Translations under genes and position numbers: made by a program
Shown here: positions 1-64,000 of the stretch, piece by piece
How the letters are laid out: each line of letters begins with the position of its first letter
Numbering within the stretch: position 1 is the stretch's first letter
NCBI RefSeq assembly: GCF_005860805.1
Contig: NZ_VCEJ01000002.1
Location: forward strand, 2,030,375-2,094,374
DNA length: 64,000 bases
Origin: Dyadobacter luticola
GTDB taxonomy: Bacteria > Bacteroidota > Bacteroidia > Cytophagales > Spirosomataceae
Direction of reading: 5' to 3'
The notes under the pieces: model-generated
Seen by the model: only the letters and a program-made list of their open reading frames with translations
Databases searched by the model: none
Told to the model about the DNA's origin: nothing

Positions 1-704
1 CATACCGGCCAGTCGGAGCCAAACATTAAACGATCGGTGCCGAATGTCTCAAAAACCACATCGAGGTACGGTTTGAAATCCGCCCGCTCCCACTCCTGCC
101 AGTCGGCTTCTGTCACCATGCCGGAAACCTTGCATTTGACGTTCGGCAGCTCTGCCAGCAGCCGCATGTCGTTGGTCCAGGTAACAATTTCCTTCTGCTT
201 GATCGGTGGCTTGGCAATGTGGTCGAGTACAAACTGCACATTGGGCAGCCTCACCGCGAAATTGAATGCTTCTTTTAACTGATTCGGGTAAATCAGAATA
301 TCATAAGTAAAGTCAAATGCAACCAGCTGGCCTACGCCTTTCATAAAATCCGGCTGCAACAAAAACCCTTCCGGCTGTCCCTGCACCACATGGCGGAAAC
401 CTTTCAGTTTTTCAAACTGCGAATATTTTTCCAGCTTGGCATACAAATCCGGCGAGCGTAGATCGACCCAGCCGACTACCCCTTTGATAAAATCATTCGC
501 CTCGGCCAGTTGCAGTAAAAACTCAGTCTCAGCATCGGACTCGGAAGCTTGCACTGCAACGCAACCGTCTACGCCATTGGATTTCAATACCGGTTCCAAA
601 TCTTCGGGCAGGAAATTTTTACGGATCGCCGCCATCTCAGGCGTAATCCAGGCATCCCGCCCCTCGTCAAATATCCAGAAATGCTGGTGGCTATCGATGA
701 TCAT
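1..704 (-). CDS. Amidohydrolase-2 family lactonase, partial (3' end outside window)
   Basis: This is the N-terminal 234 codons of a metal-dependent amidohydrolase of the PF04909 type; the C-terminus lies beyond the window edge. The protein begins MIIDSHQHFW, with the HxH metal-binding motif of the family, and near the window edge shows MFGSDWPV, the typical strand carrying the catalytic Asp. Close relatives hydrolyse sugar lactones such as L-fuconolactone. The start ATG at 704 overlaps the stop of the upstream FAH-family gene by four bases (ATGA), so the two are translationally coupled. Together with the SDR and UxaA-family genes upstream on the same strand it fits the lactonase step of a non-phosphorylative L-fucose (or similar deoxy-sugar) pathway. 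The lactonase assignment is inference from family and context; the amidohydrolase fold is secure. Confidence 0.85.
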   Translation of the reverse strand, partial: MIIDSHQHFWIFDEGRDAWITPEMAAIRKNFLPEDLEPVLKSNGVDGCVAVQASESDAETEFLLQLAEANDFIKGVVGWVDLRSPDLYAKLEKYSQFEKLKGFRHVVQGQPEGFLLQPDFMKGVGQLVAFDFTYDILIYPNQLKEAFNFAVRLPNVQFVLDHIAKPPIKQKEIVTWTNDMRLLAELPNVKCKVSGMVTEADWQEWERADFKPYLDVVFETFGTDRLMFGSDWPV

Positions 705-1564
705 ATTGCTTTCCAGGCTACTGCTTCTTGTTTCTGATTTCCTAGTTTTTCAATACCCAATTCCACTACGTCCCCGGCTTTCAGGTAAACCTGCGGCTTC
801 ATCCCTAGCCCTACTCCGGCTGGCGTACCCGTCGTGATCACATCTCCCGGAAGCAAAGTCATGAATTGGCTGAGGTAGCTGATTAAAAACGGTACGTGAA
901 AAATCATGTCGGATGTGGTGCTATCCTGGATTTTCTTACCGTTTAGTGATAACCAGAGATTCAGATCATTCGCATTTCCTACTTCATCCGGCGTCACCAG
1001 GTAAGGTCCCAGCGGCGCGAAAGTGTCATTGCTTTTTCCTTTTACCCACTGTCCGCCACGCTCCATCTGATAGGCGCGCTCCGAATAATCGTTGTGCACA
1101 GCATACCCGGCCACATAATCCAGAGCACTCGATTCCTCCACGTAGCTCGCCTTTTTTCCAATGATCACCGCCAGCTCCACTTCCCAGTCGGTCTTTTCAG
1201 AACTTCTTGGAATAATCACCTGGTCGAAAGGACCGCACAAGGCAGAAGTTGACTTAAAGAAGATGATCGGTTCTTTGGGCAGTTCCGTCGCGCCTGATTC
1301 GTAGGCATGTTTGGCGTAATTCATACCAATACATACAATCTTGGAAGGACGCGCAATGCAGGAACCGTACCGGAAACCGGCCGCTACCTGAGGTGCATCA
1401 GCCGAATTTGTTTCAAGCCAGGCCGCCAGGCGGGAAATACCGTCCGTCGCGAAGAATTTTTCATTGAAATCCTCCCCAAATGCAGAGACGTCCAATTTTG
1501 TACCGTCGGGAAGTTCTACACCCGGTTTTTCCTGCTCAAATGCGCCAAATCGAAAAAGTTTCAT
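701..1564 (-). CDS. Fumarylacetoacetate hydrolase (FAH) family protein, probable 2,4-diketo-3-deoxy-L-fuconate hydrolase
   Basis: A 287-residue FAH-family enzyme. The C-terminal two thirds carry the FAH core: GMNYAKHA near residue 80, the metal-binding acidic residues in DWEVELAVIIG and HNDYSER, the loop QWVKGKSNDTFAPLGP, and TGTPAGVG near the end. These are hallmarks of enzymes that cleave 2,4-diketo acids or related acylpyruvates. In L-fucose and L-rhamnose non-phosphorylative pathways such an enzyme splits 2,4-diketo-3-deoxy-L-fuconate (or rhamnonate) to pyruvate and lactate. It lies 39 bases downstream of the SDR gene and overlaps the lactonase-type gene by ATGA, so it is in the middle of one operon. 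The family call is certain; the substrate comes from the neighbourhood. Confidence 0.9.
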   Translation of the reverse strand: MKLFRFGAFEQEKPGVELPDGTKLDVSAFGEDFNEKFFATDGISRLAAWLETNSADAPQVAAGFRYGSCIARPSKIVCIGMNYAKHAYESGATELPKEPIIFFKSTSALCGPFDQVIIPRSSEKTDWEVELAVIIGKKASYVEESSALDYVAGYAVHNDYSERAYQMERGGQWVKGKSNDTFAPLGPYLVTPDEVGNANDLNLWLSLNGKKIQDSTTSDMIFHVPFLISYLSQFMTLLPGDVITTGTPAGVGLGMKPQVYLKAGDVVELGIEKLGNQKQEAVAWKAI

Positions 1565-1603
1565 AAGGGTATTGATGTTTTTTTGCTGATAGCAATCAGC
1601 TTT

Positions 1604-2377
1604 TCAGTTGTTCAATTTTTCAAATCCGCCGTCGATCAGGTAATCGCAGCCGGTGATAAACCCTGCTTCATCGGAGCAGAGATATAGTGCCAGCGCACCG
1701 ATTTCTTCGGGTTTGGCCATCCTTCCTATCGGCTGCGTTTTGGAAAGTTTTTCAAACATTTCCTCTTCTCTACCGGGATATGTTTTGGCAATAAAACCAT
1801 CCACAAAAGGTGTATGCACCCGCGCCGGGGAAATGCTGTTGCAGCGGATCCCGTCAGCGAGATAATCCCGCGCCACCGACAATGTCATGGAATAAACCGC
1901 TCCTTTTGTAGTAGAATAAGCGAAACGGTCGGGGATTCCTACTGTTGCCGCGATGGATGCCATGTTCAAAATCACGCCGCCGCCGTTTGTTTTCAAATGT
2001 GGGATGGTCGCCATCAGGCAGTTATACACGCCTTTGACATTTACATTGATCACCCGGTCGAAATCAATTTCATTTGTCGTATCCGCCTTGCCAATGTGCG
2101 CAATTCCGGCATTGTTCACCAGAATGTTGATCGGTGAATTTACTGCGATGGCATTTACCAGGTTTACTACATCCGCTTGTTTGGAAATGTCCAGCGCGTG
2201 GGCTTCTGCTTTTCCGCCATCGGCTACAATTTCGTTGGCTACCTGCGTCGCGAGGTCAATATTTAGTTCAAGGATATGGATGTGTGCGCCTTGTTTCGCA
2301 AAGGTTTTTGAAATCGCCAGCCCTATCCCACTCGCCCCGCCGGTCACCAGGGCGGTTTTGCCTGTTAAGTCAAACAT
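1604..2377 (-). CDS. SDR family oxidoreductase, probable 2-keto-3-deoxy-L-fuconate dehydrogenase
   Basis: A 257-residue classical short-chain dehydrogenase. It has the nucleotide-binding TGGASGIG at residues 12-19, NNAG at 88-91, and the catalytic triad S141, Y154 and K158 (YSTTK). Length is normal for a classical SDR. An acidic residue at the end of the second strand (E37) suggests NAD rather than NADP preference. In the non-phosphorylative fucose route an SDR oxidises 2-keto-3-deoxy-L-fuconate to the diketo acid that the adjacent FAH-family enzyme cleaves. An alternative role is the first step, L-fucose dehydrogenase. A palindrome-rich 148-base gap separates it from the dehydratase gene upstream. 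Confidence 0.88.
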   Translation of the reverse strand: MFDLTGKTALVTGGASGIGLAISKTFAKQGAHIHILELNIDLATQVANEIVADGGKAEAHALDISKQADVVNLVNAIAVNSPINILVNNAGIAHIGKADTTNEIDFDRVINVNVKGVYNCLMATIPHLKTNGGGVILNMASIAATVGIPDRFAYSTTKGAVYSMTLSVARDYLADGIRCNSISPARVHTPFVDGFIAKTYPGREEEMFEKLSKTQPIGRMAKPEEIGALALYLCSDEAGFITGCDYLIDGGFEKLNN

Positions 2378-2415
2378 TTAGTATGTATGTTATTATTGTC
2401 GGTTTTTTGTCTTAT

Positions 2416-2506
2416 CCAGGGTTGAAACCCTGGGTCAGGAAATCGGTCGTCGCGCTGCGACTGTTTCAACTCAATCAAATCCCTTGCCGTTGTCTTAAGA
2501 CAACGG
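2416..2506. repeat. REP-like twin-palindrome element
   Basis: Two compact inverted repeats sit in the gap between the SDR and dehydratase genes. The first is CCAGGGTT-GA-AACCCTGG (2416-2433). The second is the perfect 20-base palindrome CCGTTGTCTTAAGACAACGG (2487-2506). Between them is a short GC-rich stretch with its own partial symmetry, GTCGTCGCGCTGCGAC (about 2446-2461). This arrangement resembles the repetitive extragenic palindromes mobilised by RAYT-type transposases in Bacteroidota. Neither hairpin is followed by a clear U-tract on the minus strand, so a simple terminator is less likely. Copy number elsewhere in the genome cannot be judged from this window. Confidence 0.5.
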
Positions 2507-2525
2507 GAAAAAGAGATAAAAAATA

Positions 2526-4178
2526 TTAGAGGGAAACTCCTCTTTTCCAGGGGATAAAGTCGTCCTGGCCGAGTTGCTGGGCTTTTGTAAGCTCGCCGCT
2601 CGCTACTTTGATGACATATTCTAATAATGCTTCTGCATTTTGTTCGATGCTTTGGGTTCCGTCTACCACCGGGCCGCAATCGAAATCGATCACGTCGGGC
2701 ATCCGGTTCGCCAATGTGGTGTTGGTTGCTACTTTCGCTACCGGACAGATCGGGTTTCCTGTTGGGGTTCCGAGTCCGGTCGTGAACAGGATAATGTTGG
2801 CACCGGCGGCGGTTTGGCCAGTGGTTGCCTCTACATCATTTCCCGGCGTGCAAACCAGCTGCAAGCCCGCCTCGGTTGCTCTTTCCGTGTAGTTCAAAAC
2901 ATCCGATATATAGGCATTTCCGCCTTTTTTGGCAGCGCCGGCCGATTTGATCGCATCCGTGATCAAACCATCTTTAATGTTTCCCGGTGACGGATTGAAT
3001 GCAAATGCTGAACCGACTGCCTCTGCTTTTCCAGCATAGTCGCGCATTAATTTTTCGAACTTCGCGGCTTTTTCTTCTGAGACACAGCGATTTAACAACT
3101 CCTGTTCCACGCCATTCAACTCAGGGAATTCGGCAAGCAATGTTTGTCCGCCAAGTCCTACAACTAAATCAGATAAATGTCCGAGTACCGGATTGGCAGA
3201 AATCCCGGAAAAACCATCCGAACCGCCACATTTCAATCCTACCGAAAGTTTGGAAAGCGGCGCGTCCGACCTTTCAAATTCATTGATTTTGGTCAACCCC
3301 ATGAATGTTTCCTTGATCGCGCCGGACATCAGCGAGTACTCGGTACCTTTCTGATGCTCGAAAGCAAAAAATGGCTTATTGAAATGCGGATCGCGTTTTT
3401 TGATTTCGTCTTCCAAAGTTTTCAGCTCAGAATTCTGGCAGCCTAAGCTCAAAACCGTAATTCCCGCCACATTAGGATGTACCGCATAAGCCGCGAAAAG
3501 CGCGCATAACGTATTGGCATCATTGCGGGTACCGCCACAGCCTCCTTCGTGCGTCAGAAATTTGATCCCGTCCACATTTGCAAAAGGCCGGTTCGGCTTT
3601 CTTGTTTCGGTTCTTGCCTCGGCAAAAGGTTCCAGACTTTTGATCCGCCGCATATCTCCTGCCTGGTATAAGTGCAAAAACTCTTTTACCTGCTCGCGGT
3701 ACATATCCGTCTGCGCATAACCCAGCTCCCGCTCGAAAGCATCCTTCATGATCAGCACATTGCGGTTTTCACAAAAAACCAGCGGTACCACCAGCCAGTA
3801 ATTGTAAGTGCCCACCCGCCCGTCTTCGCGGTGATATCCTTTGAATGTTCTATTTGTCCACTTGCTTACATCCGGCTGTGTGTAGGCGTAAGGCTGCCTG
3901 TTGGCCGTGCTGTATTCGTGGGCATCATGTTTCAGATTGAATGTCGTGATCGGCTCGCCTTTTTTGATCGGCTGCGTAGCCCGGCCTACCAAAACGCCAT
4001 ACATAATGATCGCGCCGCCGGTTTCAATGTCCTCAGTTACAAACTTATGCTTGGCCGAAACACCGTATTGCAGCCCATAGTGAGACCCACTCCATTCTAC
4101 ATCCGCACCGGCAGGGATATCACGCAAAGCAACAATTACATTATCATGAGGGTGAATTTTTAAAAGCTGTGAAGCCAT
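2526..4178 (-). CDS. UxaA family sugar-acid dehydratase (altronate/fuconate dehydratase)
   Basis: A 550-residue enzyme of the altronate dehydratase family (UxaA), with an N-terminal SAF domain (about residues 1-95) fused to the large catalytic domain. Catalytic-domain signatures include THEGGCGGTRNDANT, LSLGCQN, LKCGGSDGFSG and FTTGLGTPTGNPICPV. I chose the ATG at 4178 (MASQLLKIHP), where the SAF domain begins; a longer frame reaches 25 codons further but those codons look non-coding. Family members dehydrate D-altronate. In Campylobacter jejuni the UxaA-like pair Cj0482/Cj0483 lies in the L-fucose locus, and here too the gene is followed by SDR, FAH and lactonase genes with no uxaB or uxaC. 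I therefore infer L-fuconate dehydratase activity. The AraC regulator is divergent. Confidence 0.88.
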   Translation of the reverse strand: MASQLLKIHPHDNVIVALRDIPAGADVEWSGSHYGLQYGVSAKHKFVTEDIETGGAIIMYGVLVGRATQPIKKGEPITTFNLKHDAHEYSTANRQPYAYTQPDVSKWTNRTFKGYHREDGRVGTYNYWLVVPLVFCENRNVLIMKDAFERELGYAQTDMYREQVKEFLHLYQAGDMRRIKSLEPFAEARTETRKPNRPFANVDGIKFLTHEGGCGGTRNDANTLCALFAAYAVHPNVAGITVLSLGCQNSELKTLEDEIKKRDPHFNKPFFAFEHQKGTEYSLMSGAIKETFMGLTKINEFERSDAPLSKLSVGLKCGGSDGFSGISANPVLGHLSDLVVGLGGQTLLAEFPELNGVEQELLNRCVSEEKAAKFEKLMRDYAGKAEAVGSAFAFNPSPGNIKDGLITDAIKSAGAAKKGGNAYISDVLNYTERATEAGLQLVCTPGNDVEATTGQTAAGANIILFTTGLGTPTGNPICPVAKVATNTTLANRMPDVIDFDCGPVVDGTQSIEQNAEALLEYVIKVASGELTKAQQLGQDDFIPWKRGVSL

Positions 4179-4242
4179 ATTTTCAATAATTAATACAGAT
4201 CTGTCGTGGTGAATGCATTGTAACTTATTAACAAAACAACAT

Positions 4243-4286
4243 AAATATTTCAATACCTTGGTCGCTTATCGTAGCAAATATTTCAA
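4243..4286. promoter_or_regulatory. Direct repeats, candidate AraC-type binding sites
   Basis: The 156-base region between the divergent dehydratase and AraC genes holds two exact copies of AAATATTTCAA (4243-4253 and 4276-4286), 33 bases apart, which is about three helical turns. A degenerate third copy (ATATATTTCCG) follows near 4297. Directly repeated half-sites on one face of the helix are typical of AraC-family targets. The region is AT-rich, so chance similarity is possible. Confidence 0.4.
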
Positions 4287-4334
4287 CTATATTGGCATAT
4301 ATTTCCGCATAATAGATTTAAAGTGTAATTATTT

Positions 4335-5243
4335 GTGAAACCACAGCTCTTAAAAGTCCCGAAGAGGTTACAAAGATCATTCAGTATCCGGCAGGATGTG
4401 GTGCTCTATTTTTACAATCGCTGGCATTATCATCCTGAGTTAGAGCTTATTCACATTGAGCAAGGTTCGGGGACGCAGTTTGTGGGCGATAACATTCAGA
4501 ATTTCCAGAGCGGCGACCTGCTTTTGATCGGACCGAACTTGCCGCACTACTGGCGATGCGATGAAAAATATTTTCATGGAGAAAGCAAATTGTACGCGCA
4601 GGCCACTGTACTGCACTTTTCCGAAGATATTTTTGGCAAGAATTTCATGGAACTTCCCGAAAATAAATCCATCAATGACCTGATGCTGAAAGCCCGGCTG
4701 GGGATGAAAATTTCGGGAAAAGGTACTGCGCACGTCAAGGCGCTTTTGAAGGATTTGTTGACCCAGACTTCTGGCAACCCGATCATTTCTTTGCTGCAAA
4801 TCCTCGATTCGCTGGCACATTGTCCGGAGGTAAAACTGCTCTCCAACACACATTACCAGCATGAATTCGACCCTTTCGACACCGACCGGATCAATCACAT
4901 TTACCAATATTCCATCACGAATTTTCAGAAAAAGATCTCGATCGAAGAGATTTCAGAGGTGGCGAATATCAGTCCACATTCGTTTTGCCGGTATTTCAAA
5001 AGCCGGAGCCGCAAAACTTACAGCCAGTTTTTGCTCGAACTCCGTGTAGGGCATGCCTGTAAATTGCTTTCCGAAACGCAGCTGCCGGTAGCGCAGGTTT
5101 GTTATGAAAGTGGTTTCAACAATTTTGCCAATTTCAATAAATACTTCAAGATACACACCGGAAAAAGTCCCCTGCTTTATCAGAAAGAATTCCGTAAAAT
5201 CCCGATTTCCAATCATTTGCCTAACATTCAAGCCGCGCCATGA
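4335..5243 (+). CDS. AraC family transcriptional regulator
   Basis: A 302-residue regulator with a cupin-like ligand-binding N-terminus (about residues 15-110; HYHPELELIHI and the following HYWRC region) and a C-terminal double helix-turn-helix (about 195-290) including ISIEEISEVANISPHSF and VAQVCYESGFNNFANFNKYF. The start is a GTG at 4335; no ATG gives a full cupin domain. It is divergent from the sugar-acid dehydratase operon and overlaps adenine deaminase by ATGA. The most economical idea is that it activates the minus-strand sugar-acid operon in response to a sugar or sugar acid, but the coupling to adenine deaminase leaves the effector open. Confidence 0.9.
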   Translation: MKPQLLKVPKRLQRSFSIRQDVVLYFYNRWHYHPELELIHIEQGSGTQFVGDNIQNFQSGDLLLIGPNLPHYWRCDEKYFHGESKLYAQATVLHFSEDIFGKNFMELPENKSINDLMLKARLGMKISGKGTAHVKALLKDLLTQTSGNPIISLLQILDSLAHCPEVKLLSNTHYQHEFDPFDTDRINHIYQYSITNFQKKISIEEISEVANISPHSFCRYFKSRSRKTYSQFLLELRVGHACKLLSETQLPVAQVCYESGFNNFANFNKYFKIHTGKSPLLYQKEFRKIPISNHLPNIQAAP

Positions 5244-6868
5244 GAATTAACATTGTTGATATTTTAGATAAAAACATTTATGAGGCTGAGCTGCACATTG
5301 CAGACGGAAAAGTCGGTCAGATTGAAAATTTTGGACCTGAAAATCCTGCTTTAAATTATGCCTTGCCCGGATTTGTGGATGCGCATGTCCATATTGAAAG
5401 TTCGATGCTGACACCTGCCCAGTTTGCCCGGCTCGCTGTGGTCCACGGAACAGTCGCTACGGTTTCAGATCCGCATGAAATTGCCAATGTGCTTGGTATC
5501 GAAGGTGTTAAGTATATGATTGAAGATGGCAAAAGGACGCCTTTTAAATTTTGCTTCGGCGCTCCATCCTGCGTGCCGGCAACGGTTTTCGAAACTGCCG
5601 GGGCGACCATCGATGCTGCGCAAGTGGGTGAACTGCTGGCTTTGGACGACATTGGTTACCTGGCGGAGGTGATGAATTTTCCCGGCGTGCTGCATGAAGA
5701 TCCGGGTATGATGGCTAAAATCGGCTGGGCGAAACATTATAATAAGGTGGTCGACGGTCACGCGCCGGGCTTACGTGGCGAAGATGCGAGGAAGTATGCG
5801 GCAAATGGTATCACAACGGACCATGAATGTTTCACTTATGAAGAAGCCCGTGAAAAGATCGGTTATGGGGTAAAAATCCTGATCCGCGAAGGCAGCGCCG
5901 CCCGGAATTTTGACGCGCTTATTCCGCTGATCGACGAATTTCCTGAACAAATCATGTTTTGCTCGGACGACAAACATCCCGATAGTCTCGTAGCCGGGCA
6001 CATTAATGTACTGGTAAAAAGGGCATTACAACTTGGTTACGATATCTGGAACATTCTTCTGGCTGCCTGTATCAATCCGGTTAAGCATTATAATCTGCCG
6101 GTCGGAATAATTCGGGAGGGCGACCCCGCTGATTTTATTGTGGTGGACAACTTACAGAATTTCAACATTCTTGAAACCTTACTTAATGGTAACTGGGTTT
6201 CGGAAAATGGCATTTCTAAATTGCCTGATCTGCGCAGCGAGCATATTAACCATTTTGAATGTGCGTTGAAAACGGCTGCCGATTTTAAAATCGTCACTGA
6301 AAAAAACTCCAACACGGTAAGGGTGATCGAGGCTTTGGAAGGTCAGCTGATTACAAACCAGTTGATTGGAAAAGCAAAAATCTCGGACGGAACATTCATA
6401 TCTGACACCGAGGCGGATGTGCTCAAAGTTGTGGTAGTCAACCGGTACGCGGAATCCGAGCCGGCAATCGCATTTATTAAAAATTTTGGATTGAAAGAAG
6501 GAGCGCTGGCTTCGTCTGTCGCACACGATTCGCACAACATTATATGTGTAGGCTGCGATGACGAAAGTATAGCACAGGCCGTGAATTTGGTTATCGGTTC
6601 GCGAGGCGGAATTTCTGCGGTGGGCAACCATGAAGCACATTTAATTCCGCTCCCGATTGCAGGTTTGATGACGGACCGCGACGGTTATCAGGTCGCTGAT
6701 GAGTACACCCGCATCGACAATTTTGTAAAAGATTCGTTGAAATCTACATTGAAATCCCCGTTTATGTCGCTGAGCTTCATGGCTTTGCTCGTAATACCTT
6801 CTTTGAAATTGAGCGATAGAGGACTTTTTGACGGAGAAAAATTCGAATTCGTAACATTAAGTATTTGA
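5240..6868 (+). CDS. ade: Adenine deaminase
   Basis: A 542-residue amidohydrolase of the adenine deaminase type, converting adenine to hypoxanthine and ammonia for purine salvage. N-terminal metal site: LPGFVDAHVHIESSM (about residues 43-57), followed by HGTVATVSDPHEIANVLG. The middle holds DGHAPGL, and the C-terminal domain shows SSVAHDSHNI and ISAVGNHEAHLIPLPIAGL, typical of Ade. Length is normal for the family. It overlaps the AraC regulator by four bases (ATGA), so the two are co-translated, an unusual partner pair. Confidence 0.95.
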   Translation: MRINIVDILDKNIYEAELHIADGKVGQIENFGPENPALNYALPGFVDAHVHIESSMLTPAQFARLAVVHGTVATVSDPHEIANVLGIEGVKYMIEDGKRTPFKFCFGAPSCVPATVFETAGATIDAAQVGELLALDDIGYLAEVMNFPGVLHEDPGMMAKIGWAKHYNKVVDGHAPGLRGEDARKYAANGITTDHECFTYEEAREKIGYGVKILIREGSAARNFDALIPLIDEFPEQIMFCSDDKHPDSLVAGHINVLVKRALQLGYDIWNILLAACINPVKHYNLPVGIIREGDPADFIVVDNLQNFNILETLLNGNWVSENGISKLPDLRSEHINHFECALKTAADFKIVTEKNSNTVRVIEALEGQLITNQLIGKAKISDGTFISDTEADVLKVVVVNRYAESEPAIAFIKNFGLKEGALASSVAHDSHNIICVGCDDESIAQAVNLVIGSRGGISAVGNHEAHLIPLPIAGLMTDRDGYQVADEYTRIDNFVKDSLKSTLKSPFMSLSFMALLVIPSLKLSDRGLFDGEKFEFVTLSI

Positions 6869-7026
6869 ATAGTTACAAAAATTCGAGAATTGCATCATTA
6901 AACTTTGAAATGTGATTTTCTGATGAAAATATTTTTTTAATCTGTTTTTTTATAAATATATTTACAAGTGTTATAATGACCCTTATTAATATCAATTCCT
7001 AACCCCATCAAAATCCTTTCCAAACA

Positions 7027-7608
7027 ATGGCTCACCTACGCTACAAGCAAGAAGAAGAACTCTGTTTTTGGGATCAGTTCAGAAAAGGCGACGAAAATGC
7101 TTATGCATGCCTGTACCGCTCTTACGTCCACATCCTGTACCAGTATTGCTCACAGTTTACGATCGACAAGCCACTGATTAAAGATTGCATTCACGATTTA
7201 TTTGTTGAACTCTGGAGAAACCGAATGACGCTGGGTGACACCACTTCCGTTCGGTTTTATCTTATGGCGTCCATCAAAAGAAAACTGGTGCGACACCTGA
7301 ATGCACAACAAAAGCATACCAGCAATGAAGATATCCCGGTTGAGTACTGGCATATCAACACCCCTTCCCACGAAAATCAGCTGATCTCGGAAGAGGAATT
7401 TGAATCGACCAACCAGCATTTGAATGTGGCGATCAACGGATTGCCCCGCCGTCAGCGTGAAGCGATTTTCCTGAAATTTTACATGAACCTCAACAACCAC
7501 GAAATCGCTGACCTGATGAAAATCAACATTCAGTCGGTTTATAACCTGGTTTTCGGTGCATTGGGAAATCTTAAAAAACAAATGACACTTGACAGATTGA
7601 CTTTCTAG
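7027..7608 (+). CDS. RNA polymerase sigma factor, sigma-70 (ECF) family
   Basis: A 193-residue ECF-type sigma factor. Region 2 (about residues 11-80) includes the helix IKDCIHDLFVELWRNR, and region 4 (about 130-182) includes LPRRQREAIFLKFYMNLNNH followed by the recognition helix EIADLMKINIQSVYNLVFGA. The linker is poorly conserved, as usual. Many Bacteroidota sigma factors of this type pair with a FecR-like anti-sigma factor and a SusC-like receptor; none is adjacent here, so it appears to be an orphan. A strong intrinsic terminator follows, so it is probably monocistronic. Confidence 0.9.
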   Translation: MAHLRYKQEEELCFWDQFRKGDENAYACLYRSYVHILYQYCSQFTIDKPLIKDCIHDLFVELWRNRMTLGDTTSVRFYLMASIKRKLVRHLNAQQKHTSNEDIPVEYWHINTPSHENQLISEEEFESTNQHLNVAINGLPRRQREAIFLKFYMNLNNHEIADLMKINIQSVYNLVFGALGNLKKQMTLDRLTF

Positions 7609-7634
7609 ACCATTTCGAACATCATACGAGTACA

Positions 7635-7663
7635 AGCGTGGCGAACTATGCCACGCTTTTTTT
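7635..7663 (+). terminator. Intrinsic terminator of the sigma factor gene
   Basis: A perfect 8-bp stem, AGCGTGGC with GCCACGCT around a 7-base loop, is followed by a run of seven T residues. It lies between the sigma factor stop and the rarA start. Confidence 0.88.
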
Positions 7664-7704
7664 GTGTTAAAAAAGAACCTATCATTGACAAACTGAACCT
7701 TTGA

Positions 7705-8976
7705 ATGACACCTATTACCACGCCCCTCGCCGAACGTCTCCGACCCAGAACATTGGACGACTACGTTGGGCAGGAAAAGTTGTTGGGGCCGAAAGGTCCG
7801 CTCCGCAGGGCGATCCTGCAAAACACAATTCCTTCCATGATTTTCTGGGGACCGCCGGGGGTGGGAAAAACAACCCTGGCGTTGCTGATTGCGGAAACTA
7901 CCAAAAGACAATTTTATAATCTGAGCGCGATCAGTTCGGGCGTGAAGGATTTGCGTGAGGTACTCTCCCGCCCTTCCGGACTTTTCCCGGCTATTTTGTT
8001 TATTGATGAAATTCACCGCTACAATAAAAGTCAGCAGGACTCGCTGCTGGGTGCGGTAGAAAAAGGGCAGGTAACATTAATCGGCGCTACGACCGAAAAC
8101 CCTTCTTTTGAAGTCAATTCGGCACTTTTGTCCCGCTGCCAGGTGTATATTCTGGAAGCTTTTGGCGAAAAAGAATTGAAGGAAATCATCGACCGGGCGA
8201 TTGAAAAAGACCAGTGGCTGAAAGAAAAGAACATTAAGTTTAAATCATACGACGCGCTGATGCGGCTTTCTGGTGGTGACGGACGAAAGCTGCTCAACCT
8301 GCTGGAACTGGCGGTGCTCGGAAAAGGCGAAGCAAAAAAAATCGAGATTACCGACGAGTGGGTGACAGAAGTGGCGCAGCAGAACATTGCGCGGTACGAC
8401 AAATCGGGCGAGCAACACTATGACATTATCTCGGCATTTATCAAATCACTGCGCGGCAGCGACCCGAATGCGGCGGTGTACTGGATGGCGAGAATGATCG
8501 TAGCGGGTGAAGATCCTTCGTTTATAGCCCGGAGGATGCTCATCATGGCTTCGGAAGATATTGGAAATGCCAACCCGACCGCCGTGATCATGGCCAATGC
8601 TTGTATGCAGGCCGTGAATGTGATCGGCTATCCCGAATGCCGGATCATTCTTTCGCAAGTGGCTATCTATCTGGCTACTTCGCCCAAAAGTAATGCAAGT
8701 TATACGGCGATCGGCGATGCGATGGAGGCGGCGAAAAACACGGCGCATTTACCGGTGCCCCTGCATCTGCGCAACGCACCGACCAAATTAATGAAGCAGA
8801 TCGGCTACGGGAAAGGTTATAAATATTCACACGATTTCGAAGGAAACTTTGCGAAACAGAATTTTTTGCCGGATGAAATTAAGGGCAGTAAGTTTTTTGA
8901 ACCCGGAAAAAATGCACGGGAGGAAGAGATCCGGAAAAAGCTGCAATCGTGGTGGGGTGACTGGTACGGGTATTAA
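7705..8976 (+). CDS. rarA: Replication-associated recombination protein A (AAA+ ATPase)
   Basis: A 423-residue RarA/MgsA/WRNIP1-family AAA+ ATPase that acts at stalled replication forks together with clamp loader and SSB. Walker A is GPPGVGKTT (residues 49-57) and Walker B is LFIDEIHR (about 98-105). Sensor 1 (IGATTENPSFEVNSALLSRC) and the family-specific C-terminal tetramerisation region (YDIISAFIKSLRGSDPNAAV, ASEDIGNANP) are present. Length is normal. It is preceded by a terminator and so has its own promoter. Its last four bases overlap, tail to tail, the stop of a small minus-strand gene. Confidence 0.96.
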   Translation: MTPITTPLAERLRPRTLDDYVGQEKLLGPKGPLRRAILQNTIPSMIFWGPPGVGKTTLALLIAETTKRQFYNLSAISSGVKDLREVLSRPSGLFPAILFIDEIHRYNKSQQDSLLGAVEKGQVTLIGATTENPSFEVNSALLSRCQVYILEAFGEKELKEIIDRAIEKDQWLKEKNIKFKSYDALMRLSGGDGRKLLNLLELAVLGKGEAKKIEITDEWVTEVAQQNIARYDKSGEQHYDIISAFIKSLRGSDPNAAVYWMARMIVAGEDPSFIARRMLIMASEDIGNANPTAVIMANACMQAVNVIGYPECRIILSQVAIYLATSPKSNASYTAIGDAMEAAKNTAHLPVPLHLRNAPTKLMKQIGYGKGYKYSHDFEGNFAKQNFLPDEIKGSKFFEPGKNAREEEIRKKLQSWWGDWYGY

Positions 8977-9173
8977 CTTTTTTTCTTTTTCAGCTTTTCC
9001 TGAAATTTCGCGAAAGATAAGTCCGGCTTTTTGCGGCTTTGTTTGGGCTTCTTCCATTCAGCCGACATTTTGCCTGCCAGCTCGTCCAGCTTTTCATCCG
9101 TCTCGTTTCTTTTTACTACGTCGGTGAGATATTTCCGTAGTTCGGCTTTTTTATCATTGGCAAAATCGTCCAT
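8973..9173 (-). CDS. Small basic hypothetical protein
   Basis: A 66-residue highly charged, Lys-rich protein beginning MDDFANDKKAELRKYL, predicted as two amphipathic helices with a basic tail. I do not recognise a family. The reading frame can be extended to an ATG at 9221, but a TA..TTTTG promoter-like sequence lies immediately upstream of that codon, which favours the start at 9173. The stop overlaps the rarA stop by four bases. Codon use and the coherent charge pattern suggest a real gene, with modest certainty. Confidence 0.5.
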   Translation of the reverse strand: MDDFANDKKAELRKYLTDVVKRNETDEKLDELAGKMSAEWKKPKQSRKKPDLSFAKFQEKLKKKKS

Positions 9174-9295
9174 GCTGTCAATAAAGGAATTTTTGAGTCG
9201 GATATCGACACAAAGATGCATCCAAAAGCTTATATTTTGCAGATATTCGCTGTGTTAAAAAATGAAATCAATCAAGCGCTAAGAACATTACCAAA

Positions 9296-9880
9296 ATGTC
9301 GATGATCCCCGAAAGTATTCCTCTGCTGGAACGGCAAATACTGATCAACCAATGTAAAATCCTCGCTTCAATCGGGGATGAAAAAGAGAAAGAAGATTTT
9401 GAAAGACGAATCGAAATTCTTGAAAAAGGCTACACAGGCCTGTATCCTAAGGTATTTAACACACTTTACGAAGAGGTGCCGCTGAGCGTCTACACCGAAA
9501 TTTCGGACATTATGCGGATGTACAGCCGGATCAATGAATCGGTGAGGTTGTGGTCGGACTCGGAAAAAGAGCTGCTTGACCTTGCATCCCTTGAATTTGA
9601 GGGTTTTGATGAAGACAGTGGTATGCATTATTACATGATGTCCTACATGGTGGACCGGATGGACGAGCACGGAGAATACAAAGGCCGGCAACTCAAAGCA
9701 CACAACAGTTCGATCATGCTAAAATATAACCGGATGCTGGCAGTTTTCAGTGATTATGAAAACATGAAAAAAGACCGGTATTCGACGACTGATATCCAGA
9801 AATTCATCGACGCGGTCATGAGTATGCAGGAAGAAAAAGAATTGCCCGGGGAGCTGAGGGCGGGGACTGTAAATATTTAG
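9296..9880 (+). CDS. YfbU family protein
   Basis: A 194-residue cytosolic protein that aligns along its length with E. coli YfbU. Conserved landmarks are ERQILINQCKILASI, the block FERRIEILEKGY, ISDIMRMYSRINESV, EFEGFDEDSGMHYY and KYNRMLAVF. The function of the family is not established. No obvious catalytic motif is visible. It stands alone between a small hypothetical gene and an intrinsic terminator, so context gives no functional clue. The family call is from remembered sequence similarity. Confidence 0.75.
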   Translation: MSMIPESIPLLERQILINQCKILASIGDEKEKEDFERRIEILEKGYTGLYPKVFNTLYEEVPLSVYTEISDIMRMYSRINESVRLWSDSEKELLDLASLEFEGFDEDSGMHYYMMSYMVDRMDEHGEYKGRQLKAHNSSIMLKYNRMLAVFSDYENMKKDRYSTTDIQKFIDAVMSMQEEKELPGELRAGTVNI

Positions 9881-10010
9881 AAAAAAACGACTTACGGTAT
9901 AAGAAATAAATTAAATTATCCTCAATCACAACATTGTGAATGAAGAAATTATTAAATTTGTAACTGGAAGCCGATGAAAAAAGGTTTTCAATAACGTTGA
10001 GTAAAATCGA

Positions 10011-10045
10011 ACATCCCGGATACATTGCATCCGGGATGTTTTTTT
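10011..10045. terminator. Intrinsic terminator downstream of the YfbU-family gene
   Basis: A perfect 11-bp stem ACATCCCGGAT / ATCCGGGATGT with a 7-base loop is followed by seven T residues on the plus strand. It sits between two convergent genes and could also halt minus-strand transcription, though there is no T-run on that side. Confidence 0.88.
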
Positions 10046-10058
10046 ATATAACGTTCTA

Positions 10059-10253
10059 TTAGTGAAGCTGAATTTTGCGCAATCTGGAAGCATTGCGTTT
10101 AAGAAAGAGCCTGTCGCTCACGGAGAGCTGCTCGTAATGATTTGATTTTTTCAATTGAAAAATAAGCCAGATCCCTGCGTATGCGGCCGCAAACAACACG
10201 ATCAAAAACAAGAAAGGCCCAATGGTGAAAACGCTTTGAAGTAGCTGTGTCAT
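10059..10253 (-). CDS. Small single-pass membrane protein
   Basis: A 64-residue protein with one strong membrane segment (about residues 10-33, FTIGPFLFLIVLFAAAYAG) followed by a basic cytoplasmic tail rich in Lys and Arg. The start ATG at 10253 is preceded by a GGAAATT stretch; a slightly longer frame would begin with TTG. I do not recognise a family. It lies downstream of another membrane-anchored hypothetical gene on the same strand, with about 115 bases between. Confidence 0.6.
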   Translation of the reverse strand: MTQLLQSVFTIGPFLFLIVLFAAAYAGIWLIFQLKKSNHYEQLSVSDRLFLKRNASRLRKIQLH

Positions 10254-10367
10254 AATTTCCAATAGTTAGTCAGGTTCAAATCAATATGACTAACATTTCA
10301 AAAAAATTATTCCAGCTAAAACTTTGTATTTCAGCGCTTCATTGAGGAATTCACTCCACAATACTGC

Positions 10368-10868
10368 CTAGAATTTGGCATTGATAATCTTCGTATCACA
10401 CCCTACCGCGCTGCCACTTACATACCCGACGCTCACGCCCGAAACCTTCGAAGATTTGCCCGGAGCGACCGACGTTTTGATGGTAATAATTTTTGAAGTG
10501 AGCACTGCCTGCGTATCCGAAAGATATTTGAATTCGACCTCAATGCTGGTCAAAGGTTTTGCAGCATTGTTTTCGATGGTCATGCTGTGGATCGCGATGC
10601 CGCCTACCGGATGCCACTCGTTTTCCAGGATCCTGATTTTCTGGATCAGCCGGGCACGCTCCTCGGAAGATACGTCATTGAGCGAATCTTTCTGGGCTAC
10701 GACTTCGGTTTTGGAAATCACAACAGGTTCGGGTTTCAGGAAATCCAGTTGTTTGTAGTAGTAGAGGATGTAGATGAATGCGCCGACAGGAACAATAGCG
10801 CTAACCCATTTAAGTATTGAAATGAAAACCTTTTTAAACTTGGCTTTTTTGCCTCTTCTCCCAGCCAT
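10368..10868 (-). CDS. Membrane-anchored hypothetical protein with FxLYD-like domain
   Basis: A 166-residue protein with a very basic N-terminus (MAGRRGKKAKFKK), one membrane segment (about residues 14-37) and an exported domain of about 125 residues. The C-terminal part, with IHSMTIENNAAKPLTSIEVEFKYL and a later serine/valine-rich strand region, resembles FxLYD/immunoglobulin-like beta domains found in Bacteroidota envelope proteins. No enzymatic motif is visible. Function unknown. Confidence 0.65.
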   Translation of the reverse strand: MAGRRGKKAKFKKVFISILKWVSAIVPVGAFIYILYYYKQLDFLKPEPVVISKTEVVAQKDSLNDVSSEERARLIQKIRILENEWHPVGGIAIHSMTIENNAAKPLTSIEVEFKYLSDTQAVLTSKIITIKTSVAPGKSSKVSGVSVGYVSGSAVGCDTKIINAKF

Positions 10869-10975
10869 AGGTACCTGACGACGTTGGTAAATTTTAAATT
10901 TGGTGCTATTGATCGCAAATATACCGATCAGAAACTGAAATATACGTCAACCACATAAATTGAGATCTCACGAAT

Positions 10976-11016
10976 AAAAAAACAAACCGCTGAGGGAATT
11001 TCCCCCAACGGTTTGC
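10976..11016 (-). terminator. Intrinsic terminator of the T9SS type A protein gene
   Basis: Read on the minus strand, the stem CAAACCGTTGGGGG / CCCTCAGCGGTTTG (with small mismatches) is followed by a run of T residues (the A-run at 10976-10982 on the plus strand). It lies 23 bases beyond the stop of the gene. Confidence 0.8.
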
Positions 11017-11038
11017 ATGTGTATCGTGTAGAACAGGA

Positions 11039-14000
11039 CTATTGTTTAGCAAACTTGTATGTACTTGACATTCCGTTTCTGCGGAAGATCTGAACGAAGT
11101 ACATGCCAGGGCGGAGGTTGCGGGTACTGATTTTTCCGCTGACGTCACCGCCGTTTTCGAACACCGTTTTTCCATTGACATCAATCACTTTCACGCTGGC
11201 CACATTAGTCCAGTCCGTAATGTTGACGATCAGGAATTCCGACTGTCCTACCGGGTTGGGGTACAGCGACGCTTCGGCACCGGCGCCAAAGTTCACCGCT
11301 TCAATCTTGCTGTAAGCAAATGTCCCGTCAAGGTCGATCATTTTCAGGCGGTAGTAGTTCAAACCAGATGATGGCTTGGCATCCGTAAACGAATAGCGCT
11401 GAATCGTACGGCTCTCACCCATCGCAGCCAGACTACCCACAGTTACCCATGAAGTCGCATTCTCGCTTCTCTCCACATTGAATTGTCCGCTGTTCACTTC
11501 CTCGCTGGTTGCCCAGTTGAGCAAAGTAGTACTGCCTTCTTTGGCTGCGGCAAAGCTCACAAGTTTCACTGGCAGCGAAGCATTTACCCTGATCTGATAA
11601 AGTTTTTGTCCGATCAGCGTACCACCCTCGGTTTTCACCTGAACCATGAATGTGTAGATACCCGTCGGGCCGTCCGGTGTGCCGGAGATCACCCCTGTAA
11701 TTGGATCCATAGTCAACCCAGGAGGCAGCCTGTTGTAATCCACACCAGCTAATACCGAATATCTTTCATCAGTTCCTGTATAATCCGCTACATCAGCCGG
11801 TGGCGTGCCATTATTGTACTGGGAGTCGATGTAAGATTCGTAAGGAATTGGTTTGAATGTCAATGTTGGCGCACACACGCCGCCACCGCCATCGTTGGCT
11901 GATGGTGTTACAAATGCACCATACACTTCGATGGCATTCAAGGCACCTGCTACACCGGCAACCGTGAGCCTTACTTCATCAAATGGCAGGGTCGGTTTAA
12001 AATTCACATTGTAAATGTCCGTTTCTGTACCGTTGCCGATCAATGGAATTATTAACTGCAATTGAAGCAAGGTATTCCCTGACGCAAATTCTCCCGTAGC
12101 CACGCCATCTTTATAAGTCGAGAGAATCAGCGAATTGATGAGCTGCAATTGCGCGATACCAGGCTGCGTGTTTCTGATCGTAAAACCAACTACTGTGTTC
12201 GCAGGATAATCGACAATACCATTTTTCACCGAGATAGAGCCGCTTCCTACCGCACCAACAGGGATACTGATTGTCGCGAAATCGGCTGTGCTCGCAGAGA
12301 TTACATTTTGCGTATTGCTCACTTCGCAAAGTGCACAGACACCGGTAAGTCCGGTACGTGAGCTTTCGATCACGACTGGCTGCGCAGGTGTATTCAGGAA
12401 TTCCGTTGTACCGCAAGCGATCGGATCGGTATTGCAAAGCGTCTCAATGACAGCATTATAGATGCGTATCGTGCTCAGGTCAACACCGACCGTATTAATA
12501 AATTCGATTTTAACCTCATCAAAAACATCCTCTGCAATTACACCAACTACCTGCCGGCCCGAAGCGGTCAGTAAATTTGCTCCTACAAGTAACCTGCTAC
12601 CCGAATATCCCGGACTTACGGAATGCGCGGTTTCTGTTCCATTCAGATATGTGCGGATACGTAAAGCTGAAAGCGCATCGACATTAAGCAATGAGCCTGT
12701 CTGCACATCGAATCCTGCGTATGTACCAACCGAATAGTCGGTAATTGCATTCCGGACCGATAGACCAGCAACATTACCTACCGCAACACCGACATTGACG
12801 GTCGCGAAGTCAGAAGTAGAGGAGCCGTCAATCACATTCTGGGCATTGACAACACTGCAGTTCACACATACCGCTGTGTTCACCGCTGTATTGGAGGAAT
12901 TGATAAATACCGAGTTTGTCGGGCTCACGATATTGACCGGCGTGTTGCAGACCAGCGCGGCATCATTGCAGAAGGTAGTGATAACCGGGCCGTATACCGC
13001 TGTTGTTTGAACTACATCTGCAAGCTGGGTAACCGTAATTTTGATCTCATCAAAATCTGTTGTGGTCAGAAATCCGATGGTTTGCCGCGAACCGTTGAGT
13101 ATACCAACGTTTGCCAGACCCGAACTTCCCTGCTTTTGTTCTTTTTGCACACCTTCAAGATAAGTGGTAATTGTAATGCTGTTAATTAGGTCCAGACCTA
13201 CCAGCTGTGCATTGCCAACAGAAAACCCGGCAAATGTGCCGCCGGAGAAAGGTGTACCTTCTTTTTTAACAGAAACAGAACCAGCCGCTCCGACAGTTGC
13301 CAAAACGTTAATCGTTGCCGGAGAATCAGGATCTCCATCAATAACATTATCCTGGTTGGAAACCGAACAAGCCACGCAGGCTGTTCCGGAAAGTCCGGTA
13401 TTACTGAGACTGACGGTAAGTGGATATGCAGGTGCCGTAAGTTGAGTCGGCACATTACATGCCAGTGGAGCCCCTTCGGCAAAGCGTTCGACGACCGCAT
13501 TATAGATCCTTGTTTCGCCAGCCAGCAGCCCCACTCCGTTCAGCGTGATCCTTATTTCATTAAAATCGCCGGAAGATGTAAACCCGATCGAATTCCGGGT
13601 CCCGGCCGTGAGGACAGTTCCCGAAACCAAAAGCCCCGCGCCTGTGGCATTGTCTATCGGCGTACCATTCAGCAACGTCGAAATAGTAATTTCGCCCAGT
13701 AAATTCAGGTTTAGCAAACCAACTGTGCTGATTTCGAATCCTGCAAACGTTCCGCCAGGGTAAGTTGTAGCATTGTCACGGACCTGATAGAACTTTTCCC
13801 CGAGGCTGGTTAGTATCTGCGCCACCCGGGTATAATCGGTTGTGGAAAGGCTGATCGCAGAATCTAATTCAAAAACGCCACCTGTTAAAGTAGTTCCACC
13901 GCTTCCGGTAGCAGTCAGCTTGTAGTCAGGCAGGCTGAGTCTCTTTCTGGTATTAGCAGTCAGAAGAGAGTTTACATCTGTGCAATACTTTACCTGAAAC

Positions 14001-14686
14001 GCGTTGAAAATTTCGACTTGCTCAGTAATAGTACCACAACCTGCCAAAAGTCCGGGGGCATCTAGTGTAACTGAAAGCTGGATTCCATTAAAGGTTCCAG
14101 CACCGGTTGTGACAAAACCAATCTCATACTTTCCAGAACCAATATAGCTAATGATAGGGTTGCTTGTAGAAGACACAACAGTAGAGCCATTAACCGCAGC
14201 AATAGAATAAGAATCGAATCCACTTAAGTTATTACTGGTAACAAAGCCTACATAGTTACCAACCGTATAGGTGCTGGAACCGTTAATGCGCACTGTTGCA
14301 GATGCATCTGTTGTATTCGTGCAGGTAAGTCCATTTGAAGATCTCGTAGCTTTCAGTGTCAGCGTGGCAGAATTTGTTCCCGAATTGTCCGTCAGATTAC
14401 CGGAGTTTGTCAAGGTAGTCAAATTTGCCCCGGAACTTGGCGCCAAAGTCGACGTGACGGTTAAAGGATCTGTAATCGCAGGCAGTGAAAAACTAGTCTG
14501 ATCATTGCAGCTTAGGTTCGTTTCCTGGCCAACAGCATTTACAGTGAACATGGTAATGCTCACAATTACCATTAACAAAACCCTGAGCAATCCTGCGCTT
14601 TGTAAAAAAGCGCGGTTGAGCGATCTTCGGTCTGGCAGTTGATGTTCTTGTTCTTTCTGGTTGATGCTTAGAAAAAATGTTTCCAT
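11039..14686 (-). CDS. Large repetitive T9SS-secreted surface protein (type A sorting domain)
   Basis: A 1215-residue exported protein. A long basic N-terminal region precedes a hydrophobic signal segment (about residues 33-50) ending VNAVGQ. Three tandem modules of about 165-180 residues (roughly 410-575, 576-755 and 756-925) each begin with a conserved C..C-x2-C pattern (CVACSVSNQDNVIDG, CVNCSVVNAQNVIDG, CALCEVSNTQNVISA) and contain TFAGF-like and TITTYLEG-like strands; a related copy may lie at 235-405. A putative Ig (He_PIG) domain follows (about 985-1035, with LPPGLTMDPITGVISGTP), then a fibronectin-like segment (about 1040-1130). The last 75 residues, from SLYPNPV, form a type A sorting domain. 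Probably an outer-surface adhesin or matrix protein; ligand unknown. Confidence 0.9.
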   Translation of the reverse strand: METFFLSINQKEQEHQLPDRRSLNRAFLQSAGLLRVLLMVIVSITMFTVNAVGQETNLSCNDQTSFSLPAITDPLTVTSTLAPSSGANLTTLTNSGNLTDNSGTNSATLTLKATRSSNGLTCTNTTDASATVRINGSSTYTVGNYVGFVTSNNLSGFDSYSIAAVNGSTVVSSTSNPIISYIGSGKYEIGFVTTGAGTFNGIQLSVTLDAPGLLAGCGTITEQVEIFNAFQVKYCTDVNSLLTANTRKRLSLPDYKLTATGSGGTTLTGGVFELDSAISLSTTDYTRVAQILTSLGEKFYQVRDNATTYPGGTFAGFEISTVGLLNLNLLGEITISTLLNGTPIDNATGAGLLVSGTVLTAGTRNSIGFTSSGDFNEIRITLNGVGLLAGETRIYNAVVERFAEGAPLACNVPTQLTAPAYPLTVSLSNTGLSGTACVACSVSNQDNVIDGDPDSPATINVLATVGAAGSVSVKKEGTPFSGGTFAGFSVGNAQLVGLDLINSITITTYLEGVQKEQKQGSSGLANVGILNGSRQTIGFLTTTDFDEIKITVTQLADVVQTTAVYGPVITTFCNDAALVCNTPVNIVSPTNSVFINSSNTAVNTAVCVNCSVVNAQNVIDGSSTSDFATVNVGVAVGNVAGLSVRNAITDYSVGTYAGFDVQTGSLLNVDALSALRIRTYLNGTETAHSVSPGYSGSRLLVGANLLTASGRQVVGVIAEDVFDEVKIEFINTVGVDLSTIRIYNAVIETLCNTDPIACGTTEFLNTPAQPVVIESSRTGLTGVCALCEVSNTQNVISASTADFATISIPVGAVGSGSISVKNGIVDYPANTVVGFTIRNTQPGIAQLQLINSLILSTYKDGVATGEFASGNTLLQLQLIIPLIGNGTETDIYNVNFKPTLPFDEVRLTVAGVAGALNAIEVYGAFVTPSANDGGGGVCAPTLTFKPIPYESYIDSQYNNGTPPADVADYTGTDERYSVLAGVDYNRLPPGLTMDPITGVISGTPDGPTGIYTFMVQVKTEGGTLIGQKLYQIRVNASLPVKLVSFAAAKEGSTTLLNWATSEEVNSGQFNVERSENATSWVTVGSLAAMGESRTIQRYSFTDAKPSSGLNYYRLKMIDLDGTFAYSKIEAVNFGAGAEASLYPNPVGQSEFLIVNITDWTNVASVKVIDVNGKTVFENGGDVSGKISTRNLRPGMYFVQIFRRNGMSSTYKFAKQ

Positions 14687-15282
14687 AAAATGAAAAGGAT
14701 TAGTGATATATAAATTCAGGAAGTGTGGGTGTCAGCAGGCATAATAATCCCGTCACTTACGTGTGTATACGTTAGCAGTCAGGGGGCAAGCAGGAAATTG
14801 TGGTGGGGTAACTAGGGGACTCTGGATTTGCAGTGTAAATGTGCCTTCATACAGTCTTTATATTGTGATGAGATAAATATCCTGGCGACCATTGAGTAAA
14901 ACTACCTCTACAAACTATTAGACGTACAAAGCCTGAAAAACCAGTTAATTGCAAATTTATCTATAAATACCTCAAAAAAAACCCGCATATTATTACTAAC
15001 ATTGTACCCCCCAATAGTAGGGATTGTAGTATTAATTTTAGCTACATCGGCTAAAATCTTCACTACAAGTGAATTTAGTTTTGTCCAAAAACTGACCGTT
15101 AAATAAGTATTATACTGCATAATGTCACCTTGCGGTGATACCGTTGAATTAATTATTTATAATGTTACTGGTTGCAAGTTTTCCAAAACAAGTTGGCACG
15201 ATTTTTATAATACCGTCAGCTTCTTTGGGATATACGTCCACCAGTTTATACACAACTAGATTGATGATAACCCCAATTATTT
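14687..15282. other. Gene-free divergent intergenic region
   Basis: About 600 bases separate the divergent T9SS protein and response-regulator genes. No credible reading frame is present. The only structure I see is a small inverted repeat, ATTTTAGC / GCTAAAAT (15035-15057), without a T-run beyond its own arm. It must hold the promoters of both neighbours. A TAGTTTTG motif (15076-15083) matches the Bacteroidota -7 consensus but has no good partner at -33. Confidence 0.6.
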
Positions 15283-15918
15283 ATGAATGTAGTACTACTG
15301 GATGAAAGCCTGTTATTAGCAAGTGCGCTGCAAAATTTGCTGTTAACTTCTCCTGAAATCGATGCGGTCGATTTTTACACGGATGTGAAGGATTTTTTTG
15401 AACGACACCGGACTTCAAAACCGGATGTGCTCGTGGTCGACCTGGTTTTGCCCGGGTTGGATGGAGCGGAAGTATTGGAAACCTGCCGGACTATTTTAGG
15501 GAACGATGCGAAAATTCTCGTTTTTTCGCCGGTTACCGATGTCCATACCATTAAGCATACCATCAAGAGAGGTGCGGCGGGGATCATCTCCAAAGCCGCA
15601 ACCTATGCCGAATTCCAGGATGCGGTAATCCAGATCGGCTCAGGGAAGCAATACATTGGCAGTGATCTGCGTGACAATTTGATCAACAGTGTGTTCGGCG
15701 ACGAGCAGGTGATTTACCACCTGTCGCCCCGGGAAAAGGAAGTGCTTCAAAAAGTTTGCAGCGGCCGTACGATCAAAGAAATTGCTTATGAGCTGAAACT
15801 CAGTGCCCATACCGTCCAGTATTACCACCGGAGCGTGATGGAGAAGTTTAAAGTGAAACGTACGACCGACCTGATCGTTTACGCGATACAGCATAAACTA
15901 TACATTCCGGAGAAATAA
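15283..15918 (+). CDS. Response regulator, NarL/FixJ (LuxR) family
   Basis: A 211-residue two-domain response regulator. The receiver domain (about 1-120) has the acidic pair D8/E9 (LLDES), phosphoacceptor D53 in VVDLVLPG, S82 and the conserved K104. The C-terminal LuxR-type helix-turn-helix (about 145-205) includes LSPREKEVLQKVCSG and IKEIAYELKLSAHTVQYY. No sensor kinase is nearby, so the partner is encoded elsewhere. It is divergent from the large T9SS surface protein, which makes that gene a possible target, by inference only. Confidence 0.93.
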   Translation: MNVVLLDESLLLASALQNLLLTSPEIDAVDFYTDVKDFFERHRTSKPDVLVVDLVLPGLDGAEVLETCRTILGNDAKILVFSPVTDVHTIKHTIKRGAAGIISKAATYAEFQDAVIQIGSGKQYIGSDLRDNLINSVFGDEQVIYHLSPREKEVLQKVCSGRTIKEIAYELKLSAHTVQYYHRSVMEKFKVKRTTDLIVYAIQHKLYIPEK

Positions 15919-15927
15919 AATACCCGG

Positions 15928-16971
15928 TCAGGACTTATTCCCGTAGAAATCGGGAAGCGGGTTCAGCGCCGGATTTTTACGCTGGTGCCAGTAGGGGTAG
16001 ATCGGCGATTTCTCGCTGGCCGTATCCAGTTTCTTGGTCTGATCAAGAGACAGGTTCCAGCCCACGGCACCCAGGTTTTGTTTCAACTGCTCCTCATTCC
16101 TCGCCCCTACCACAATGTTCGCTACGGTGGGCCTTTGCAGGAGCCAGTTCAAAGCCACTTGCGCAACGGTTTTCTCGGTTTCAGCAGCTACTTCGTCGAG
16201 GACATCTATCAGATTGTAAAAGAAATCTTCCGGTATTGCCGGACCTTCTCCCCCACCCTGTGCAATGCGCGCATCTTCCGGATTAGGCTGATTTCTGCGG
16301 TATTTTCCACTTAACCGACCAGCAGAAAGCGGACTCCAGACGATCGTCCCGACTTTCTGATCGAGGCCCAGCGGCATTAGCTCCCATTCCAGTTCACGAC
16401 TCAGCAGAGAATAATGCGCCTGGTGCGCCACGTACTTGGACCAGCCGTATCTTTCTGATACAGAGAGGGATTTCATCAAATGCCATCCTGAAAAATTCGA
16501 GCAGGCAATGTACCTTACCTTCCCGGCACGGATCAGGTCGTTCAATGCGCTCAACGTTTCTTCCACAGGCGTGTTGCCGTCGAAACCGTGCATGTGGTAA
16601 ATGTCGATATAGTCTGTTTGAAGGCGCTTCAAGCTCTCCTCACAGGATTTAATCAGGTGGAAGCGCGACGAGCCGAAATCATTTGGGTCAGTTCCCATCT
16701 TAAATGTCGCCTTGGTCGACAGGATAATCTTGTCACGCAACCCGATCATGGCTTTTCCCAGAATCTGCTCCGACGCGCCCTGCGAATACACATCAGCTGT
16801 ATCGAAGAAATTGATGCCCGAATCCATGCAGAGGTTCACGAGCCGCGCCGCTTCGTCCGCCTGTGTATTTCCCCATGCTTTGAAAAATTTGCCTTCACCC
16901 CCAAATGTGCCGGTCCCGAAGCTGAGTACCGGTACCTTCAAACCTGAGCCCCCGAGTTGCCTGTATTCCAT
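15928..16971 (-). CDS. Aldo/keto reductase
   Basis: A 347-residue NAD(P)H-dependent aldo/keto reductase of the YghZ/Kvbeta-like group. The catalytic tetrad is intact: D57, Y62, K87 and H128 (FDTADVY, LSTKA, YHMHGFD). The cofactor region includes WSPLSAGRLSGKY and VVGARNEEQL. I chose the ATG at 16971 (MEYRQLGGSGLKV), where the conserved first strand begins; the frame is open 22 codons further upstream but without family similarity. Substrate unknown. It converges on the response regulator with a nine-base gap. A second, distinct AKR lies at 45318. Confidence 0.92.
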   Translation of the reverse strand: MEYRQLGGSGLKVPVLSFGTGTFGGEGKFFKAWGNTQADEAARLVNLCMDSGINFFDTADVYSQGASEQILGKAMIGLRDKIILSTKATFKMGTDPNDFGSSRFHLIKSCEESLKRLQTDYIDIYHMHGFDGNTPVEETLSALNDLIRAGKVRYIACSNFSGWHLMKSLSVSERYGWSKYVAHQAHYSLLSRELEWELMPLGLDQKVGTIVWSPLSAGRLSGKYRRNQPNPEDARIAQGGGEGPAIPEDFFYNLIDVLDEVAAETEKTVAQVALNWLLQRPTVANIVVGARNEEQLKQNLGAVGWNLSLDQTKKLDTASEKSPIYPYWHQRKNPALNPLPDFYGNKS

Positions 16972-17075
16972 AATGTATGATCGAAATTTGATGAAACGAA
17001 TGAATAATACCCCGCATAGCAACGCAGGGAACATCACCCAAATAAATCAAAATGGGCGACATTTCCATTCCTGCC

Positions 17076-17121
17076 GGGATTTTTCCGGTTTACGTATAGA
17101 GAAACCCGGTTGAAAAATCCC
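17076..17121. repeat. Long inverted repeat upstream of the aldo/keto reductase
   Basis: GGGATTTTT (17076-17084) pairs perfectly with AAAAATCCC (17113-17121), and inside it CCGGTTT pairs with AAACCCGG with one bulged C. It lies 105 bases upstream of the aldo/keto reductase start and could form in its 5' leader. No function is evident. Confidence 0.45.
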
Positions 17122-17171
17122 TAGCTGATTGAAAATGACGCAATTGCCCCGCGAAAGTCAATTTAGACCAC

Positions 17172-17206
17172 AAAAAAATAACTTCCCTGAAAATCAGGGA
17201 AGTTAT
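17172..17206 (-). terminator. Intrinsic terminator of the candidate small RNA
   Basis: A perfect 13-bp stem, ATAACTTCCCTGA / TCAGGGAAGTTAT, with a 3-base loop, is followed on the minus strand by seven T residues (the A-run at 17172-17178). No coding region upstream of it on the minus strand needs terminating, which is why a noncoding transcript is proposed. Confidence 0.85.
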
Positions 17207-17300
17207 CCGCATTATTTACTCAACGTTCCTCTATTACTTAACCTTTGAACTCGCTCGCCAGATGGGCACCTGGCGTTATGCTTAGCCGTGGTTCAGAATA
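17172..17300 (-). ncRNA. Candidate small RNA of about 130 nt
   Basis: The 488-base gap between the aldo/keto reductase and the Tat-type oxidoreductase subunit holds a promoter-to-terminator unit on the minus strand with no reading frame in it. A promoter-like pair lies just upstream (17306-17339), the proposed 5' end is near 17300, and the transcript would end in a very strong terminator. Inside, GCCAG-GTGCCCAT-CTGGC makes a stable hairpin (17257-17274), enclosed by a possible GAAC/GTTC helix. I do not recognise a known RNA family; it lacks the conserved loops of SRP RNA, RNase P RNA and tmRNA. Evidence is structural only. Confidence 0.45.
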
Positions 17301-17305
17301 TGATT

Positions 17306-17339
17306 CAAATATGCAGTTTCAATTTTGATTGTGTCAAAA
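17306..17339 (-). promoter_or_regulatory. Bacteroidota-type promoter for the candidate small RNA
   Basis: On the minus strand TTTTG (17335-17339) is followed after 21 bases by CATATTTG (17306-17313), close to the Bacteroidota consensus TTTG-N19-21-TAnnTTTG. The only deviation in the -7 box is C for the first T. Confidence 0.5.
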
Positions 17340-17459
17340 GCGATTATCCATCGGTGACAATGATTGAGCGATCGGAAAAATCGGGTTGATTATTGACAGA
17401 TAATGCTATATTTAAGATTAATTTGTGATTAATTGATAACTGACATTAAAACCTTAACC

Positions 17460-17990
17460 ATGAACCGTAGAGAAGCTGTTCAAAGAATAACCTTTCTGTT
17501 GGGGGGAACATTATCCGCACCCCTGATGGCAGGCGTCATGGGTGAAAAGCTGAATTTCGGGCCGTCGCTTGAAATTTCTGATAGCCAGGAAGCCCTGCTC
17601 GCCGATGTGGCCGACGTCATCATACCCACCACAACCACGCCGGGCGCAAAAGCCGCCGGGGCCGAAAAATTCATTACCCGCGTGCTACGTGATTGCTACG
17701 CGATGGAAGATCAAAAGAAATTCTATGACGGGCTAGGCAGAGTAGATGCGCTCAGCAAAGAGGCGTATTCCAAGTCGTTCTCGGCGCTGGACAACACGCA
17801 GAAGATTGAGATCATTAAAAAAACAACGGAATCGGATAAGCCATTTTTCCTGCAAATGAAGGGTTTGGCCGTCACCGGTTATTTCACTTCCGAAATCGGC
17901 GCAACACAAGCATTGGATTACCTTCCAATCCCGGGCAGGTTTGACGGAAGCTGGCCGATGCCGAAAGGGCAAAAAAGCTGGGCCCTCTAA
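17460..17990 (+). CDS. Gluconate 2-dehydrogenase subunit 3 family protein (Tat signal)
   Basis: A 176-residue protein of the gluconate 2-dehydrogenase gamma-subunit family. The N-terminus MNRREAVQRITFLLGG is a twin-arginine-type signal, so the protein is exported folded. The body shows the family block DVADVIIPTTTTPGAKAAG and a C-terminal YLPIPGRFDGSWP. The start ATG at 17460 places the RR pair at residues 3-4; the upstream TTG would only add residues unlike a signal. It is followed after 35 bases by a GMC oxidoreductase, its usual catalytic partner, and the small subunit probably carries that enzyme through the Tat pathway. Confidence 0.9.
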   Translation: MNRREAVQRITFLLGGTLSAPLMAGVMGEKLNFGPSLEISDSQEALLADVADVIIPTTTTPGAKAAGAEKFITRVLRDCYAMEDQKKFYDGLGRVDALSKEAYSKSFSALDNTQKIEIIKKTTESDKPFFLQMKGLAVTGYFTSEIGATQALDYLPIPGRFDGSWPMPKGQKSWAL

Positions 17991-18025
17991 TTTAACCCTG
18001 ACCAATTCTTAAAAATCTCTTAATA

Positions 18026-19747
18026 ATGGCGAATTTAAATATTGATGCATTAAAAGAAGTCACTTACGATGCCATCGTAATCGGCTCGGGCGTATCTGGC
18101 GGATGGGCGGCCAAAGAGCTGACCGAGAAAGGATTAAAAGTGCTGATGCTGGAAAAAGGCAAGCAGCTGGAACACATTACCGGCTATGAAAACGCCCTGA
18201 AAGCGCCCTGGGAAACCCAATATAACGGCAGACTTACCGTAAAACAAAAAGAAACGCACCCGTTTTTGTCCCGCGATTATCCGTACAATGAGATGACGGA
18301 GAAATACTGGATGAATGATGTGGATGCACCTTACGAAGAAAAGAAAAGGTTCGACTGGTTCCGTCCCAACATTGTCGGTGGCAAATCCATCATGTGGGGC
18401 CGTCAGTCATACCGGCTGAGCGATATCGATTTTGAAGCGAATTTGAAGGATGGCATCGCGGTTGACTGGCCGATCAGATATAAAGACATAGCGCCCTGGT
18501 ATTCTTATGTTGAAAAACACGTAGGTATCTCGGGCGAAAAACTGGGACTTCCTCAGCTTCCGGACAGCGATTTTATCCCGCCAATGGAAATGTATTTTGT
18601 TGAAAAAGAGGTCAGGAAGAGACTTGAAAAAGAATTTCCTGGCAGAAATATGACAATCGGCCGCGTGGCAAACTTGTCGCAGCCGACCAAAATTCAGCTC
18701 GACGGGGGCCGAAGCCCATGCCAGTACCGCAACCGTTGTTCTTATGGTTGTCCTTACGGTGCTTATTTCAGTACCCAGTCGAGTACATTGCCGCCAGCGA
18801 TGAAAACCGGTTTGCTGACATTGAGACCAGATTCGGCCGTACGTGAAATTATTTACGATGGTAAAAAACAAGGCGGACGTGCCACTGGGGTACGCGTGGT
18901 TGACACGACGACTTTGCAGGAAAAAGAATATTTCGCAAACATTATCTTCGTCTGCGCCAGCGCAATCGCTTCTGCCGCACTGCTTTTGAACTCAACTTCC
19001 GACCGTTTCCCGAATGGTATGGGCAATGATTCCGGCGAGCTGGGACATAACCTGATGGACCACCACTTCCGCACCGGCGCAAGCGGTACCTGGGAAGGTG
19101 ATCTGGACAAGTATTATTTCGGACGCCGTGCAAACGGAATTTACATTCCACGCTACCGCAACATCGGAAACGATAAGCGCGACTACCTGCGCGGCTTTGG
19201 CTATCAGGGTGGCGGCGGTCGTCAGGGATGGCAGCGCAATGTGGCTGAACTGGCTTTCGGTGCTGATTTTAAAGAAGAACTGACCACGCCAGGCGCATGG
19301 ACCATGGGCTTCGGAGGTTTTGGCGAAACATTGCCGGCCCATGAAAACCACATGTACCTGAGCAAGGAGAAAAAAGATAAGTTCGGTATCCCGACTGTTG
19401 TCTTCGACGCGGATCTTCGTGAAAACGAGAAGAAAATGCGGAAGGATATGATGAACGATGCAGCCGAAATGTTGGAAAAATCGGGCGTGAAGAATGTGAA
19501 GACTTACGATAACGGTTCATACCTCGGTATGGCGATCCACGAAATGGGAACTGCCAGAATGGGACGCGACCCGAAAACATCGGTTTTGAATGGTAACAAC
19601 CAGCTTCACTCGGTGAAAAATGTGTTCGTGACAGACGGAGCCTCCATGACTTCCGCATCCTGCGTAAACCCGTCGCTAACTTATATGGCGATGACGGCCC
19701 GCGCGGTGGATTTTGCTGTGAAAGAATCGAAGAAGAAGAATATCTGA
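18026..19747 (+). CDS. GMC family oxidoreductase (FAD-dependent sugar/alcohol dehydrogenase)
   Basis: A 573-residue flavoprotein of the glucose-methanol-choline family. The N-terminal FAD-binding motif is VIGSGVSGGWAAKELTEKG (about residues 17-35), followed by NIVGGKSIMWGRQSYRL. The C-terminal GMC region has GMAIHEMGTARMGRDPKTSVL and VFVTDGASMTSASCVNPSLT. A CRNRCSYGCPYG cysteine cluster (about 236) is typical of the gluconate 2-dehydrogenase large-subunit subgroup. It has no signal peptide, consistent with co-export with the Tat-tagged small subunit encoded just upstream. No cytochrome c subunit follows, so the electron acceptor is unclear. Substrate not determinable. Confidence 0.93.
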   Translation: MANLNIDALKEVTYDAIVIGSGVSGGWAAKELTEKGLKVLMLEKGKQLEHITGYENALKAPWETQYNGRLTVKQKETHPFLSRDYPYNEMTEKYWMNDVDAPYEEKKRFDWFRPNIVGGKSIMWGRQSYRLSDIDFEANLKDGIAVDWPIRYKDIAPWYSYVEKHVGISGEKLGLPQLPDSDFIPPMEMYFVEKEVRKRLEKEFPGRNMTIGRVANLSQPTKIQLDGGRSPCQYRNRCSYGCPYGAYFSTQSSTLPPAMKTGLLTLRPDSAVREIIYDGKKQGGRATGVRVVDTTTLQEKEYFANIIFVCASAIASAALLLNSTSDRFPNGMGNDSGELGHNLMDHHFRTGASGTWEGDLDKYYFGRRANGIYIPRYRNIGNDKRDYLRGFGYQGGGGRQGWQRNVAELAFGADFKEELTTPGAWTMGFGGFGETLPAHENHMYLSKEKKDKFGIPTVVFDADLRENEKKMRKDMMNDAAEMLEKSGVKNVKTYDNGSYLGMAIHEMGTARMGRDPKTSVLNGNNQLHSVKNVFVTDGASMTSASCVNPSLTYMAMTARAVDFAVKESKKKNI

Positions 19748-19770
19748 TCGATTTAGTTTTGAAAAGAAAG

Positions 19771-19807
19771 AGACTTACCGGGCTTCAAAATCCGGTAAGT
19801 CTTTTTT
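19771..19807 (+). terminator. Intrinsic terminator of the GMC oxidoreductase gene
   Basis: A perfect 11-bp stem AGACTTACCGG / CCGGTAAGTCT with a 10-base loop is followed by six T residues. It reaches the stop codon of the convergent DeoR-type gene. Confidence 0.88.
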
Positions 19808-20555
19808 ATAAAATCCGGATCCCCGCCGCCCGAAAAAGCCCCAGCTTCTCCTCCGAAGCATCCATTTCCGTGATAATGTAGTCCAGACTTTCTATCGGGC
19901 ACACCCGGTAAGTCTCGTAGGTCCCTAGTTTGTCAAAAGTGCTGAGCGCCACCGAAATCCCTGAATTCCTTAACATTACCTGCTTCAATTCTGCCTCTTC
20001 CAGATAATTGGCCGTCACACCCCGCTGAATATCCAGCGCACAAACGCCCATAAAATAAACATCCGCCTGAAAATTCTCGACCATCCTGACCGCCGCCATG
20101 CCGACGATCGTTTCGGATTCCTTGAAATAAGTACCTCCAAGCAAAATCAATTTAACCCCCGGATAAGCGGAAAGTGCGGGAACGATAGCCGTATTATTGG
20201 TAATCACAGTAAGCTTAATGTCCGTCGGCAGTAGCGAAACCAATGTAAAAACCGAGGTACCGCCGTCGAGAAAAATCGTCTGACCGCTTTTGATCAGCGG
20301 CTGGGCTTTGTGCGCGATAATTTCCTTGTCATCTTTTAAATGAACAATCCTTTCCTTGAAAGTCAGCGGGTTGTGCGCCCTGGGAATTGCGCCGCCGCGC
20401 ACTTTCATGAGCAAACCATTATTGGACAATGCATCAATATCCCGCCGGATCGTATCCTCGGAAACATTCAGCGCCGAACTCAGCTGTGCAAAGCCCACCT
20501 CCTGGTCGTCCTTTAACCGATCAAGAATGTATGCAAATCGTTTTTCCCGGATCAT
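19806..20555 (-). CDS. DeoR/GlpR family transcriptional regulator
   Basis: A 249-residue repressor-type protein. The N-terminal DeoR winged helix (about residues 3-57) includes FAQLSSALNVSEDTIRRDID and GLLMKVRGGAIP, and the C-terminal sugar-phosphate sensor domain (about 75-230) includes IFLDGGTSVFTL and VITNNTAIVPAL. The family responds to phosphorylated sugars. It is divergent from an MFS transporter with 65 bases between, and repeats of GCAAATTT in that gap are likely operators, so regulation of the transporter and autoregulation are probable. Confidence 0.93.
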   Translation of the reverse strand: MIREKRFAYILDRLKDDQEVGFAQLSSALNVSEDTIRRDIDALSNNGLLMKVRGGAIPRAHNPLTFKERIVHLKDDKEIIAHKAQPLIKSGQTIFLDGGTSVFTLVSLLPTDIKLTVITNNTAIVPALSAYPGVKLILLGGTYFKESETIVGMAAVRMVENFQADVYFMGVCALDIQRGVTANYLEEAELKQVMLRNSGISVALSTFDKLGTYETYRVCPIESLDYIITEMDASEEKLGLFRAAGIRIL

Positions 20556-20572
20556 TTACAAATATTTATTTT

Positions 20573-20608
20573 GCAAATTTCTGCAAATTTGCATTAATTC
20601 GCAAATCG
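20573..20608. promoter_or_regulatory. GCAAATTT repeats, candidate DeoR-family operators
   Basis: The gap between the DeoR-type gene and the MFS gene contains GCAAATTT twice (20573-20580 and 20583-20590) and GCAAATCG (20601-20608). The second copy is part of the palindrome GCAAATTTGC (20583-20592). Another GCAAATCG occurs within the start of the regulator gene (20533-20540). Their clustering in the divergent promoter region points to regulator binding. Confidence 0.5.
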
Positions 20609-20620
20609 ATTTTTTATTTT

Positions 20621-21760
20621 ATGATGGACGAGAAACTAAGAACCAAAAGCGCAAGAAGGGCCACATTATTAATTTTTTTGGTTTGCGGCATCGGCCTTTC
20701 GAGCTGGGCGCCGATGGTACCTTTTGCAAAATTAAAGCTGGGTTTGAATGATGCAGATCTTGGCGTAGTGCTGCTCTCGCTAGGCGCGGGGGCTATATTA
20801 ATGATGCCTTTTACAGGTTTACTAATTAATAAATATGGCAGCCGCAGGATCGCGCTGATTGCTGCGCTGGTCATCGCCACATTATTACCCTTGTTACTGC
20901 TGGCTTCCTCGGCAATACAGCTGGCTATGGCACTTTTCATTTTTGGGGCAGGGATCGGGTCGATTGATGTTGCTATGAATGCGCAGGCTGTGCTCGTGCA
21001 GGAGAAGCACGGCAGCCACATTATGTCGTCATTTCATGGAATGTTCAGTGTAGGCGGGTTACTCGGGTCGATCGGTCTTGGTTTTCTGATCAAAGCGGGC
21101 TTATCCCCGACCGTCGCGGCTTTAAGTATTTCCCTTCTGCTGATCGTGATCACGGCAACTCAGTTCAAAAAATTATTTCCAAAATCCGAAGAAGCCCAAG
21201 CCGATAGCATGACCTTGTCTTTACCCAAAGGACCGGTTGTTTTTCTGGGTATCATGTGCTTTATCACTTTTCTGGCCGAAGGCTCACTACTTGATTGGAG
21301 CGCTGTTTTTCTTCAATTTTCCAGAAATTTCGACCCCTCACTTTCCGGTCTTGGCTACGCTTCTTTCTCCGTAGCGATGGCCGTCATGCGCCTTACCGGG
21401 GATGGTATTATCCACAGGCTTGGGTCAGCGAAGGTGGTTCTGTACGGTACATTGCTGGCCGGTTTCGGATTTCTGATCGCGGTAACATTGCCCTGGGCAG
21501 CCGCAGCGCTGATTGGATTTGTACTTGTGGGGCTTGGTGCTGCCAATGTAGTACCCGTATTTTTTACCGCTGCCGGGCGCATTCCCAATATTCCGCCATC
21601 CATAGCATTGTCTGGTGTCACAATCTTGGGTTATTCAGGACAACTTGCTGGCCCTGCCATGATCGGCGTGCTGGCTGAACTGACGTCGCTTTCTATCGCG
21701 CTAGGTTTTGTGGGTGTGCTGCTTTTTGTAGTGGCATTTGCTTACCGTCACAGGGAGTAG
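20621..21760 (+). CDS. MFS transporter, YbjJ-like
   Basis: A 379-residue major facilitator superfamily protein with about twelve hydrophobic segments. The block VVFLGIMCFITFLAEGSLLD followed by WSAVFL resembles the E. coli YbjJ-type family, whose substrates are not well established. Signature loops NKYGSRRIAL and GADIMS-like sequences of MFS carriers are present (for example LINKYGSRR near residue 70). The start is the ATG at 20621; an open frame upstream runs through the divergent promoter and is not coding. The adjacent DeoR-type regulator suggests a sugar or sugar-derived substrate. Confidence 0.88.
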   Translation: MMDEKLRTKSARRATLLIFLVCGIGLSSWAPMVPFAKLKLGLNDADLGVVLLSLGAGAILMMPFTGLLINKYGSRRIALIAALVIATLLPLLLLASSAIQLAMALFIFGAGIGSIDVAMNAQAVLVQEKHGSHIMSSFHGMFSVGGLLGSIGLGFLIKAGLSPTVAALSISLLLIVITATQFKKLFPKSEEAQADSMTLSLPKGPVVFLGIMCFITFLAEGSLLDWSAVFLQFSRNFDPSLSGLGYASFSVAMAVMRLTGDGIIHRLGSAKVVLYGTLLAGFGFLIAVTLPWAAAALIGFVLVGLGAANVVPVFFTAAGRIPNIPPSIALSGVTILGYSGQLAGPAMIGVLAELTSLSIALGFVGVLLFVVAFAYRHRE

Positions 21761-21761
21761 C

Positions 21762-22892
21762 TTAAAATGCTTCGCCGGTAAAAAGGTAAAAACCGGGTCC
21801 ATCTTTTGTCAGGCCCATATCCAGCCGGAGAAAAATATCCTTTTTAGGAAAAAGTAAATACCGTATCCCGATCCCGCCCGACGGCCGGACATACCTGGTA
21901 TCAAATGCATTGATTTTCGGAGCGACCATCGCCGCACCCGCAAATGCCACCGCACCGATCCTTTTACTAAATCCAAAGGGCAGCCACCGGTGCTCCAACT
22001 GCGCCGCCACCATATTTTTATCACGGTACCTGCCATAATAGTAACCCCGCATGATCATTTCGCCACCCATCAAAGCCAGCTGGTTGAAAGGCACATCGCC
22101 GGAGTTGAAATTCCCGTACACCTGCCAGGCCAGCACATTGCGTGCACTCGTAGGATGTGACGAGCGGATATCCACACTAACAGCCTGGAAGTCCGTCTTA
22201 CTGCCAAATGCAGGTGCATATCTGAGATAAGATACTTCGCCAAAAAATCCCTTTCTGACATTGAGCACATTATGCCGGTTATCATAAACCACCGCCGCAC
22301 CCAGTCCCAGATTCCGGGTACCATCGGCACCCAGTGGTTTTTCATACTGGTGATTGTCGGGCTGATTGAAATGCGTATTGTATAGCTGCTGATAATCGAC
22401 TTCCGGTCCTACAAAAAGATTTGGCCGGACTTTCCTCAGTACCCGCTGTCTCAGCAAAAGATAGTTAGCATCAATTAATGCCGGATCTTTTTCCGGCGTT
22501 TCCGGCCCGATACCATAATAAAGCAGTGGAAAACGCTGGAACCGGGTACGTCCAAGGATAAACCATTTATCCTTATCCCCATAAATCGCATTGTCGAGCC
22601 AAATACCGTACTGCGCTTCAAGCGTAAAAAAACTGAATGCCTGGATTTCACTGAGGCGGTTGAGGGAATCTTTTTTTGCCTGAAAAATCAGCAAAGCCGA
22701 CAAGCCGCCTTCGAAGCTGGTTTCGGGCGAATATCCCAAAGTGGGATAAACGCGAAAGCTCGACTGCCCCGCCGAAGCCGTGTCAGAAATGGTCTTTTTC
22801 ACAAAACGCTTGAACCAGCTATCCTGCGCATTTGCAAAATGACAGGAAAGAACAACATTAAGAAGCAACAGTAAAACTCTTATTGTATGCAA
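21762..22892 (-). CDS. BamA/TamA family outer-membrane beta-barrel protein
   Basis: A 376-residue outer-membrane protein with a signal peptide (RVLLLLLNVVLSCHFANA) and a bacterial surface antigen (D15-type) barrel occupying most of the mature chain. Barrel strands such as GGIGIRYLLFPKKDIFLRLD near the C-terminus and GGEMIMRGYYYGRYRDKNMV in the middle resemble the BamA lid-loop region (RG-Y). There are no POTRA repeats, so it is a barrel-only family member rather than BamA itself. The best start is a TTG at 22892; no ATG exists upstream before a stop. Function in export or as a porin is unknown. Confidence 0.8.
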   Translation of the reverse strand: MHTIRVLLLLLNVVLSCHFANAQDSWFKRFVKKTISDTASAGQSSFRVYPTLGYSPETSFEGGLSALLIFQAKKDSLNRLSEIQAFSFFTLEAQYGIWLDNAIYGDKDKWFILGRTRFQRFPLLYYGIGPETPEKDPALIDANYLLLRQRVLRKVRPNLFVGPEVDYQQLYNTHFNQPDNHQYEKPLGADGTRNLGLGAAVVYDNRHNVLNVRKGFFGEVSYLRYAPAFGSKTDFQAVSVDIRSSHPTSARNVLAWQVYGNFNSGDVPFNQLALMGGEMIMRGYYYGRYRDKNMVAAQLEHRWLPFGFSKRIGAVAFAGAAMVAPKINAFDTRYVRPSGGIGIRYLLFPKKDIFLRLDMGLTKDGPGFYLFTGEAF

Positions 22893-22956
22893 TTGCTGAG
22901 TATTTTGGGTGAAGATGCGTTTGTAGAACCGTTAAATAAAAAATTGAGCCAACCTG

Positions 22957-25062
22957 ATGATAAGATTTTCCGCACTGATCTGCCTTCTTTTATACGCATT
23001 CACATTGCCGGCTCAAGAGAGCGCCGACCAGGATTTTTGGTGGAAAAGAAACAATCTCCGTGTAATCCAAATGAACCTTCCGGCTTATGAAGCCGCTACC
23101 ATCAATGCTGATTCGATCGTGGAAGATCTGGTCAATTTTTCAGCTAACACCCTGCTGATCAATGCAGGCGGGATCATGGCGTTTTATCCGACGAAGCTGG
23201 ATTTTCACTACACCAATCCTTACATGAAAAACAATGTGCTGGGAGATGTGGTCAAAAAATGTCACGAGAAGAACATCCGCGTCATCGTCCGGTTTGATTT
23301 CAGCCGGGTGCACGAAAGCATATTCAAGGCACATCCCGACTGGTGCTACATTTCGCCAAAAGGCGAGCGGATCATCAATACCGATATGTATGTGGTCTCG
23401 ATAAATGCTCCCTACGTGCAGGAAAAGGCATTTAAGATCATTGAAGAAGTGATCGACACCTTCCCGATCGACGGGATTTTTCTGAATATGCCGGGTTATC
23501 AGGTCAACAATCCATACGAGGGTAAGTACCACGGCATTGACCAGAATGATTTTGATAAAAAGCGTTTTGCGGAATATTCGGGTGGAAAAACATTGCCGAC
23601 CGAGGAAAACAAGGCCGATCCGCTATACCAGCAATACCTTGAATTCAAGAAAGTGACGGTGGAAGACTGGTCGGAAAAGCTTCACAAGCTGGTCAAAGCC
23701 AAAAATCCGCAGATCGCGATTTGTACCTACTCAGACAAATTTGTTGACATTATCCGGCATGAATCCCAAAGCATGACCACCCTGCCCTACTGGCCTTACT
23801 CGGCTTCCGATAATGTCGGGAATGCGGTCAATTCCTTTCCAAATCACGTCATCAGCAATGCCAGCATTCAGCAGATTTCCTTTCAATCGCGGTACAATGC
23901 CGTCGAGCCGCAGGAAGTGCAGATCCGGCTTTATGAGAACATTGCGAATGGTTCGGGCCTGGATATGAGCATGATGGGCGATATGCGTGGGTATGAAGAC
24001 GAGCGGAATTATGGTGTTTTCAAAAAGGTATATGCATTTCACAAAAAGCATGAGCCCTATTTTGGAAAGTACAAATCACTGGCGAAAATCGCGGTTATCG
24101 CACCCGGCGCCTGGCCGAATGGTGATCCGATGCAGGAATATCGCGGCATTCAGTTAATGCTGAGAGAGGCGCACATTCCTTTTGATATTGTGGAAGATGG
24201 GCAGATTGAAAATCTGGCGGAAAAGATCAAAAACTATCAACTGCTGATCCTGCCGGAAATCACTTATCTGAAACCCGAAGCGATCAAAATCCTCAAAGAA
24301 GCGAGCGCTAACGGAACAAACCTGATCGCCACCAATCGCAGCTTTTTCGACAGTCCGGAAATATTAATGCAGCTTTTTGGAGCGAAAATCGATAAGAAGG
24401 ACAATGACGGTGCGGGTAACTACCTCATTCCGGATAAACGCGAGATTTTTAAGAGCTTCAAAGGACAGTCGATGATTTTCTGGAAATTCAATCTGGGTAT
24501 GTATGATCTCTCGGCCGCAGACCAGAAATTCCTCCCTATCCTGACCAAAGGACGCCCAGGCCCGCCTGAAATTATCGGTGGCCATGAACCGACGGGTTAC
24601 TATGCGATGGGGATCAAAAACCATCCGAAGAGCAAAGCAATTATTTTTCCTGAAAATTTGGGAAAAATCTATTACATGCATGGCTATCAGGAACATAAAA
24701 AACTGCTGCTGGACGCAATCCGCTATGTTTTGCCGGAAGTTTCCGAAACATTCCTGACCAATGCGCCGGCAAGAATCGAAACGATTTTAAAGGAATTTAC
24801 CAAGAATACCGTCAGTAATAAAAACAAGCAAACTTCCGACGGCCTGATCCTGCATTTGATCAACCTGACCGGTTTCAGCGGCAACACTTATTTCGAGCCG
24901 CTGCCGGTTTTTGATCTGGATTTTAAAATTAAATCAGATAAAAAGCCGCAGAAAGTGTTCACATTAACCGACGAAAAACCGGTGAAATTTACCTGGACCA
25001 ATGGTGTCGTGAATTTGAAAATCAACAAACTAGAAGATTTCAACAGCATTGTAATCGAATGA
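22957..25062 (+). CDS. GHL6-type putative glycoside hydrolase with glutamine-amidotransferase-like domain
   Basis: A 701-residue exported protein (signal peptide MIRFSALICLLLYAFTLPAQ). The first half (about residues 25-365) is a TIM-barrel-like domain of the hypothetical glycoside hydrolase GHL6 type: FSANTLLINAGG, VRFDFSRVHESIFKAHPDW, DGIFLNMPGY. The second half (about 375-600) resembles the class I glutamine-amidotransferase-like trimerisation domain of GH42 enzymes (IQLMLREAHIPFDIVED, YQLLILPEITYL, YMHGYQEHKKLLLDAIRYVLP). A beta-sandwich tail completes it. Likely acts on an oligosaccharide in the periplasm; substrate unknown. Its stop overlaps the start of a truncated hemoglobin gene (ATGA). 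Confidence 0.75.
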   Translation: MIRFSALICLLLYAFTLPAQESADQDFWWKRNNLRVIQMNLPAYEAATINADSIVEDLVNFSANTLLINAGGIMAFYPTKLDFHYTNPYMKNNVLGDVVKKCHEKNIRVIVRFDFSRVHESIFKAHPDWCYISPKGERIINTDMYVVSINAPYVQEKAFKIIEEVIDTFPIDGIFLNMPGYQVNNPYEGKYHGIDQNDFDKKRFAEYSGGKTLPTEENKADPLYQQYLEFKKVTVEDWSEKLHKLVKAKNPQIAICTYSDKFVDIIRHESQSMTTLPYWPYSASDNVGNAVNSFPNHVISNASIQQISFQSRYNAVEPQEVQIRLYENIANGSGLDMSMMGDMRGYEDERNYGVFKKVYAFHKKHEPYFGKYKSLAKIAVIAPGAWPNGDPMQEYRGIQLMLREAHIPFDIVEDGQIENLAEKIKNYQLLILPEITYLKPEAIKILKEASANGTNLIATNRSFFDSPEILMQLFGAKIDKKDNDGAGNYLIPDKREIFKSFKGQSMIFWKFNLGMYDLSAADQKFLPILTKGRPGPPEIIGGHEPTGYYAMGIKNHPKSKAIIFPENLGKIYYMHGYQEHKKLLLDAIRYVLPEVSETFLTNAPARIETILKEFTKNTVSNKNKQTSDGLILHLINLTGFSGNTYFEPLPVFDLDFKIKSDKKPQKVFTLTDEKPVKFTWTNGVVNLKINKLEDFNSIVIE

Positions 25063-25532
25063 AAGAGCAACCAATACCAACCTTATTCGAATGGGCAGGC
25101 GGGATGCCGGTTTTCGAAAAACTGACGGATCATTTTTATGAAAAAGTGTTAAGTGACCCGCTTTTGGAACCCGTTTTCAAGCACATGTCGAAGGAGCATC
25201 AGCTGCACGTCGCGCACTTTATCGCAGAAGTTTTCGGCGGACCCGAAATGTACAGTTCCGAGGAAGGAAGTCATTTCAAAATGATCCAAAAACATTTGGC
25301 CAAACACCTCACGGAGCAGCACCGGCAACGCTGGGTAGCACTTTTACTCGAAACCGCCGATGAAATCAACCTCCCCGACGATCCTGAATTCCGCTCGGCT
25401 TTTGTGGCCTACATTGAGTGGGGCACGCGCATCGCGGTGCTCAATTCAAACATTGAAAACCTGGAAATGAACCCGGACGAGCCGATGCCGAAATGGGGCT
25501 GGGGCGTACCGGGCGGACCATATCTGGGGTAA
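25059..25532 (+). CDS. Group II truncated hemoglobin
   Basis: A 157-residue TrHbII-type globin. The start FEWAGGMPVFEKLTDHFYEK matches the family's A/B helices. Proximal His is H79 (MIQKH), and W92 in HRQRW corresponds to the invariant TrpG8 of group II. The C-terminus carries a Trp/Pro/Gly-rich tail (PKWGWGVPGG). Such globins bind oxygen, NO or peroxide. The start codon overlaps the stop of the upstream glycosidase-like gene by four bases, so the two are co-translated, though one is secreted and the other cytosolic. It converges on the next gene with a one-base gap. Confidence 0.93.
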   Translation: MKEQPIPTLFEWAGGMPVFEKLTDHFYEKVLSDPLLEPVFKHMSKEHQLHVAHFIAEVFGGPEMYSSEEGSHFKMIQKHLAKHLTEQHRQRWVALLLETADEINLPDDPEFRSAFVAYIEWGTRIAVLNSNIENLEMNPDEPMPKWGWGVPGGPYLG

Positions 25533-25533
25533 G

Positions 25534-27285
25534 TCACAGCTTCGGATTCTCCGGCTTGTTCGGCGTATCCCAGTTGTTAGCGCCTTTTACTTTCAGCTTC
25601 CGGCGGTATACTTTATCATTCGCCGTCACATACATCACATCAAAATCCTTCCCGGCGAAGGCAACATTCGACGCCGCACCGTTTGGCGTGGGCAAAATGG
25701 CATTAACCCTCCCGGTTTGGTCTAAAATCTGGATTCCCGATCGTGTGGCAACATAAATGCGACCCTCACGGTCGCAGGTAAGACCATCCGCCCAGGCATT
25801 TTCATCATTGTCCCGCACATGCAACCAGCCGAATTTTTGCTTGTAAGTCAATGTTCCGTCCGGCTGAATCTGATACGACCAGATCCAGTGCGACGCCGAT
25901 TCTGTCACATACAACAAGGTTTGGTCCGGCGACAATGCCGCTCCATTTGCGAAAATAAGCCCTTTATCCACTTCGGTTTTTGATCCATCGGGTTTAATCA
26001 GGAAAATTGTACTCGGCTTTTCCCGTCCGTCCGGCACCGTCACATATACATTACCCGCATTCGAAACCGTCAGATCGTTACCTGCAATATCCTTCGCGAG
26101 GTCGCGCTTTTTACCCGACTTATCATAGCTCACGATCGAGAAAGTCTTTTTTGCGACTTCAAATCGGTTGCCTTCTTTGTCAAATTCAGTTCCGCTGGCA
26201 TTTTGGGAATCCTCATTCACGGTTGATACTTTTCCGTCCAGACCCACCTTATAAGTCTTGGCATTCGGGATATCCTGGTAAAACAATTCGCCGGACTGAC
26301 TGGCCGTCGGCCCTTCCGTAAAGCGGTAACCCTCAGCCACTAACTCCCAATCCTGACCTGGAATGAGAATGCTGGATAGAACCTGGTTCTGGCTTGACCC
26401 GGTTTTAACCGGCTCCGGCCAGCCTTTCCAGAGGTACCGCATCGCTTCGGGAAAAAGCGCGGTTCCCTGCTTGCCATTATGCCCGCCTTCGCCCCACTGG
26501 TGCGTCACCTCGTAGCCTGCAAATGTTAGTGCTCGGAGCATCGTCTGGTTCGCCATCCACCAGTCGCCGGCATAAATGTTCAGATCGTTTGCCCCATCCT
26601 GCAAATATATTCGGAGCGGTTTTGGCTCAAATTTCCGTACCAATGTCGGGTAACGCTCGGCGCCACGCAGACCCACATACGTCCCGATCGTGCTGAAAAC
26701 CCGCGTAAAGGCGTCCGGTCTTTCCCAGGCAGCCGTAAATGCGCAGACTGCCCCGCTGCTCGACCCGCCGATCGCGCGATCATTACCATTTTTCGACAAT
26801 TTGATAGCCCTGCCGTCGCTCGTTTTTTGTTTTTCAACTTCCGGCAAAATTTCATCCAGCACAAACCGCGCATAATTATCGCCCAGCCCATCGTACTCAA
26901 AACTGCGGTTATAGCGATCATTCGCCGCATTTCCGTCCGCAGCTTTGACTTTCCCGTGCATGATAAAAACCCCAATCGTGACCGGCATTTCGCCTTTCTG
27001 GATCAGGTTATCAAACACCGAAGGGGCTTTCCACTGGATACCATCCTGGTTGACGTACACACACGCAGGCTTGTCCGGCTTATACTGCGCGGGCACATAT
27101 ACCCAGTACTCACGCCAAGTACCGGGGAATATTTTGGATTGATCAAATGTAAATTTCAAAACCTCCCCTTTCGGGACACCGGCTTGCTCTTCGGAGGCTG
27201 GATCGACGGGATAATTTTCTGTGGGAGCCTGCGCGGAAATTGTTTGTATGCCGAGAAAGAAACAAAGCAAGTGAATGTATTTCAT
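25534..27285 (-). CDS. Fused esterase and SMP-30/gluconolactonase-like protein
   Basis: A 583-residue exported protein (signal MKYIHLLCFFLGIQTISAQA) with two domains. The first (about residues 40-290) is an alpha/beta-hydrolase of the putative esterase (CE1/Fes-like) type, with nucleophile elbow GGSSSGAV, an IYLQDGANDLN acid strand and a GGHNGK histidine loop. The second (about 315-575) is a six-bladed SMP-30/gluconolactonase propeller (EGYRFTEGPTASQSGELFYQ, SNAGNVYVTVPDG, NAWADGLTCDREGRIYVATR). Such fusions occur in Bacteroidota polysaccharide loci and may remove ester groups and hydrolyse sugar lactones. Last gene of a six-gene minus-strand operon, 73 bases from its upstream neighbour. Confidence 0.87.
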   Translation of the reverse strand: MKYIHLLCFFLGIQTISAQAPTENYPVDPASEEQAGVPKGEVLKFTFDQSKIFPGTWREYWVYVPAQYKPDKPACVYVNQDGIQWKAPSVFDNLIQKGEMPVTIGVFIMHGKVKAADGNAANDRYNRSFEYDGLGDNYARFVLDEILPEVEKQKTSDGRAIKLSKNGNDRAIGGSSSGAVCAFTAAWERPDAFTRVFSTIGTYVGLRGAERYPTLVRKFEPKPLRIYLQDGANDLNIYAGDWWMANQTMLRALTFAGYEVTHQWGEGGHNGKQGTALFPEAMRYLWKGWPEPVKTGSSQNQVLSSILIPGQDWELVAEGYRFTEGPTASQSGELFYQDIPNAKTYKVGLDGKVSTVNEDSQNASGTEFDKEGNRFEVAKKTFSIVSYDKSGKKRDLAKDIAGNDLTVSNAGNVYVTVPDGREKPSTIFLIKPDGSKTEVDKGLIFANGAALSPDQTLLYVTESASHWIWSYQIQPDGTLTYKQKFGWLHVRDNDENAWADGLTCDREGRIYVATRSGIQILDQTGRVNAILPTPNGAASNVAFAGKDFDVMYVTANDKVYRRKLKVKGANNWDTPNKPENPKL

Positions 27286-27358
27286 TACGAAAACGGTTTA
27301 GGTTGACCATATAATCGCAATCAGTCGTATTTCTACTTAATTAATGACTACAGGAGCG

Positions 27359-28549
27359 TCACAGATAGCTTAGCCACCATTTTTTCTCCCTAACACGGTA
27401 CTCACCAAACCATTTGCAGGGAAAATACAGGGCTAAAACAATCGCTACCCAGATCAGGTAAGTGGTGCCGAGACTGTACCCGAAATCATTTGGCCGGAAT
27501 TTGAAGAAAAGCTGGTCGTCCGTCGCTTGTGCCCAGGTGTAGCCTGAGGTCAAAACTGCGATCATGGTCAGCAGGTGTATCAGGTAAAAATGCACCATGA
27601 AAAAGAAGAAGGGTACCCGGCCGTAAACCGTGAAGAATCTGGCGAGTGCATTTACAGATTTCTCCGTGAAAGCCAGCGCAATCAGCAGCGGACCCTGCGT
27701 CATCAATGTAAAAATCAGTGAAGGCGGGTATTTGGTGACATTGAAAAAGGAAATCAGGGTTTTGGTTGAAGTCGCTTGTGCCGCCCAATGTGCGGGGTCT
27801 CCGTATAAGTTGACAAAACGGAAAACAAAAAATAAAACGGTGATAATGAGGCCACTGATGAGTAATATTCTTTTGCGGCTTTCGGCTGGATAATCCCGTT
27901 TATACAACACTCCCAATCCGTATCCGCTCATCATGATCCCGACCCAGGGAATTACCACATAAAGAAAACCAATCGTACCGCCGTCGCCGCGCGGAAGGAA
28001 TGTGCCGCGGCCTGTCACGAATATTTTTAGCAAAATATCGGACACGGAATTCTCTGTAAGCTTGACGCTATCCAGCAAATTGTGACCAATAACAATGATC
28101 AGTCCGACAATGAGAATCACCCTTGCGGATGTAAACCGCGCAAAAATTCCCAGCACAATCATGCTGGTACCCAAAGCCCACAGCACCGCCAGAATGATGG
28201 TTTTATAATAAATGTCAAACGTAAAGCCGAATGTCATGAAAATCATATCGACTAAAATCAACCATAAACCTCTCTTGATCAGGAAGGAAGATCTTTCTGC
28301 AACGGTTTTGTTTTGACCCGACAAATAAGCCGAGATTCCCAAAAGCAGCATGAAGGACGGCGCGCAGAAATGGGTAATCCAGCGGGTGAAGAAGAGGATG
28401 CCGGTTGTGGTATTGACATCCGTAGGGTCAGCCAGGAAGGCCGATTCGTGGAAAAAATCGCGGACGTGGTCAAGCGCCATGATCACCATGATAGCGCCTC
28501 TCACCGTGTCGATGGATCTGATTCGAGAAACGGTAAGTGGTGCTGTCAT
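27359..28549 (-). CDS. HGSNAT-like membrane acyltransferase (DUF1624 / heparan-alpha-glucosaminide N-acetyltransferase domain)
   Basis: A 396-residue polytopic membrane protein with about ten membrane segments. The N-terminal RIRSIDTVRGAIMVIMALDH followed by VRDFFH carries the catalytic-His region typical of this family, related to lysosomal HGSNAT. It probably moves acyl groups across the inner membrane onto sugars. It is 12 bases downstream of the ROK kinase gene in the same operon, where an acyltransferase alongside several esterases is notable. Substrate not determinable. Confidence 0.85.
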   Translation of the reverse strand: MTAPLTVSRIRSIDTVRGAIMVIMALDHVRDFFHESAFLADPTDVNTTTGILFFTRWITHFCAPSFMLLLGISAYLSGQNKTVAERSSFLIKRGLWLILVDMIFMTFGFTFDIYYKTIILAVLWALGTSMIVLGIFARFTSARVILIVGLIIVIGHNLLDSVKLTENSVSDILLKIFVTGRGTFLPRGDGGTIGFLYVVIPWVGIMMSGYGLGVLYKRDYPAESRKRILLISGLIITVLFFVFRFVNLYGDPAHWAAQATSTKTLISFFNVTKYPPSLIFTLMTQGPLLIALAFTEKSVNALARFFTVYGRVPFFFFMVHFYLIHLLTMIAVLTSGYTWAQATDDQLFFKFRPNDFGYSLGTTYLIWVAIVLALYFPCKWFGEYRVREKKWWLSYL

Positions 28550-28561
28550 GACAAACCGTAT

Positions 28562-29461
28562 TTATAGAAGTGCAGCTCCGAAAACGCCCGCGCTGTCTCC
28601 CAGTCTTGGTTTCAAAATCGGGGTTGTTACTACGCCTTTGTTGAAAATGTATTTCTTAATGCGCTCGTAGCCATCGTTATACAGCAAATCAATGTTACCG
28701 ACGCCGCCGCCTATGACGATCAAACCCGGATCCAGTACATTGATCAATGTTGAAATCGCCCTGCCGTAGAATTCCAGCAGTCTTTCAACCGTGTTTTTTG
28801 CGTGAATGTCCTGGCCGCCGTAGTAGCGTTCCATGATGGTTTTCAATGTTACTTTTTCACCGCTTTCTTTTTCATAAAATCTTTCCAAAGCCGGACCGGA
28901 AATGACTTGCTCCACGCAGCCTTTTTTTCCGCAATAACATTGTTCGCCGTCTTCATCCAGAATGTTATGTCCCCACTCGCCGCCGATTCCGTGGTGGCCC
29001 GAGATGATTTTGTTGTTTACCACCAATCCGCCGCCAACACCCGTACCCATGATCACCCCGAAAACGACCTCAGCCGTATGGTATTCTTTTCCGGCGCCCA
29101 TCAGAGCTTCCGCCAGTGCGAAACAGTTGGCATCATTCGCCAGCTGGCAAGGTACACCCAGCGCATTTTGCAGGTCCGCCTTCAAAGGCTGTCCGTTGAG
29201 GCAGATCGTATTCGAGTTTTTCATCAGCTGGGAATCCGGTTCCAGCACGCCGGGCGTGGCAAAACCGATTTTCGTTGGCTTCTCGCCCACCTGCTCGGCC
29301 ACCATATCTACCAGCTTTTTAATCTGCGAAATGATATGTTCATAGCCGTTTACCGATTCCGTCGGAAGGCGCATTCTTGCTACTACTTCCAGATTTTTGG
29401 CCGAATCCAGCACGGCGCATTCTATTTTGGTACCTCCCAGGTCTATTCCCCAAAGATTCAT
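28562..29461 (-). CDS. ROK family sugar kinase (glucokinase/fructokinase-like)
   Basis: A 299-residue ROK-family kinase. The phosphate motif is WGIDLGGTKIECAVLD at the N-terminus. The family zinc site lies in GHHGIGGEWGHNI and CYCGKKGCVEQVISGPALE, and a GTGVGGG loop precedes it. There is no N-terminal helix-turn-helix, so it is a kinase and not a ROK repressor. It probably phosphorylates the hexose or N-acetylhexosamine brought in by the adjacent MFS transporter, 12 bases upstream in the operon. Confidence 0.92.
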   Translation of the reverse strand: MNLWGIDLGGTKIECAVLDSAKNLEVVARMRLPTESVNGYEHIISQIKKLVDMVAEQVGEKPTKIGFATPGVLEPDSQLMKNSNTICLNGQPLKADLQNALGVPCQLANDANCFALAEALMGAGKEYHTAEVVFGVIMGTGVGGGLVVNNKIISGHHGIGGEWGHNILDEDGEQCYCGKKGCVEQVISGPALERFYEKESGEKVTLKTIMERYYGGQDIHAKNTVERLLEFYGRAISTLINVLDPGLIVIGGGVGNIDLLYNDGYERIKKYIFNKGVVTTPILKPRLGDSAGVFGAALL

Positions 29462-29473
29462 TTTGAAAAACTT

Positions 29474-30718
29474 TTATTGAACTTTATAATACTTGTAGCC
29501 AAACAGGAAAATCACTGTGTAGCAGATAATTGGCAGATAATAGGCGTGCGCCACATCGCTTTCGGCTACCGCGCCCATCGCAAAAGGGAAAAATGCCCCG
29601 CCGACAACGCCCATCGAAATAAAGGACGAAGCTTGCTGCGTATGTGCGCCCAGGTTTTTTAATCCCAAACTAAAAATGGTCGGGAACATGATACTGAAAA
29701 AGAAATTCAGCATTAATAAGGCAATAAATGACGGCCAGCCAAGACTTTGCGCCACGATGAGGCACATCACAATGTTGCACGCCGCGAAGATTGCGAGCAG
29801 GGAATGTGGTGCGATGAAACGCATCAGGAATGTGCCGATGAAACGTCCGGCCAGCATTAGTACGAAGAAAAGGATCATCCAGTTACCCGCTGTGGCATCG
29901 CTGAAACCCATTTTTTCGTGGCCATAATTGATAAAAAATGCCCATGTACCTGCCTGCGCTGCCACATTGAAAAACTGCGCCAATACCGCCCATTTAAAAT
30001 GTCTGTGCTCGAAAAGGCCTTTTTCAGGGTGTGTATCCACATTGGTAGCGGATGGATCGGACACCACGTGCGGATCGATCAGCGCAGGGACTTTTACAAA
30101 TGAAAATAGAATCGCGATGGAGGCGATGACGCTGCCGATCACGATGTATAATGTTTTAACCGAGGTAAGGTCGGTGCTGCCTTCCACATTGTTTCTCAAA
30201 AGAAAATAAGAACCAACTGCCGGCCCGATAATGGTACCTAACGCATTGAATGCCTGCGCAAAGTTGATCCGCATATCACTCGTACGCTGGTCGCCGAGGG
30301 ATGCTACGAAAGGGTGAGCAACAGTTTCCAATGTTGAAATTCCACATCCCAGAATAAATAATGCGCCGCCAAAAAATGGAAAAGAAGCCGCAGCAGCCGC
30401 AGGAACAAACAAAAATGCACCCAGTGCAAAAAGTCCAAGCCCGAAGAGCACGCCGTTTTTATAGCCAAAACGCTTCATAAATAAGCCGGCCGGAATTCCC
30501 ATCACGCCGTAAGCGCCGAAAATCGCAAACTGCACGAAGGCGGATTGGGTCTTGGTCAGGCTCAGAACGTGTTGAAAATGTTTGTTCAAAACGTCCCCCA
30601 TCGTGATGGCAATCCCCCAGAACATGAAGAGCGACGTGACGAAGACGAGGGTAATAAGGTATTTTTGATCGGTAAACTTGGGCGCACCAGAATGTGCAGG
30701 CGAGGAATAGTTGCTCAT
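29474..30718 (-). CDS. Sugar MFS transporter, FucP/GluP-like
   Basis: A 414-residue major facilitator of the FucP group: LVFVTSLFMFWGIAITMGDV followed by LNKHFQHVLSLTKTQSAFVQ in the first helices, QFAIFGAYGVMGIPAGLFMK, and LFILGCGISTLETVAHPFV, all typical of the L-fucose/glucose/galactose proton symporters. About twelve membrane segments. It is followed by a ROK kinase and preceded by a secreted double esterase, so it likely takes up a monosaccharide freed from a polymer. L-fucose is possible because a fucose-type acid pathway occurs at the start of the window, but a ROK kinase favours a hexose. Confidence 0.92.
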   Translation of the reverse strand: MSNYSSPAHSGAPKFTDQKYLITLVFVTSLFMFWGIAITMGDVLNKHFQHVLSLTKTQSAFVQFAIFGAYGVMGIPAGLFMKRFGYKNGVLFGLGLFALGAFLFVPAAAAASFPFFGGALFILGCGISTLETVAHPFVASLGDQRTSDMRINFAQAFNALGTIIGPAVGSYFLLRNNVEGSTDLTSVKTLYIVIGSVIASIAILFSFVKVPALIDPHVVSDPSATNVDTHPEKGLFEHRHFKWAVLAQFFNVAAQAGTWAFFINYGHEKMGFSDATAGNWMILFFVLMLAGRFIGTFLMRFIAPHSLLAIFAACNIVMCLIVAQSLGWPSFIALLMLNFFFSIMFPTIFSLGLKNLGAHTQQASSFISMGVVGGAFFPFAMGAVAESDVAHAYYLPIICYTVIFLFGYKYYKVQ

Positions 30719-30753
30719 TTAGTTGAATAGTAGAATTAAATATTAGGTCAGGT

Positions 30754-32694
30754 CTATTTTCCGAAATGTAAATTAGAGAAATTTAAAAACTGTATCCAAT
30801 CAAAGTTGGTAACATCGTGGCCTCCCGGACGGATGTGGAAGCCGATTTGTCCGTAAACCGGCTGATTAAGAGCAGGAAAGGTTGTCCCCTCAAAACCTTT
30901 CGTACCCAAAAATTTATAGGTTGCATCGGAGGCTTTGGCCGTTTCGAATTCCCCGCGCGGATCCGCATTTCGGTCTTCTTCGGCAGTGGCAAGGTAAACC
31001 GGCCGCGGGGCGATCAGCGCCATCACAAAATGCTGGTCAAATGGCAGCTCCTTGTCCTTACCCATATATTTCCTGAAACTTTTGGCATACCAATGCGGGA
31101 AAACGGTGCAAAGCCGCTGGATATCCTCTCCAATGTGTCGCCGGAATTGCTTTCCTCCGCCTGCGCCGGATTCGTTGCTGAGCACCATCGCAAATCGCTG
31201 ATCCGTCGCGCCGGCCCACAGCGCCGCTTTCCCCAATCTTGAAAATCCGAAAACGGCCACTTTTTTACGGTCAATGTCTTTGTCAGTTTCGAGGTAATCC
31301 ATGCCCCGGCTCAGTGCCCAGGCCCAGGCGGCCATGGTGCTGAAATTATCTTCACGGTCCTGATATTCAGGGTATAGCGCATGCACGCCGGTTTTGAACA
31401 TTTCTTCTTTGCGGTCGGATGCAATTTCCTCCCGGTACATCGTGACCAGCGCATAACCCTGGTCGAGGATCTCTTCCACCGCCCACTGGCTGGCATTTAC
31501 GCCCCGGCATCCCTCAGTCGCTTTCCCGTCTTTTCCGCATGGAAACATTTTGCTGTTTTCAACCCACGCACGAGTAAGTTTGATACCAGGATCTGCAATA
31601 ACGGCCTGGTTTCCAACAAAATTAATCCCCATGATTGCGGGCACCGGGTGTTTTACTTTGTTTGGAATATAAATCAGCAGATCAAAACTAGCTTCCCTGT
31701 CCTTTTCTTTAATGTGGATTGTCACTTGCTTCCGGGTTGCCTTCCCGCCTAATGCTTTCCGGTCGTTATCGAAAACCTCGAAACGCATATTTTTGGGTTT
31801 GCCCGGCGAAGTCCCATACATTTCAGTGGTCATGATTTGCAGGATTTCTTCCCTCCGTGCAGGCCACTGTTTGGCGGAGGTGAGCTTTTGACCATTATTA
31901 AATAGCAGAGGGTCAGGAAATGCCGTGGCAGCTTGTGGCGATAATCCCAGCGCAGGACCCACTTTTTCCAGCCAGAAACGCGCCATCAACTCATGGCCAG
32001 CGGGCATCGGGTGAATGCCGTCCCAGATCCAGTAATCAGCCGGGGCACGGGATAATGCCGCATCGAATGCAGATTGAAAAGGTACATGTACGGCACCAAA
32101 TTCTTCTGACAACTTCTTAACAATCGACTGCCTCTTTTCCAGCTCGCTGCGGTAAGTTTCCAGCTTTTCTTTTACTCTCCCAACTGGCAGTATAAAAGGC
32201 TCACAGAGTATCAGCTTAACTTTCGGAAGCTTCTCTTTTGTCAATTTTAATAATGTCCGGTAATCTTTCTCAAACTGCTCCGGCGTGCACGAGGTATCGC
32301 CTTTGATGGCCGCCTCGGTATCATTTATGCCCACGAGAATGTTTAAAAAATCGGGTTGCATCTCGATGGTATCGGTTTGCCAGCGTTCCGCTAAGTGTGT
32401 GATGCGGTTTCCGCTTACTCCCCGGTTTAAAAAATGAAGGCCTTTTTCGGGATAATCGTACCAAAGTTTGCTGGCGATAATGTAGGCAAAGCCGTGCCCC
32501 ATGACGTGGTTCCAGTCGGTATTTCTTGTGCGGTTCCCGTCGGTGATGGAATCGCCCTGGAAGAGTATTGTAATTCCGTCGGCAGGTTTGGAAATATGGG
32601 TACCGGCTGTTTCGGCGAAACCGTTTTCAGAAAACAATGCAGTCAATGCTGTTCCCGCCACAGCGCTACGCAGGAAATCACGTCTGTCTTTCAT
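30754..32694 (-). CDS. Two-domain esterase: SGNH hydrolase fused to CE15 glucuronoyl esterase
   Basis: A 646-residue Tat-exported protein (RRDFLRS at residues 4-10). The first domain (about 40-250) is an SGNH/GDSL esterase: GDSI with S49, GIND (122-125), and WDGIHP with D225/H228. The second (about 270-640) is a CE15-type glucuronoyl esterase: GFSRLGKAALWAGA with nucleophile S485, E508 in SNESGAGGG, and H626 in RPGGHDV. CE15 enzymes cut the ester between 4-O-methylglucuronate on xylan and lignin, while SGNH partners usually remove acetyl groups. The fusion would strip two kinds of side group from hemicellulose. Second gene of the operon, 11 bases after the CE1 esterase. Confidence 0.9.
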   Translation of the reverse strand: MKDRRDFLRSAVAGTALTALFSENGFAETAGTHISKPADGITILFQGDSITDGNRTRNTDWNHVMGHGFAYIIASKLWYDYPEKGLHFLNRGVSGNRITHLAERWQTDTIEMQPDFLNILVGINDTEAAIKGDTSCTPEQFEKDYRTLLKLTKEKLPKVKLILCEPFILPVGRVKEKLETYRSELEKRQSIVKKLSEEFGAVHVPFQSAFDAALSRAPADYWIWDGIHPMPAGHELMARFWLEKVGPALGLSPQAATAFPDPLLFNNGQKLTSAKQWPARREEILQIMTTEMYGTSPGKPKNMRFEVFDNDRKALGGKATRKQVTIHIKEKDREASFDLLIYIPNKVKHPVPAIMGINFVGNQAVIADPGIKLTRAWVENSKMFPCGKDGKATEGCRGVNASQWAVEEILDQGYALVTMYREEIASDRKEEMFKTGVHALYPEYQDREDNFSTMAAWAWALSRGMDYLETDKDIDRKKVAVFGFSRLGKAALWAGATDQRFAMVLSNESGAGGGKQFRRHIGEDIQRLCTVFPHWYAKSFRKYMGKDKELPFDQHFVMALIAPRPVYLATAEEDRNADPRGEFETAKASDATYKFLGTKGFEGTTFPALNQPVYGQIGFHIRPGGHDVTNFDWIQFLNFSNLHFGK

Positions 32695-32705
32695 GGAGCG
32701 CTATG

Positions 32706-33524
32706 TTATTTTTTTGTAAAGAAATTATTCATGAAAAGCATCTGGTATTGCACCGCATTTGCCCAATATGGCCAGTTGTGCGCCCCAGGTCGGGTAATGT
32801 AGTCGTGGGGAATGTTGCGGTAGAGCAGCTGCTCGTGCAATTTTTCATTCACTTTAAAAAAGAAATCATCTACACCGCAATCAATGATGATTGCCAGCGA
32901 GTTAGGGGTCAAAAGATGCAGCATATTGATGACCGTGTTCTGCTCCCAGCGCTCCGGCTGTTCTGAGAATTTCCCCAGCTTTTTTGCCATATCCCAGTTA
33001 TTGGGAAAAGGCCGGATATCCACGCCGCCGCTCATACTTCCCACCGCCCCAAAAACATCCTGATGCCTGAAAGCCAGGAACAAAGCGCCATGGCCGCCCA
33101 TGCTCAAACCCGTAATCCCACGTCCTTTCGCACTTTTGATCGTCTTGTATTTTCTATCCACAAATGCCACCAGCTCCTTGGAAACATACGTTTCATACTG
33201 CGACTGTGCATCGACGGGACTATCCCAGTACCAGCTTCCAAAACCACCGTCGGGACAGACGATAAGCATTTTATATTGATCCGCAAGCTTCTGAACATCA
33301 GTCGCTTTCTTGATCCAGTCGGCATAATCTCCGCTATAACCATGCAGTAGATAAACGGTTGGCATTTCAGTGAGTGATGCGTAATTGTCGGGCTTGATGA
33401 TGACGGTTTTCAAGGTTTTTTTCATCGCCGCGCTGTACGTATCTACGGTATCGACCACTGCTGCCTGCGTGCTGGCCGCCAGGAACGATATAAAAATTAG
33501 GGTTTGAAACAGGATTCTTTTCAT
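32706..33524 (-). CDS. CE1-type secreted esterase
   Basis: A 272-residue alpha/beta-hydrolase of the esterase D/feruloyl-acetylxylan esterase group, with a signal peptide ending near residue 21 (FISFLAASTQA). The nucleophile elbow is GLSMGGHGA with S141; VYLLHGYSGDYADW holds the oxyanion region, and RPGAHNWPYW the catalytic His. I use the ATG at 33524; the frame opens two codons earlier with TTG. First gene of the six-gene minus-strand operon. Likely removes acetyl or feruloyl groups from plant polysaccharides; an S-formylglutathione-hydrolase-like role is unlikely because of the signal peptide. Confidence 0.9.
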   Translation of the reverse strand: MKRILFQTLIFISFLAASTQAAVVDTVDTYSAAMKKTLKTVIIKPDNYASLTEMPTVYLLHGYSGDYADWIKKATDVQKLADQYKMLIVCPDGGFGSWYWDSPVDAQSQYETYVSKELVAFVDRKYKTIKSAKGRGITGLSMGGHGALFLAFRHQDVFGAVGSMSGGVDIRPFPNNWDMAKKLGKFSEQPERWEQNTVINMLHLLTPNSLAIIIDCGVDDFFFKVNEKLHEQLLYRNIPHDYITRPGAHNWPYWANAVQYQMLFMNNFFTKK

Positions 33525-33702
33525 TCTCAAAATGCTTTGCGATTATTTTCTACAACTTAAAGGGGTAAACAATCTTTGTAATTCGCAAATATTGTAGAAT
33601 CCGGGGAATAATGAGGTCTTATTTCGGTTGAAAGCAGTCTGGCATTTAAATTGATATAATACAATCAGTTCTAAAATTACACTAACTCAAATCACCAACA
33701 CA

Positions 33703-33867
33703 ATGGGCAATCTTCTTTATACAATAGCTGTCATCCTGGTAATCATTTGGTTGATAGGCTATTTCGGCTTCGCAAGCTTTGGGATGGGTAACATCATTCA
33801 CATTTTACTTGTAATTGCAGTCGTTGCAATTATTCTTCGGTTGATTCGTGGCGACAGGGTTGTGTAG
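33703..33867 (+). CDS. lmo0937-type small membrane protein
   Basis: A 54-residue protein (begins MGNLLYTIAVILVIIWLIGY) with two hydrophobic segments separated by a short Gly/Phe-rich turn (FGFASFGMGN), and a basic C-terminus (LIRGDRVV). This is the compact pattern of the lmo0937 family, often stress-induced, function unknown. It is isolated between the esterase operon (divergent) and a convergent lipoprotein gene, and is followed by a strong terminator, which supports a real transcribed gene despite its size. Confidence 0.8.
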   Translation: MGNLLYTIAVILVIIWLIGYFGFASFGMGNIIHILLVIAVVAIILRLIRGDRVV

Positions 33868-33890
33868 AGAGTACCATTAAGAAATTAGGC

Positions 33891-33934
33891 AGAAAGCCCG
33901 GCAATGTTCGCACATTCCGGGCTTTCTCATTTTT
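33891..33934 (+). terminator. Intrinsic terminator after the lmo0937-type gene
   Basis: A perfect 11-bp stem AGAAAGCCCGG / CCGGGCTTTCT with a 15-base loop, then CATTTTT. It may also serve the convergent lipoprotein gene, which ends at 33961. Confidence 0.8.
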
Positions 33935-33960
33935 ACGTCAATATTTTTTTAAATCAATAA

Positions 33961-34653
33961 TTACAAAAGACCTTTCAGCACGGCCCAAACATTCTCGGCA
34001 ACGATCTTATGCCCCTCGGCCGTCGGGTGAATACCGTCGGGCAAGTTTAGTTTCGGCTCGCCGCCCACACCTTCGAGCAGGAAAGGGATCAAGGTAACAT
34101 TGCTGTTCTTTTTCGCCAGATCGGTGTAGATCGTGCGGAATTCGGATGTGTATTTCTGTCCCATATTCGGCGGGATCTGCATGCCGGCGAGCACAATTTT
34201 AGCGTCGGGATATTTCGTATGTACCTTGTCGATCATCGTTTGCAGGTTTTTCCGGGTTTCCGAGAGCGGTAATCCGCGCAAGCCATCATTACCACCCAGT
34301 TCGAGGATAAAAATGTCCAGTGGTTGTTTTAAAAGCCAGTCGATGCGGCTGTTACCCCCCGCGGTCGTTTCACCGCTAACACCTGCATTGATTACCTTAT
34401 AATTCATTTTTAAAGAATCTAACCGCTTCTGGATCAGCCCTGCAAATCCTTGCGTCGGATCGTCGAGGCCGTAACCTGCGGTGAGACTGTTTCCAAAGAA
34501 AACGATGGTCTTCTTTTTGGCGACCGGCGGCTTCGAGGCTATCGTTGTAGAGTCGGTTTTACCAGCTGTCTCCTCCTTTTTTTCACTGTTGCAGGAAAAC
34601 AAAAAAACTTGCAGGATCAATAATTGAAATACAATCAGAAAGCGGTTGGTCAT
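33961..34653 (-). CDS. TesA-like SGNH esterase/lysophospholipase lipoprotein
   Basis: A 230-residue SGNH hydrolase with a lipoprotein signal (lipobox LFSC, C21) and a charged linker. Block I is FFGNSLTAGYGLDD (Asn in place of the usual Asp before the catalytic Ser), block III is ELGGNDGLRG and block V DGIHPTAEGH. These match the arylesterase/TesA group, which hydrolyses acyl esters or thioesters. It is divergent from a YbbA-YbbP-type ABC pair, the same arrangement as tesA next to ybbA-ybbP in E. coli. The lipid anchor places it in the periplasm or outer membrane. Confidence 0.9.
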   Translation of the reverse strand: MTNRFLIVFQLLILQVFLFSCNSEKKEETAGKTDSTTIASKPPVAKKKTIVFFGNSLTAGYGLDDPTQGFAGLIQKRLDSLKMNYKVINAGVSGETTAGGNSRIDWLLKQPLDIFILELGGNDGLRGLPLSETRKNLQTMIDKVHTKYPDAKIVLAGMQIPPNMGQKYTSEFRTIYTDLAKKNSNVTLIPFLLEGVGGEPKLNLPDGIHPTAEGHKIVAENVWAVLKGLL

Positions 34654-34785
34654 GGTAGCAAATGTGAGGACGCCGGAAACCTTTTATCGAGTTTTAAACG
34701 CCGTTTAACCTATATTTATGTGCGGCGAAATCGAAAACAACCAATTTACAACTACACCACGCAAACATAACATTAAAAGCGCTCG

Positions 34786-35451
34786 ATGGATACAGTACTC
34801 GATCTGAATCAGGTAAGTAAAATATATAAAAGCGGCGATAAATCGCTCACAGTACTTGATAACATTAATTTTTCAGTAGAAGCCGGGGCCACGGTTTCGA
34901 TTGTCGGGCCCTCAGGAAGCGGTAAAACAACATTGCTCGGCCTCTGCGCCGGCCTCGACCGCTCTACTTCCGGTACCGTAGCCCTGCACGGCACCACATT
35001 AAATGGCTTGAATGAAGACCAGCTCGCCGCCGTACGAAATCAGTACGTCGGCTTTATTTTTCAAAACTTCCAGTTGCTTCCCACACTTACTGCACTAGAA
35101 AATGTGATGGTCCCGCTGGAATTACGGGGTGAAAGAAATGTGAAACCCAGGGCATTAGACCTGCTGGATAAAGTTGGTCTCTCTGCGAGGAGCCACCATT
35201 ACCCCACCCAGCTGAGCGGCGGCGAGCAGCAGCGCGTCTCGCTGGCGCGCGCATTTTCCAACCAGCCGCGCATTCTTTTTGCCGACGAACCGACCGGAAA
35301 CCTGGATGCGGAAACCAGCGAGAAAGTCGTAAAACTGCTTTTTGACCTGAATAAAGAAGCCGGAACAACATTGGTGGTCGTTACGCACGACCTGGAACTG
35401 GCGGCGAAAACGCAGCGGATTATCAGGATTAAGGGAGGAAAATTGGTATAG
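34786..35451 (+). CDS. ABC transporter ATP-binding protein (YbbA/LolD type)
   Basis: A 221-residue ABC ATPase of the MacB/LolD group. Walker A is GPSGSGKTT (about residues 43-51), Q-loop is in FQNFQLLPTLTALENV, signature LSGGEQQRVSLARAF and Walker B ILFADEPTGNLD. It is two bases upstream of a large FtsX-type permease gene, forming an exporter or lipoprotein/lipid extraction system. Divergent from a TesA-like esterase. Confidence 0.94.
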   Translation: MDTVLDLNQVSKIYKSGDKSLTVLDNINFSVEAGATVSIVGPSGSGKTTLLGLCAGLDRSTSGTVALHGTTLNGLNEDQLAAVRNQYVGFIFQNFQLLPTLTALENVMVPLELRGERNVKPRALDLLDKVGLSARSHHYPTQLSGGEQQRVSLARAFSNQPRILFADEPTGNLDAETSEKVVKLLFDLNKEAGTTLVVVTHDLELAAKTQRIIRIKGGKLV

Positions 35452-35453
35452 AC

Positions 35454-37994
35454 ATGCAAACAAATATCAACTTCTCCTGGCTGCTGAAAATGGCGTGGCG
35501 CGACAGCCGTAAAAACCGCTCGCGACTGGTTCTTTTCATTTCTTCCATCATTCTCGGCATCGCGGCGCTGGTCGCTATTTATTCGCTGGGGGATAACCTC
35601 AAAGACAACATTGACGAGCAGGCTGCATCACTGATCGGGGCGGACCTGGCATTGTACGGCAACCGCGCTGTGGACGGAAAAGCAAAGGAACTCGTTGATT
35701 CTCTGGGCAAAAATCGCTCGGAGGAGCGCAGCTTTGCTTCGATGGTTTATTTTACTAAAACCGGCGGAAACCGGCTGGCGCAGGTCAAGGCCATTTCGGG
35801 TCAATATCCTTATTATGGGAAATTTGAAACGGTTCCGGTAACTGCGGAGGCCACATTCCGCAAGGGGCAGGAAGCATTGGTAGACCAAACTTTAATGTTG
35901 CAGTACCACGCCAAAGTCGGCGATTCGATTAAAATCGGTGAGGTAACTTTCCTGATCGCGGGGATTTTGGAAAAGGCGCCGGGACAGACGGGCCTTACAA
36001 GCTCCGTCGCGCCAACTGTTTACATTCCGATGGATTTTCTTGGAAAAACCGGCTTAATGCAAAAAGGCAGCCGGGTAGCTTACCGCTACTATTTCAAGTT
36101 TCCGGCGAAGACCGATGTGGAAGCATTGGTGAAAAGATTGGAGCCGCGTTTCGAAATATTCGACCTCGAACATAATACGGTTCAGCAGCAAAAAGAAGAT
36201 ACCGGTCGCTCCTTCGCCGATCTGACACGATTTCTGGCACTGGTAGGTTTTGTTGCGTTGCTTCTGGGTTGCATCGGCGTTGCCAGCGCGATCCATATTT
36301 ACATTCGGGAAAAGCTCAATTCGATTGCGATCCTGAGGTGCCTGGGCTTGAAAGGCAGTCAGGCGTTTATGATTTATTTGATTCAAATCATTGGAATCGG
36401 GCTGATCGGATCGGTTTTGGGCGCTTTGCTAGGCGCAAGTATCCAGCAGTTTTTACCGATAGTAATCAAAGATATATTGCCTTTTGAACTAACCACCAGC
36501 ATTTCCTGGGCTGCCATAGGTCAGGGACTGGCAATCGGCGTTTTGATTTCCGTATTATTTGCGCTGCCGCCGCTGCTTTCTATACGCCGCGTTTCGCCTT
36601 TGAATGTGCTCCGCGTTTCCCTCGATCCCGTCAAACTCGACCGCGATCCGGTGACCTGGGTTTTATATCTTTTGATTGTTCTTTTCATTTTTGGTTTTGC
36701 CTTTTTACAAATGAAAACCTGGGTAGAGGCACTGGTTTTCACGATCAGCATTCTGGCCGCATTTCTTGTTTTATATGGCATCGCCATTTTGCTTACCTGG
36801 CTTGTACGCAAGTTTTTCCCGGTTTCGTGGAGCTATCTCTGGCGGCAAGGTCTGGCCAATTTATATCGCCCCAATAACCAGACTTCCATCCTGATCGTCT
36901 CCATCGGCCTCGGTACTTCGCTGGTAACCACCTTGTTTTTTGTACAGAGCATTTTACTGGAAAGAGTAAGACTTTCGACTAGCGGAAACCAGCCTAACAT
37001 TGTCCTTTTCGACATTCAGGGAAACCAGAAAGCCGGGGTAATGGAAATTGCAAAAGCAAACGGAGTACCTGTAAATCAGAGCGTTTCGATTGTTAACATG
37101 CGACTGGAAGAAGTGAATGGCAAAACTGCCGCCGATTTTGAAGGCGACACCACTGCCGAACAATCACGCCGCATTTTTGGGCGTGAGTACCGGGTAACAT
37201 TCAGGGATTCAATCACTTCTTCCGAAAAAATCACCAAAGGAAAATGGCAGGGCACCTACGACCAATCCGCCGGCCTGATACCGATTTCCGTAGAAGATGG
37301 TTTCGCCGACCGTAACCGGCTGAAACTGGGTGATACGCTGATTTTCAATGTCCAGGGAACATTAATGACCACCAGCATTGCCAGTCTCCGGCAGGTCGAC
37401 TGGGGCAGGGTGCAAACCAACTTCCTCGTCGTCTTCCCGACGGGCGTCTTGGAAGACGCCCCACAATTCCACGCCATGATGACCCACACGCCCAATCCGC
37501 AGGTCTCCGCCCAATTTCAGCAGGCACTCGTCCGGAAATTTCCGAACATTGCCATCATCGACCTCGCACTCGTACTTCGCCTGCTCGATGACATTTTCAA
37601 TAAAATAGGTTTCGTCATCCGTTTCATGGCTGGTTTCAGCATTCTCACGGGATTGATTGTACTAATTTCCTCGGTGCTGATCAGCAAATACCAGCGCTTG
37701 CAGGAAAGTGTTTTGCTCAGAACATTAGGCGCCAGCCGAAAACAAATTTTCGCCATCACGGCATTAGAATACTTTTTCCTGGGCTCTCTGGCCGCCTTCA
37801 CCGGCATCCTCATCGCTGCCGCCGGCGCTTGGTTCCTCGCCAAATTCAGCTTCGAAGCCGAATTCAAACCCGAGCTCCTGCCGGTTCTAGGCGTCTTTTT
37901 ATTTGTATCATTCATGACCGTCTTCATCGGCCTGGTCAACAGCCGCGGCATTCTCTCCCGCCCGCCGCTGGAAGTTTTAAGGCAGGATGTTTAA
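35454..37994 (+). CDS. FtsX-like ABC transporter permease (YbbP type)
   Basis: An 846-residue inner-membrane protein with an N-terminal membrane anchor (about residues 22-45), a periplasmic MacB-like domain, a first FtsX core of three helices (about 255-385), two further central helices (about 400-445), a second anchor and periplasmic domain, and a second FtsX core at the C-terminus (about 715-835). This duplicated layout matches YbbP and differs from four-helix LolC/E or MacB. With the preceding ATPase it forms one transporter. Its likely substrates are envelope lipids or hydrophobic compounds. Confidence 0.92.
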   Translation: MQTNINFSWLLKMAWRDSRKNRSRLVLFISSIILGIAALVAIYSLGDNLKDNIDEQAASLIGADLALYGNRAVDGKAKELVDSLGKNRSEERSFASMVYFTKTGGNRLAQVKAISGQYPYYGKFETVPVTAEATFRKGQEALVDQTLMLQYHAKVGDSIKIGEVTFLIAGILEKAPGQTGLTSSVAPTVYIPMDFLGKTGLMQKGSRVAYRYYFKFPAKTDVEALVKRLEPRFEIFDLEHNTVQQQKEDTGRSFADLTRFLALVGFVALLLGCIGVASAIHIYIREKLNSIAILRCLGLKGSQAFMIYLIQIIGIGLIGSVLGALLGASIQQFLPIVIKDILPFELTTSISWAAIGQGLAIGVLISVLFALPPLLSIRRVSPLNVLRVSLDPVKLDRDPVTWVLYLLIVLFIFGFAFLQMKTWVEALVFTISILAAFLVLYGIAILLTWLVRKFFPVSWSYLWRQGLANLYRPNNQTSILIVSIGLGTSLVTTLFFVQSILLERVRLSTSGNQPNIVLFDIQGNQKAGVMEIAKANGVPVNQSVSIVNMRLEEVNGKTAADFEGDTTAEQSRRIFGREYRVTFRDSITSSEKITKGKWQGTYDQSAGLIPISVEDGFADRNRLKLGDTLIFNVQGTLMTTSIASLRQVDWGRVQTNFLVVFPTGVLEDAPQFHAMMTHTPNPQVSAQFQQALVRKFPNIAIIDLALVLRLLDDIFNKIGFVIRFMAGFSILTGLIVLISSVLISKYQRLQESVLLRTLGASRKQIFAITALEYFFLGSLAAFTGILIAAAGAWFLAKFSFEAEFKPELLPVLGVFLFVSFMTVFIGLVNSRGILSRPPLEVLRQDV

Positions 37995-38040
37995 TGGTAT
38001 ATTTGTTTAAAAGCACTTTCACACATTAAAAAAGGCAGTC

Positions 38041-38502
38041 TTGAAATTTGACATTTTTGGTAATTTAAAACCTTATCAGATTATTAAATCTGATTTGAAA
38101 ACCTTTGAAAAAACTTTCGTAGCACCATTTTCTGAGTCAAAAACCCGGAAAGTTTTACTGAAAAATTTCAAAAATTATCTGAGTGATTTAGAAAATGTAG
38201 CTGGATCCGGGTTTTATCAATGGATCGATGGAAGTTTTATTACCAATAAACTCAACCCCAATGATATTGACTTCGTAACTTTCATTGACTGGAAAGTTTT
38301 TGAAAAAAATGAGAAGGGGATTGATCGGCTGAGACAATTACGTTATCAGAAAGAATTAGGGATGGATGGCTACTTTGTTGCTGTTTATCCTGAAAATCAC
38401 AAAAAGAACATCTTGTACCAGGCCGATAGATTTCAATGGCAGTTTCAGTTCGGGAAGTCACGAACAGATAAACAAAAAGGCATCATTCAGATCGACTTTT
38501 GA
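38041..38502 (+). CDS. DUF6932-type nucleotidyltransferase-like protein
   Basis: A 153-residue protein with a minimal-nucleotidyltransferase signature: G64-S65 (WIDGSFITNK) and D75-I-D77 (NPNDIDFV), in the spacing of the GS-x9-DxD motif. It resembles proteins grouped as DUF6932. The best start is a TTG at 38041, preceded by AAAGGCAG, since no ATG precedes the conserved region. Base composition is more AT-rich than the neighbouring ABC genes. A 77-residue helical protein starts two bases after its stop, forming a tight two-gene module that could be a toxin-antitoxin or defence unit. Function unproven. Confidence 0.7.
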   Translation: MKFDIFGNLKPYQIIKSDLKTFEKTFVAPFSESKTRKVLLKNFKNYLSDLENVAGSGFYQWIDGSFITNKLNPNDIDFVTFIDWKVFEKNEKGIDRLRQLRYQKELGMDGYFVAVYPENHKKNILYQADRFQWQFQFGKSRTDKQKGIIQIDF

Positions 38503-38504
38503 AT

Positions 38505-38738
38505 ATGGAAGAAAACGATTTAAATCAGCTTCATGAATGGGGACTTCGGGTCTCGCGGTTGCTGGAATTGATAGCGCTTACAAACCGGACATTGCATTTG
38601 CACCAGGAAGAAGGCGGATCTGACGCGCAGATTAATGATTACAAATTTTTGCTTTCCCAGCATCAGTCGGAACTCGACGACCTGATGCGCAACTACGGAC
38701 TTCGGGTCCAAATCTCCTCTCTCGAAAGTGCTGCCTGA
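38505..38738 (+). CDS. Small helical protein, partner of the nucleotidyltransferase-like gene
   Basis: A 77-residue protein, strongly acidic at the start (MEENDLNQLHEWG) and predicted as two or three long amphipathic helices (LRVSRLLELIALTNRTLHLH, DYKFLLSQHQSELDDLMRNY). No known motif is visible. Its ATG lies two bases after the upstream TGA, so it is translationally coupled. The size and helical nature resemble partners of small nucleotidyltransferases, but it lacks the R-x4-6-H motif of HEPN toxins. Confidence 0.65.
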   Translation: MEENDLNQLHEWGLRVSRLLELIALTNRTLHLHQEEGGSDAQINDYKFLLSQHQSELDDLMRNYGLRVQISSLESAA

Positions 38739-39138
38739 GTGGCATATCAAGCCGTTTCAATTTTTTCCGGGATAAAGGATAAATGCGCTCAAAACTATTG
38801 GGTGGAAACGCATATTTAACAATTCCTTAAATTTAATCAGGCTCTGAATTGGGTCGGAGAAGCGACTTTTGTGACGGCAATGACTTTGCATGTGACACGA
38901 ATAGCTTTTGAATGATTAGAATTTTTTCTTCCCAGTACTCCGAACTCCCCTATCATTTATATCCAATTTATTCTGGAAATTTTTTCAAACGTTTGCATAA
39001 AATTTCAAACGTTTGCATGAGCCATTGTGCATTTTATATTAATTATTTTAAAAATACAATTTGTAATCTTGTAAAATGACCTTTCTGTAACTACTAATTT
39101 ATTTAAGCTTAATCAATGACAACCATAATTTACTAACT
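38739..39138. other. Intergenic control region of the SusC/SusD pair
   Basis: The 400 bases between the small helical protein and susC hold no convincing reading frame. The first half is featureless. The distal part contains twin LacI-type operators and AT-rich sequence expected of a promoter and leader. Confidence 0.6.
38986..39015. promoter_or_regulatory. Twin LacI-type operators CAAACGTTTG upstream of susC
   Basis: Two identical 10-base palindromes CAAACGTTTG (38986-38995 and 39006-39015), each in the context TTTCAAACGTTTGCAT, are spaced 20 bp centre to centre, two helical turns. The central CG and symmetric arms are typical of LacI-family sites. The same palindrome in the same context occurs beside the lacI-type gene at 48399. 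The TTTG of the second copy could act as a -33 element, with TATATTAA (39035-39042) as a poor -7 element after 19 bases. Confidence 0.72.
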
Positions 39139-42100
39139 ATGTACAAAACTTTGACTCTATCAGTCAGGCGGGCGACAATTAAAAGCTGTGTGATGCAGGC
39201 AACGGCCATATTGGGCCTGCATGCGGCAGCTTTTGCAGAAATACCCGCGCTGAAAAGTCAGGCCAGCCATGTTGAAAGCAGCACCCGCAGCCTGAAAGAA
39301 ATAACATTGACGGGAAAAGTATTGACCGACGGTTCGGGTGAAGGTTTGCCTGGCGTCACGGTCGTCATCACCGACGCCAATGGCGGCAGCAAGCAAGGCG
39401 CAACTACCAACGAATCCGGCGTTTTTTCTTTTTCGAATCTGCAAACGGATACGAAATACAACCTGGATTTCAGCTACATCGGTTTTGAAAAACAATCTAT
39501 CGCAGGTTTTCTTTTGACCGAATCCAACAGCAATTCCATCGAGGTACGGCTGAAAGAAGCGGCTTCAAACCTCGGCGAAGTGGTGGTGGTAGGTTACGGC
39601 AGTACGGTTAAAAAGGACATTACGGGTTCAGTTAAATCTCTTAAAAGCACCGAGTTCAACTCCGGTATCATCAACTCGCCCGAGCAATTGCTGCAAGGAA
39701 AAGTATCCGGGGTGAATGTTACTTCAGCTACGGGCGAGCCGGGCGGCAAAACCAGCATTACAGTACGCGGTCCGGGCGGTGTGAGAACCGGTAGTACCCC
39801 GCTTTTTGTGGTGGACGGTATGGCTCTCGACAACAGCAGCACCGGCGGCGACACTAACCCGCTGAACTTCCTCAATCCGCAGGACATTGAGTCGATGGAC
39901 GTGCTGAAAGATGCTTCTGCCACAGCGATTTACGGAGCGCGCGGCGCAAATGGTGTTATCCTTATCACAACAAAAAAGGGTAAGTCAGGCCAGGCGAGTG
40001 TGAATTATTCGGGGTCACTGGGACTTTCTACGATGGCGCGGCCGCTGGATGTTTTGACCGGGCCTGAATTCCTCGCGGAAGCAGCGAAACTCGGTGCTAC
40101 GGTCATTGATGGAAAAGCGAATACCGACTGGCAAAAAGAAATTTCCCGCACCGCAACCACGCACAACCACAATATTTCGATTGGCGGCGGCACTGAAAAA
40201 ATGACTTATTATGGTTCTTTCGGCGTGCAAAAACAGCAGGGTGTATTGAAGGGCAGCCAGCAAGACCGCTACACGGGACGGGTAAATCTTTCACAAAAAC
40301 TGCTGCATGACCGGGTTACGCTGGATGTAAATTTGAACGCAACCAACACCAAAAACAAGCGGCCGAACATTCAGAGCATGATTGGTAGTGCGCTGACCAT
40401 CAACCCGACCTATGCACCTTACGATGTAAATGGTGAGATTGTGAAGTACCAGGATTTTACCAACCCGCTCTTTGCATTGCAGCAATATAAAGAAGTACTG
40501 ACGACCAACCGTGTGCTGGCCAGCATTTCGCCTTCGGTGAAGATCATTGACGGTTTGGTTTACAAGCTGAATTTCGGCATCGATAACTCTACGGCTACGC
40601 AAGACAAACAAACATTGCCGAGCACGGTTCCGGCGGAAGTGGGACGACTTGAAAACTATGGTTTGCGCAATACCAACAAGCTGATCGAGAACTACCTGAC
40701 TTATACGCTTAATAACAAAACGCACAGTTTCAGCGCATTGGTGGGCCACTCGTACCAGCACATTTTTGTTCAGAGCAGGAATTTCAGCATTAATAAATTC
40801 CCGATTTCTGACATTGAACCCATCTATAACCCCGGTCTAGGACAAGATTTGACACTGGTACTAAACCAGCCCGGCGGCTTTGCGACGATCAACGAGTTGC
40901 AATCATTTTTTGGAAGAGCTACTTACGGTTTTAAAGACAAGTATCTGGCCACGGCAACATTACGTATTGATGGTTCGTCCAAATTCGGGGCCAACAACAA
41001 ATACGGCTCATTCCCCTCATTCTCTTTGGGATGGCGGATTTCGGAGGAAAATTTCATGAAATCTTCGCCATTCTCAGACTTGAAATTGCGCGCTGGCTGG
41101 GGATCGACAGGAAATCAGGAAATTCCTTCCAAAATCACACAGGCTCGTTTTACTTCCACTGTTTCCGGAACAACCAGCTATCCTTTGGGAACCGGTTCTT
41201 ATCCTGCCGGAACAACCAACACACGGCTTGCCAACCCGAACATTCAGTGGGAAGTATCGCAGCAAACCGACTTAGGTCTTGACTTTGGGTTGTTTAAAGG
41301 CGCATTGAACGGGGAGATCGATTACTTCAAGAAAACTTCGAAAAAAATATTGCTGGAAGTAATCCCAGCCGACCCGATCCAGCCCGCAGGAACATTCTGG
41401 ACCAATGTTCCTAACATGGAAATCGTCAACCAGGGTTTGGAATTCGACTTGAATTTGAGGAAATCACTGGATAACGGTTTGCGGTATGGCGTGGGTGGTA
41501 ACATTACTTTTATCAAAAACAATGTAAAAAACTCGCCTTATTCGGTGATCCCATCAGGCGCCGCGCAGGGGTCTGGCCTTACTTCTGCGACGATCAATGG
41601 TTATATCAACAATCAGCCGATCGGAACATTTTTCCTGAAAGAATTTACTGGTTTTGACGATAAGGGTATCAGCACATTCCGGGATGTGGATGGCGACGGG
41701 ATTATCACCGACAAAGACCGCGTAGCTTCCGGCACAGCCCTTCCGACGCGCATGTACAATTTCAACGGTAATGTGGCTTTCAAAGGTTTTGATCTTACCG
41801 CCAACTTCAATGGTGTAGCGGGAAATAAGGTGTATGACAACACGGCCAACTCCAACTTTTACAGATTGAAATTGTCCAAAGGCGTGAATGTGACGCATGA
41901 AGCACTGGCCGATGCAGCCGAATCGATCAATAACTCGGCACCAGTATCTACACGCTACCTGAAAAGCGGCGCTTATCTGAGGCTCAATAATCTTGTTCTG
42001 GGTTATAATCTGAATACCACCAAGCTCGGTATCAATGGCTGGATTCAGACTGTGCGTCTGTCAGTTACCGGTCAAAATCTATTTGTGTGGACCAAATACA

Positions 42101-42222
42101 ACGGATTCGATCCTGAGGTGAACAATGACCGTTCTGTGAATGGTATCACTTCTTACGGAATTGATTATTTGAGTTATCCAAAGGCTAAAACAATCCTTTT
42201 TGGGCTAAACATCGGCTTCTAA
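39139..42222 (+). CDS. SusC/RagA-family TonB-dependent outer-membrane receptor
   Basis: A 1027-residue SusC-type transporter. An exported N-terminus is followed by a carboxypeptidase-D-like regulatory domain (about residues 55-140; ITLTGKVLTDGSGEGLPGV), the plug (about 150-265; EVVVVGYGSTVKKDITGSV, DVLKDASATAIYGARGANGV) and a large beta-barrel ending LFGLNIGF. It imports oligosaccharides or other large solutes with its SusD lipoprotein partner, encoded 10 bases downstream. Two LacI-type operators identical to that of the inositol operon precede it, so an inositol-containing ligand (for example a glycosylated or methylated inositol) is a reasonable inference. Confidence 0.93.
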   Translation: MYKTLTLSVRRATIKSCVMQATAILGLHAAAFAEIPALKSQASHVESSTRSLKEITLTGKVLTDGSGEGLPGVTVVITDANGGSKQGATTNESGVFSFSNLQTDTKYNLDFSYIGFEKQSIAGFLLTESNSNSIEVRLKEAASNLGEVVVVGYGSTVKKDITGSVKSLKSTEFNSGIINSPEQLLQGKVSGVNVTSATGEPGGKTSITVRGPGGVRTGSTPLFVVDGMALDNSSTGGDTNPLNFLNPQDIESMDVLKDASATAIYGARGANGVILITTKKGKSGQASVNYSGSLGLSTMARPLDVLTGPEFLAEAAKLGATVIDGKANTDWQKEISRTATTHNHNISIGGGTEKMTYYGSFGVQKQQGVLKGSQQDRYTGRVNLSQKLLHDRVTLDVNLNATNTKNKRPNIQSMIGSALTINPTYAPYDVNGEIVKYQDFTNPLFALQQYKEVLTTNRVLASISPSVKIIDGLVYKLNFGIDNSTATQDKQTLPSTVPAEVGRLENYGLRNTNKLIENYLTYTLNNKTHSFSALVGHSYQHIFVQSRNFSINKFPISDIEPIYNPGLGQDLTLVLNQPGGFATINELQSFFGRATYGFKDKYLATATLRIDGSSKFGANNKYGSFPSFSLGWRISEENFMKSSPFSDLKLRAGWGSTGNQEIPSKITQARFTSTVSGTTSYPLGTGSYPAGTTNTRLANPNIQWEVSQQTDLGLDFGLFKGALNGEIDYFKKTSKKILLEVIPADPIQPAGTFWTNVPNMEIVNQGLEFDLNLRKSLDNGLRYGVGGNITFIKNNVKNSPYSVIPSGAAQGSGLTSATINGYINNQPIGTFFLKEFTGFDDKGISTFRDVDGDGIITDKDRVASGTALPTRMYNFNGNVAFKGFDLTANFNGVAGNKVYDNTANSNFYRLKLSKGVNVTHEALADAAESINNSAPVSTRYLKSGAYLRLNNLVLGYNLNTTKLGINGWIQTVRLSVTGQNLFVWTKYNGFDPEVNNDRSVNGITSYGIDYLSYPKAKTILFGLNIGF

Positions 42223-42232
42223 TTTCTTGAAA

Positions 42233-43927
42233 ATGAAAAAGAAAATATCACTCATATTGACGGTTGCCAGCTTGCTGTTTATCGCGCCTGGCTGTACCAA
42301 TCTGGACGAACAGGTTTTAGATGAAACCTTGAATGCGAATCTGGCCCCGGAAGAAGCGGCAAATGGTCTGATAGCGCCGGTTTACTCACTGCTGCCGAAT
42401 TTGTTCCAGCATACTACCTATTTTGCGCTTAACGAAATTTCCACCGATGAAGCGATCCTCCCCTACCGCGGCGGGACCGACTGGGGCGATAACGGTATCT
42501 ACCTCGCTTTACATCAGCACAATACCACAAGTACAGATCCCAATGTAACCACCACCTGGAACACACTGGCGCAAGCCATTTCCAGGTCGATCACGGCAAT
42601 CAGCGGATTAAAAACTTCCACTGCTTCCACGGCTGCGCTTTATTCTGCCGAAGCCAGGGGCATGCGGGCGTACTACAATATGGTCATGCTCGATATGTTC
42701 GGGATTGCATTTGTGAAGGACGATCCGAATGTGGAGTCGGTGATTATCCGGGGCGACGAGGCTGTGAAATACATTGAAAGTGAGCTGCTTGCCATCGAGC
42801 CGGTTGTGCAGTTGAAATCGGCGGTGGGGCCGGGCAGACTGAACAAAGCTGCTGTCTGGGGACTTTTGGCGCGTCTGTATTTGAATGCGCCGGTGTACCG
42901 CAACATTTATTCGCCGACATTCACTTTTCCCGCAGAGGATATGGACAAAGTGATCACTTACACGGATAAGATCATTGCATCGGGTCAGGCGAAACTTTCT
43001 GCCGACTATTTCTCAATCTTCGGAAATGCAAACCATAACAACGAAGAGCTGATTTTCGCAGTAGACCAGCGCGCCGATTTGAACGGACATAACCGTATGG
43101 CTTATTTCTCAATTTCCGGCGACCAGTTCCCGCTGGCGGCATATCCCGCAGCAAATGGTACCGACGGACCTGCTATCACGTCTGATTTTTATCAGTCGTG
43201 GGTGCAGGCTTATGGTGCAGTTGACCCGAGCCGTGACCCGCGTTTTTACAAGCAAAATATGTCGGTTTATACCAACGCGGCGGATACCTGTATCAACGAT
43301 TCCGATTATAAAATCAACCGGGGGATCCTGAGAGGCCAGCAATATGGCGCTTTGCGTGTAAATGGTGCATTTGTAAGATGTCCTGATGGAAAACTCAAAG
43401 TTGGAAAACTGACTTACGTAACCCGTAACCGCTCTGACCTTGCAGTAAATTTCTCCGAGCTGATCGACTTCACGACTGCCGGAAGCAACTATAACACCGG
43501 TTTCCGCGTGGAAAAATACGAATTTGGCAGCGAGTCGAATACAGGCCGTAACAAAGGTGACGCGGATATCGTGATCCTTCGTCTGGCCGACATTTACATG
43601 ATGCGCGCCGAAGCCAAACTGCGCAAAAGCAATGATGCGGCGAGCGCGCTGGCGGATGTAAACTTCGTAAGAGCTTCACGCACAGCCACCTTGGCCCCGC
43701 CAGCATTAACCACCATGAACCTTGACTTACTCTTCCGCGAAAGAGGTTTCGAATTTTACTGGGAAATGCTCCGCAGAAGCGACATGATCCGTTTCGGAAA
43801 ATACGAAGGCAAATGGACTGAAAAAACCAACGCCGACGTAAAGAAAAGAATCTTCCCAATCCCGCAGACTGCGATTGACGGGGCTTCTAATGTGGCCGGG
43901 TATCTGAAGCAGAATGATGGGTATTGA
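42233..43927 (+). CDS. SusD/RagB-family outer-membrane lipoprotein
   Basis: A 564-residue SusD-type ligand-binding lipoprotein with lipobox FIAPGC near residue 21. The N-terminal TPR-like part contains YSAEARGMRAYYNMVMLDMF, and the C-terminal part carries DADIVILRLADIYMMRAEAK and DLLFRERGFEFYWEMLRRSD, family hallmarks. The start ATG at 42233 places the signal peptide correctly. It caps the SusC barrel. A terminator follows, so the pair is a two-gene unit without local glycosidases. Confidence 0.95.
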   Translation: MKKKISLILTVASLLFIAPGCTNLDEQVLDETLNANLAPEEAANGLIAPVYSLLPNLFQHTTYFALNEISTDEAILPYRGGTDWGDNGIYLALHQHNTTSTDPNVTTTWNTLAQAISRSITAISGLKTSTASTAALYSAEARGMRAYYNMVMLDMFGIAFVKDDPNVESVIIRGDEAVKYIESELLAIEPVVQLKSAVGPGRLNKAAVWGLLARLYLNAPVYRNIYSPTFTFPAEDMDKVITYTDKIIASGQAKLSADYFSIFGNANHNNEELIFAVDQRADLNGHNRMAYFSISGDQFPLAAYPAANGTDGPAITSDFYQSWVQAYGAVDPSRDPRFYKQNMSVYTNAADTCINDSDYKINRGILRGQQYGALRVNGAFVRCPDGKLKVGKLTYVTRNRSDLAVNFSELIDFTTAGSNYNTGFRVEKYEFGSESNTGRNKGDADIVILRLADIYMMRAEAKLRKSNDAASALADVNFVRASRTATLAPPALTTMNLDLLFRERGFEFYWEMLRRSDMIRFGKYEGKWTEKTNADVKKRIFPIPQTAIDGASNVAGYLKQNDGY

Positions 43928-43950
43928 CGTGTGAAATGTTATTTGAATGC

Positions 43951-43983
43951 AAAGCGGGGCAGATTTATCTGTCCCGCTTTTTT
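43951..43983 (+). terminator. Intrinsic terminator of the SusC/SusD operon
   Basis: Stem AAAGCGGG(G)CAGA / TCTG(T)CCCGCTTT with a short TTTA loop, followed by a T-run, 24 bases after the susD stop. Confidence 0.82.
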
Positions 43984-44002
43984 GTCTGTATTGCATTAAC
44001 AA

Positions 44003-44302
44003 TCACCAGTAAATTAATTTCGAAGGGATGAACTCACAGATCAGCAGTTCGTCTGTTGATTCGATAAAGACGATTGTATATTTCTTTTTGAAAACCACGC
44101 ATTTGTAGCCCAGCAACGCCCGGTCAGGATCTCTGCATACATTGTATTCACGCAGTGGCTGTCCGAGTTTTTCAAGAAAATCGTAAACAGAATCGGAGAA
44201 CTTTTCAGCAGTCTTTACCAAACCTTTGGACTCGATAAACCAGGCAATACCCGCAATACTATCAGCAACCGACTGCCGAACTATTATTTTTCTGCCGCCC
44301 AT
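44003..44302 (-). CDS. RelE/ParE-family toxin
   Basis: A 99-residue protein of the RelE/ParE superfamily: VRQSVADSIAGIAWFIESKG at the N-terminus, a central basic strand (LLGYKCVVFKKKYTIVFI) and a C-terminal LLICEFIPSKLIYW. Such proteins act as ribosome-dependent mRNA nucleases (RelE) or gyrase inhibitors (ParE); which one cannot be told here. Its start overlaps the end of a 56-residue antitoxin gene by 19 bases. Lies directly beside a second toxin-antitoxin pair. Confidence 0.85.
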   Translation of the reverse strand: MGGRKIIVRQSVADSIAGIAWFIESKGLVKTAEKFSDSVYDFLEKLGQPLREYNVCRDPDRALLGYKCVVFKKKYTIVFIESTDELLICEFIPSKLIYW

Positions 44303-44454
44303 TCATTAATGCGCTTTTTGCTGTATTCTCTTGCTTCCGATACAGAAAACGTCTTCTCCGGCTTCCAATTCATCGCAGCCTTTTTTTGCAACTCCTGGTA
44401 TTCCACCTCAGGAAGCAATACATATTTTTTTTCTTCAATTACCAGTTCTGTCAT
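44284..44454 (-). CDS. Small antitoxin of the RelE/ParE-type module
   Basis: A 56-residue protein read directly from the minus strand: MTELVIEEKKYVLLPEVEYQ, followed by a helical ELQKKAAMNWKPEKTFSVSE and a basic end. The VLLPEVEYQEL stretch resembles the N-terminus of Phd/RelB-type antitoxins (a strand then a helix). It is immediately upstream of the RelE/ParE-type toxin and overlaps its start by 19 bases, the usual order for such modules. Confidence 0.75.
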   Translation of the reverse strand: MTELVIEEKKYVLLPEVEYQELQKKAAMNWKPEKTFSVSEAREYSKKRINEWAAEK

Positions 44455-44506
44455 ATCTGAAATACATTTTATTTCAAGTTAGGAAAAATCTTTTAAACGT
44501 GATTTC

Positions 44507-44815
44507 CTAAAATTCAAGCTCAATCCTAACCTTGCCGCCCAGCCCTTTTTCCACAATTTCCCAAAGCGTTTTCAATGTCAGATTGCTTCCATCATTCTCT
44601 ACACGTGAAATGTATTCACGCTTTTTGCTCACGATTTCAGCCAATTGGGATTGGGTAAGATTCTTTTGCTCCCGCGCCTGCCTGATTAAAAGGCCAATTT
44701 TAAAGCCCTCGAATTCTCTTTCGAGTTCATCTCTTTCAGGAGTGCCTTTGACTCCGTATACCTCGTCTTTGACTTGACTCCAAGTCTTGATGTTCTTGAT
44801 AAGTTCTTCTCTCAT
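44507..44815 (-). CDS. HigA-type antitoxin with XRE helix-turn-helix
   Basis: A 102-residue protein with an N-terminal helical extension and a C-terminal XRE/Cro helix-turn-helix (about residues 42-95): LLIRQAREQKNLTQSQLAEI, REYISRVENDGSNLTLKTL. It is typical of HigA-type antitoxins that bind both toxin and operator DNA. Its start overlaps the stop of the upstream toxin by four bases (ATGA); toxin-first order is characteristic of higBA modules. Confidence 0.9.
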   Translation of the reverse strand: MREELIKNIKTWSQVKDEVYGVKGTPERDELEREFEGFKIGLLIRQAREQKNLTQSQLAEIVSKKREYISRVENDGSNLTLKTLWEIVEKGLGGKVRIELEF

Positions 44816-45150
44816 TTTAAGCTCTGATATTCATTCATCAATCCTACAGCCTTCTTTATTTCATTTCTGGGTGTCTTTTCGGTTTTTTTCTGAAATCCGG
44901 TCAATAAAACAACCAGCCGGTCATTATCAAAAAAGCAAAATACTCGCCAAATGTCCGTACCAAGTCCAATTCGTGCCTCATAAAGCCCTTTTGTCCTATG
45001 AATGTGCTTCAAGTACTTCGTCGGTATATGTTGTAGCGTTTCAACTGCTTCGATGGTTTTGAAAATCTTTGCCCTCACCTTTTTGGTTTGTAAGGACATA
45101 AATTCATCGAAATAGTGCTTGTAAGTAACAACTTCTCTTATTTTTCTCAT
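44812..45150 (-). CDS. HigB/Gp49-type toxin
   Basis: A 112-residue toxin of the phage-derived Gp49-like (HigB/RelE) group. Diagnostic features are LYEARIGLGTDIWRVFCFFD and LVVLLTGFQKKTEKTPRNEI followed by a C-terminal helix, as in HigB mRNA interferases. It is followed by the HigA-type antitoxin with an ATGA overlap. The region is more AT-rich than the flanking metabolic genes, consistent with a mobile module. Confidence 0.9.
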   Translation of the reverse strand: MRKIREVVTYKHYFDEFMSLQTKKVRAKIFKTIEAVETLQHIPTKYLKHIHRTKGLYEARIGLGTDIWRVFCFFDNDRLVVLLTGFQKKTEKTPRNEIKKAVGLMNEYQSLK

Positions 45151-45244
45151 ATCAAAGGTAACTTAAAAGTTACTATAATTTTGTTTTTGCTATGAGTATT
45201 TAGACGCTTGCCTATCAGTTTGGTAACGGATTTTTCTATAAAAT

Positions 45245-45292
45245 TTTTAAAAAGAAACCCTCCCGCCCTGCAAAACCGCAGAACGAGAGGGC
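45245..45292 (-). terminator. Intrinsic terminator of the second aldo/keto reductase gene
   Basis: On the minus strand CCCTCTCGTTCTGC pairs with GCAGGGCGGGAGGG (with two internal mismatches) around GGTTTT, then TTTCTTTTT follows. It lies about 25 bases after the gene's stop. Confidence 0.75.
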
Positions 45293-45317
45293 CTAATCTC
45301 CTATCAAAGTGTTTCAC

Positions 45318-46319
45318 CTACACATGCACAAATTTCATCTGCTGCTCGTCATACCGCGTGCCGGCAGCGATGCCGACCGGAATGATCGATTCCAGCTTCG
45401 CCTTTTCTTCCGAAGTAAGGATTATCTCAGCCGCAGCAGCGTTTTCTTCAATGTACTTGATCCGCTTTGTGCCGGGGATCGCTATAATGTTGTTTGAAAT
45501 CACCCAGGCGAGGGCTAACTGGGATGGGGTGACGCCTTTGGATTCGGCGATGGACTGGATTTGTTTGAGTAGGTCGAGGTTTTTGTAGAAATTTTCGCCC
45601 TGGTAGCGGGGGATCTGGCGGCGGAAATCGTCGGGGGCGAAGTCGTCCGGGCTTTTTAGTTCGCCAGTGATAAAACCTCTGCCTAGTGGCGAGTAGGCCA
45701 CGAAACCGATTCCCAATTCCCGCAAAGTTTCCAGCACACCGTTCACTTCCGGCTCGCGCTCGAAAAGGGAATATTCGGTTTGCACAGCTGAAATAGGATG
45801 AATCGCATGCGCCTGCCGGATGGTTTCTGCCGCCACTTCCGATAAGCCCAGATACCTCACTTTCCCGGCCTGAACCAGCTCCGACATTGCACCAACTGTT
45901 TCTTCAATCGGTGTTGCCGGGTCAAGGCGGTGGAGGTAATACAGGTCAATGTAATCGGTACCGAGGTTTTTGAGTGAGCGGTCAATTGCCTTTTTGACAT
46001 AATCCGGTTTTCCGTCAAAATCCCAGGTAAGCTGCTCATTATCATCGATTTCATAACCAAACTTGGTGGCGATGGTGTAACTATGACGGTTTCCTTTGAT
46101 CGCTTTTGCGATCAGCCGCTCGTTCAGGAGCGGGCCGTAAAGGTCGGCAGTGTCCAGAAAATCGATGCCGAGTTCCAGCGCCCGGTGAATGGTCGCGATA
46201 GATTCCTGCTCATTGGCTTTGCCATAGACATCGCCGCCAGCAATCGGGGTCATGCCCATGCAGCCCAATCCTTCCACGGGCACTTCAAGCCCCTGGCTTC
46301 CTAAATTAATCCTTTTCAT
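45318..46319 (-). CDS. Aldo/keto reductase (YajO/Gfo-like NADPH-dependent group)
   Basis: A 333-residue aldo/keto reductase. The catalytic tetrad is intact: D56, Y61, K86 and H130 (FLDTADLYG, IATKFG, YYLHRLD). Cofactor residues lie in FVAYSPLGRGFITG and IPGTKRIKYIEEN. The start ATG at 46319 (MKRINLGSQG) begins the first strand; an extra ten codons are open upstream. It resembles plant/bacterial perakine-reductase-like AKRs. The AraC regulator immediately upstream on the same strand may control it. Substrate unknown. Confidence 0.92.
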   Translation of the reverse strand: MKRINLGSQGLEVPVEGLGCMGMTPIAGGDVYGKANEQESIATIHRALELGIDFLDTADLYGPLLNERLIAKAIKGNRHSYTIATKFGYEIDDNEQLTWDFDGKPDYVKKAIDRSLKNLGTDYIDLYYLHRLDPATPIEETVGAMSELVQAGKVRYLGLSEVAAETIRQAHAIHPISAVQTEYSLFEREPEVNGVLETLRELGIGFVAYSPLGRGFITGELKSPDDFAPDDFRRQIPRYQGENFYKNLDLLKQIQSIAESKGVTPSQLALAWVISNNIIAIPGTKRIKYIEENAAAAEIILTSEEKAKLESIIPVGIAAGTRYDEQQMKFVHV

Positions 46320-46406
46320 CTTGCTGTGTTTGTTGTTTTTACAAAGCAAAACTACGTCGAAAGCACAGCCCGCTCCCTAAACGTTTCAAAGCATTAATTA
46401 TAGTTT

Positions 46407-47294
46407 TCAAAGTGTTTTCCTCAGCGACATCGGCGTGTTGCCAGTATGCTTTTTGAAAAAATTATTGAAATAGGAAGGATATTCAAAACCTAAACTGAAA
46501 GCGAGGTCGGCAATGCTCCAATCGGTGTGGGTCAGGAGTGACTTGGCTTCGGCGAGGATGCGTTCGTTGATATGCGCTGTGGTGGATTTGCCGGTGATTT
46601 CCTGGATCGCAGCATTTAAATGGTTAACGTGTACCGACAACTGACTGGCAAAATCGCTAGCTTTTTTGAATGTTAAGGTACTGGTCGGAAAGTCGACAGG
46701 GAATTGTCTTTCTAGCAGATTGAGGAACAATGTCGTGATTCTTGCAGCGGCATTCGGTGGATTAAAATAGGCAACCGAAGGTTCCATTTTGATCGCTTCG
46801 TGAATGATCAGGTTCAGCTGGCTGCGGATAATGTCGTATTTATAAAGATAATCCGTATCAATTTCCCGGCGCATTCTCACGAAAATACTTTCCAGATAAG
46901 TACCCTGATCTTTGTCCAGAAAATAAACCGGATCACTGCCGACTTTAAACAAACTCGATTCCTGTAAACTTTCCATCCGGCCGCCGGTGTACAAAAATTC
47001 ATTCGCAAAAAGGCAAAAATAGCCCCTGCCCAGCTTACCCGTCGCCTCCCAGGAATAGGGTACGAGCGGCGTCGTGAACACCAGCGCAGGCTTGCCTATC
47101 TGAATGCTCCGATTGGCATAATGCAGCTCGCTGGCGCCTTCCAGAATGAGACTTACCTTAAAATAGTCCCGCCGGTTATAAGACGCAAGGCTGCAATTGT
47201 CCTCCCCGATCGCCGATACCCTGAACTGCGCAGCCCCGGCCGAAAGTCCTGCAAAACGGTCGGTTTCTTTGACATGCATTTCTAATGATTCCAT
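46407..47294 (-). CDS. AraC family transcriptional regulator
   Basis: A 295-residue regulator. The N-terminal half (about 20-140) is a cupin-like sensor domain; the C-terminal part (about 190-290) is an AraC double helix-turn-helix with ASDFASQLSVHVNHLNAAI, AEAKSLLTHTDWSIADLAF and LGFEYPSYFNNFFKKHTGNT. The start ATG at 47294 is used; the frame extends nine codons to a TTG. It is 87 bases upstream of the aldo/keto reductase, on the same strand, a pairing common in Bacteroidota, and is probably its activator. Confidence 0.9.
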   Translation of the reverse strand: MESLEMHVKETDRFAGLSAGAAQFRVSAIGEDNCSLASYNRRDYFKVSLILEGASELHYANRSIQIGKPALVFTTPLVPYSWEATGKLGRGYFCLFANEFLYTGGRMESLQESSLFKVGSDPVYFLDKDQGTYLESIFVRMRREIDTDYLYKYDIIRSQLNLIIHEAIKMEPSVAYFNPPNAAARITTLFLNLLERQFPVDFPTSTLTFKKASDFASQLSVHVNHLNAAIQEITGKSTTAHINERILAEAKSLLTHTDWSIADLAFSLGFEYPSYFNNFFKKHTGNTPMSLRKTL

Positions 47295-47329
47295 GCACGA
47301 AGTTAAGGATTTCAAAGGCAAGTCAAGTG

Positions 47330-48361
47330 CTAAATCCGCAGCGAAGATTCCCGGATCACCAGCTCGGAGGGCAGCACAATGCTTTCATGCGAGAAATCAC
47401 CGGAACCATTGATTTGATTGATAAAAAGCCGGGACGCCTCCATCCCGATCTTGCGGCCGGGTCGACTCACTGTCGTCAAGGATGGAAAGGTGTAGGCCGA
47501 AATAGGTGAGTTATCGAATCCCACAAGTCCGACATCCTGCGGAATTTTGAGGTTTTTATCTTTCACAACCCGCATAGCACCGATCGCTACCTGGTCATTT
47601 ACGCCGAAAATCGCGTCGGGTGGCGACACCATTTCCAGCAGCCTTTTGGTAGGCACGATCGCGCTTTCCACTTTGAAATTAGTATTGATAATCAGCTCCT
47701 CGCGTACCGGCATGTCGTATTTTTTTAAACAATCGACATACCCTTTGAAACGCTGCTCGGAAACCGTCAAACCGTTTGGACCCTTCAAATGCGCGATCTG
47801 CTTGTAACCAATGTTGATCAAATGTTCCACCGCCGCAAATGCCCCGTGATAGTCATCGACTGTGGCACGGCTGGTTTCAAAATCTTCGTATTCCCGGTCT
47901 ATAAAAATCAGCGGCGTTTTGCGCTGGATCACACTCTCCAAATGTTCGTAATAACCTGAGTCATAAGTCTCCTGCGAGACAGAAAGAAAAATTCCCTCCG
48001 CCCGGTTGGAGAGTAATTTGGACAGATATTCCTTTTCTAAAAGATAATTTTCATTGGTCACGCAAATGTTGAGCGTGTAGCCCAGCGGTTGCAAAGCGGT
48101 GTGAAGGCCCTCGATCACAGCAGTTTCATAGTAGTTACTTATCGTCGGTACGACTACGCCGAGTGTCGCCGTTTTTTTATTTAACAAACTTAAAGACACC
48201 TCATTACGCTGGTAACCTACCTCTTTGGCATATTCCTGGATGTTCTTACGGGTGTCTTCATTGATAGCAGGATGGTCGTTGAGGGCACGGGAAACGGTGG
48301 ATGGCGAGCAGCGAAAACGGCGCGCAATGTCTTTGATCGTAACGGGTCGGGAGGAATTCAT
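47330..48361 (-). CDS. LacI family regulator of the inositol operon
   Basis: A 343-residue LacI/GalR-type regulator. The DNA-binding domain (residues 7-55) contains VTIKDIARRFRCSPSTVSRA and the hinge region NIQEYAKEVGYQ. The periplasmic-binding-protein-like sensor domain follows (about 60-340; LGVVVPTISNYYETAVIEGL, VGLVGFDNSPISAYTFPSLT). It is divergent from the inositol operon with a CAAACGTTTG palindrome between, 38 bases from its own start, so it probably represses iol genes and itself until an inositol-derived effector appears. The same site precedes susC. Confidence 0.94.
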   Translation of the reverse strand: MNSSRPVTIKDIARRFRCSPSTVSRALNDHPAINEDTRKNIQEYAKEVGYQRNEVSLSLLNKKTATLGVVVPTISNYYETAVIEGLHTALQPLGYTLNICVTNENYLLEKEYLSKLLSNRAEGIFLSVSQETYDSGYYEHLESVIQRKTPLIFIDREYEDFETSRATVDDYHGAFAAVEHLINIGYKQIAHLKGPNGLTVSEQRFKGYVDCLKKYDMPVREELIINTNFKVESAIVPTKRLLEMVSPPDAIFGVNDQVAIGAMRVVKDKNLKIPQDVGLVGFDNSPISAYTFPSLTTVSRPGRKIGMEASRLFINQINGSGDFSHESIVLPSELVIRESSLRI

Positions 48362-48398
48362 TTGTTGAATTATAGCAATTAATTCTTTGAAATTTTTT

Positions 48399-48408
48399 CA
48401 AACGTTTG
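48399..48408. promoter_or_regulatory. LacI-type operator CAAACGTTTG between lacI-type gene and iolB
   Basis: A 10-base palindrome in the context TTTTTCAAACGTTTGCATTC, identical in core to the pair upstream of susC. It overlaps the likely -33 element of the iol promoter, which would let the regulator block RNA polymerase directly. Confidence 0.75.
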
Positions 48409-48436
48409 CATTCAATATTAACATATTTACATTTTG
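48405..48436 (+). promoter_or_regulatory. Probable promoter of the inositol operon
   Basis: TTTG (48405-48408), which is the right half of the operator, is followed after exactly 19 bases by TACATTTTG (48428-48436). This matches the Bacteroidota consensus TTTG-N19-TAnnTTTG apart from one extra T in the -7 box. Confidence 0.5.
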
Positions 48437-48488
48437 TGTTTAATTTATACAAAGCTATCATTGTGCAAATGTATTTGATTTGACCACA

Positions 48489-49355
48489 ATGAGCGACCTG
48501 CTAGTTAAACCTCAAACCGGAAATAAAACGTATCATTCCCTTTCCGCCGAGCAGGCTGGATGGACTTTTCTGAACTTCGAGGCGAAAGTACTGGATGTTA
48601 ACGAACAAATTTCGGGCAACACTGGAGATTATGAATACTGCTTCGTTTTGCTCGGCGGCAACTTTAAAGTGGAGGCGAAAGGAAGTATCTGGGAAACAAA
48701 AAATGGCCGGAAGGACGTTTTCAGCGGCATCGGCCACGCCATGTACCTTTCACGCCATACCGACTACATTCTGACTGCGCAAACCGAGGGGACCGACATT
48801 GCGATCTGTAAGGTTCTCACCGATGAAGACCACCCGCCGAGAATGAAACGCCCTGAAGAAGCGGCCATCGAATACCGCGGTGGAGACAATGCTAATCGCC
48901 AGATCAACAGTTTGTTAGAGCCTGGTTTCGATTGTCATAAAATTGTTTGCGTGGAAGTTTATACGCCATCCGGAAATTGGAGTTCGTTCCCGGCCCACAA
49001 GCATGACGAGCGGAAAGTAGCCGAAGACGGCACATTATTGGAAGCGAATCTGGAAGAAATCTATTTTTATAAAATCGACAAGCCGCAGGGCTATGCGATC
49101 CAGCAGGTTTACACCGAAGACCGCTCGCTGGATGAAATTATCCGCGTAAAAAACGACGAAGCGGTGCTTGTCCCAAAAGGTTACCACCCGGTAGTCGCAG
49201 GCCACGGTTACAATGTGTACTACCTCAACTTCCTGGCCGGCAGCGATCAATCCCTGGCTAACACTTCCGACCCCGACCACGACTGGATCTACAACTCCTG
49301 GAAAGGCTCCGACCTAAGACTCCCAATCGTTACGGCAGAAATGAACGGCTTATAA
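48489..49355 (+). CDS. iolB: 5-deoxy-glucuronate isomerase
   Basis: A 288-residue bicupin of the IolB family, converting 5-deoxy-D-glucuronate to 2-deoxy-5-keto-D-gluconate in myo-inositol breakdown. Family features include YEYCFVLLGGNFKVEA, NWSSFPAHKHDERK (metal-binding His cluster), EEIYFYKIDKPQGYAIQQVY and DEAVLVPKGYHPVVAGHGYN. The start ATG at 48489 is preferred over the in-frame TTG three codons earlier. First gene of the eight-gene inositol operon, one base before iolC. Confidence 0.95.
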   Translation: MSDLLVKPQTGNKTYHSLSAEQAGWTFLNFEAKVLDVNEQISGNTGDYEYCFVLLGGNFKVEAKGSIWETKNGRKDVFSGIGHAMYLSRHTDYILTAQTEGTDIAICKVLTDEDHPPRMKRPEEAAIEYRGGDNANRQINSLLEPGFDCHKIVCVEVYTPSGNWSSFPAHKHDERKVAEDGTLLEANLEEIYFYKIDKPQGYAIQQVYTEDRSLDEIIRVKNDEAVLVPKGYHPVVAGHGYNVYYLNFLAGSDQSLANTSDPDHDWIYNSWKGSDLRLPIVTAEMNGL

Positions 49356-49356
49356 T

Positions 49357-50364
49357 ATGAAAAAATACGACTTACTGACCCTCGGCCGCTCGTCCATCGA
49401 CCTGTACTCCGCCAACGTGGGCAGCCCGTTTGAAAAGATCGAGGCCTTTAATGCTTTCGTCGGTGGATGCCCGCTGAATATTGCGACCGGCAGCCGCAGA
49501 CTTGGTCTGGAAACCGCGATCCTGACTGGAATCGGCAATGATCAGGTGGGAAATTTTATTAAACATTTCCTCGATCAGGAAGGCATCATCACTGAGTGGG
49601 TACCGACGATTGAAGGCACCAGAAGCTCGGCAGTTGTGCTCGGCATCGAGCCTCCTGACCGTTTTCCGCTGGTTTATTACCGTGAAAATTGCGCCGACAT
49701 CAACCTGAACATGGACCATGTTTCCGCGATTCCTTTCCAGGATTTCAAAGCAGCAGCATTTTCAGGAACGGCATTCAGCAAAGATCCGAGCCGGACTGCG
49801 ATGTTTTATGCTTTGGAGCTGGCTAAGAAAAACAATGTTACCCGCCTGCTCGACATTGACTTTCGTGCTGATCAGTGGTTTGACCCAAGAGCATTTGGGA
49901 TTACCATTCGCGCCGCACTGAGCAGCTTCAACATCGTGGTGGGTACCGAGGAAGAAATCCTGGCGACGTTTCTGACTGATAAAGAGCAGCTTCTGATTAA
50001 ACACCAGCAAATTTCAGCCCCCGAAATCCGCGGCAACATTGAGAATGCGATCCAGGAGATCCTGGCTTCCGGCGTGGAAACATTGGTGGTGAAGCGCGGG
50101 AAAGATGGTGCGTCCATTTTCCAGCCCGGCAAGGAGGAAATCAAGGTTCCTGGCTTTCCAGTGGAGGTTTTGAATGTTTTGGGAGCCGGGGACGCATTTT
50201 GCGCGGGCTTTTCGTACGGCTTATTAAATGAGTGGGATTTGTACAAATGCGTGCGGATGGGCAATGCCTGCGGCGCGATCATCGTCACCAGAGAAGGCTG
50301 CGCCAATTTCATGCCAACTTATGAAGAGGTAATGGATTTCACAGAGAGCTTCGGCGGCCTATAA
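49357..50364 (+). CDS. iolC: 5-dehydro-2-deoxygluconokinase
   Basis: A 335-residue PfkB-family kinase. The N-terminus [20 protein letters not shown] and the [20 protein letters not shown] block are typical of IolC. The catalytic anion-hole motif is [20 protein letters not shown], with the Asp base. It phosphorylates 2-deoxy-5-keto-D-gluconate at C6. It follows iolB after a single base and is separated from iolA by a 70-base gap with a strong hairpin. Confidence 0.96.
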
Positions 50365-50386
50365 CCAGAAAAAAGGAATTCATTTG

Positions 50387-50406
50387 CCCCGCCTTTCAAG
50401 GCGGGG
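50387..50406. repeat. GC-rich palindromic hairpin between iolC and iolA
   Basis: CCCCGCCTT-TC-AAGGCGGGG forms a perfect 9-bp stem with a 2-base loop in the 70-base gap. There is no T-run after it, so it is not a normal terminator. It may be a REP-like element or an mRNA-stabilising/processing structure within the operon. Confidence 0.6.
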
Positions 50407-50434
50407 ACCATATAGAAGTAAGCTAAAATTTAAA

Positions 50435-51901
50435 ATGGAAAAACTAAGAAACTATATCAATGGTCAGTGGGTGGACAGTCACTCCGATCATTTTGAGAAT
50501 GTGTTAAACCCTGCAAACCAAGAAGTTCTGGCGCAGGTACCTTATGGAAATCACCAGGATGTGGCGGATGCAGCAGCGGCGGCGGCAGAAGGTTTCAGAG
50601 AATGGAGAAGTACGCCGGTTTCAAAAAGGGTTCAGTATTTATTTAAACTGAAAACCCTGCTGGAACAAAATACGGATGACATTGCGCGGACGATCGTGCT
50701 GGAATCCGGCAAGACATTCATCGAAGCCAAAGCCGAAATGGTACGGGCGATCGAGAATGTTGAAAATGCCTGTGGTACGCCGACATTGATCCAGGGCGAA
50801 TTTTCGGAAGATATCGCAAAGGGTATCGACGAGTACATGATCCGCCAGCCGCTGGGACCTTGCGCCTGCATTGCGCCTTTCAACTTTCCTGGCATGATTA
50901 CCTTCTGGTTTTTGCCTTATGCGCTGGCTTGCGGCAACTCTTACATTATTAAACCGTCTGAAAAAGTGCCACTTACGATGACCAAGATCGTCGGTTTGAT
51001 GGAGCAGCTCGACTTGCCGAAAGGCGTTTTAAACCTGGTCCAAGGCGCGCGGGAAGTAGTGGATTCAATCCTGGAACACCCGGTCATCAAAGGGATCAGC
51101 TTTGTGGGTTCTTCCAATGTGGCGCGATATGTGTATTCCAAAGGCGCTGCAAATGGTAAACGTGTTCAGGCTCAAGGGGGTGCGAAAAATCCGGTGATCG
51201 TTTTGCCCGATGCCGACATTGAAATGACCTCGCAAATTGTGATCGACAGTGTGTATGGTTGCGCCGGCCAGCGTTGTCTCGCGGCTTCCACCATCATTAC
51301 GGTTGGGGAACATAAAGACATTACGGAAAGCCTGGTTGAATCGGCAAAAAATCGCAAAACCGGCTTTGGCCTGGATAGCGATGTTCTAATGGGACCGGTG
51401 ATCACCGCCGAAAGCAAAAACCGCGTCCAGACCTTGATTGACAAAGGTTTAAATGAAGGCGGAAGACTTTTGGTGGATGGTAGGAATGCCAAAGTGGAAG
51501 GTTTTGAAAGCGGAAACTTCATCGAACCGACCATTATCGAAGATATTCCGCTGGACGGCGAACTGGCTTCGACGGAGATTTTCGGACCCGTATTGAGCTT
51601 GGTACATATCAATACCATCGACGAGGCGATCCGCTACATTAACTCTGGCAAATACGGAAACATGGCCTGCATTTTCACCAGCAGCGGCTTGAATGCCAGG
51701 AAGTTCCGCCACGAAGCGGAAGCCGGTAACATTGGTATCAACATTGGCGTGGCTGCTCCGGTAGCGCAATTCCCTTTTTCAGGCTGGAAAGAAAGCTTCT
51801 ACGGCGATCTGCACGGTCAGGGAAAACACGCCATCGAGTTTTTTACCCAAACCAAAGTCGTGATCGAGCGCTGGCTGAAAGAGTGGCACCGCAAGTTTTA
51901 A
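50435..51901 (+). CDS. iolA: CoA-acylating methylmalonate-/malonate-semialdehyde dehydrogenase
   Basis: A 488-residue aldehyde dehydrogenase of the MmsA/IolA type, converting malonate semialdehyde, NAD+ and CoA to acetyl-CoA and CO2, the last step of the inositol route. The catalytic Cys lies in [12 protein letters not shown], and [20 protein letters not shown] plus [20 protein letters not shown] are family signatures. The ATG at 50435 ([13 protein letters not shown]) is the start; an open extension upstream runs across the palindrome and is not coding. Also known as mmsA. Confidence 0.95.
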
Positions 51902-51934
51902 CGTAACTGATAGTCTTCAAAATTTTAAGATAAA

Positions 51935-52963
51935 ATGACCAAGAAATTAAAGACCGGCGTGATCGGTCTCGGCCGGATCGGGCAAATCCATTTGAGCAAT
52001 CTGGTGCACCACATGCCTGACGCAGAAGTGATTATCGCTTCGGATTTATCGCCAGCCTCGCATGCTTTTGCGCAAAATCTGGGCGTTGCCAATGTGACTA
52101 CCGATGCCTACGACGTGATTAACCATCCCGATGTGGAAGCCGTGATCATTTGCTCGCCGACCCCGTTTCACGTGCCATACACCGTCGCCGCGGCAAATCA
52201 GAAGAAGCATATTTTCTGTGAAAAACCGCTGGATGTGACATTGGACGCAATCCAGGCTGCCGAAAAAGCTGTAAGCGAAAACGGCGTGAAACTGATGGTG
52301 GGTTTCAACCGGCGATTTGACAACAATTTCGCCAATGTCCGCAACATAGTAAAAGCAGATAAAATCGGCGATCCGCACATTCTGCGCATCACCAGCCGCG
52401 ACCCGGCACCTCCGCCGGTGGAATACCTGAAAATTTCGGGTGGCATTTTCCTGGATATGTCGATTCACGATTTTGATATGGCGCGCTTCATCGTCGGCAG
52501 CGAGGTGAAGGAAGTTTTTGTAAAAGGCGATGCACTGATCCATCCGGAAATCAAGGAATTCGGTGACATTGATACCGCAGTAATTGTCCTGACATTCGAA
52601 AATGGCGCGATCGGCGTGATCGACAATAGTCGCAAGGCCGTGTACGGTTATGATCAGCGTCTCGAAATTTTTGGTTCAAAAGGCATGGCGAAGGCTGAGA
52701 ACAATGTGGCCGACACATTACAGCATTACGACAACCAGGGCGGCCACAGCGCATTACCGCTGCATTTCTTCCTGGAAAGATACGAAACCGCCTACCGCGT
52801 CTGCCTCAAATCCTTCATCGATTGCGTCAAAAACGATACCCCGTCGCCAGTCGACGCCCACGACGGATTAATGGCAACCGCCATCGGCATCGCAGCAATG
52901 AAATCTTTGACTGAGGGACGTAGCGTGAAAATGGAGGAAGTTTTGCAGTATGCGGCGGTTTAG
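51935..52963 (+). CDS. iolG: Inositol 2-dehydrogenase
   Basis: A 342-residue Gfo/Idh/MocA-family dehydrogenase. The Rossmann motif is GVIGLGRIGQIHLSNL, the EKPLD lysine motif (CEKPLDVTLDAIQAAEK) is present, and MVGFNRRFDNNFANVRNIV and GGIFLDMSIHDFDMARFIVG match IolG, with the catalytic D/H pair in the last (D-x3-H-type arrangement). Oxidises myo-inositol to 2-keto-myo-inositol, the first pathway step. It is 33 bases downstream of iolA. Confidence 0.94.
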   Translation: MTKKLKTGVIGLGRIGQIHLSNLVHHMPDAEVIIASDLSPASHAFAQNLGVANVTTDAYDVINHPDVEAVIICSPTPFHVPYTVAAANQKKHIFCEKPLDVTLDAIQAAEKAVSENGVKLMVGFNRRFDNNFANVRNIVKADKIGDPHILRITSRDPAPPPVEYLKISGGIFLDMSIHDFDMARFIVGSEVKEVFVKGDALIHPEIKEFGDIDTAVIVLTFENGAIGVIDNSRKAVYGYDQRLEIFGSKGMAKAENNVADTLQHYDNQGGHSALPLHFFLERYETAYRVCLKSFIDCVKNDTPSPVDAHDGLMATAIGIAAMKSLTEGRSVKMEEVLQYAAV

Positions 52964-53001
52964 CGTTTTTTGAACATTCATTTTCCTAACCCTTCATTCG
53001 A

Positions 53002-54615
53002 ATGTCAAATACTGGTCTGCAGTCACTGGATTATATCGTTTTTTTTATTTACCTGATAGGTGTTTCGGCTTATGGGTATTGGATTTATAAAAAGAAAAAT
53101 ACCCGCGAGATCAGCTCGACGGACTATTTTCTCGCCGAAGGGTCACTAACATTCTGGGCGATAGGCGCTTCTATCATTGCTTCCAACATTTCAGCAGAAC
53201 ATTTTATAGGTATGTCAGGCTCCGGTTTCGCGATCGGGCTTGCCATATCTTCCTATGAGTGGATGGCGGCGGCTTCGCTGATCGTAGTGGCGCTTTTTAT
53301 CCTGCCGGTTTATCTCAAAAACCGGATTTACACCATGCCGCAGTTTCTCCGCGAAAGGTATAGTCCGACTGTGGCGACAATTATGGCCGTTTTCTGGCTG
53401 CTACTGTATGTTTTTGTAAACCTGACGTCTATTCTTTACCTCGGCGCACTAGCGCTGGAAGTTACAGCGGGTATCAACTTCAACTATGCGATCATCGGGT
53501 TAGGAATCTTTGCGGTGGTTATCACAATCGGCGGGATGAAAGTGATTGGTTATACCGATGTGGTTCAGGTGATTGTGCTTGTAGCGGGCGGTTTGGTCAC
53601 CACTTACCTTGCGCTGGATCTGGTATCGACACATTTTGCTAAGCCTGGCATTTTCAATGCATTGGCGCTACTCCGCGAGCAGGCCGATTCGCATTTTCAC
53701 ATGATTCTGCCGAAGGAAAGTCCGTTTTACAAAGATTTGCCTGGCCTGTCAGTGATTATCGGTGCGATGTGGATCAATAACCTGGCGTATTTTGGCTGTA
53801 ATCAATACATTATCCAGCGCAGTCTGGGTGCTGATCTGCCTACTGCCCGCAAAGGAATTTTGTTTGCGGCTTTGCTTAAACTCCTCATTCCCATCATTGT
53901 AGTGATTCCCGGCATCGCCGCTTTTGTTTTGTACCAAAATGGTATGTTCCAAAAAGAAATGTTGGATGCAGCGGGCGTCGTGAAGCCTGACCATGCTTAT
54001 CCGGTATTGCTCAATTTGCTCCCTGCCGGTTTGAAAGGAATGGCCTTCGCAGCATTAACAGCCGCGATTGTAGCCTCGCTGGCCGGAAAAGCCAACAGTA
54101 TCTCGACGATTTTTACATTAGACATTTACAAGCAATACATTGCACCCCAAGCCTCTGAAAAACAGCTGGTAAGGATCGGGCGGATTACTATTTATGTAGC
54201 GATGGCCATCGGCGTGATCATCGCGCCGCAGCTGCGCGTTTTGGATCAGGCGTACCAATTTATTCAGGAGTATAGCAGCTTCATTACCCCGGGTGTATTT
54301 GCGATTTTTATTCTGGGAATGTTCTGGAAACGAACTACTTCCGCCGCGGCTCTGGCGGCTGCCTTGCTTACTATTCCACTTTCGACGGCCGGAAAATTCC
54401 TCGCTCCTGAAATTCCATTTCTGGACCGGATGGGTATCATTTTCCTGATTCTTTGCGCCGTGATTGTAGTCATGACATTGGCTGATCCGAAAAGCAGAAA
54501 CAATCCGAAAGGTCTGGAAATCAATGCTTCCATGTTCCGTCCGGGTCAAAGTTTTGTCATCGGATCCATTCTGATTTGCGGGGTGATTGCTGCACTTTAC
54601 ACTGTGTTTTGGTAA
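53002..54615 (+). CDS. Sodium/solute symporter (SSS family), probable inositol transporter
   Basis: A 537-residue SSS-family permease with about fourteen membrane segments. Signatures include LAEGSLTFWAIGASIIASNI and SAEHFIGMSGSGFAIGLA near the N-terminus (the family's SDxxG-like unwound helix region) and KGMAFAALTAAIVASLAGKA in the middle, the sodium-site helix. It resembles SGLT-type sugar and inositol carriers. Position in the middle of the inositol operon makes inner-membrane inositol uptake the obvious role; it would receive substrate from the SusC/SusD pair. Confidence 0.92.
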   Translation: MSNTGLQSLDYIVFFIYLIGVSAYGYWIYKKKNTREISSTDYFLAEGSLTFWAIGASIIASNISAEHFIGMSGSGFAIGLAISSYEWMAAASLIVVALFILPVYLKNRIYTMPQFLRERYSPTVATIMAVFWLLLYVFVNLTSILYLGALALEVTAGINFNYAIIGLGIFAVVITIGGMKVIGYTDVVQVIVLVAGGLVTTYLALDLVSTHFAKPGIFNALALLREQADSHFHMILPKESPFYKDLPGLSVIIGAMWINNLAYFGCNQYIIQRSLGADLPTARKGILFAALLKLLIPIIVVIPGIAAFVLYQNGMFQKEMLDAAGVVKPDHAYPVLLNLLPAGLKGMAFAALTAAIVASLAGKANSISTIFTLDIYKQYIAPQASEKQLVRIGRITIYVAMAIGVIIAPQLRVLDQAYQFIQEYSSFITPGVFAIFILGMFWKRTTSAAALAAALLTIPLSTAGKFLAPEIPFLDRMGIIFLILCAVIVVMTLADPKSRNNPKGLEINASMFRPGQSFVIGSILICGVIAALYTVFW

Positions 54616-54622
54616 AATAAAA

Positions 54623-55573
54623 ATGCTTCTCACAACCAAACAACTCTTCCAGCAATGCTACGGCCGGTATGCGATTCCGGCGGTGAATGTGTTTTTCATG
54701 GAAGAAATCCACGGACTTTTCGCTGCGGCCCAGGAAGCCGACGCGCCTTTTATCGTGCAGACCACGCCTTTCGCAAGAGATTACGCCAATGCGGATATGC
54801 TGCTTTCCATGATCGGCGCAGCGTCGCGGATTTATCCAAATGTAACATTCGCCATCCACATGGACCACGGCTACGAATCGCACATTTTTGATGCGATAGA
54901 AAAAGACGGCTATACTTCTGTGATGATCGATGCGTCCCATGATCCTTTTGATAAAAATGTAGAAAGAACACAGGAGGTTGTGCGGCGGGCGCATGAAAAA
55001 AAAATCAGCGTAGAAGCTGAACTGGGCATTTTGGCCGGTGTTGAAGACGATTTGACTGTCGATGCAGCACATTCATTTTATACCAACCCACAGCAGGTAG
55101 AAGATTTTGTCAAAGCGACGGATTGTGATAGTTTGGCGATTGCGGTAGGTACCAGTCACGGGGCTTACAAGTTTTCGGGCGGACAGGGATTGCAATTTCA
55201 CATTCTTGCCGAAATACAAGAAAGATTGCCTGGTTTTCCGCTGGTTTTGCATGGTGGTTCCAATGTGATTCCTGAGGTAGTGGAAAGAATTAATGCGGCG
55301 GGCGGAAAGTTAAAAACCGATGCTAAGGGAGTCCAGGAAGATGAAATCAGGAAGGCTATCCCGCTGGGAATCTGCAAGATCAACATTGCGACGGACACGC
55401 GGCTGCTCTGGACGATGGTCAATCGGGAGTTTTTCAGGGATAAACCTGATGAATTCGCGCCGACCACACCGGGGAAGATTTTTATGGAAGAATACAAAAA
55501 ATTTATGCTTAAAAAGTTCGACCTATTTGGTTGCACCGGCAAAGCCCAGGAATTTAATCTGATACAATCATGA
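54623..55573 (+). CDS. iolJ: Class II aldolase, probable 6-phospho-5-dehydro-2-deoxy-D-gluconate aldolase
   Basis: A 316-residue class II fructose-bisphosphate-aldolase-family enzyme. Zinc and substrate residues are visible: AIHMDHGYE, SVEAELGILAGVEDD, GTSHGAYK, LHGGSNV and CKINIATDTRLLW. In inositol breakdown IolJ splits the phosphorylated intermediate into dihydroxyacetone phosphate and malonate semialdehyde. The start ATG at 54623 (MLLTTKQLFQQ) matches the family N-terminus; 12 further codons upstream overlap the transporter gene and are not used. Stop overlaps iolD by ATGA. Confidence 0.9.
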   Translation: MLLTTKQLFQQCYGRYAIPAVNVFFMEEIHGLFAAAQEADAPFIVQTTPFARDYANADMLLSMIGAASRIYPNVTFAIHMDHGYESHIFDAIEKDGYTSVMIDASHDPFDKNVERTQEVVRRAHEKKISVEAELGILAGVEDDLTVDAAHSFYTNPQQVEDFVKATDCDSLAIAVGTSHGAYKFSGGQGLQFHILAEIQERLPGFPLVLHGGSNVIPEVVERINAAGGKLKTDAKGVQEDEIRKAIPLGICKINIATDTRLLWTMVNREFFRDKPDEFAPTTPGKIFMEEYKKFMLKKFDLFGCTGKAQEFNLIQS

Positions 55574-57435
55574 CCAGAAGGTTAACTGTAGCGCAGGCTA
55601 CTATTCAGTTTTTAAAGAACCAATACATTGAAAGAGACGGGGTTGAGCAGCCGTATTTTGCCGGATGCTTCGGGATTTTTGGTCACGGGAATGTGGCAGG
55701 GCTAGGTCAGGCTTTGCAGGAAAACCCGGATTTTCGCTACTATCAATGCCGGAATGAGCAGTCGATGGTGCATACTGCGGTGGCTTATGCGAAGGTGAAA
55801 AACCGGCTTGCGGCATTTGTTTGCACGACTTCGATCGGTCCCGGGGCTACGAATATGATTACGGGCGCCGCGCTGGCTACCATTAACCGGCTTCCGGTGT
55901 TGCTTTTGCCCGGAGATATTTTTGCAACCCGCGAGCCTAATCCCGTTTTGCAACAACTCGAAAGTGCTGTAACACAAGACATTTCAGTCAATGATTGCTT
56001 TAAGCCGGTTTCTAAATATTGGGACCGAATCAATCGTCCCGAGCAGCTGATTTATTCACTTCCGGAAGTAATGCGCGTGCTGACTTCACAAGCTGAAATG
56101 GGTGCGGTAACGTTATCCATGCCGCAGGATGTGCAGACCCACGCTTATGATTATCCGGAAGAATTATTCAAAAAACGCGTGTGGCATGTCGGCAGGCCGC
56201 GGCCTGATTTGCCAACATTGAAAAAAGCCGCTGAATTGATCAAATCAGCCAAAAAACCAGTAATTGTAGCTGGTGGCGGCGCGATTTATAGTGATGCTTG
56301 CGAGGTACTACATGATTTTGCCACTAAAACGGGCATACCGGTCGGCGAAACATTTGCGGGAAAAGGAGCTGTAAGATATGACCAGCCTTACAGCATCGGC
56401 GGTCTTGGTGCGACCGGAACGAAATATGCCATAGATATTGCGAATGAGGCGGATGTGGTGATCGGAATCGGGACGCGTTACAGCGATTTTACGACTGCTT
56501 CTAAATCGATTTTCCAAAATCCGGATGTCACATTTATCAACATCAATATCAGCGAGTTCGACGCTTTCAAACATGCAGCATTACCGGTGATCGGCGATGC
56601 AAAAGTAACATTGGAAGAACTTTCGGATTTGCTGGGAAATTTTGAAGTAGATGCGGATTACCGGCAAAGAATCGCAGATATTAACAAGGCCTGGGATGAC
56701 GAGGTAACGCAAATTTACGCCGAAGGAAACAGTACTGTCCCTCCTATCGATCAGGCAGTTGTGATTGGAACATTGAACAGTTTTATGGACGATCGCGATG
56801 TGATGATCAATGCGTCAGGCAGTGCGCCGGGTGATTTGCATAAGTTATGGCGCGCTACTGACCCAAAGAACTTTCACCTCGAATACGGCTACTCCTGCAT
56901 GGGTTACGAAATTGCCGCAGGACTAGGCGCAAAAATGGCGGACCCAAGCCGCGAAATTTATGTGATCTGTGGCGACGGCGGGTATTTGATGAACAACAAT
57001 GAAATTGTCACGGCGATACAGGAAGGCGTGAAATTCACGATCCTGCTTTTGAACAACAATGGTTACGCCAGCATCGGCGGGCTTTCAGAAAGCATTGGAA
57101 GTGAGCGCTTTGGTACGATGTACAAATACCGGGATGAAATTTCGGGACAACTTTCCGGCACATTTCTGCCGGTTGATCTGGCCAAAAACGCGGAAAGTCT
57201 GGGCGCGATCGTCATTAAAGCCACGGATCGAGAATCTCTGGAAAATGCACTGGCCCAGTCGAAAACCAATGATCGCCTGACGGTTATCTACATTGAAACA
57301 AGCCTCTACCGCACGGTAAAAGGCTATCACGCCTGGTGGGAAGTGCCGATTGCCCAAGTTTCGACTTCCGAAAAAGTGCAGCAGGCATACCAGACTTATG
57401 TTGAGAATAAGAAAACGCAAAAGATATTTTTATGA
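55570..57435 (+). CDS. iolD: 3D-(3,5/4)-trihydroxycyclohexane-1,2-dione hydrolase
   Basis: A 621-residue thiamine-diphosphate enzyme. The N-terminal pyrimidine-binding domain contains GCFGIFGHGNVAGLGQAL and CTTSIGPGATNMITGAAL, and the C-terminal ThDP motif is CGDGGYLMNNNEIVTAIQ with LLNNNGY about 25 residues on. It opens the inositol-derived ring to 5-deoxy-D-glucuronate. Four-base overlaps on both sides (with iolJ and iolE) show tight translational coupling. Confidence 0.96.
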   Translation: MTRRLTVAQATIQFLKNQYIERDGVEQPYFAGCFGIFGHGNVAGLGQALQENPDFRYYQCRNEQSMVHTAVAYAKVKNRLAAFVCTTSIGPGATNMITGAALATINRLPVLLLPGDIFATREPNPVLQQLESAVTQDISVNDCFKPVSKYWDRINRPEQLIYSLPEVMRVLTSQAEMGAVTLSMPQDVQTHAYDYPEELFKKRVWHVGRPRPDLPTLKKAAELIKSAKKPVIVAGGGAIYSDACEVLHDFATKTGIPVGETFAGKGAVRYDQPYSIGGLGATGTKYAIDIANEADVVIGIGTRYSDFTTASKSIFQNPDVTFININISEFDAFKHAALPVIGDAKVTLEELSDLLGNFEVDADYRQRIADINKAWDDEVTQIYAEGNSTVPPIDQAVVIGTLNSFMDDRDVMINASGSAPGDLHKLWRATDPKNFHLEYGYSCMGYEIAAGLGAKMADPSREIYVICGDGGYLMNNNEIVTAIQEGVKFTILLLNNNGYASIGGLSESIGSERFGTMYKYRDEISGQLSGTFLPVDLAKNAESLGAIVIKATDRESLENALAQSKTNDRLTVIYIETSLYRTVKGYHAWWEVPIAQVSTSEKVQQAYQTYVENKKTQKIFL

Positions 57436-58334
57436 ACTTCGAAAACATCCGCCTCGGCGTCGCGCCGATAAACTGGACGAATGATGATATGCCCGAGCTC
57501 GGCGGGGAGAATACTTTTGAGCAATGTATCAGCGAGATGGCGCTGGCCGGATTTACCGGCTGCGAAGTGGGTAATAAGTTTTCACGGGACACCAATGTTT
57601 TGAAGAAAGCATTGGAGTTGAGAGGTTTACAAATCTGTAACCAGTGGAACAGTTACGAACTGACCAGCAAAACTTTTGCCGAAAACCGGAAAAATTTCAC
57701 GGAGCTGCTGGACTTTCTGGAAATCATGGGCGCGAAAGTGATCGGCGGCGGTGAGACGGGAAATAGTTGTCAGGGCCAAATGAATGTGCCGGTTTTTGAA
57801 GGAAAAGGCATGCTGAATTCCAAAGATGACTGGGACAGCTTTACTTTCGGGCTCAATGAGCTGGGAAAAATCGCGCGCGACCGGGGCATGAAGCTGGCTT
57901 TCCACCACCACATGGGTACCTGCATTCAAACCATGGAAGAGACAGATCGCCTTTTAAATGAGACCGAGCCGGAAAATGTGTTTTTGAATTACGATTGCGG
58001 ACATTTTCACTTTGCGGGCGAAGATCCGGTAGCTGCATTGAACAAATACATCGGCAGGACGGCGCATATACATTTAAAAGATGTCCGGCCAAATGTGCTG
58101 CAAAGAGTTCACGACGAAAGGTTTAGCTTTTTAACAGCAGTCAAAAACGGCGTTTTCACCGTCCCCGGCGACCCGGAAGGCTGTATCGATTTTCCATCCC
58201 TTTTCGCGATCATCAAAGAAAGCGACTACCACGGCTGGATCGTCCTCGAAGCCGAACAAGACCCTGCGAAGGCCAATCCATTTGAGTATGCGCTGATTGC
58301 CAGGAAATTTTTCAGGGGGTTGACGGGGATTTAG
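57432..58334 (+). CDS. iolE: Myo-inosose-2 dehydratase
   Basis: A 300-residue TIM-barrel protein of the xylose-isomerase-like (AP-endonuclease 2) superfamily. N-terminal VAPINWTNDDMPELGGENTF is a signature of IolE. Metal ligands lie in VIGGGETGN, LAFHHHMGTC, LNYDCGHFHFAGED and GWIVLEAEQD. Converts 2-keto-myo-inositol to the trihydroxycyclohexanedione. Last gene of the operon; its stop overlaps, tail to tail, the stop of a convergent DUF5615 gene, with no clear terminator between. Confidence 0.96.
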   Translation: MNFENIRLGVAPINWTNDDMPELGGENTFEQCISEMALAGFTGCEVGNKFSRDTNVLKKALELRGLQICNQWNSYELTSKTFAENRKNFTELLDFLEIMGAKVIGGGETGNSCQGQMNVPVFEGKGMLNSKDDWDSFTFGLNELGKIARDRGMKLAFHHHMGTCIQTMEETDRLLNETEPENVFLNYDCGHFHFAGEDPVAALNKYIGRTAHIHLKDVRPNVLQRVHDERFSFLTAVKNGVFTVPGDPEGCIDFPSLFAIIKESDYHGWIVLEAEQDPAKANPFEYALIARKFFRGLTGI

Positions 58335-58654
58335 TTAATGATAACCGGCCCAACGCGGAGGTTTGGTTTTTTTAGATAATTATTAACAGTCATTGACAAT
58401 CTTGTCAATTCTTTATAAGTGTTATTTTCAGCACAAAGAATAAAGACGGTAATGTCTGCTTTCCTGAAATTCTGCTGGTATCTGATATTTTTATCGAATG
58501 TTAAAAGAGCGTGAAATCCATGCTCTTTTAATATTTTAAGCAATTCCGCATCTTTCTTTCCATTCCAGCCCATATCCCGGACAGTGTACACTTCATGATC
58601 CGGAAAGTCTCCCTTAAGTCTCTTAGGTAAATTTTCGTCAAGCAAAAGCTTCAT
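58331..58654 (-). CDS. DUF5615 PIN-like toxin-type protein
   Basis: A 107-residue protein of the DUF5615/Mut7-C-like PIN fold group. The acidic nuclease-type residues are D6-E7 (LLLDENLP), D35 and D54 (LTFDKN). Length and the MKLLLDENLPKRLK start are typical. Its start overlaps the end of a DUF433 gene by 17 bases. DUF433/DUF5615 pairs are widely regarded as putative toxin-antitoxin modules. Confidence 0.88.
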   Translation of the reverse strand: MKLLLDENLPKRLKGDFPDHEVYTVRDMGWNGKKDAELLKILKEHGFHALLTFDKNIRYQQNFRKADITVFILCAENNTYKELTRLSMTVNNYLKKPNLRVGPVIIN

Positions 58655-58877
58655 ATAGCTGCTTTACATTTTTGGATGATAGCAATTTACTCGCAGCTTC
58701 AAGTAACGCTATTGCCTGTTCCCTGGAAACAGTTGGAAAATCATCCAAAAACTCGTCAATAGATACTCCGGCTTCGAGATGATCAAAAAGAGATGCTATC
58801 GGCACGCGTGTTCCGGTAAAAACGGGCTGCCCATCGAGTATCTCCTGGTCGATTGTTATAATCTCATTGATCATCAT
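58638..58877 (-). CDS. DUF433 antitoxin-type protein
   Basis: A 79-residue DUF433 protein: ITIDQEILDGQPVFTGTRVP is the diagnostic start, followed by FDHLEAGVSIDEFLDDFPTV and a helix-turn-helix-like segment (SREQAIALLEAAS). It is the first gene of the pair with the DUF5615 PIN-like protein and likely acts as its DNA-binding antitoxin. Confidence 0.88.
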   Translation of the reverse strand: MMINEIITIDQEILDGQPVFTGTRVPIASLFDHLEAGVSIDEFLDDFPTVSREQAIALLEAASKLLSSKNVKQLYEAFA

Positions 58878-59107
58878 ACTTCTTTGACGTTAGAATGTTG
58901 AATAAGTAACATAAAATTTAGACAAAAATCTAAATTTTTTAAATCGGCAAATCCCTTATAACACCCATTAAATTTTTCCCAATTCTCACGCCACAGAAAT
59001 TTCGCAGCACACGTAATATCAATTGAATTCGTTAAAGATCATCTAAAACAAAAAACCTGACATATATGAGGTAGCCGTTTACCTGAATTCTAATCAACCG
59101 ACTATTT

Positions 59108-60559
59108 ATGTTACATTTTAAAAAGCTACGTTTTCTGTTTGTCCTGCTGTCTGCGGCGTTGGTGGTGAGTTGCAAGGATAAGGAAGTTGCTCCCACCGTT
59201 GAAACTGCCGATTCTACTACTGCGACAAATTATAAAGCCGTCAACAGCTGGATTTACGAAATCATGAACGACGCCTATTTTTGGTACAAGGACATGCCTG
59301 CCGAGGCCAGTCTGGATGCGACGGTCAGCCCTTTTGATTATTTCGAAAAACTGGTTTATAAACGCGAAACGGTTGACCGCTTTTCGGCAGTGACCGACAA
59401 TATTGATGCCCTGCAAAATGAATTTAATGGTGTCAGTAAAGTCTTCGGTATCAGCTACTCGCTGTCTTTTATCGACAGCGGCAAGTCCAATATCGGGATC
59501 TTTCTTAACTACGTTGTGAAAGGCAGTCCGGCCGAAACTGCTGGACTAAAACGTGGTGACATTATCGTGAAAGTCAATGGTACTCAGCTAACCGCCGACA
59601 ACTATGCCACATTACTGGGCGGAAGCGAAACGGTCACACTCACATTGGGCGAACTGAGCGGCACAACGATCTCAGCCACAAGCAATACGGTCTCAATTAC
59701 AAAAGCAGAAGTAAGCGAAGACCCGGTTTTGTTTTCCAGTATTATTACAAAATCGGCACAGGGAAAGAAGATCGGCTACCTGGTTTACACCCAATTTGTG
59801 CCGGGCACGGATGCCGACGAATCCAAATACGACAATGAATTGCGTCAGGTTTTCGCCACTTTCAAAAGTGCCGGCATCAATGAGCTGGTACTCGATCTGC
59901 GCTTCAATCCGGGCGGATATATCAGTTCTGCAGAGACGCTTGCTTCGCTTATCGGCAAGAATGTTTCGAGCACCAAAACATTTTACACCGAGCAGTGGAA
60001 TGATAAATACATTGCTTACTGGCAAAAAACGCAGGGTGCAAATGCACTGACTTACAATTTTTTGAATGAAGCAAATAACATTGGTGGTAGCCTAAGCCGG
60101 GTGTTTGTGTTGACTTCAAACGGCACCGCCTCCGCGAGTGAGCTGGTAATCAATGGTTTGAAACCTTATATGAGTGTGATTACCATCGGTGAGCATACTG
60201 CCGGGAAAAATCTTTTCGGATCACTGATCAGCGATGACCAGGATCGGTGGAAGTGGGGGGTGTATATGATGCTGGGCCAAACTGCCAATGCAAACGGGGA
60301 ATCCAACTACGGTACGGTTGCCGGGATGACGCCGGATTACATTGTGGAAGACGCTACGGTCCCGTACAAGCCTTTTGGAGATGAAAACGAAACTTTACTC
60401 AGAAAAGCATTGGACGTGATGGGCATTCCCGCCCCGATCAGTGGAAGAGTAGCCGCTTCGAAAACGGTGGAAACATTTAAAAATCAGCTCCGGGATAACT
60501 TGCAAGTCCGCAGAAACCTGATGATCAAGACGACAGCATTGAAGCCGCTGAATCAATAA
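59108..60559 (+). CDS. S41 family peptidase lipoprotein with PDZ domain
   Basis: A 483-residue C-terminal-processing-type peptidase. A lipoprotein signal ends at C22 (LVVSC). After a linker comes an N-terminal S41 helper region (VNSWIYEIMNDAYFWYKDMP), a PDZ domain (about 120-205; GSPAETAGLKRGDIIVKVNG) and the S41 catalytic domain (about 215-420) with ELVLDLRFNPGGYISSAETL, nucleophile Ser in SNGTASASELV and the catalytic Lys in GEHTAGKNLFG. Probably acts on envelope proteins at the membrane. Monocistronic. Confidence 0.93.
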   Translation: MLHFKKLRFLFVLLSAALVVSCKDKEVAPTVETADSTTATNYKAVNSWIYEIMNDAYFWYKDMPAEASLDATVSPFDYFEKLVYKRETVDRFSAVTDNIDALQNEFNGVSKVFGISYSLSFIDSGKSNIGIFLNYVVKGSPAETAGLKRGDIIVKVNGTQLTADNYATLLGGSETVTLTLGELSGTTISATSNTVSITKAEVSEDPVLFSSIITKSAQGKKIGYLVYTQFVPGTDADESKYDNELRQVFATFKSAGINELVLDLRFNPGGYISSAETLASLIGKNVSSTKTFYTEQWNDKYIAYWQKTQGANALTYNFLNEANNIGGSLSRVFVLTSNGTASASELVINGLKPYMSVITIGEHTAGKNLFGSLISDDQDRWKWGVYMMLGQTANANGESNYGTVAGMTPDYIVEDATVPYKPFGDENETLLRKALDVMGIPAPISGRVAASKTVETFKNQLRDNLQVRRNLMIKTTALKPLNQ

Positions 60560-60582
60560 AACTTTCTGTTATCCGTTTTTCC

Positions 60583-60611
60583 GAAAGAGGCCCGCCGCAC
60601 GGGTCTCTTTC
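60583..60611 (+). terminator. Hairpin terminator after the S41 peptidase gene
   Basis: A 12-bp stem GAAAGAGGCCCG / CGGGTCTCTTTC (one G-U pair) with a 5-base loop, 24 bases after the stop. The following T content is low (CATTGTTT), so strength is uncertain. Confidence 0.55.
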
Positions 60612-60719
60612 ATTGTTTCTACCACGAGCAAAAAAATGGGTACTGATCATCGAATTTGCCTTATTTGACGTAATTTTAATTTCCGTTTCTCGCTTATCTG
60701 GACTGGCTGTGGCTGTTTT

Positions 60720-62708
60720 ATGAAATTAAAAGTTTTACTCACACTTCTTCTGCTTGCCTCTTTTTTGCCTGTCTCTTTCAGTCAGATCAGTCATACCTAT
60801 CGTTTTTACGACAATCTCGCGGTTGCGCAGCCCGAATGCGGAAATAATCTGGAACCCTTCAAGGCACTAGGATCTTGCGATGCCGGGACCGAGCCGGGGA
60901 GTTTTGTCCAGGATGTGCTGCCATGCGGCGTTCAGCGGACGGTTTATCACAATAATCTGAACTGGGGTTTGATGTATCCCAACACCGAAGGCGCGATCAC
61001 GGAAACTTACACCATCCAGATGTATATCAAGGTGACGGACTGGGGTAAAACCTGGGCGCGGATCATCGATTTTTCAAATGGTGTTTCGGATCAGGGAATT
61101 TATTTTAAAGATAAAAATGGCTCTACCGACCGCTGCATTGATTTTTATCCTTACGGAATCGCAGGAGCTTGTCCCTTTTTTAATAAATCCACTTATTACC
61201 TGCTGACATTCACCCGAAATGGTGCCACCGGCATGCTGGATGTGTATGTGGACAACATGCTTTTTGCGTCCTATAATGATGCCGACGGGCGGTATGTGGG
61301 CAAAGCGGGTGTTCCGATTTATATTTTCAGGGATGACCAATCTGTAACCTGCGAATCGGGTGCAGCTAACTTTGCTTATCTCGCATTTAATAATAAGTAT
61401 TCCGGGAAATCCGACGTCGATAAGTCCTTTACCGACATTTGTTTCATTGCCAACATCAATGCTTACGCGGATTTTTCCATTTCCCCGAATCCCAGCTGCG
61501 GTTTCCCGAAAAACATTACTATTCAATACACCGGCATTATTCCAACACCGGGCACGGGTTATTCTTTTAAGTGGGACTGGGATGGCGCGCGCGTGATTTC
61601 CGGCTCAGGTATGGGGCCTTATGTCATTAGCTGGGATACTGGCGGGAATAAGAATGTGGCGCTGACGGTCACAAATGATGTATGCGGAAACCCGCTGTAC
61701 AACCGGAAAACGGCGATTGTCAGCAGCTTGGAGCTCACTACCTCCGTTATCGAGGGAAGCTGCGATACTGGCAATGATGGTACCCTCACCTTAACTGGCA
61801 GCCTGGGTTTGCCGCCGTACCAGTACTCGCTGGATTCGGTTAACTATCAGACAAACAATGTGTTTAAAGTCCCGCCGGCTACTTACCGTGTTTTTATAAA
61901 AGATGAAAATAATTGCACGATTGCTAAAACGGTGAATGTGCAGTTTACCAGCGACATTGCAGTTCAAACTATCCCGGATACAACGATTTGCGACGCGGGT
62001 GCAGTCCAACTTCTCACGACGACCAACGCGCAAACTTTTTCCTGGGTGCCAGCCGCGGGACTGGATAATCCTACTGCCAGAGATCCGGTAGCTACCCCCG
62101 CTGTCACGACGCAGTATATTGTTACTGCGGCAAAAGGTTTTTGTTCTCAAACAGATACCGTAAATGTGACGGTGCTGCCAAAAGTCGAGGTAAAAGTTAC
62201 GCCAAATGCGGTCGTGGAATATAATCTTCCGTTTCAGCTGGCGGCATCTTCTCCCCAGATAACCAATTTATCAGAATCGCTTTTCTCCTGGCTACCTCCT
62301 ACCGGGCTTAATAATCCGTCCAGCGCCAGTCCGATCGCAATTTTGCAGGAAGATCAGACTTACAATGTGCTTGTCACAACGGAAAAAGGCTGTACCGGCA
62401 CCGGATTCGTGAGTCTCACCATCAAACACACTGAGAACATTACAATGCCCACAGCTTTCACGCCAAATGGCGACGGTCAGAACGAGACGTTGCTGCCGAT
62501 CATTCGCGGCATTGAGTCCATCCGCTTTTTCAAGATTTTCAATCGCTGGGGTGAAGTGGTGTTTTTTACGGATCAGCTGAATAGTGGCTGGAACGGTCAG
62601 TTCAAGGGAGGTAATGCGATTTCCGGGACTTACGTATGGGAAATTGAAGGTACTTCTGTCAAAGGTCAGGTTATACGACGGAAAGGCTCTGTGCTGCTGC
62701 TTAAATAA
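60720..62708 (+). CDS. T9SS secreted protein with type B (gliding-motility-associated) C-terminal domain
   Basis: A 662-residue exported protein: signal peptide (VLLTLLLLASFLPVSFSQ), a LamG-like lectin fold (about residues 40-235), PKD/SprB-type repeats (about 250-565; TLTGSLGLPPYQYSLDSVNY, VPAAGLDNPTARDPVATPAV and a second copy LPPTGLNNPSSASPIAI), and a C-terminal CHU_C domain from TAFTPNGDGQNETLLP through FNRWGEVVFF to the end. Type B substrates usually need a PorP/SprF partner, and none is adjacent. Likely a surface adhesin or gliding-associated protein. Confidence 0.92.
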   Translation: MKLKVLLTLLLLASFLPVSFSQISHTYRFYDNLAVAQPECGNNLEPFKALGSCDAGTEPGSFVQDVLPCGVQRTVYHNNLNWGLMYPNTEGAITETYTIQMYIKVTDWGKTWARIIDFSNGVSDQGIYFKDKNGSTDRCIDFYPYGIAGACPFFNKSTYYLLTFTRNGATGMLDVYVDNMLFASYNDADGRYVGKAGVPIYIFRDDQSVTCESGAANFAYLAFNNKYSGKSDVDKSFTDICFIANINAYADFSISPNPSCGFPKNITIQYTGIIPTPGTGYSFKWDWDGARVISGSGMGPYVISWDTGGNKNVALTVTNDVCGNPLYNRKTAIVSSLELTTSVIEGSCDTGNDGTLTLTGSLGLPPYQYSLDSVNYQTNNVFKVPPATYRVFIKDENNCTIAKTVNVQFTSDIAVQTIPDTTICDAGAVQLLTTTNAQTFSWVPAAGLDNPTARDPVATPAVTTQYIVTAAKGFCSQTDTVNVTVLPKVEVKVTPNAVVEYNLPFQLAASSPQITNLSESLFSWLPPTGLNNPSSASPIAILQEDQTYNVLVTTEKGCTGTGFVSLTIKHTENITMPTAFTPNGDGQNETLLPIIRGIESIRFFKIFNRWGEVVFFTDQLNSGWNGQFKGGNAISGTYVWEIEGTSVKGQVIRRKGSVLLLK

Positions 62709-62733
62709 AAAAACGTCCTCGGGAGGACGTTTT
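62706..62733. terminator. Bidirectional intrinsic terminator
   Basis: AAACGTCCT-CGGG-AGGACGTTT forms a 9-bp stem with a 4-base loop between convergent genes. A T-run of four follows on the plus strand, and an A-run before it gives seven or more T residues on the minus strand, so it serves the desaturase gene especially well. Confidence 0.82.
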
Positions 62734-62758
62734 CAATCAATTTCAAAATATCAAATCA

Positions 62759-63745
62759 TTAGCTGATCCAGCTGAATTCATATTGTAGTTCAGGGACTTT
62801 TGTGCGGTCGGCGATGCGGCGCAACCTGGTTGGCAATGCCATGAGATAGTCTCTTGCTTTCTCTGCCTGTTCATTCAAATCTTTCACCGAACCTATCTCC
62901 CACTCCAACAAAAGCGAGTCAAGGATTTCAATGTAATCAATGGTAGTATAAACGCCAAGACGCTGGGCCGCATCGGAGAAATGTGAAAAAGTGTCGCCCA
63001 TTTTCAAGCCGGTTTCCCGCATAAAATGTGCTGGCATCACAATCTTTTTCCGCATCATATCTTCCAGCGCGATCATCAGCTCCGAAGGATCGATTTCCAA
63101 AATTCTTGTCACAAACGCTTTGTAGGCTTTGGCGTGGCGCATTTCGTCAGAAGCGATAACACCGCAGATTTTAGACAAATGCGGGTTTCCGAACTTCTTG
63201 GCCAATGTGGCGGTGCGGCGGTGCGAAACATTCGTTGCCAACTCCTGAAAAGACGTATAAATAAAGTTGCGGTACGGGTCGCGGTCGGTGCCGATGTCAA
63301 AACCATCCGCGATGAGATATTGCGTCGAAACCTCCATCGCCCGCATATTTACGCGGCCTGAGAGGTATAAATATTTGTTCAAAAGATCACCGTGACGGTT
63401 TTCTTCGGCGGTCCAGGCACGCACCCACTTTACCCAGCCCGATTCCGGCTCGTCTACCTGATTCACCCCGATCACATCCACCAGCCACGATTCATAAGTG
63501 GGCAAAGCTTCCTCCGTAATTGTATCGCCGATCAAAACGGCCATGTAATCATAAGGCAGATCGCGGCAGCTTTCCTGCAATAATTTGACTTCTCCCGCAA
63601 AATTTTCCCGACGGGCATCCGGCAAAAAATCAGCAGGCTGCCAGTTCTCATCGATGGGTTTCAGATACTCAGCTATCAGGCCATCGAGGTCTTTACCTAT
63701 ATGCCTCATGACTTCAAGCCGCGTTGCTGCAAGTGCAGGTTCCAT
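62759..63745 (-). CDS. Acyl-ACP desaturase (diiron)
   Basis: A 328-residue stearoyl-ACP-desaturase-family enzyme. All diiron ligand positions of the plant enzyme are present: E85, the E115-x2-H118 motif (EENRH), E168, and the E201-x2-H204 motif (DEMRH). It introduces a cis double bond into an acyl-ACP, controlling membrane fluidity; Fe, oxygen and reduced ferredoxin are needed. It is divergent from a PlsC-type acyltransferase gene, with a perfect 14-base palindrome between. Confidence 0.94.
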   Translation of the reverse strand: MEPALAATRLEVMRHIGKDLDGLIAEYLKPIDENWQPADFLPDARRENFAGEVKLLQESCRDLPYDYMAVLIGDTITEEALPTYESWLVDVIGVNQVDEPESGWVKWVRAWTAEENRHGDLLNKYLYLSGRVNMRAMEVSTQYLIADGFDIGTDRDPYRNFIYTSFQELATNVSHRRTATLAKKFGNPHLSKICGVIASDEMRHAKAYKAFVTRILEIDPSELMIALEDMMRKKIVMPAHFMRETGLKMGDTFSHFSDAAQRLGVYTTIDYIEILDSLLLEWEIGSVKDLNEQAEKARDYLMALPTRLRRIADRTKVPELQYEFSWIS

Positions 63746-63811
63746 TGTTATTTTGTTTAAAAAACACCAAATACTATTTTACAAATAACGGTAATTCTAT
63801 GTAAGTTTTAC

Positions 63812-63825
63812 ATGATAATTATCAT
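63812..63825. promoter_or_regulatory. Perfect palindrome ATGATAATTATCAT between desaturase and plsC-type gene
   Basis: A 14-base perfect inverted repeat in the 138-base divergent promoter region, followed by TTTCGAATC. It resembles a half of a Fur box (GATAAT-type units) and could bind an iron or lipid regulator. The PlsC-side promoter has a consensus -7 TACTTTTG (63869-63876) immediately before the start. Confidence 0.45.
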
Positions 63826-63883
63826 TTCGAATCTTGCAAATAAGAATAAAACAAATGAGTTTTGAGCTACTTTTGCAGAAAAA

Positions 63884-64000
63884 ATGAGCATGAAAAAACT
63901 CCTCGATTACCTTTTAAGCTGTATCTACCTGATTCATTTTGGATTCACACTTTTGATCTTTCATGTTGCTCAGGTGATCGCTTACAATGTTTTCGGAAAA
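63884..64000 (+). CDS. 1-acyl-sn-glycerol-3-phosphate acyltransferase, N-terminal fragment
   Basis: The first 39 codons of a protein cut by the window end. The segment CIYLIHFGFTLLIFHVAQVI followed by AYNVFGK resembles the membrane-associated N-terminus of Bacteroidota PlsC-type acyltransferases, which form phosphatidic acid from lysophosphatidic acid. The catalytic HX4D motif lies beyond the window, so the call rests on this start and on the divergent acyl-ACP desaturase. Two in-frame ATGs (63884 and 63890) are possible starts. Confidence 0.6.
   Translation, partial: MSMKKLLDYLLSCIYLIHFGFTLLIFHVAQVIAYNVFGK

Follow-up and report, generated by a model that had tools for sequence, protein, structure and literature searches.

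A terminator-adjacent seed shared by predicted small RNAs of Dyadobacter and its complement in exopolysaccharide mRNA leaders

Introduction

Most of what has been established about regulation by small RNAs (sRNAs) in the Bacteroidota comes, to our knowledge, from gut Bacteroides. According to those parts of the published account on which we draw (PMC11697453), the FopS sRNAs of Bacteroides thetaiotaomicron are 14 paralogues whose ‘R1’ seed lies in a 5' stretch that is single-stranded; this seed pairs with translation-initiation regions, and SusC-like glycan transporters are repressed. The same parts describe RbpB as an RNA-binding protein involved with FopS/GibS, state that the FopS structure has been deposited in Rfam, and present OmrA/B, Qrr and LhrC as multicopy sibling sRNAs of other phyla (PMC11697453).

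Here we analyse a locus of the soil bacterium Dyadobacter luticola that lies in a window of 64,000 nucleotides (the whole stretch of DNA under study, to which all positions refer). An initial annotation had placed on the minus strand a promoter-to-terminator unit for an unrecognised noncoding sRNA, an interpretation that gains support from the promoter, from a conserved core and from a covarying terminator. Judging from sequence comparison, we consider it probable that the stretch encodes one of several trans-acting sRNAs that share a seed and that would pair with exopolysaccharide mRNAs at the initiation region, with repression as the probable outcome.

Results

Architecture and conservation of the predicted sRNA

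The elements of the unit are as follows:

17335-17339, minus strand: -33 promoter element TTTTG, recognised by its sequence and in the upstream regions of other loci; a 21-nt spacer separates it from the -7 element
17306-17313, minus strand: -7 promoter element CATATTTG; at a comparable distance, 24 loci have CATATTTG, GATATTTG or a closely similar sequence
17172-17300, minus strand: predicted sRNA of about 125-129 nt, its 5' end placed from the promoter
17256-17275, minus strand: 5' hairpin with CGCCAG/CTGGCG arms, variable in sequence and predicted in most homologues
17210-17243, minus strand: nearly invariant core of 34 nt, GGTTAAGTAATAGAGGAACGTTGAGTAAATAATG
17217-17227, minus strand: proposed seed AACGUUGAGUA, an 11-mer within the core, from sequence comparison
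17172-17208, minus strand: intrinsic terminator, with its stem at 17176-17208 and its T-run at 17178-17172

The 13-bp perfect hairpin that had been put forward is present, extended by flanking pairs and followed by seven T, and the Bacteroidota-type promoter described upstream of it is there as well. The internal hairpin also exists, although its arms occupy 17256-17275 and not 17257-17274 as first given, and the description of the region as devoid of reading frames needs tempering, in that one 40-aa ORF (17090-17212) overlaps it at the 40-aa threshold. Four terminator-like sites occur between 16900 and 17500, against 0.6 ± 0.8 in shuffled sequences, and the folding of 139 nt of the minus strand gives a z-score of -3.1, with 1 of 200 shuffles equally stable. 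With that one small frame as the exception, the unit combines the attributes of an sRNA: a promoter and a terminator of its own, as read from the sequence, no ORF, and conservation.

The label ‘unrecognised’ holds, because a search of Rfam 15 returned nothing at the gathering score, the sole matches lying far below it. A tRNA or tmRNA identity was rejected by search. We also rejected 6S RNA, which is defined by a long imperfect duplex with a central bubble: the consensus fold here consists of the terminator stem only, with no Rfam match. Among the literature matches listed we found no description of Dyadobacter sRNAs or of the seed motif, and a literature search for small regulatory RNAs of Cytophagales gave no match.

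BLAST matches to the stretch were obtained in 24 of the 59 genomes searched (its own included), every one of them Dyadobacter, and the D. luticola genome holds a second copy at C1:2366148. An exact 21-nt piece of the core recurs in 22 stretches among 84,980 species, all from Dyadobacter. Mean pairwise identity over 24 aligned sequences is 0.97 in the 34-nt core, 0.86 in the terminator and 0.50 in the 5' domain. Absence of the hairpins from close relatives, which would have refuted the initial annotation, is not what we see: the terminator hairpin is found in 24 of 24 sequences, its 14 pairs showing no broken cell and 5 of them two-sided compensatory changes, and the hairpin of the 5' domain is predicted in most, within a domain that is about 50% identical. 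A covariance search in related genomes had been recommended, and with a model built from the 3' part of the sRNA it yielded matches in 59 of the 222 genomes of the family; these include 46 of the 48 Dyadobacter genomes (32 at more than 90 bits), G030 and G028 being the two Dyadobacter genomes with no match to the model. We read 24 places among the weaker matches, and the exact 11-mer precedes the hairpin in 22; one other has a diverged form of the word and one lacks it. The matches in other genera come from 13 genomes, of which four were read: AACGTTGAGTAAA precedes the terminator in three and is absent from the fourth.

Genomic context

The unit is flanked by three genes:

17460-17990, plus strand: gluconate 2-dehydrogenase subunit 3-like protein (PF13618), the divergent neighbour
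18026-19747, plus strand: GMC oxidoreductase, the next gene on the divergent side
15928-16971, minus strand: aldo/keto reductase (PF00248), downstream, in a neighbourhood that is not conserved

The reductase lies on the same strand as the stretch and some 200 nt downstream of it (terminator at 17172, gene start at 16971), an arrangement that would suit a cis-acting leader or attenuator of this gene. In a comparison of 23 loci (the window and 22 others), however, only 13 have the reductase in their downstream flank, and it is the divergent gluconate 2-dehydrogenase subunit 3-like gene that is constant, being found in 20; two loci end on that side with no gene called, and one has another ORF called there. 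The next downstream gene is on the opposite strand in 6 of the 23 loci, a different same-strand gene follows in two, and in two more there is none within the locus. We did not find, then, the conserved same-strand downstream gene that would mark a cis-regulatory leader. Since the downstream gene varies, we regard the sRNA as an independent unit; the leader reading is largely refuted, and we hold it to be highly improbable.

Between the sRNA and the divergent gene (17339-17450, approximately) more blocks are conserved in relatives; those upstream of the sRNA promoter include TTTTCCG and GCTCATCGCATTT and are perhaps the site of a common regulator.

A seed word common to dissimilar units

The seed 11-mer AACGTTGAGTA occurs 10 times in the D. 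luticola genome, where several of its sites directly precede terminators and the open frames that span the sites extend to 102 codons at most. The 48 Dyadobacter genomes contain the word 528 times and its reversed control 124 times, the word being the more frequent of the two in each of the 48. In 247 genomes of the class we saw by eye, without a total, no steady excess over the control outside the family. The word looks enriched in genus g50, and in one genome of the class-wide search (G290) it is contained in a repeat array.

We read 101 seed-word sites in ten genomes (all sites of nine genomes, and 7 of the 16 in G112) and sorted them by an automatic rule whose classes overlap. A terminator-like hairpin lies downstream in the sense direction at 39 sites, 38 of which are 3-11 nt away from it; at 25 sites such a hairpin lies downstream of the seed complement. 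The complement stands before the ATG of an ORF of at least 80 aa at 16 sites (12 of these ORFs having at least 275 aa), as against a single site for the seed itself. Twenty-four sites fit no class; 8 are within an ORF of at least 120 aa.

Five sequence families, assigned by pattern, account for 30 of the 39 sense sites. The family of the window sRNA is present in 8 of the ten genomes; a second family (a TAAATTTG-like box, the seed, a terminator) was recognised by pattern in 9 and by eye in the remaining one, G016. A third occurs in 7 genomes, and the last two occur in 2 genomes each. Of the 39 sense sites, 26 have a -7-like match no more than 230 nt upstream, a figure that has no chance control, and several sense sites are 26-66 nt past a stop codon and may belong to 3'UTRs. 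The window contains another seed-sharing candidate:

9953-10046, plus strand: second seed-sharing sRNA candidate, with box TAAATTTG at 9953-9960, seed AACGTTGAGTA at 9993-10003 and a terminator at about 10011-10046

This candidate stands downstream of a 194-aa ORF. Besides the two copies of the window family and the unit at 9953-10046, the D. luticola genome has one more family of seed-sharing units. In four other Dyadobacter genomes we noted tandem, related seed-bearing units about 160 nt apart, in which ATTTTCAT or TTTTTCAT precedes AACGTTGAGTAAAG and a GC-rich terminator follows.

The seed complement, TACTCAACGTT, was also seen between a stop codon and a terminator at seven loci. In the D. 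luticola genome and in one other, the ORFs concerned have matching C-termini and the complement follows their stop codon at 2-3 nt; in five further genomes the distance from the stop is 14-26 nt. Such sites are possibly sponges or 3'UTR targets, a role at which we can only guess.

Complementary sites in front of exopolysaccharide genes

Three complement sites lie within 6 kb of one another in genome G002, 5-13 nt before the starts of genes for a UDP-glucose dehydrogenase, a Poly_export protein and a bacterial sugar transferase. The transferase (Pfam assignment Bac_transf), which we take to be WcaJ-like, was chosen for testing because of its motif in G002, and the best homologue in each of the 48 Dyadobacter genomes was inspected: CTCA[AG]CG is found 6-20 nt before the ATG in 46 of the 48 (43 CTCAACG, 3 CTCAGCG). 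All of the 30 best homologues have the site at 6-12 nt from the ATG (27 CTCAACG, 3 CTCAGCG); 14 of 15 further homologues, G029 being the exception, have it at 6-20 nt, and those of G024 and G025, in loci whose choice was not blind, at 14 nt. The two best homologues without it are those of G021 and G029; the leader in G021, which has tandem sites, contains TTACTCAAC twice, with the CG absent. Second wcaJ-like homologues carry the site in 3 of the 5 read and lack it in 2, and in genus g50 none of nine transferase homologues has it. When 30 leaders were aligned on the site, so that its own seven columns were bound to be conserved, the columns 2-30 nt upstream were only 30-63% conserved. Tandem pairing sites were noted in three wcaJ leaders, with two copies of CTCAACG in G030 and in G023.

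In the D. luticola genome the wcaJ leader and the sRNA match perfectly over 11 bp, with a calculated energy of -18.6 kcal/mol that none of 100 shuffles equalled. For 22 leaders set against a fixed 25-nt core the mean is -15.8 kcal/mol, compared with -9.2 for shuffles; the weakest pairing is that of G013, for which 8 of 100 shuffles were equally good. CTCAGCG is permitted by G-U pairing with the seed. A conserved seed is matched by conserved complementary sites in mRNAs; in predicted folds of the 24 sequences the seed would be partly open, with a mean unpaired probability of 0.66. We saw no co-variation between seed and target sites, and G030 and G028 keep the wcaJ site though they gave no match to the covariance model.

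Around wcaJ, in 390 kb from ten genomes, 28 of 71 CTCAACG sites stand before an ORF start, as do 3 of 71 sites of the reverse complement (Fisher p ~3e-7), counts that are not blind, because in most genomes these loci were chosen after clusters of pattern matches had appeared. Five other 7-mers in the same 390 kb give 4/44, 4/44, 0/20, 2/25 and 1/42, and in 240 kb of other Dyadobacter DNA the count for CTCAACG is 1/44 (p ~2e-6 against the wcaJ loci). The figures for CTCAACGT with in-frame starts around wcaJ, which are not blind either, are 19/38 versus 0/38. On the other hand, the pattern ACTCAACGTN{2,16}ATG shows no clear excess over the 48 whole genomes, with 383 sites versus 367 for the reverse complement (a count that includes the seed-sharing sRNAs themselves) and 320 for the reversed control; a regulon would therefore be narrow. 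Among close homologues, the exact site is kept by 3 of 7 Poly_export, 1 of 4 UDP-glucose dehydrogenase and 1 of 7 Wzc-like genes, and by 3 of 3 homologues of what is presumably an epimerase-like gene. In three Dyadobacter genomes TACTCAACGTT is located 28-31 nt ahead of the start of a gene whose product begins with MTEK (an acyltransferase, PF01757, in one of the loci).

These counts also bear on the idea that AACGTTGAGTA/TACTCAACGTT is a DNA site for a transcription factor and that no RNA pairing is involved. Its AACGTT core is indeed palindromic, and intergenic DNA contains the word in either orientation. A factor site would not, however, be expected to show the orientation bias that we find, with complement exceeding seed by 16 to 1 before start codons and by 28/71 to 3/71 around wcaJ; the sense copies are mostly 3-11 nt before terminators, an odd position for such a site; and in 3 of 30 wcaJ leaders the place of CTCAACG is taken by CTCAGCG, a change that G-U pairing tolerates. 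We consider a transcription-factor site quite unlikely. The orientation of the sites, their proximity to start codons, the common seed and the conserved transferase site together favour RNA-RNA pairing that would block initiation.

RNA-binding proteins of the genome

A search for Hfq (PF17209) gave no match in the D. luticola genome, the same search being positive in 5 of 14 control genomes, and an Hfq-dependent sRNA was rejected on this ground. RRM_1 gave one match (C5:383091-383300), in a protein of 200-odd residues with a glycine-, arginine- and serine-rich tail. It is a candidate partner of the sRNA; RbpB of Bacteroides is an RRM protein.

That a single RRM protein was found, and Hfq was not, could suit a different function for the invariant core, namely the titration of an RNA-binding protein such as this one, with no action by pairing; the invariant stretch is, moreover, longer than the 11-nt seed. 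The mRNA leaders, however, carry the complement of the seed and not the same sequence, and therefore a common protein site does not explain both leaders and sRNA. We judge protein titration to be unlikely.

Discussion

Pairing with mRNA leaders is the reading that we prefer, and we envisage it as follows. An sRNA of about 125 nt would start near 17300 and end at the Rho-independent terminator at 17172 on the minus strand, with the seed AACGUUGAGUA immediately preceding the terminator, as it does in other sRNA-like units of the genus. The partner of the seed in mRNAs would be (U)ACUCAACGU(U), chiefly at sites closely upstream of exopolysaccharide gene starts, and the conserved target would be the WcaJ-like initiating sugar transferase, with its site 6-20 nt before the ATG. 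Bearing in mind that such a pairing would overlap the ribosome footprint, translation initiation would most likely be blocked, so that repression seems the more plausible outcome than activation. Complementary sites in 3'UTRs may be extra targets or sponges, and the RRM protein might assist the sRNA.

More tentatively, and as a suggestion that we rate as possible rather than probable, the word AACGUUGAGUA and its complement UACUCAACGUU might underlie a post-transcriptional network that extends throughout the genus, operates with no Hfq detected and sets exopolysaccharide output. At least five dissimilar sRNA families would contribute the same seed in front of their terminators, the leaders of exopolysaccharide mRNAs would offer the complement beside the start, and the complements in 3'UTRs, before terminators, would serve as sponges or targets.

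The named seed, the target sites and an exopolysaccharide phenotype are directly testable in laboratory strains from soil and plants. After FopS, Dyadobacter is a second candidate for many one-seed sRNAs in a Bacteroidota genome. Our analysis further suggests that genome sequence alone can suffice to find terminator-adjacent seeds common to sRNAs that differ in other respects.

OmrA/B, Qrr and LhrC resemble the Dyadobacter units in that several sRNAs act on overlapping targets, but they belong to other phyla, and most of the Dyadobacter units are not, by pattern, full-length paralogues. As regards FopS, in the portions of its description used here, the seed is in a 5' single strand, whereas in Dyadobacter the core is on the 3' side and the seed directly 5' of the terminator; FopS are paralogues, whereas the Dyadobacter seed is common to units that are dissimilar outside it; and SusC-like targets there contrast with predicted targets in exopolysaccharide synthesis here. 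Because seed position and targets differ, we do not claim membership of FopS/GibS. As far as the same portions extend, FopS/GibS of Bacteroides is nonetheless the nearest described system and one that would work alike: both are found in Bacteroidota, and both have, in Dyadobacter by prediction, several sRNAs with one seed, glycan-related targets at initiation regions and an intrinsic terminator. The RNA-binding protein RbpB is involved in that system, and the D. luticola genome has one RRM gene.
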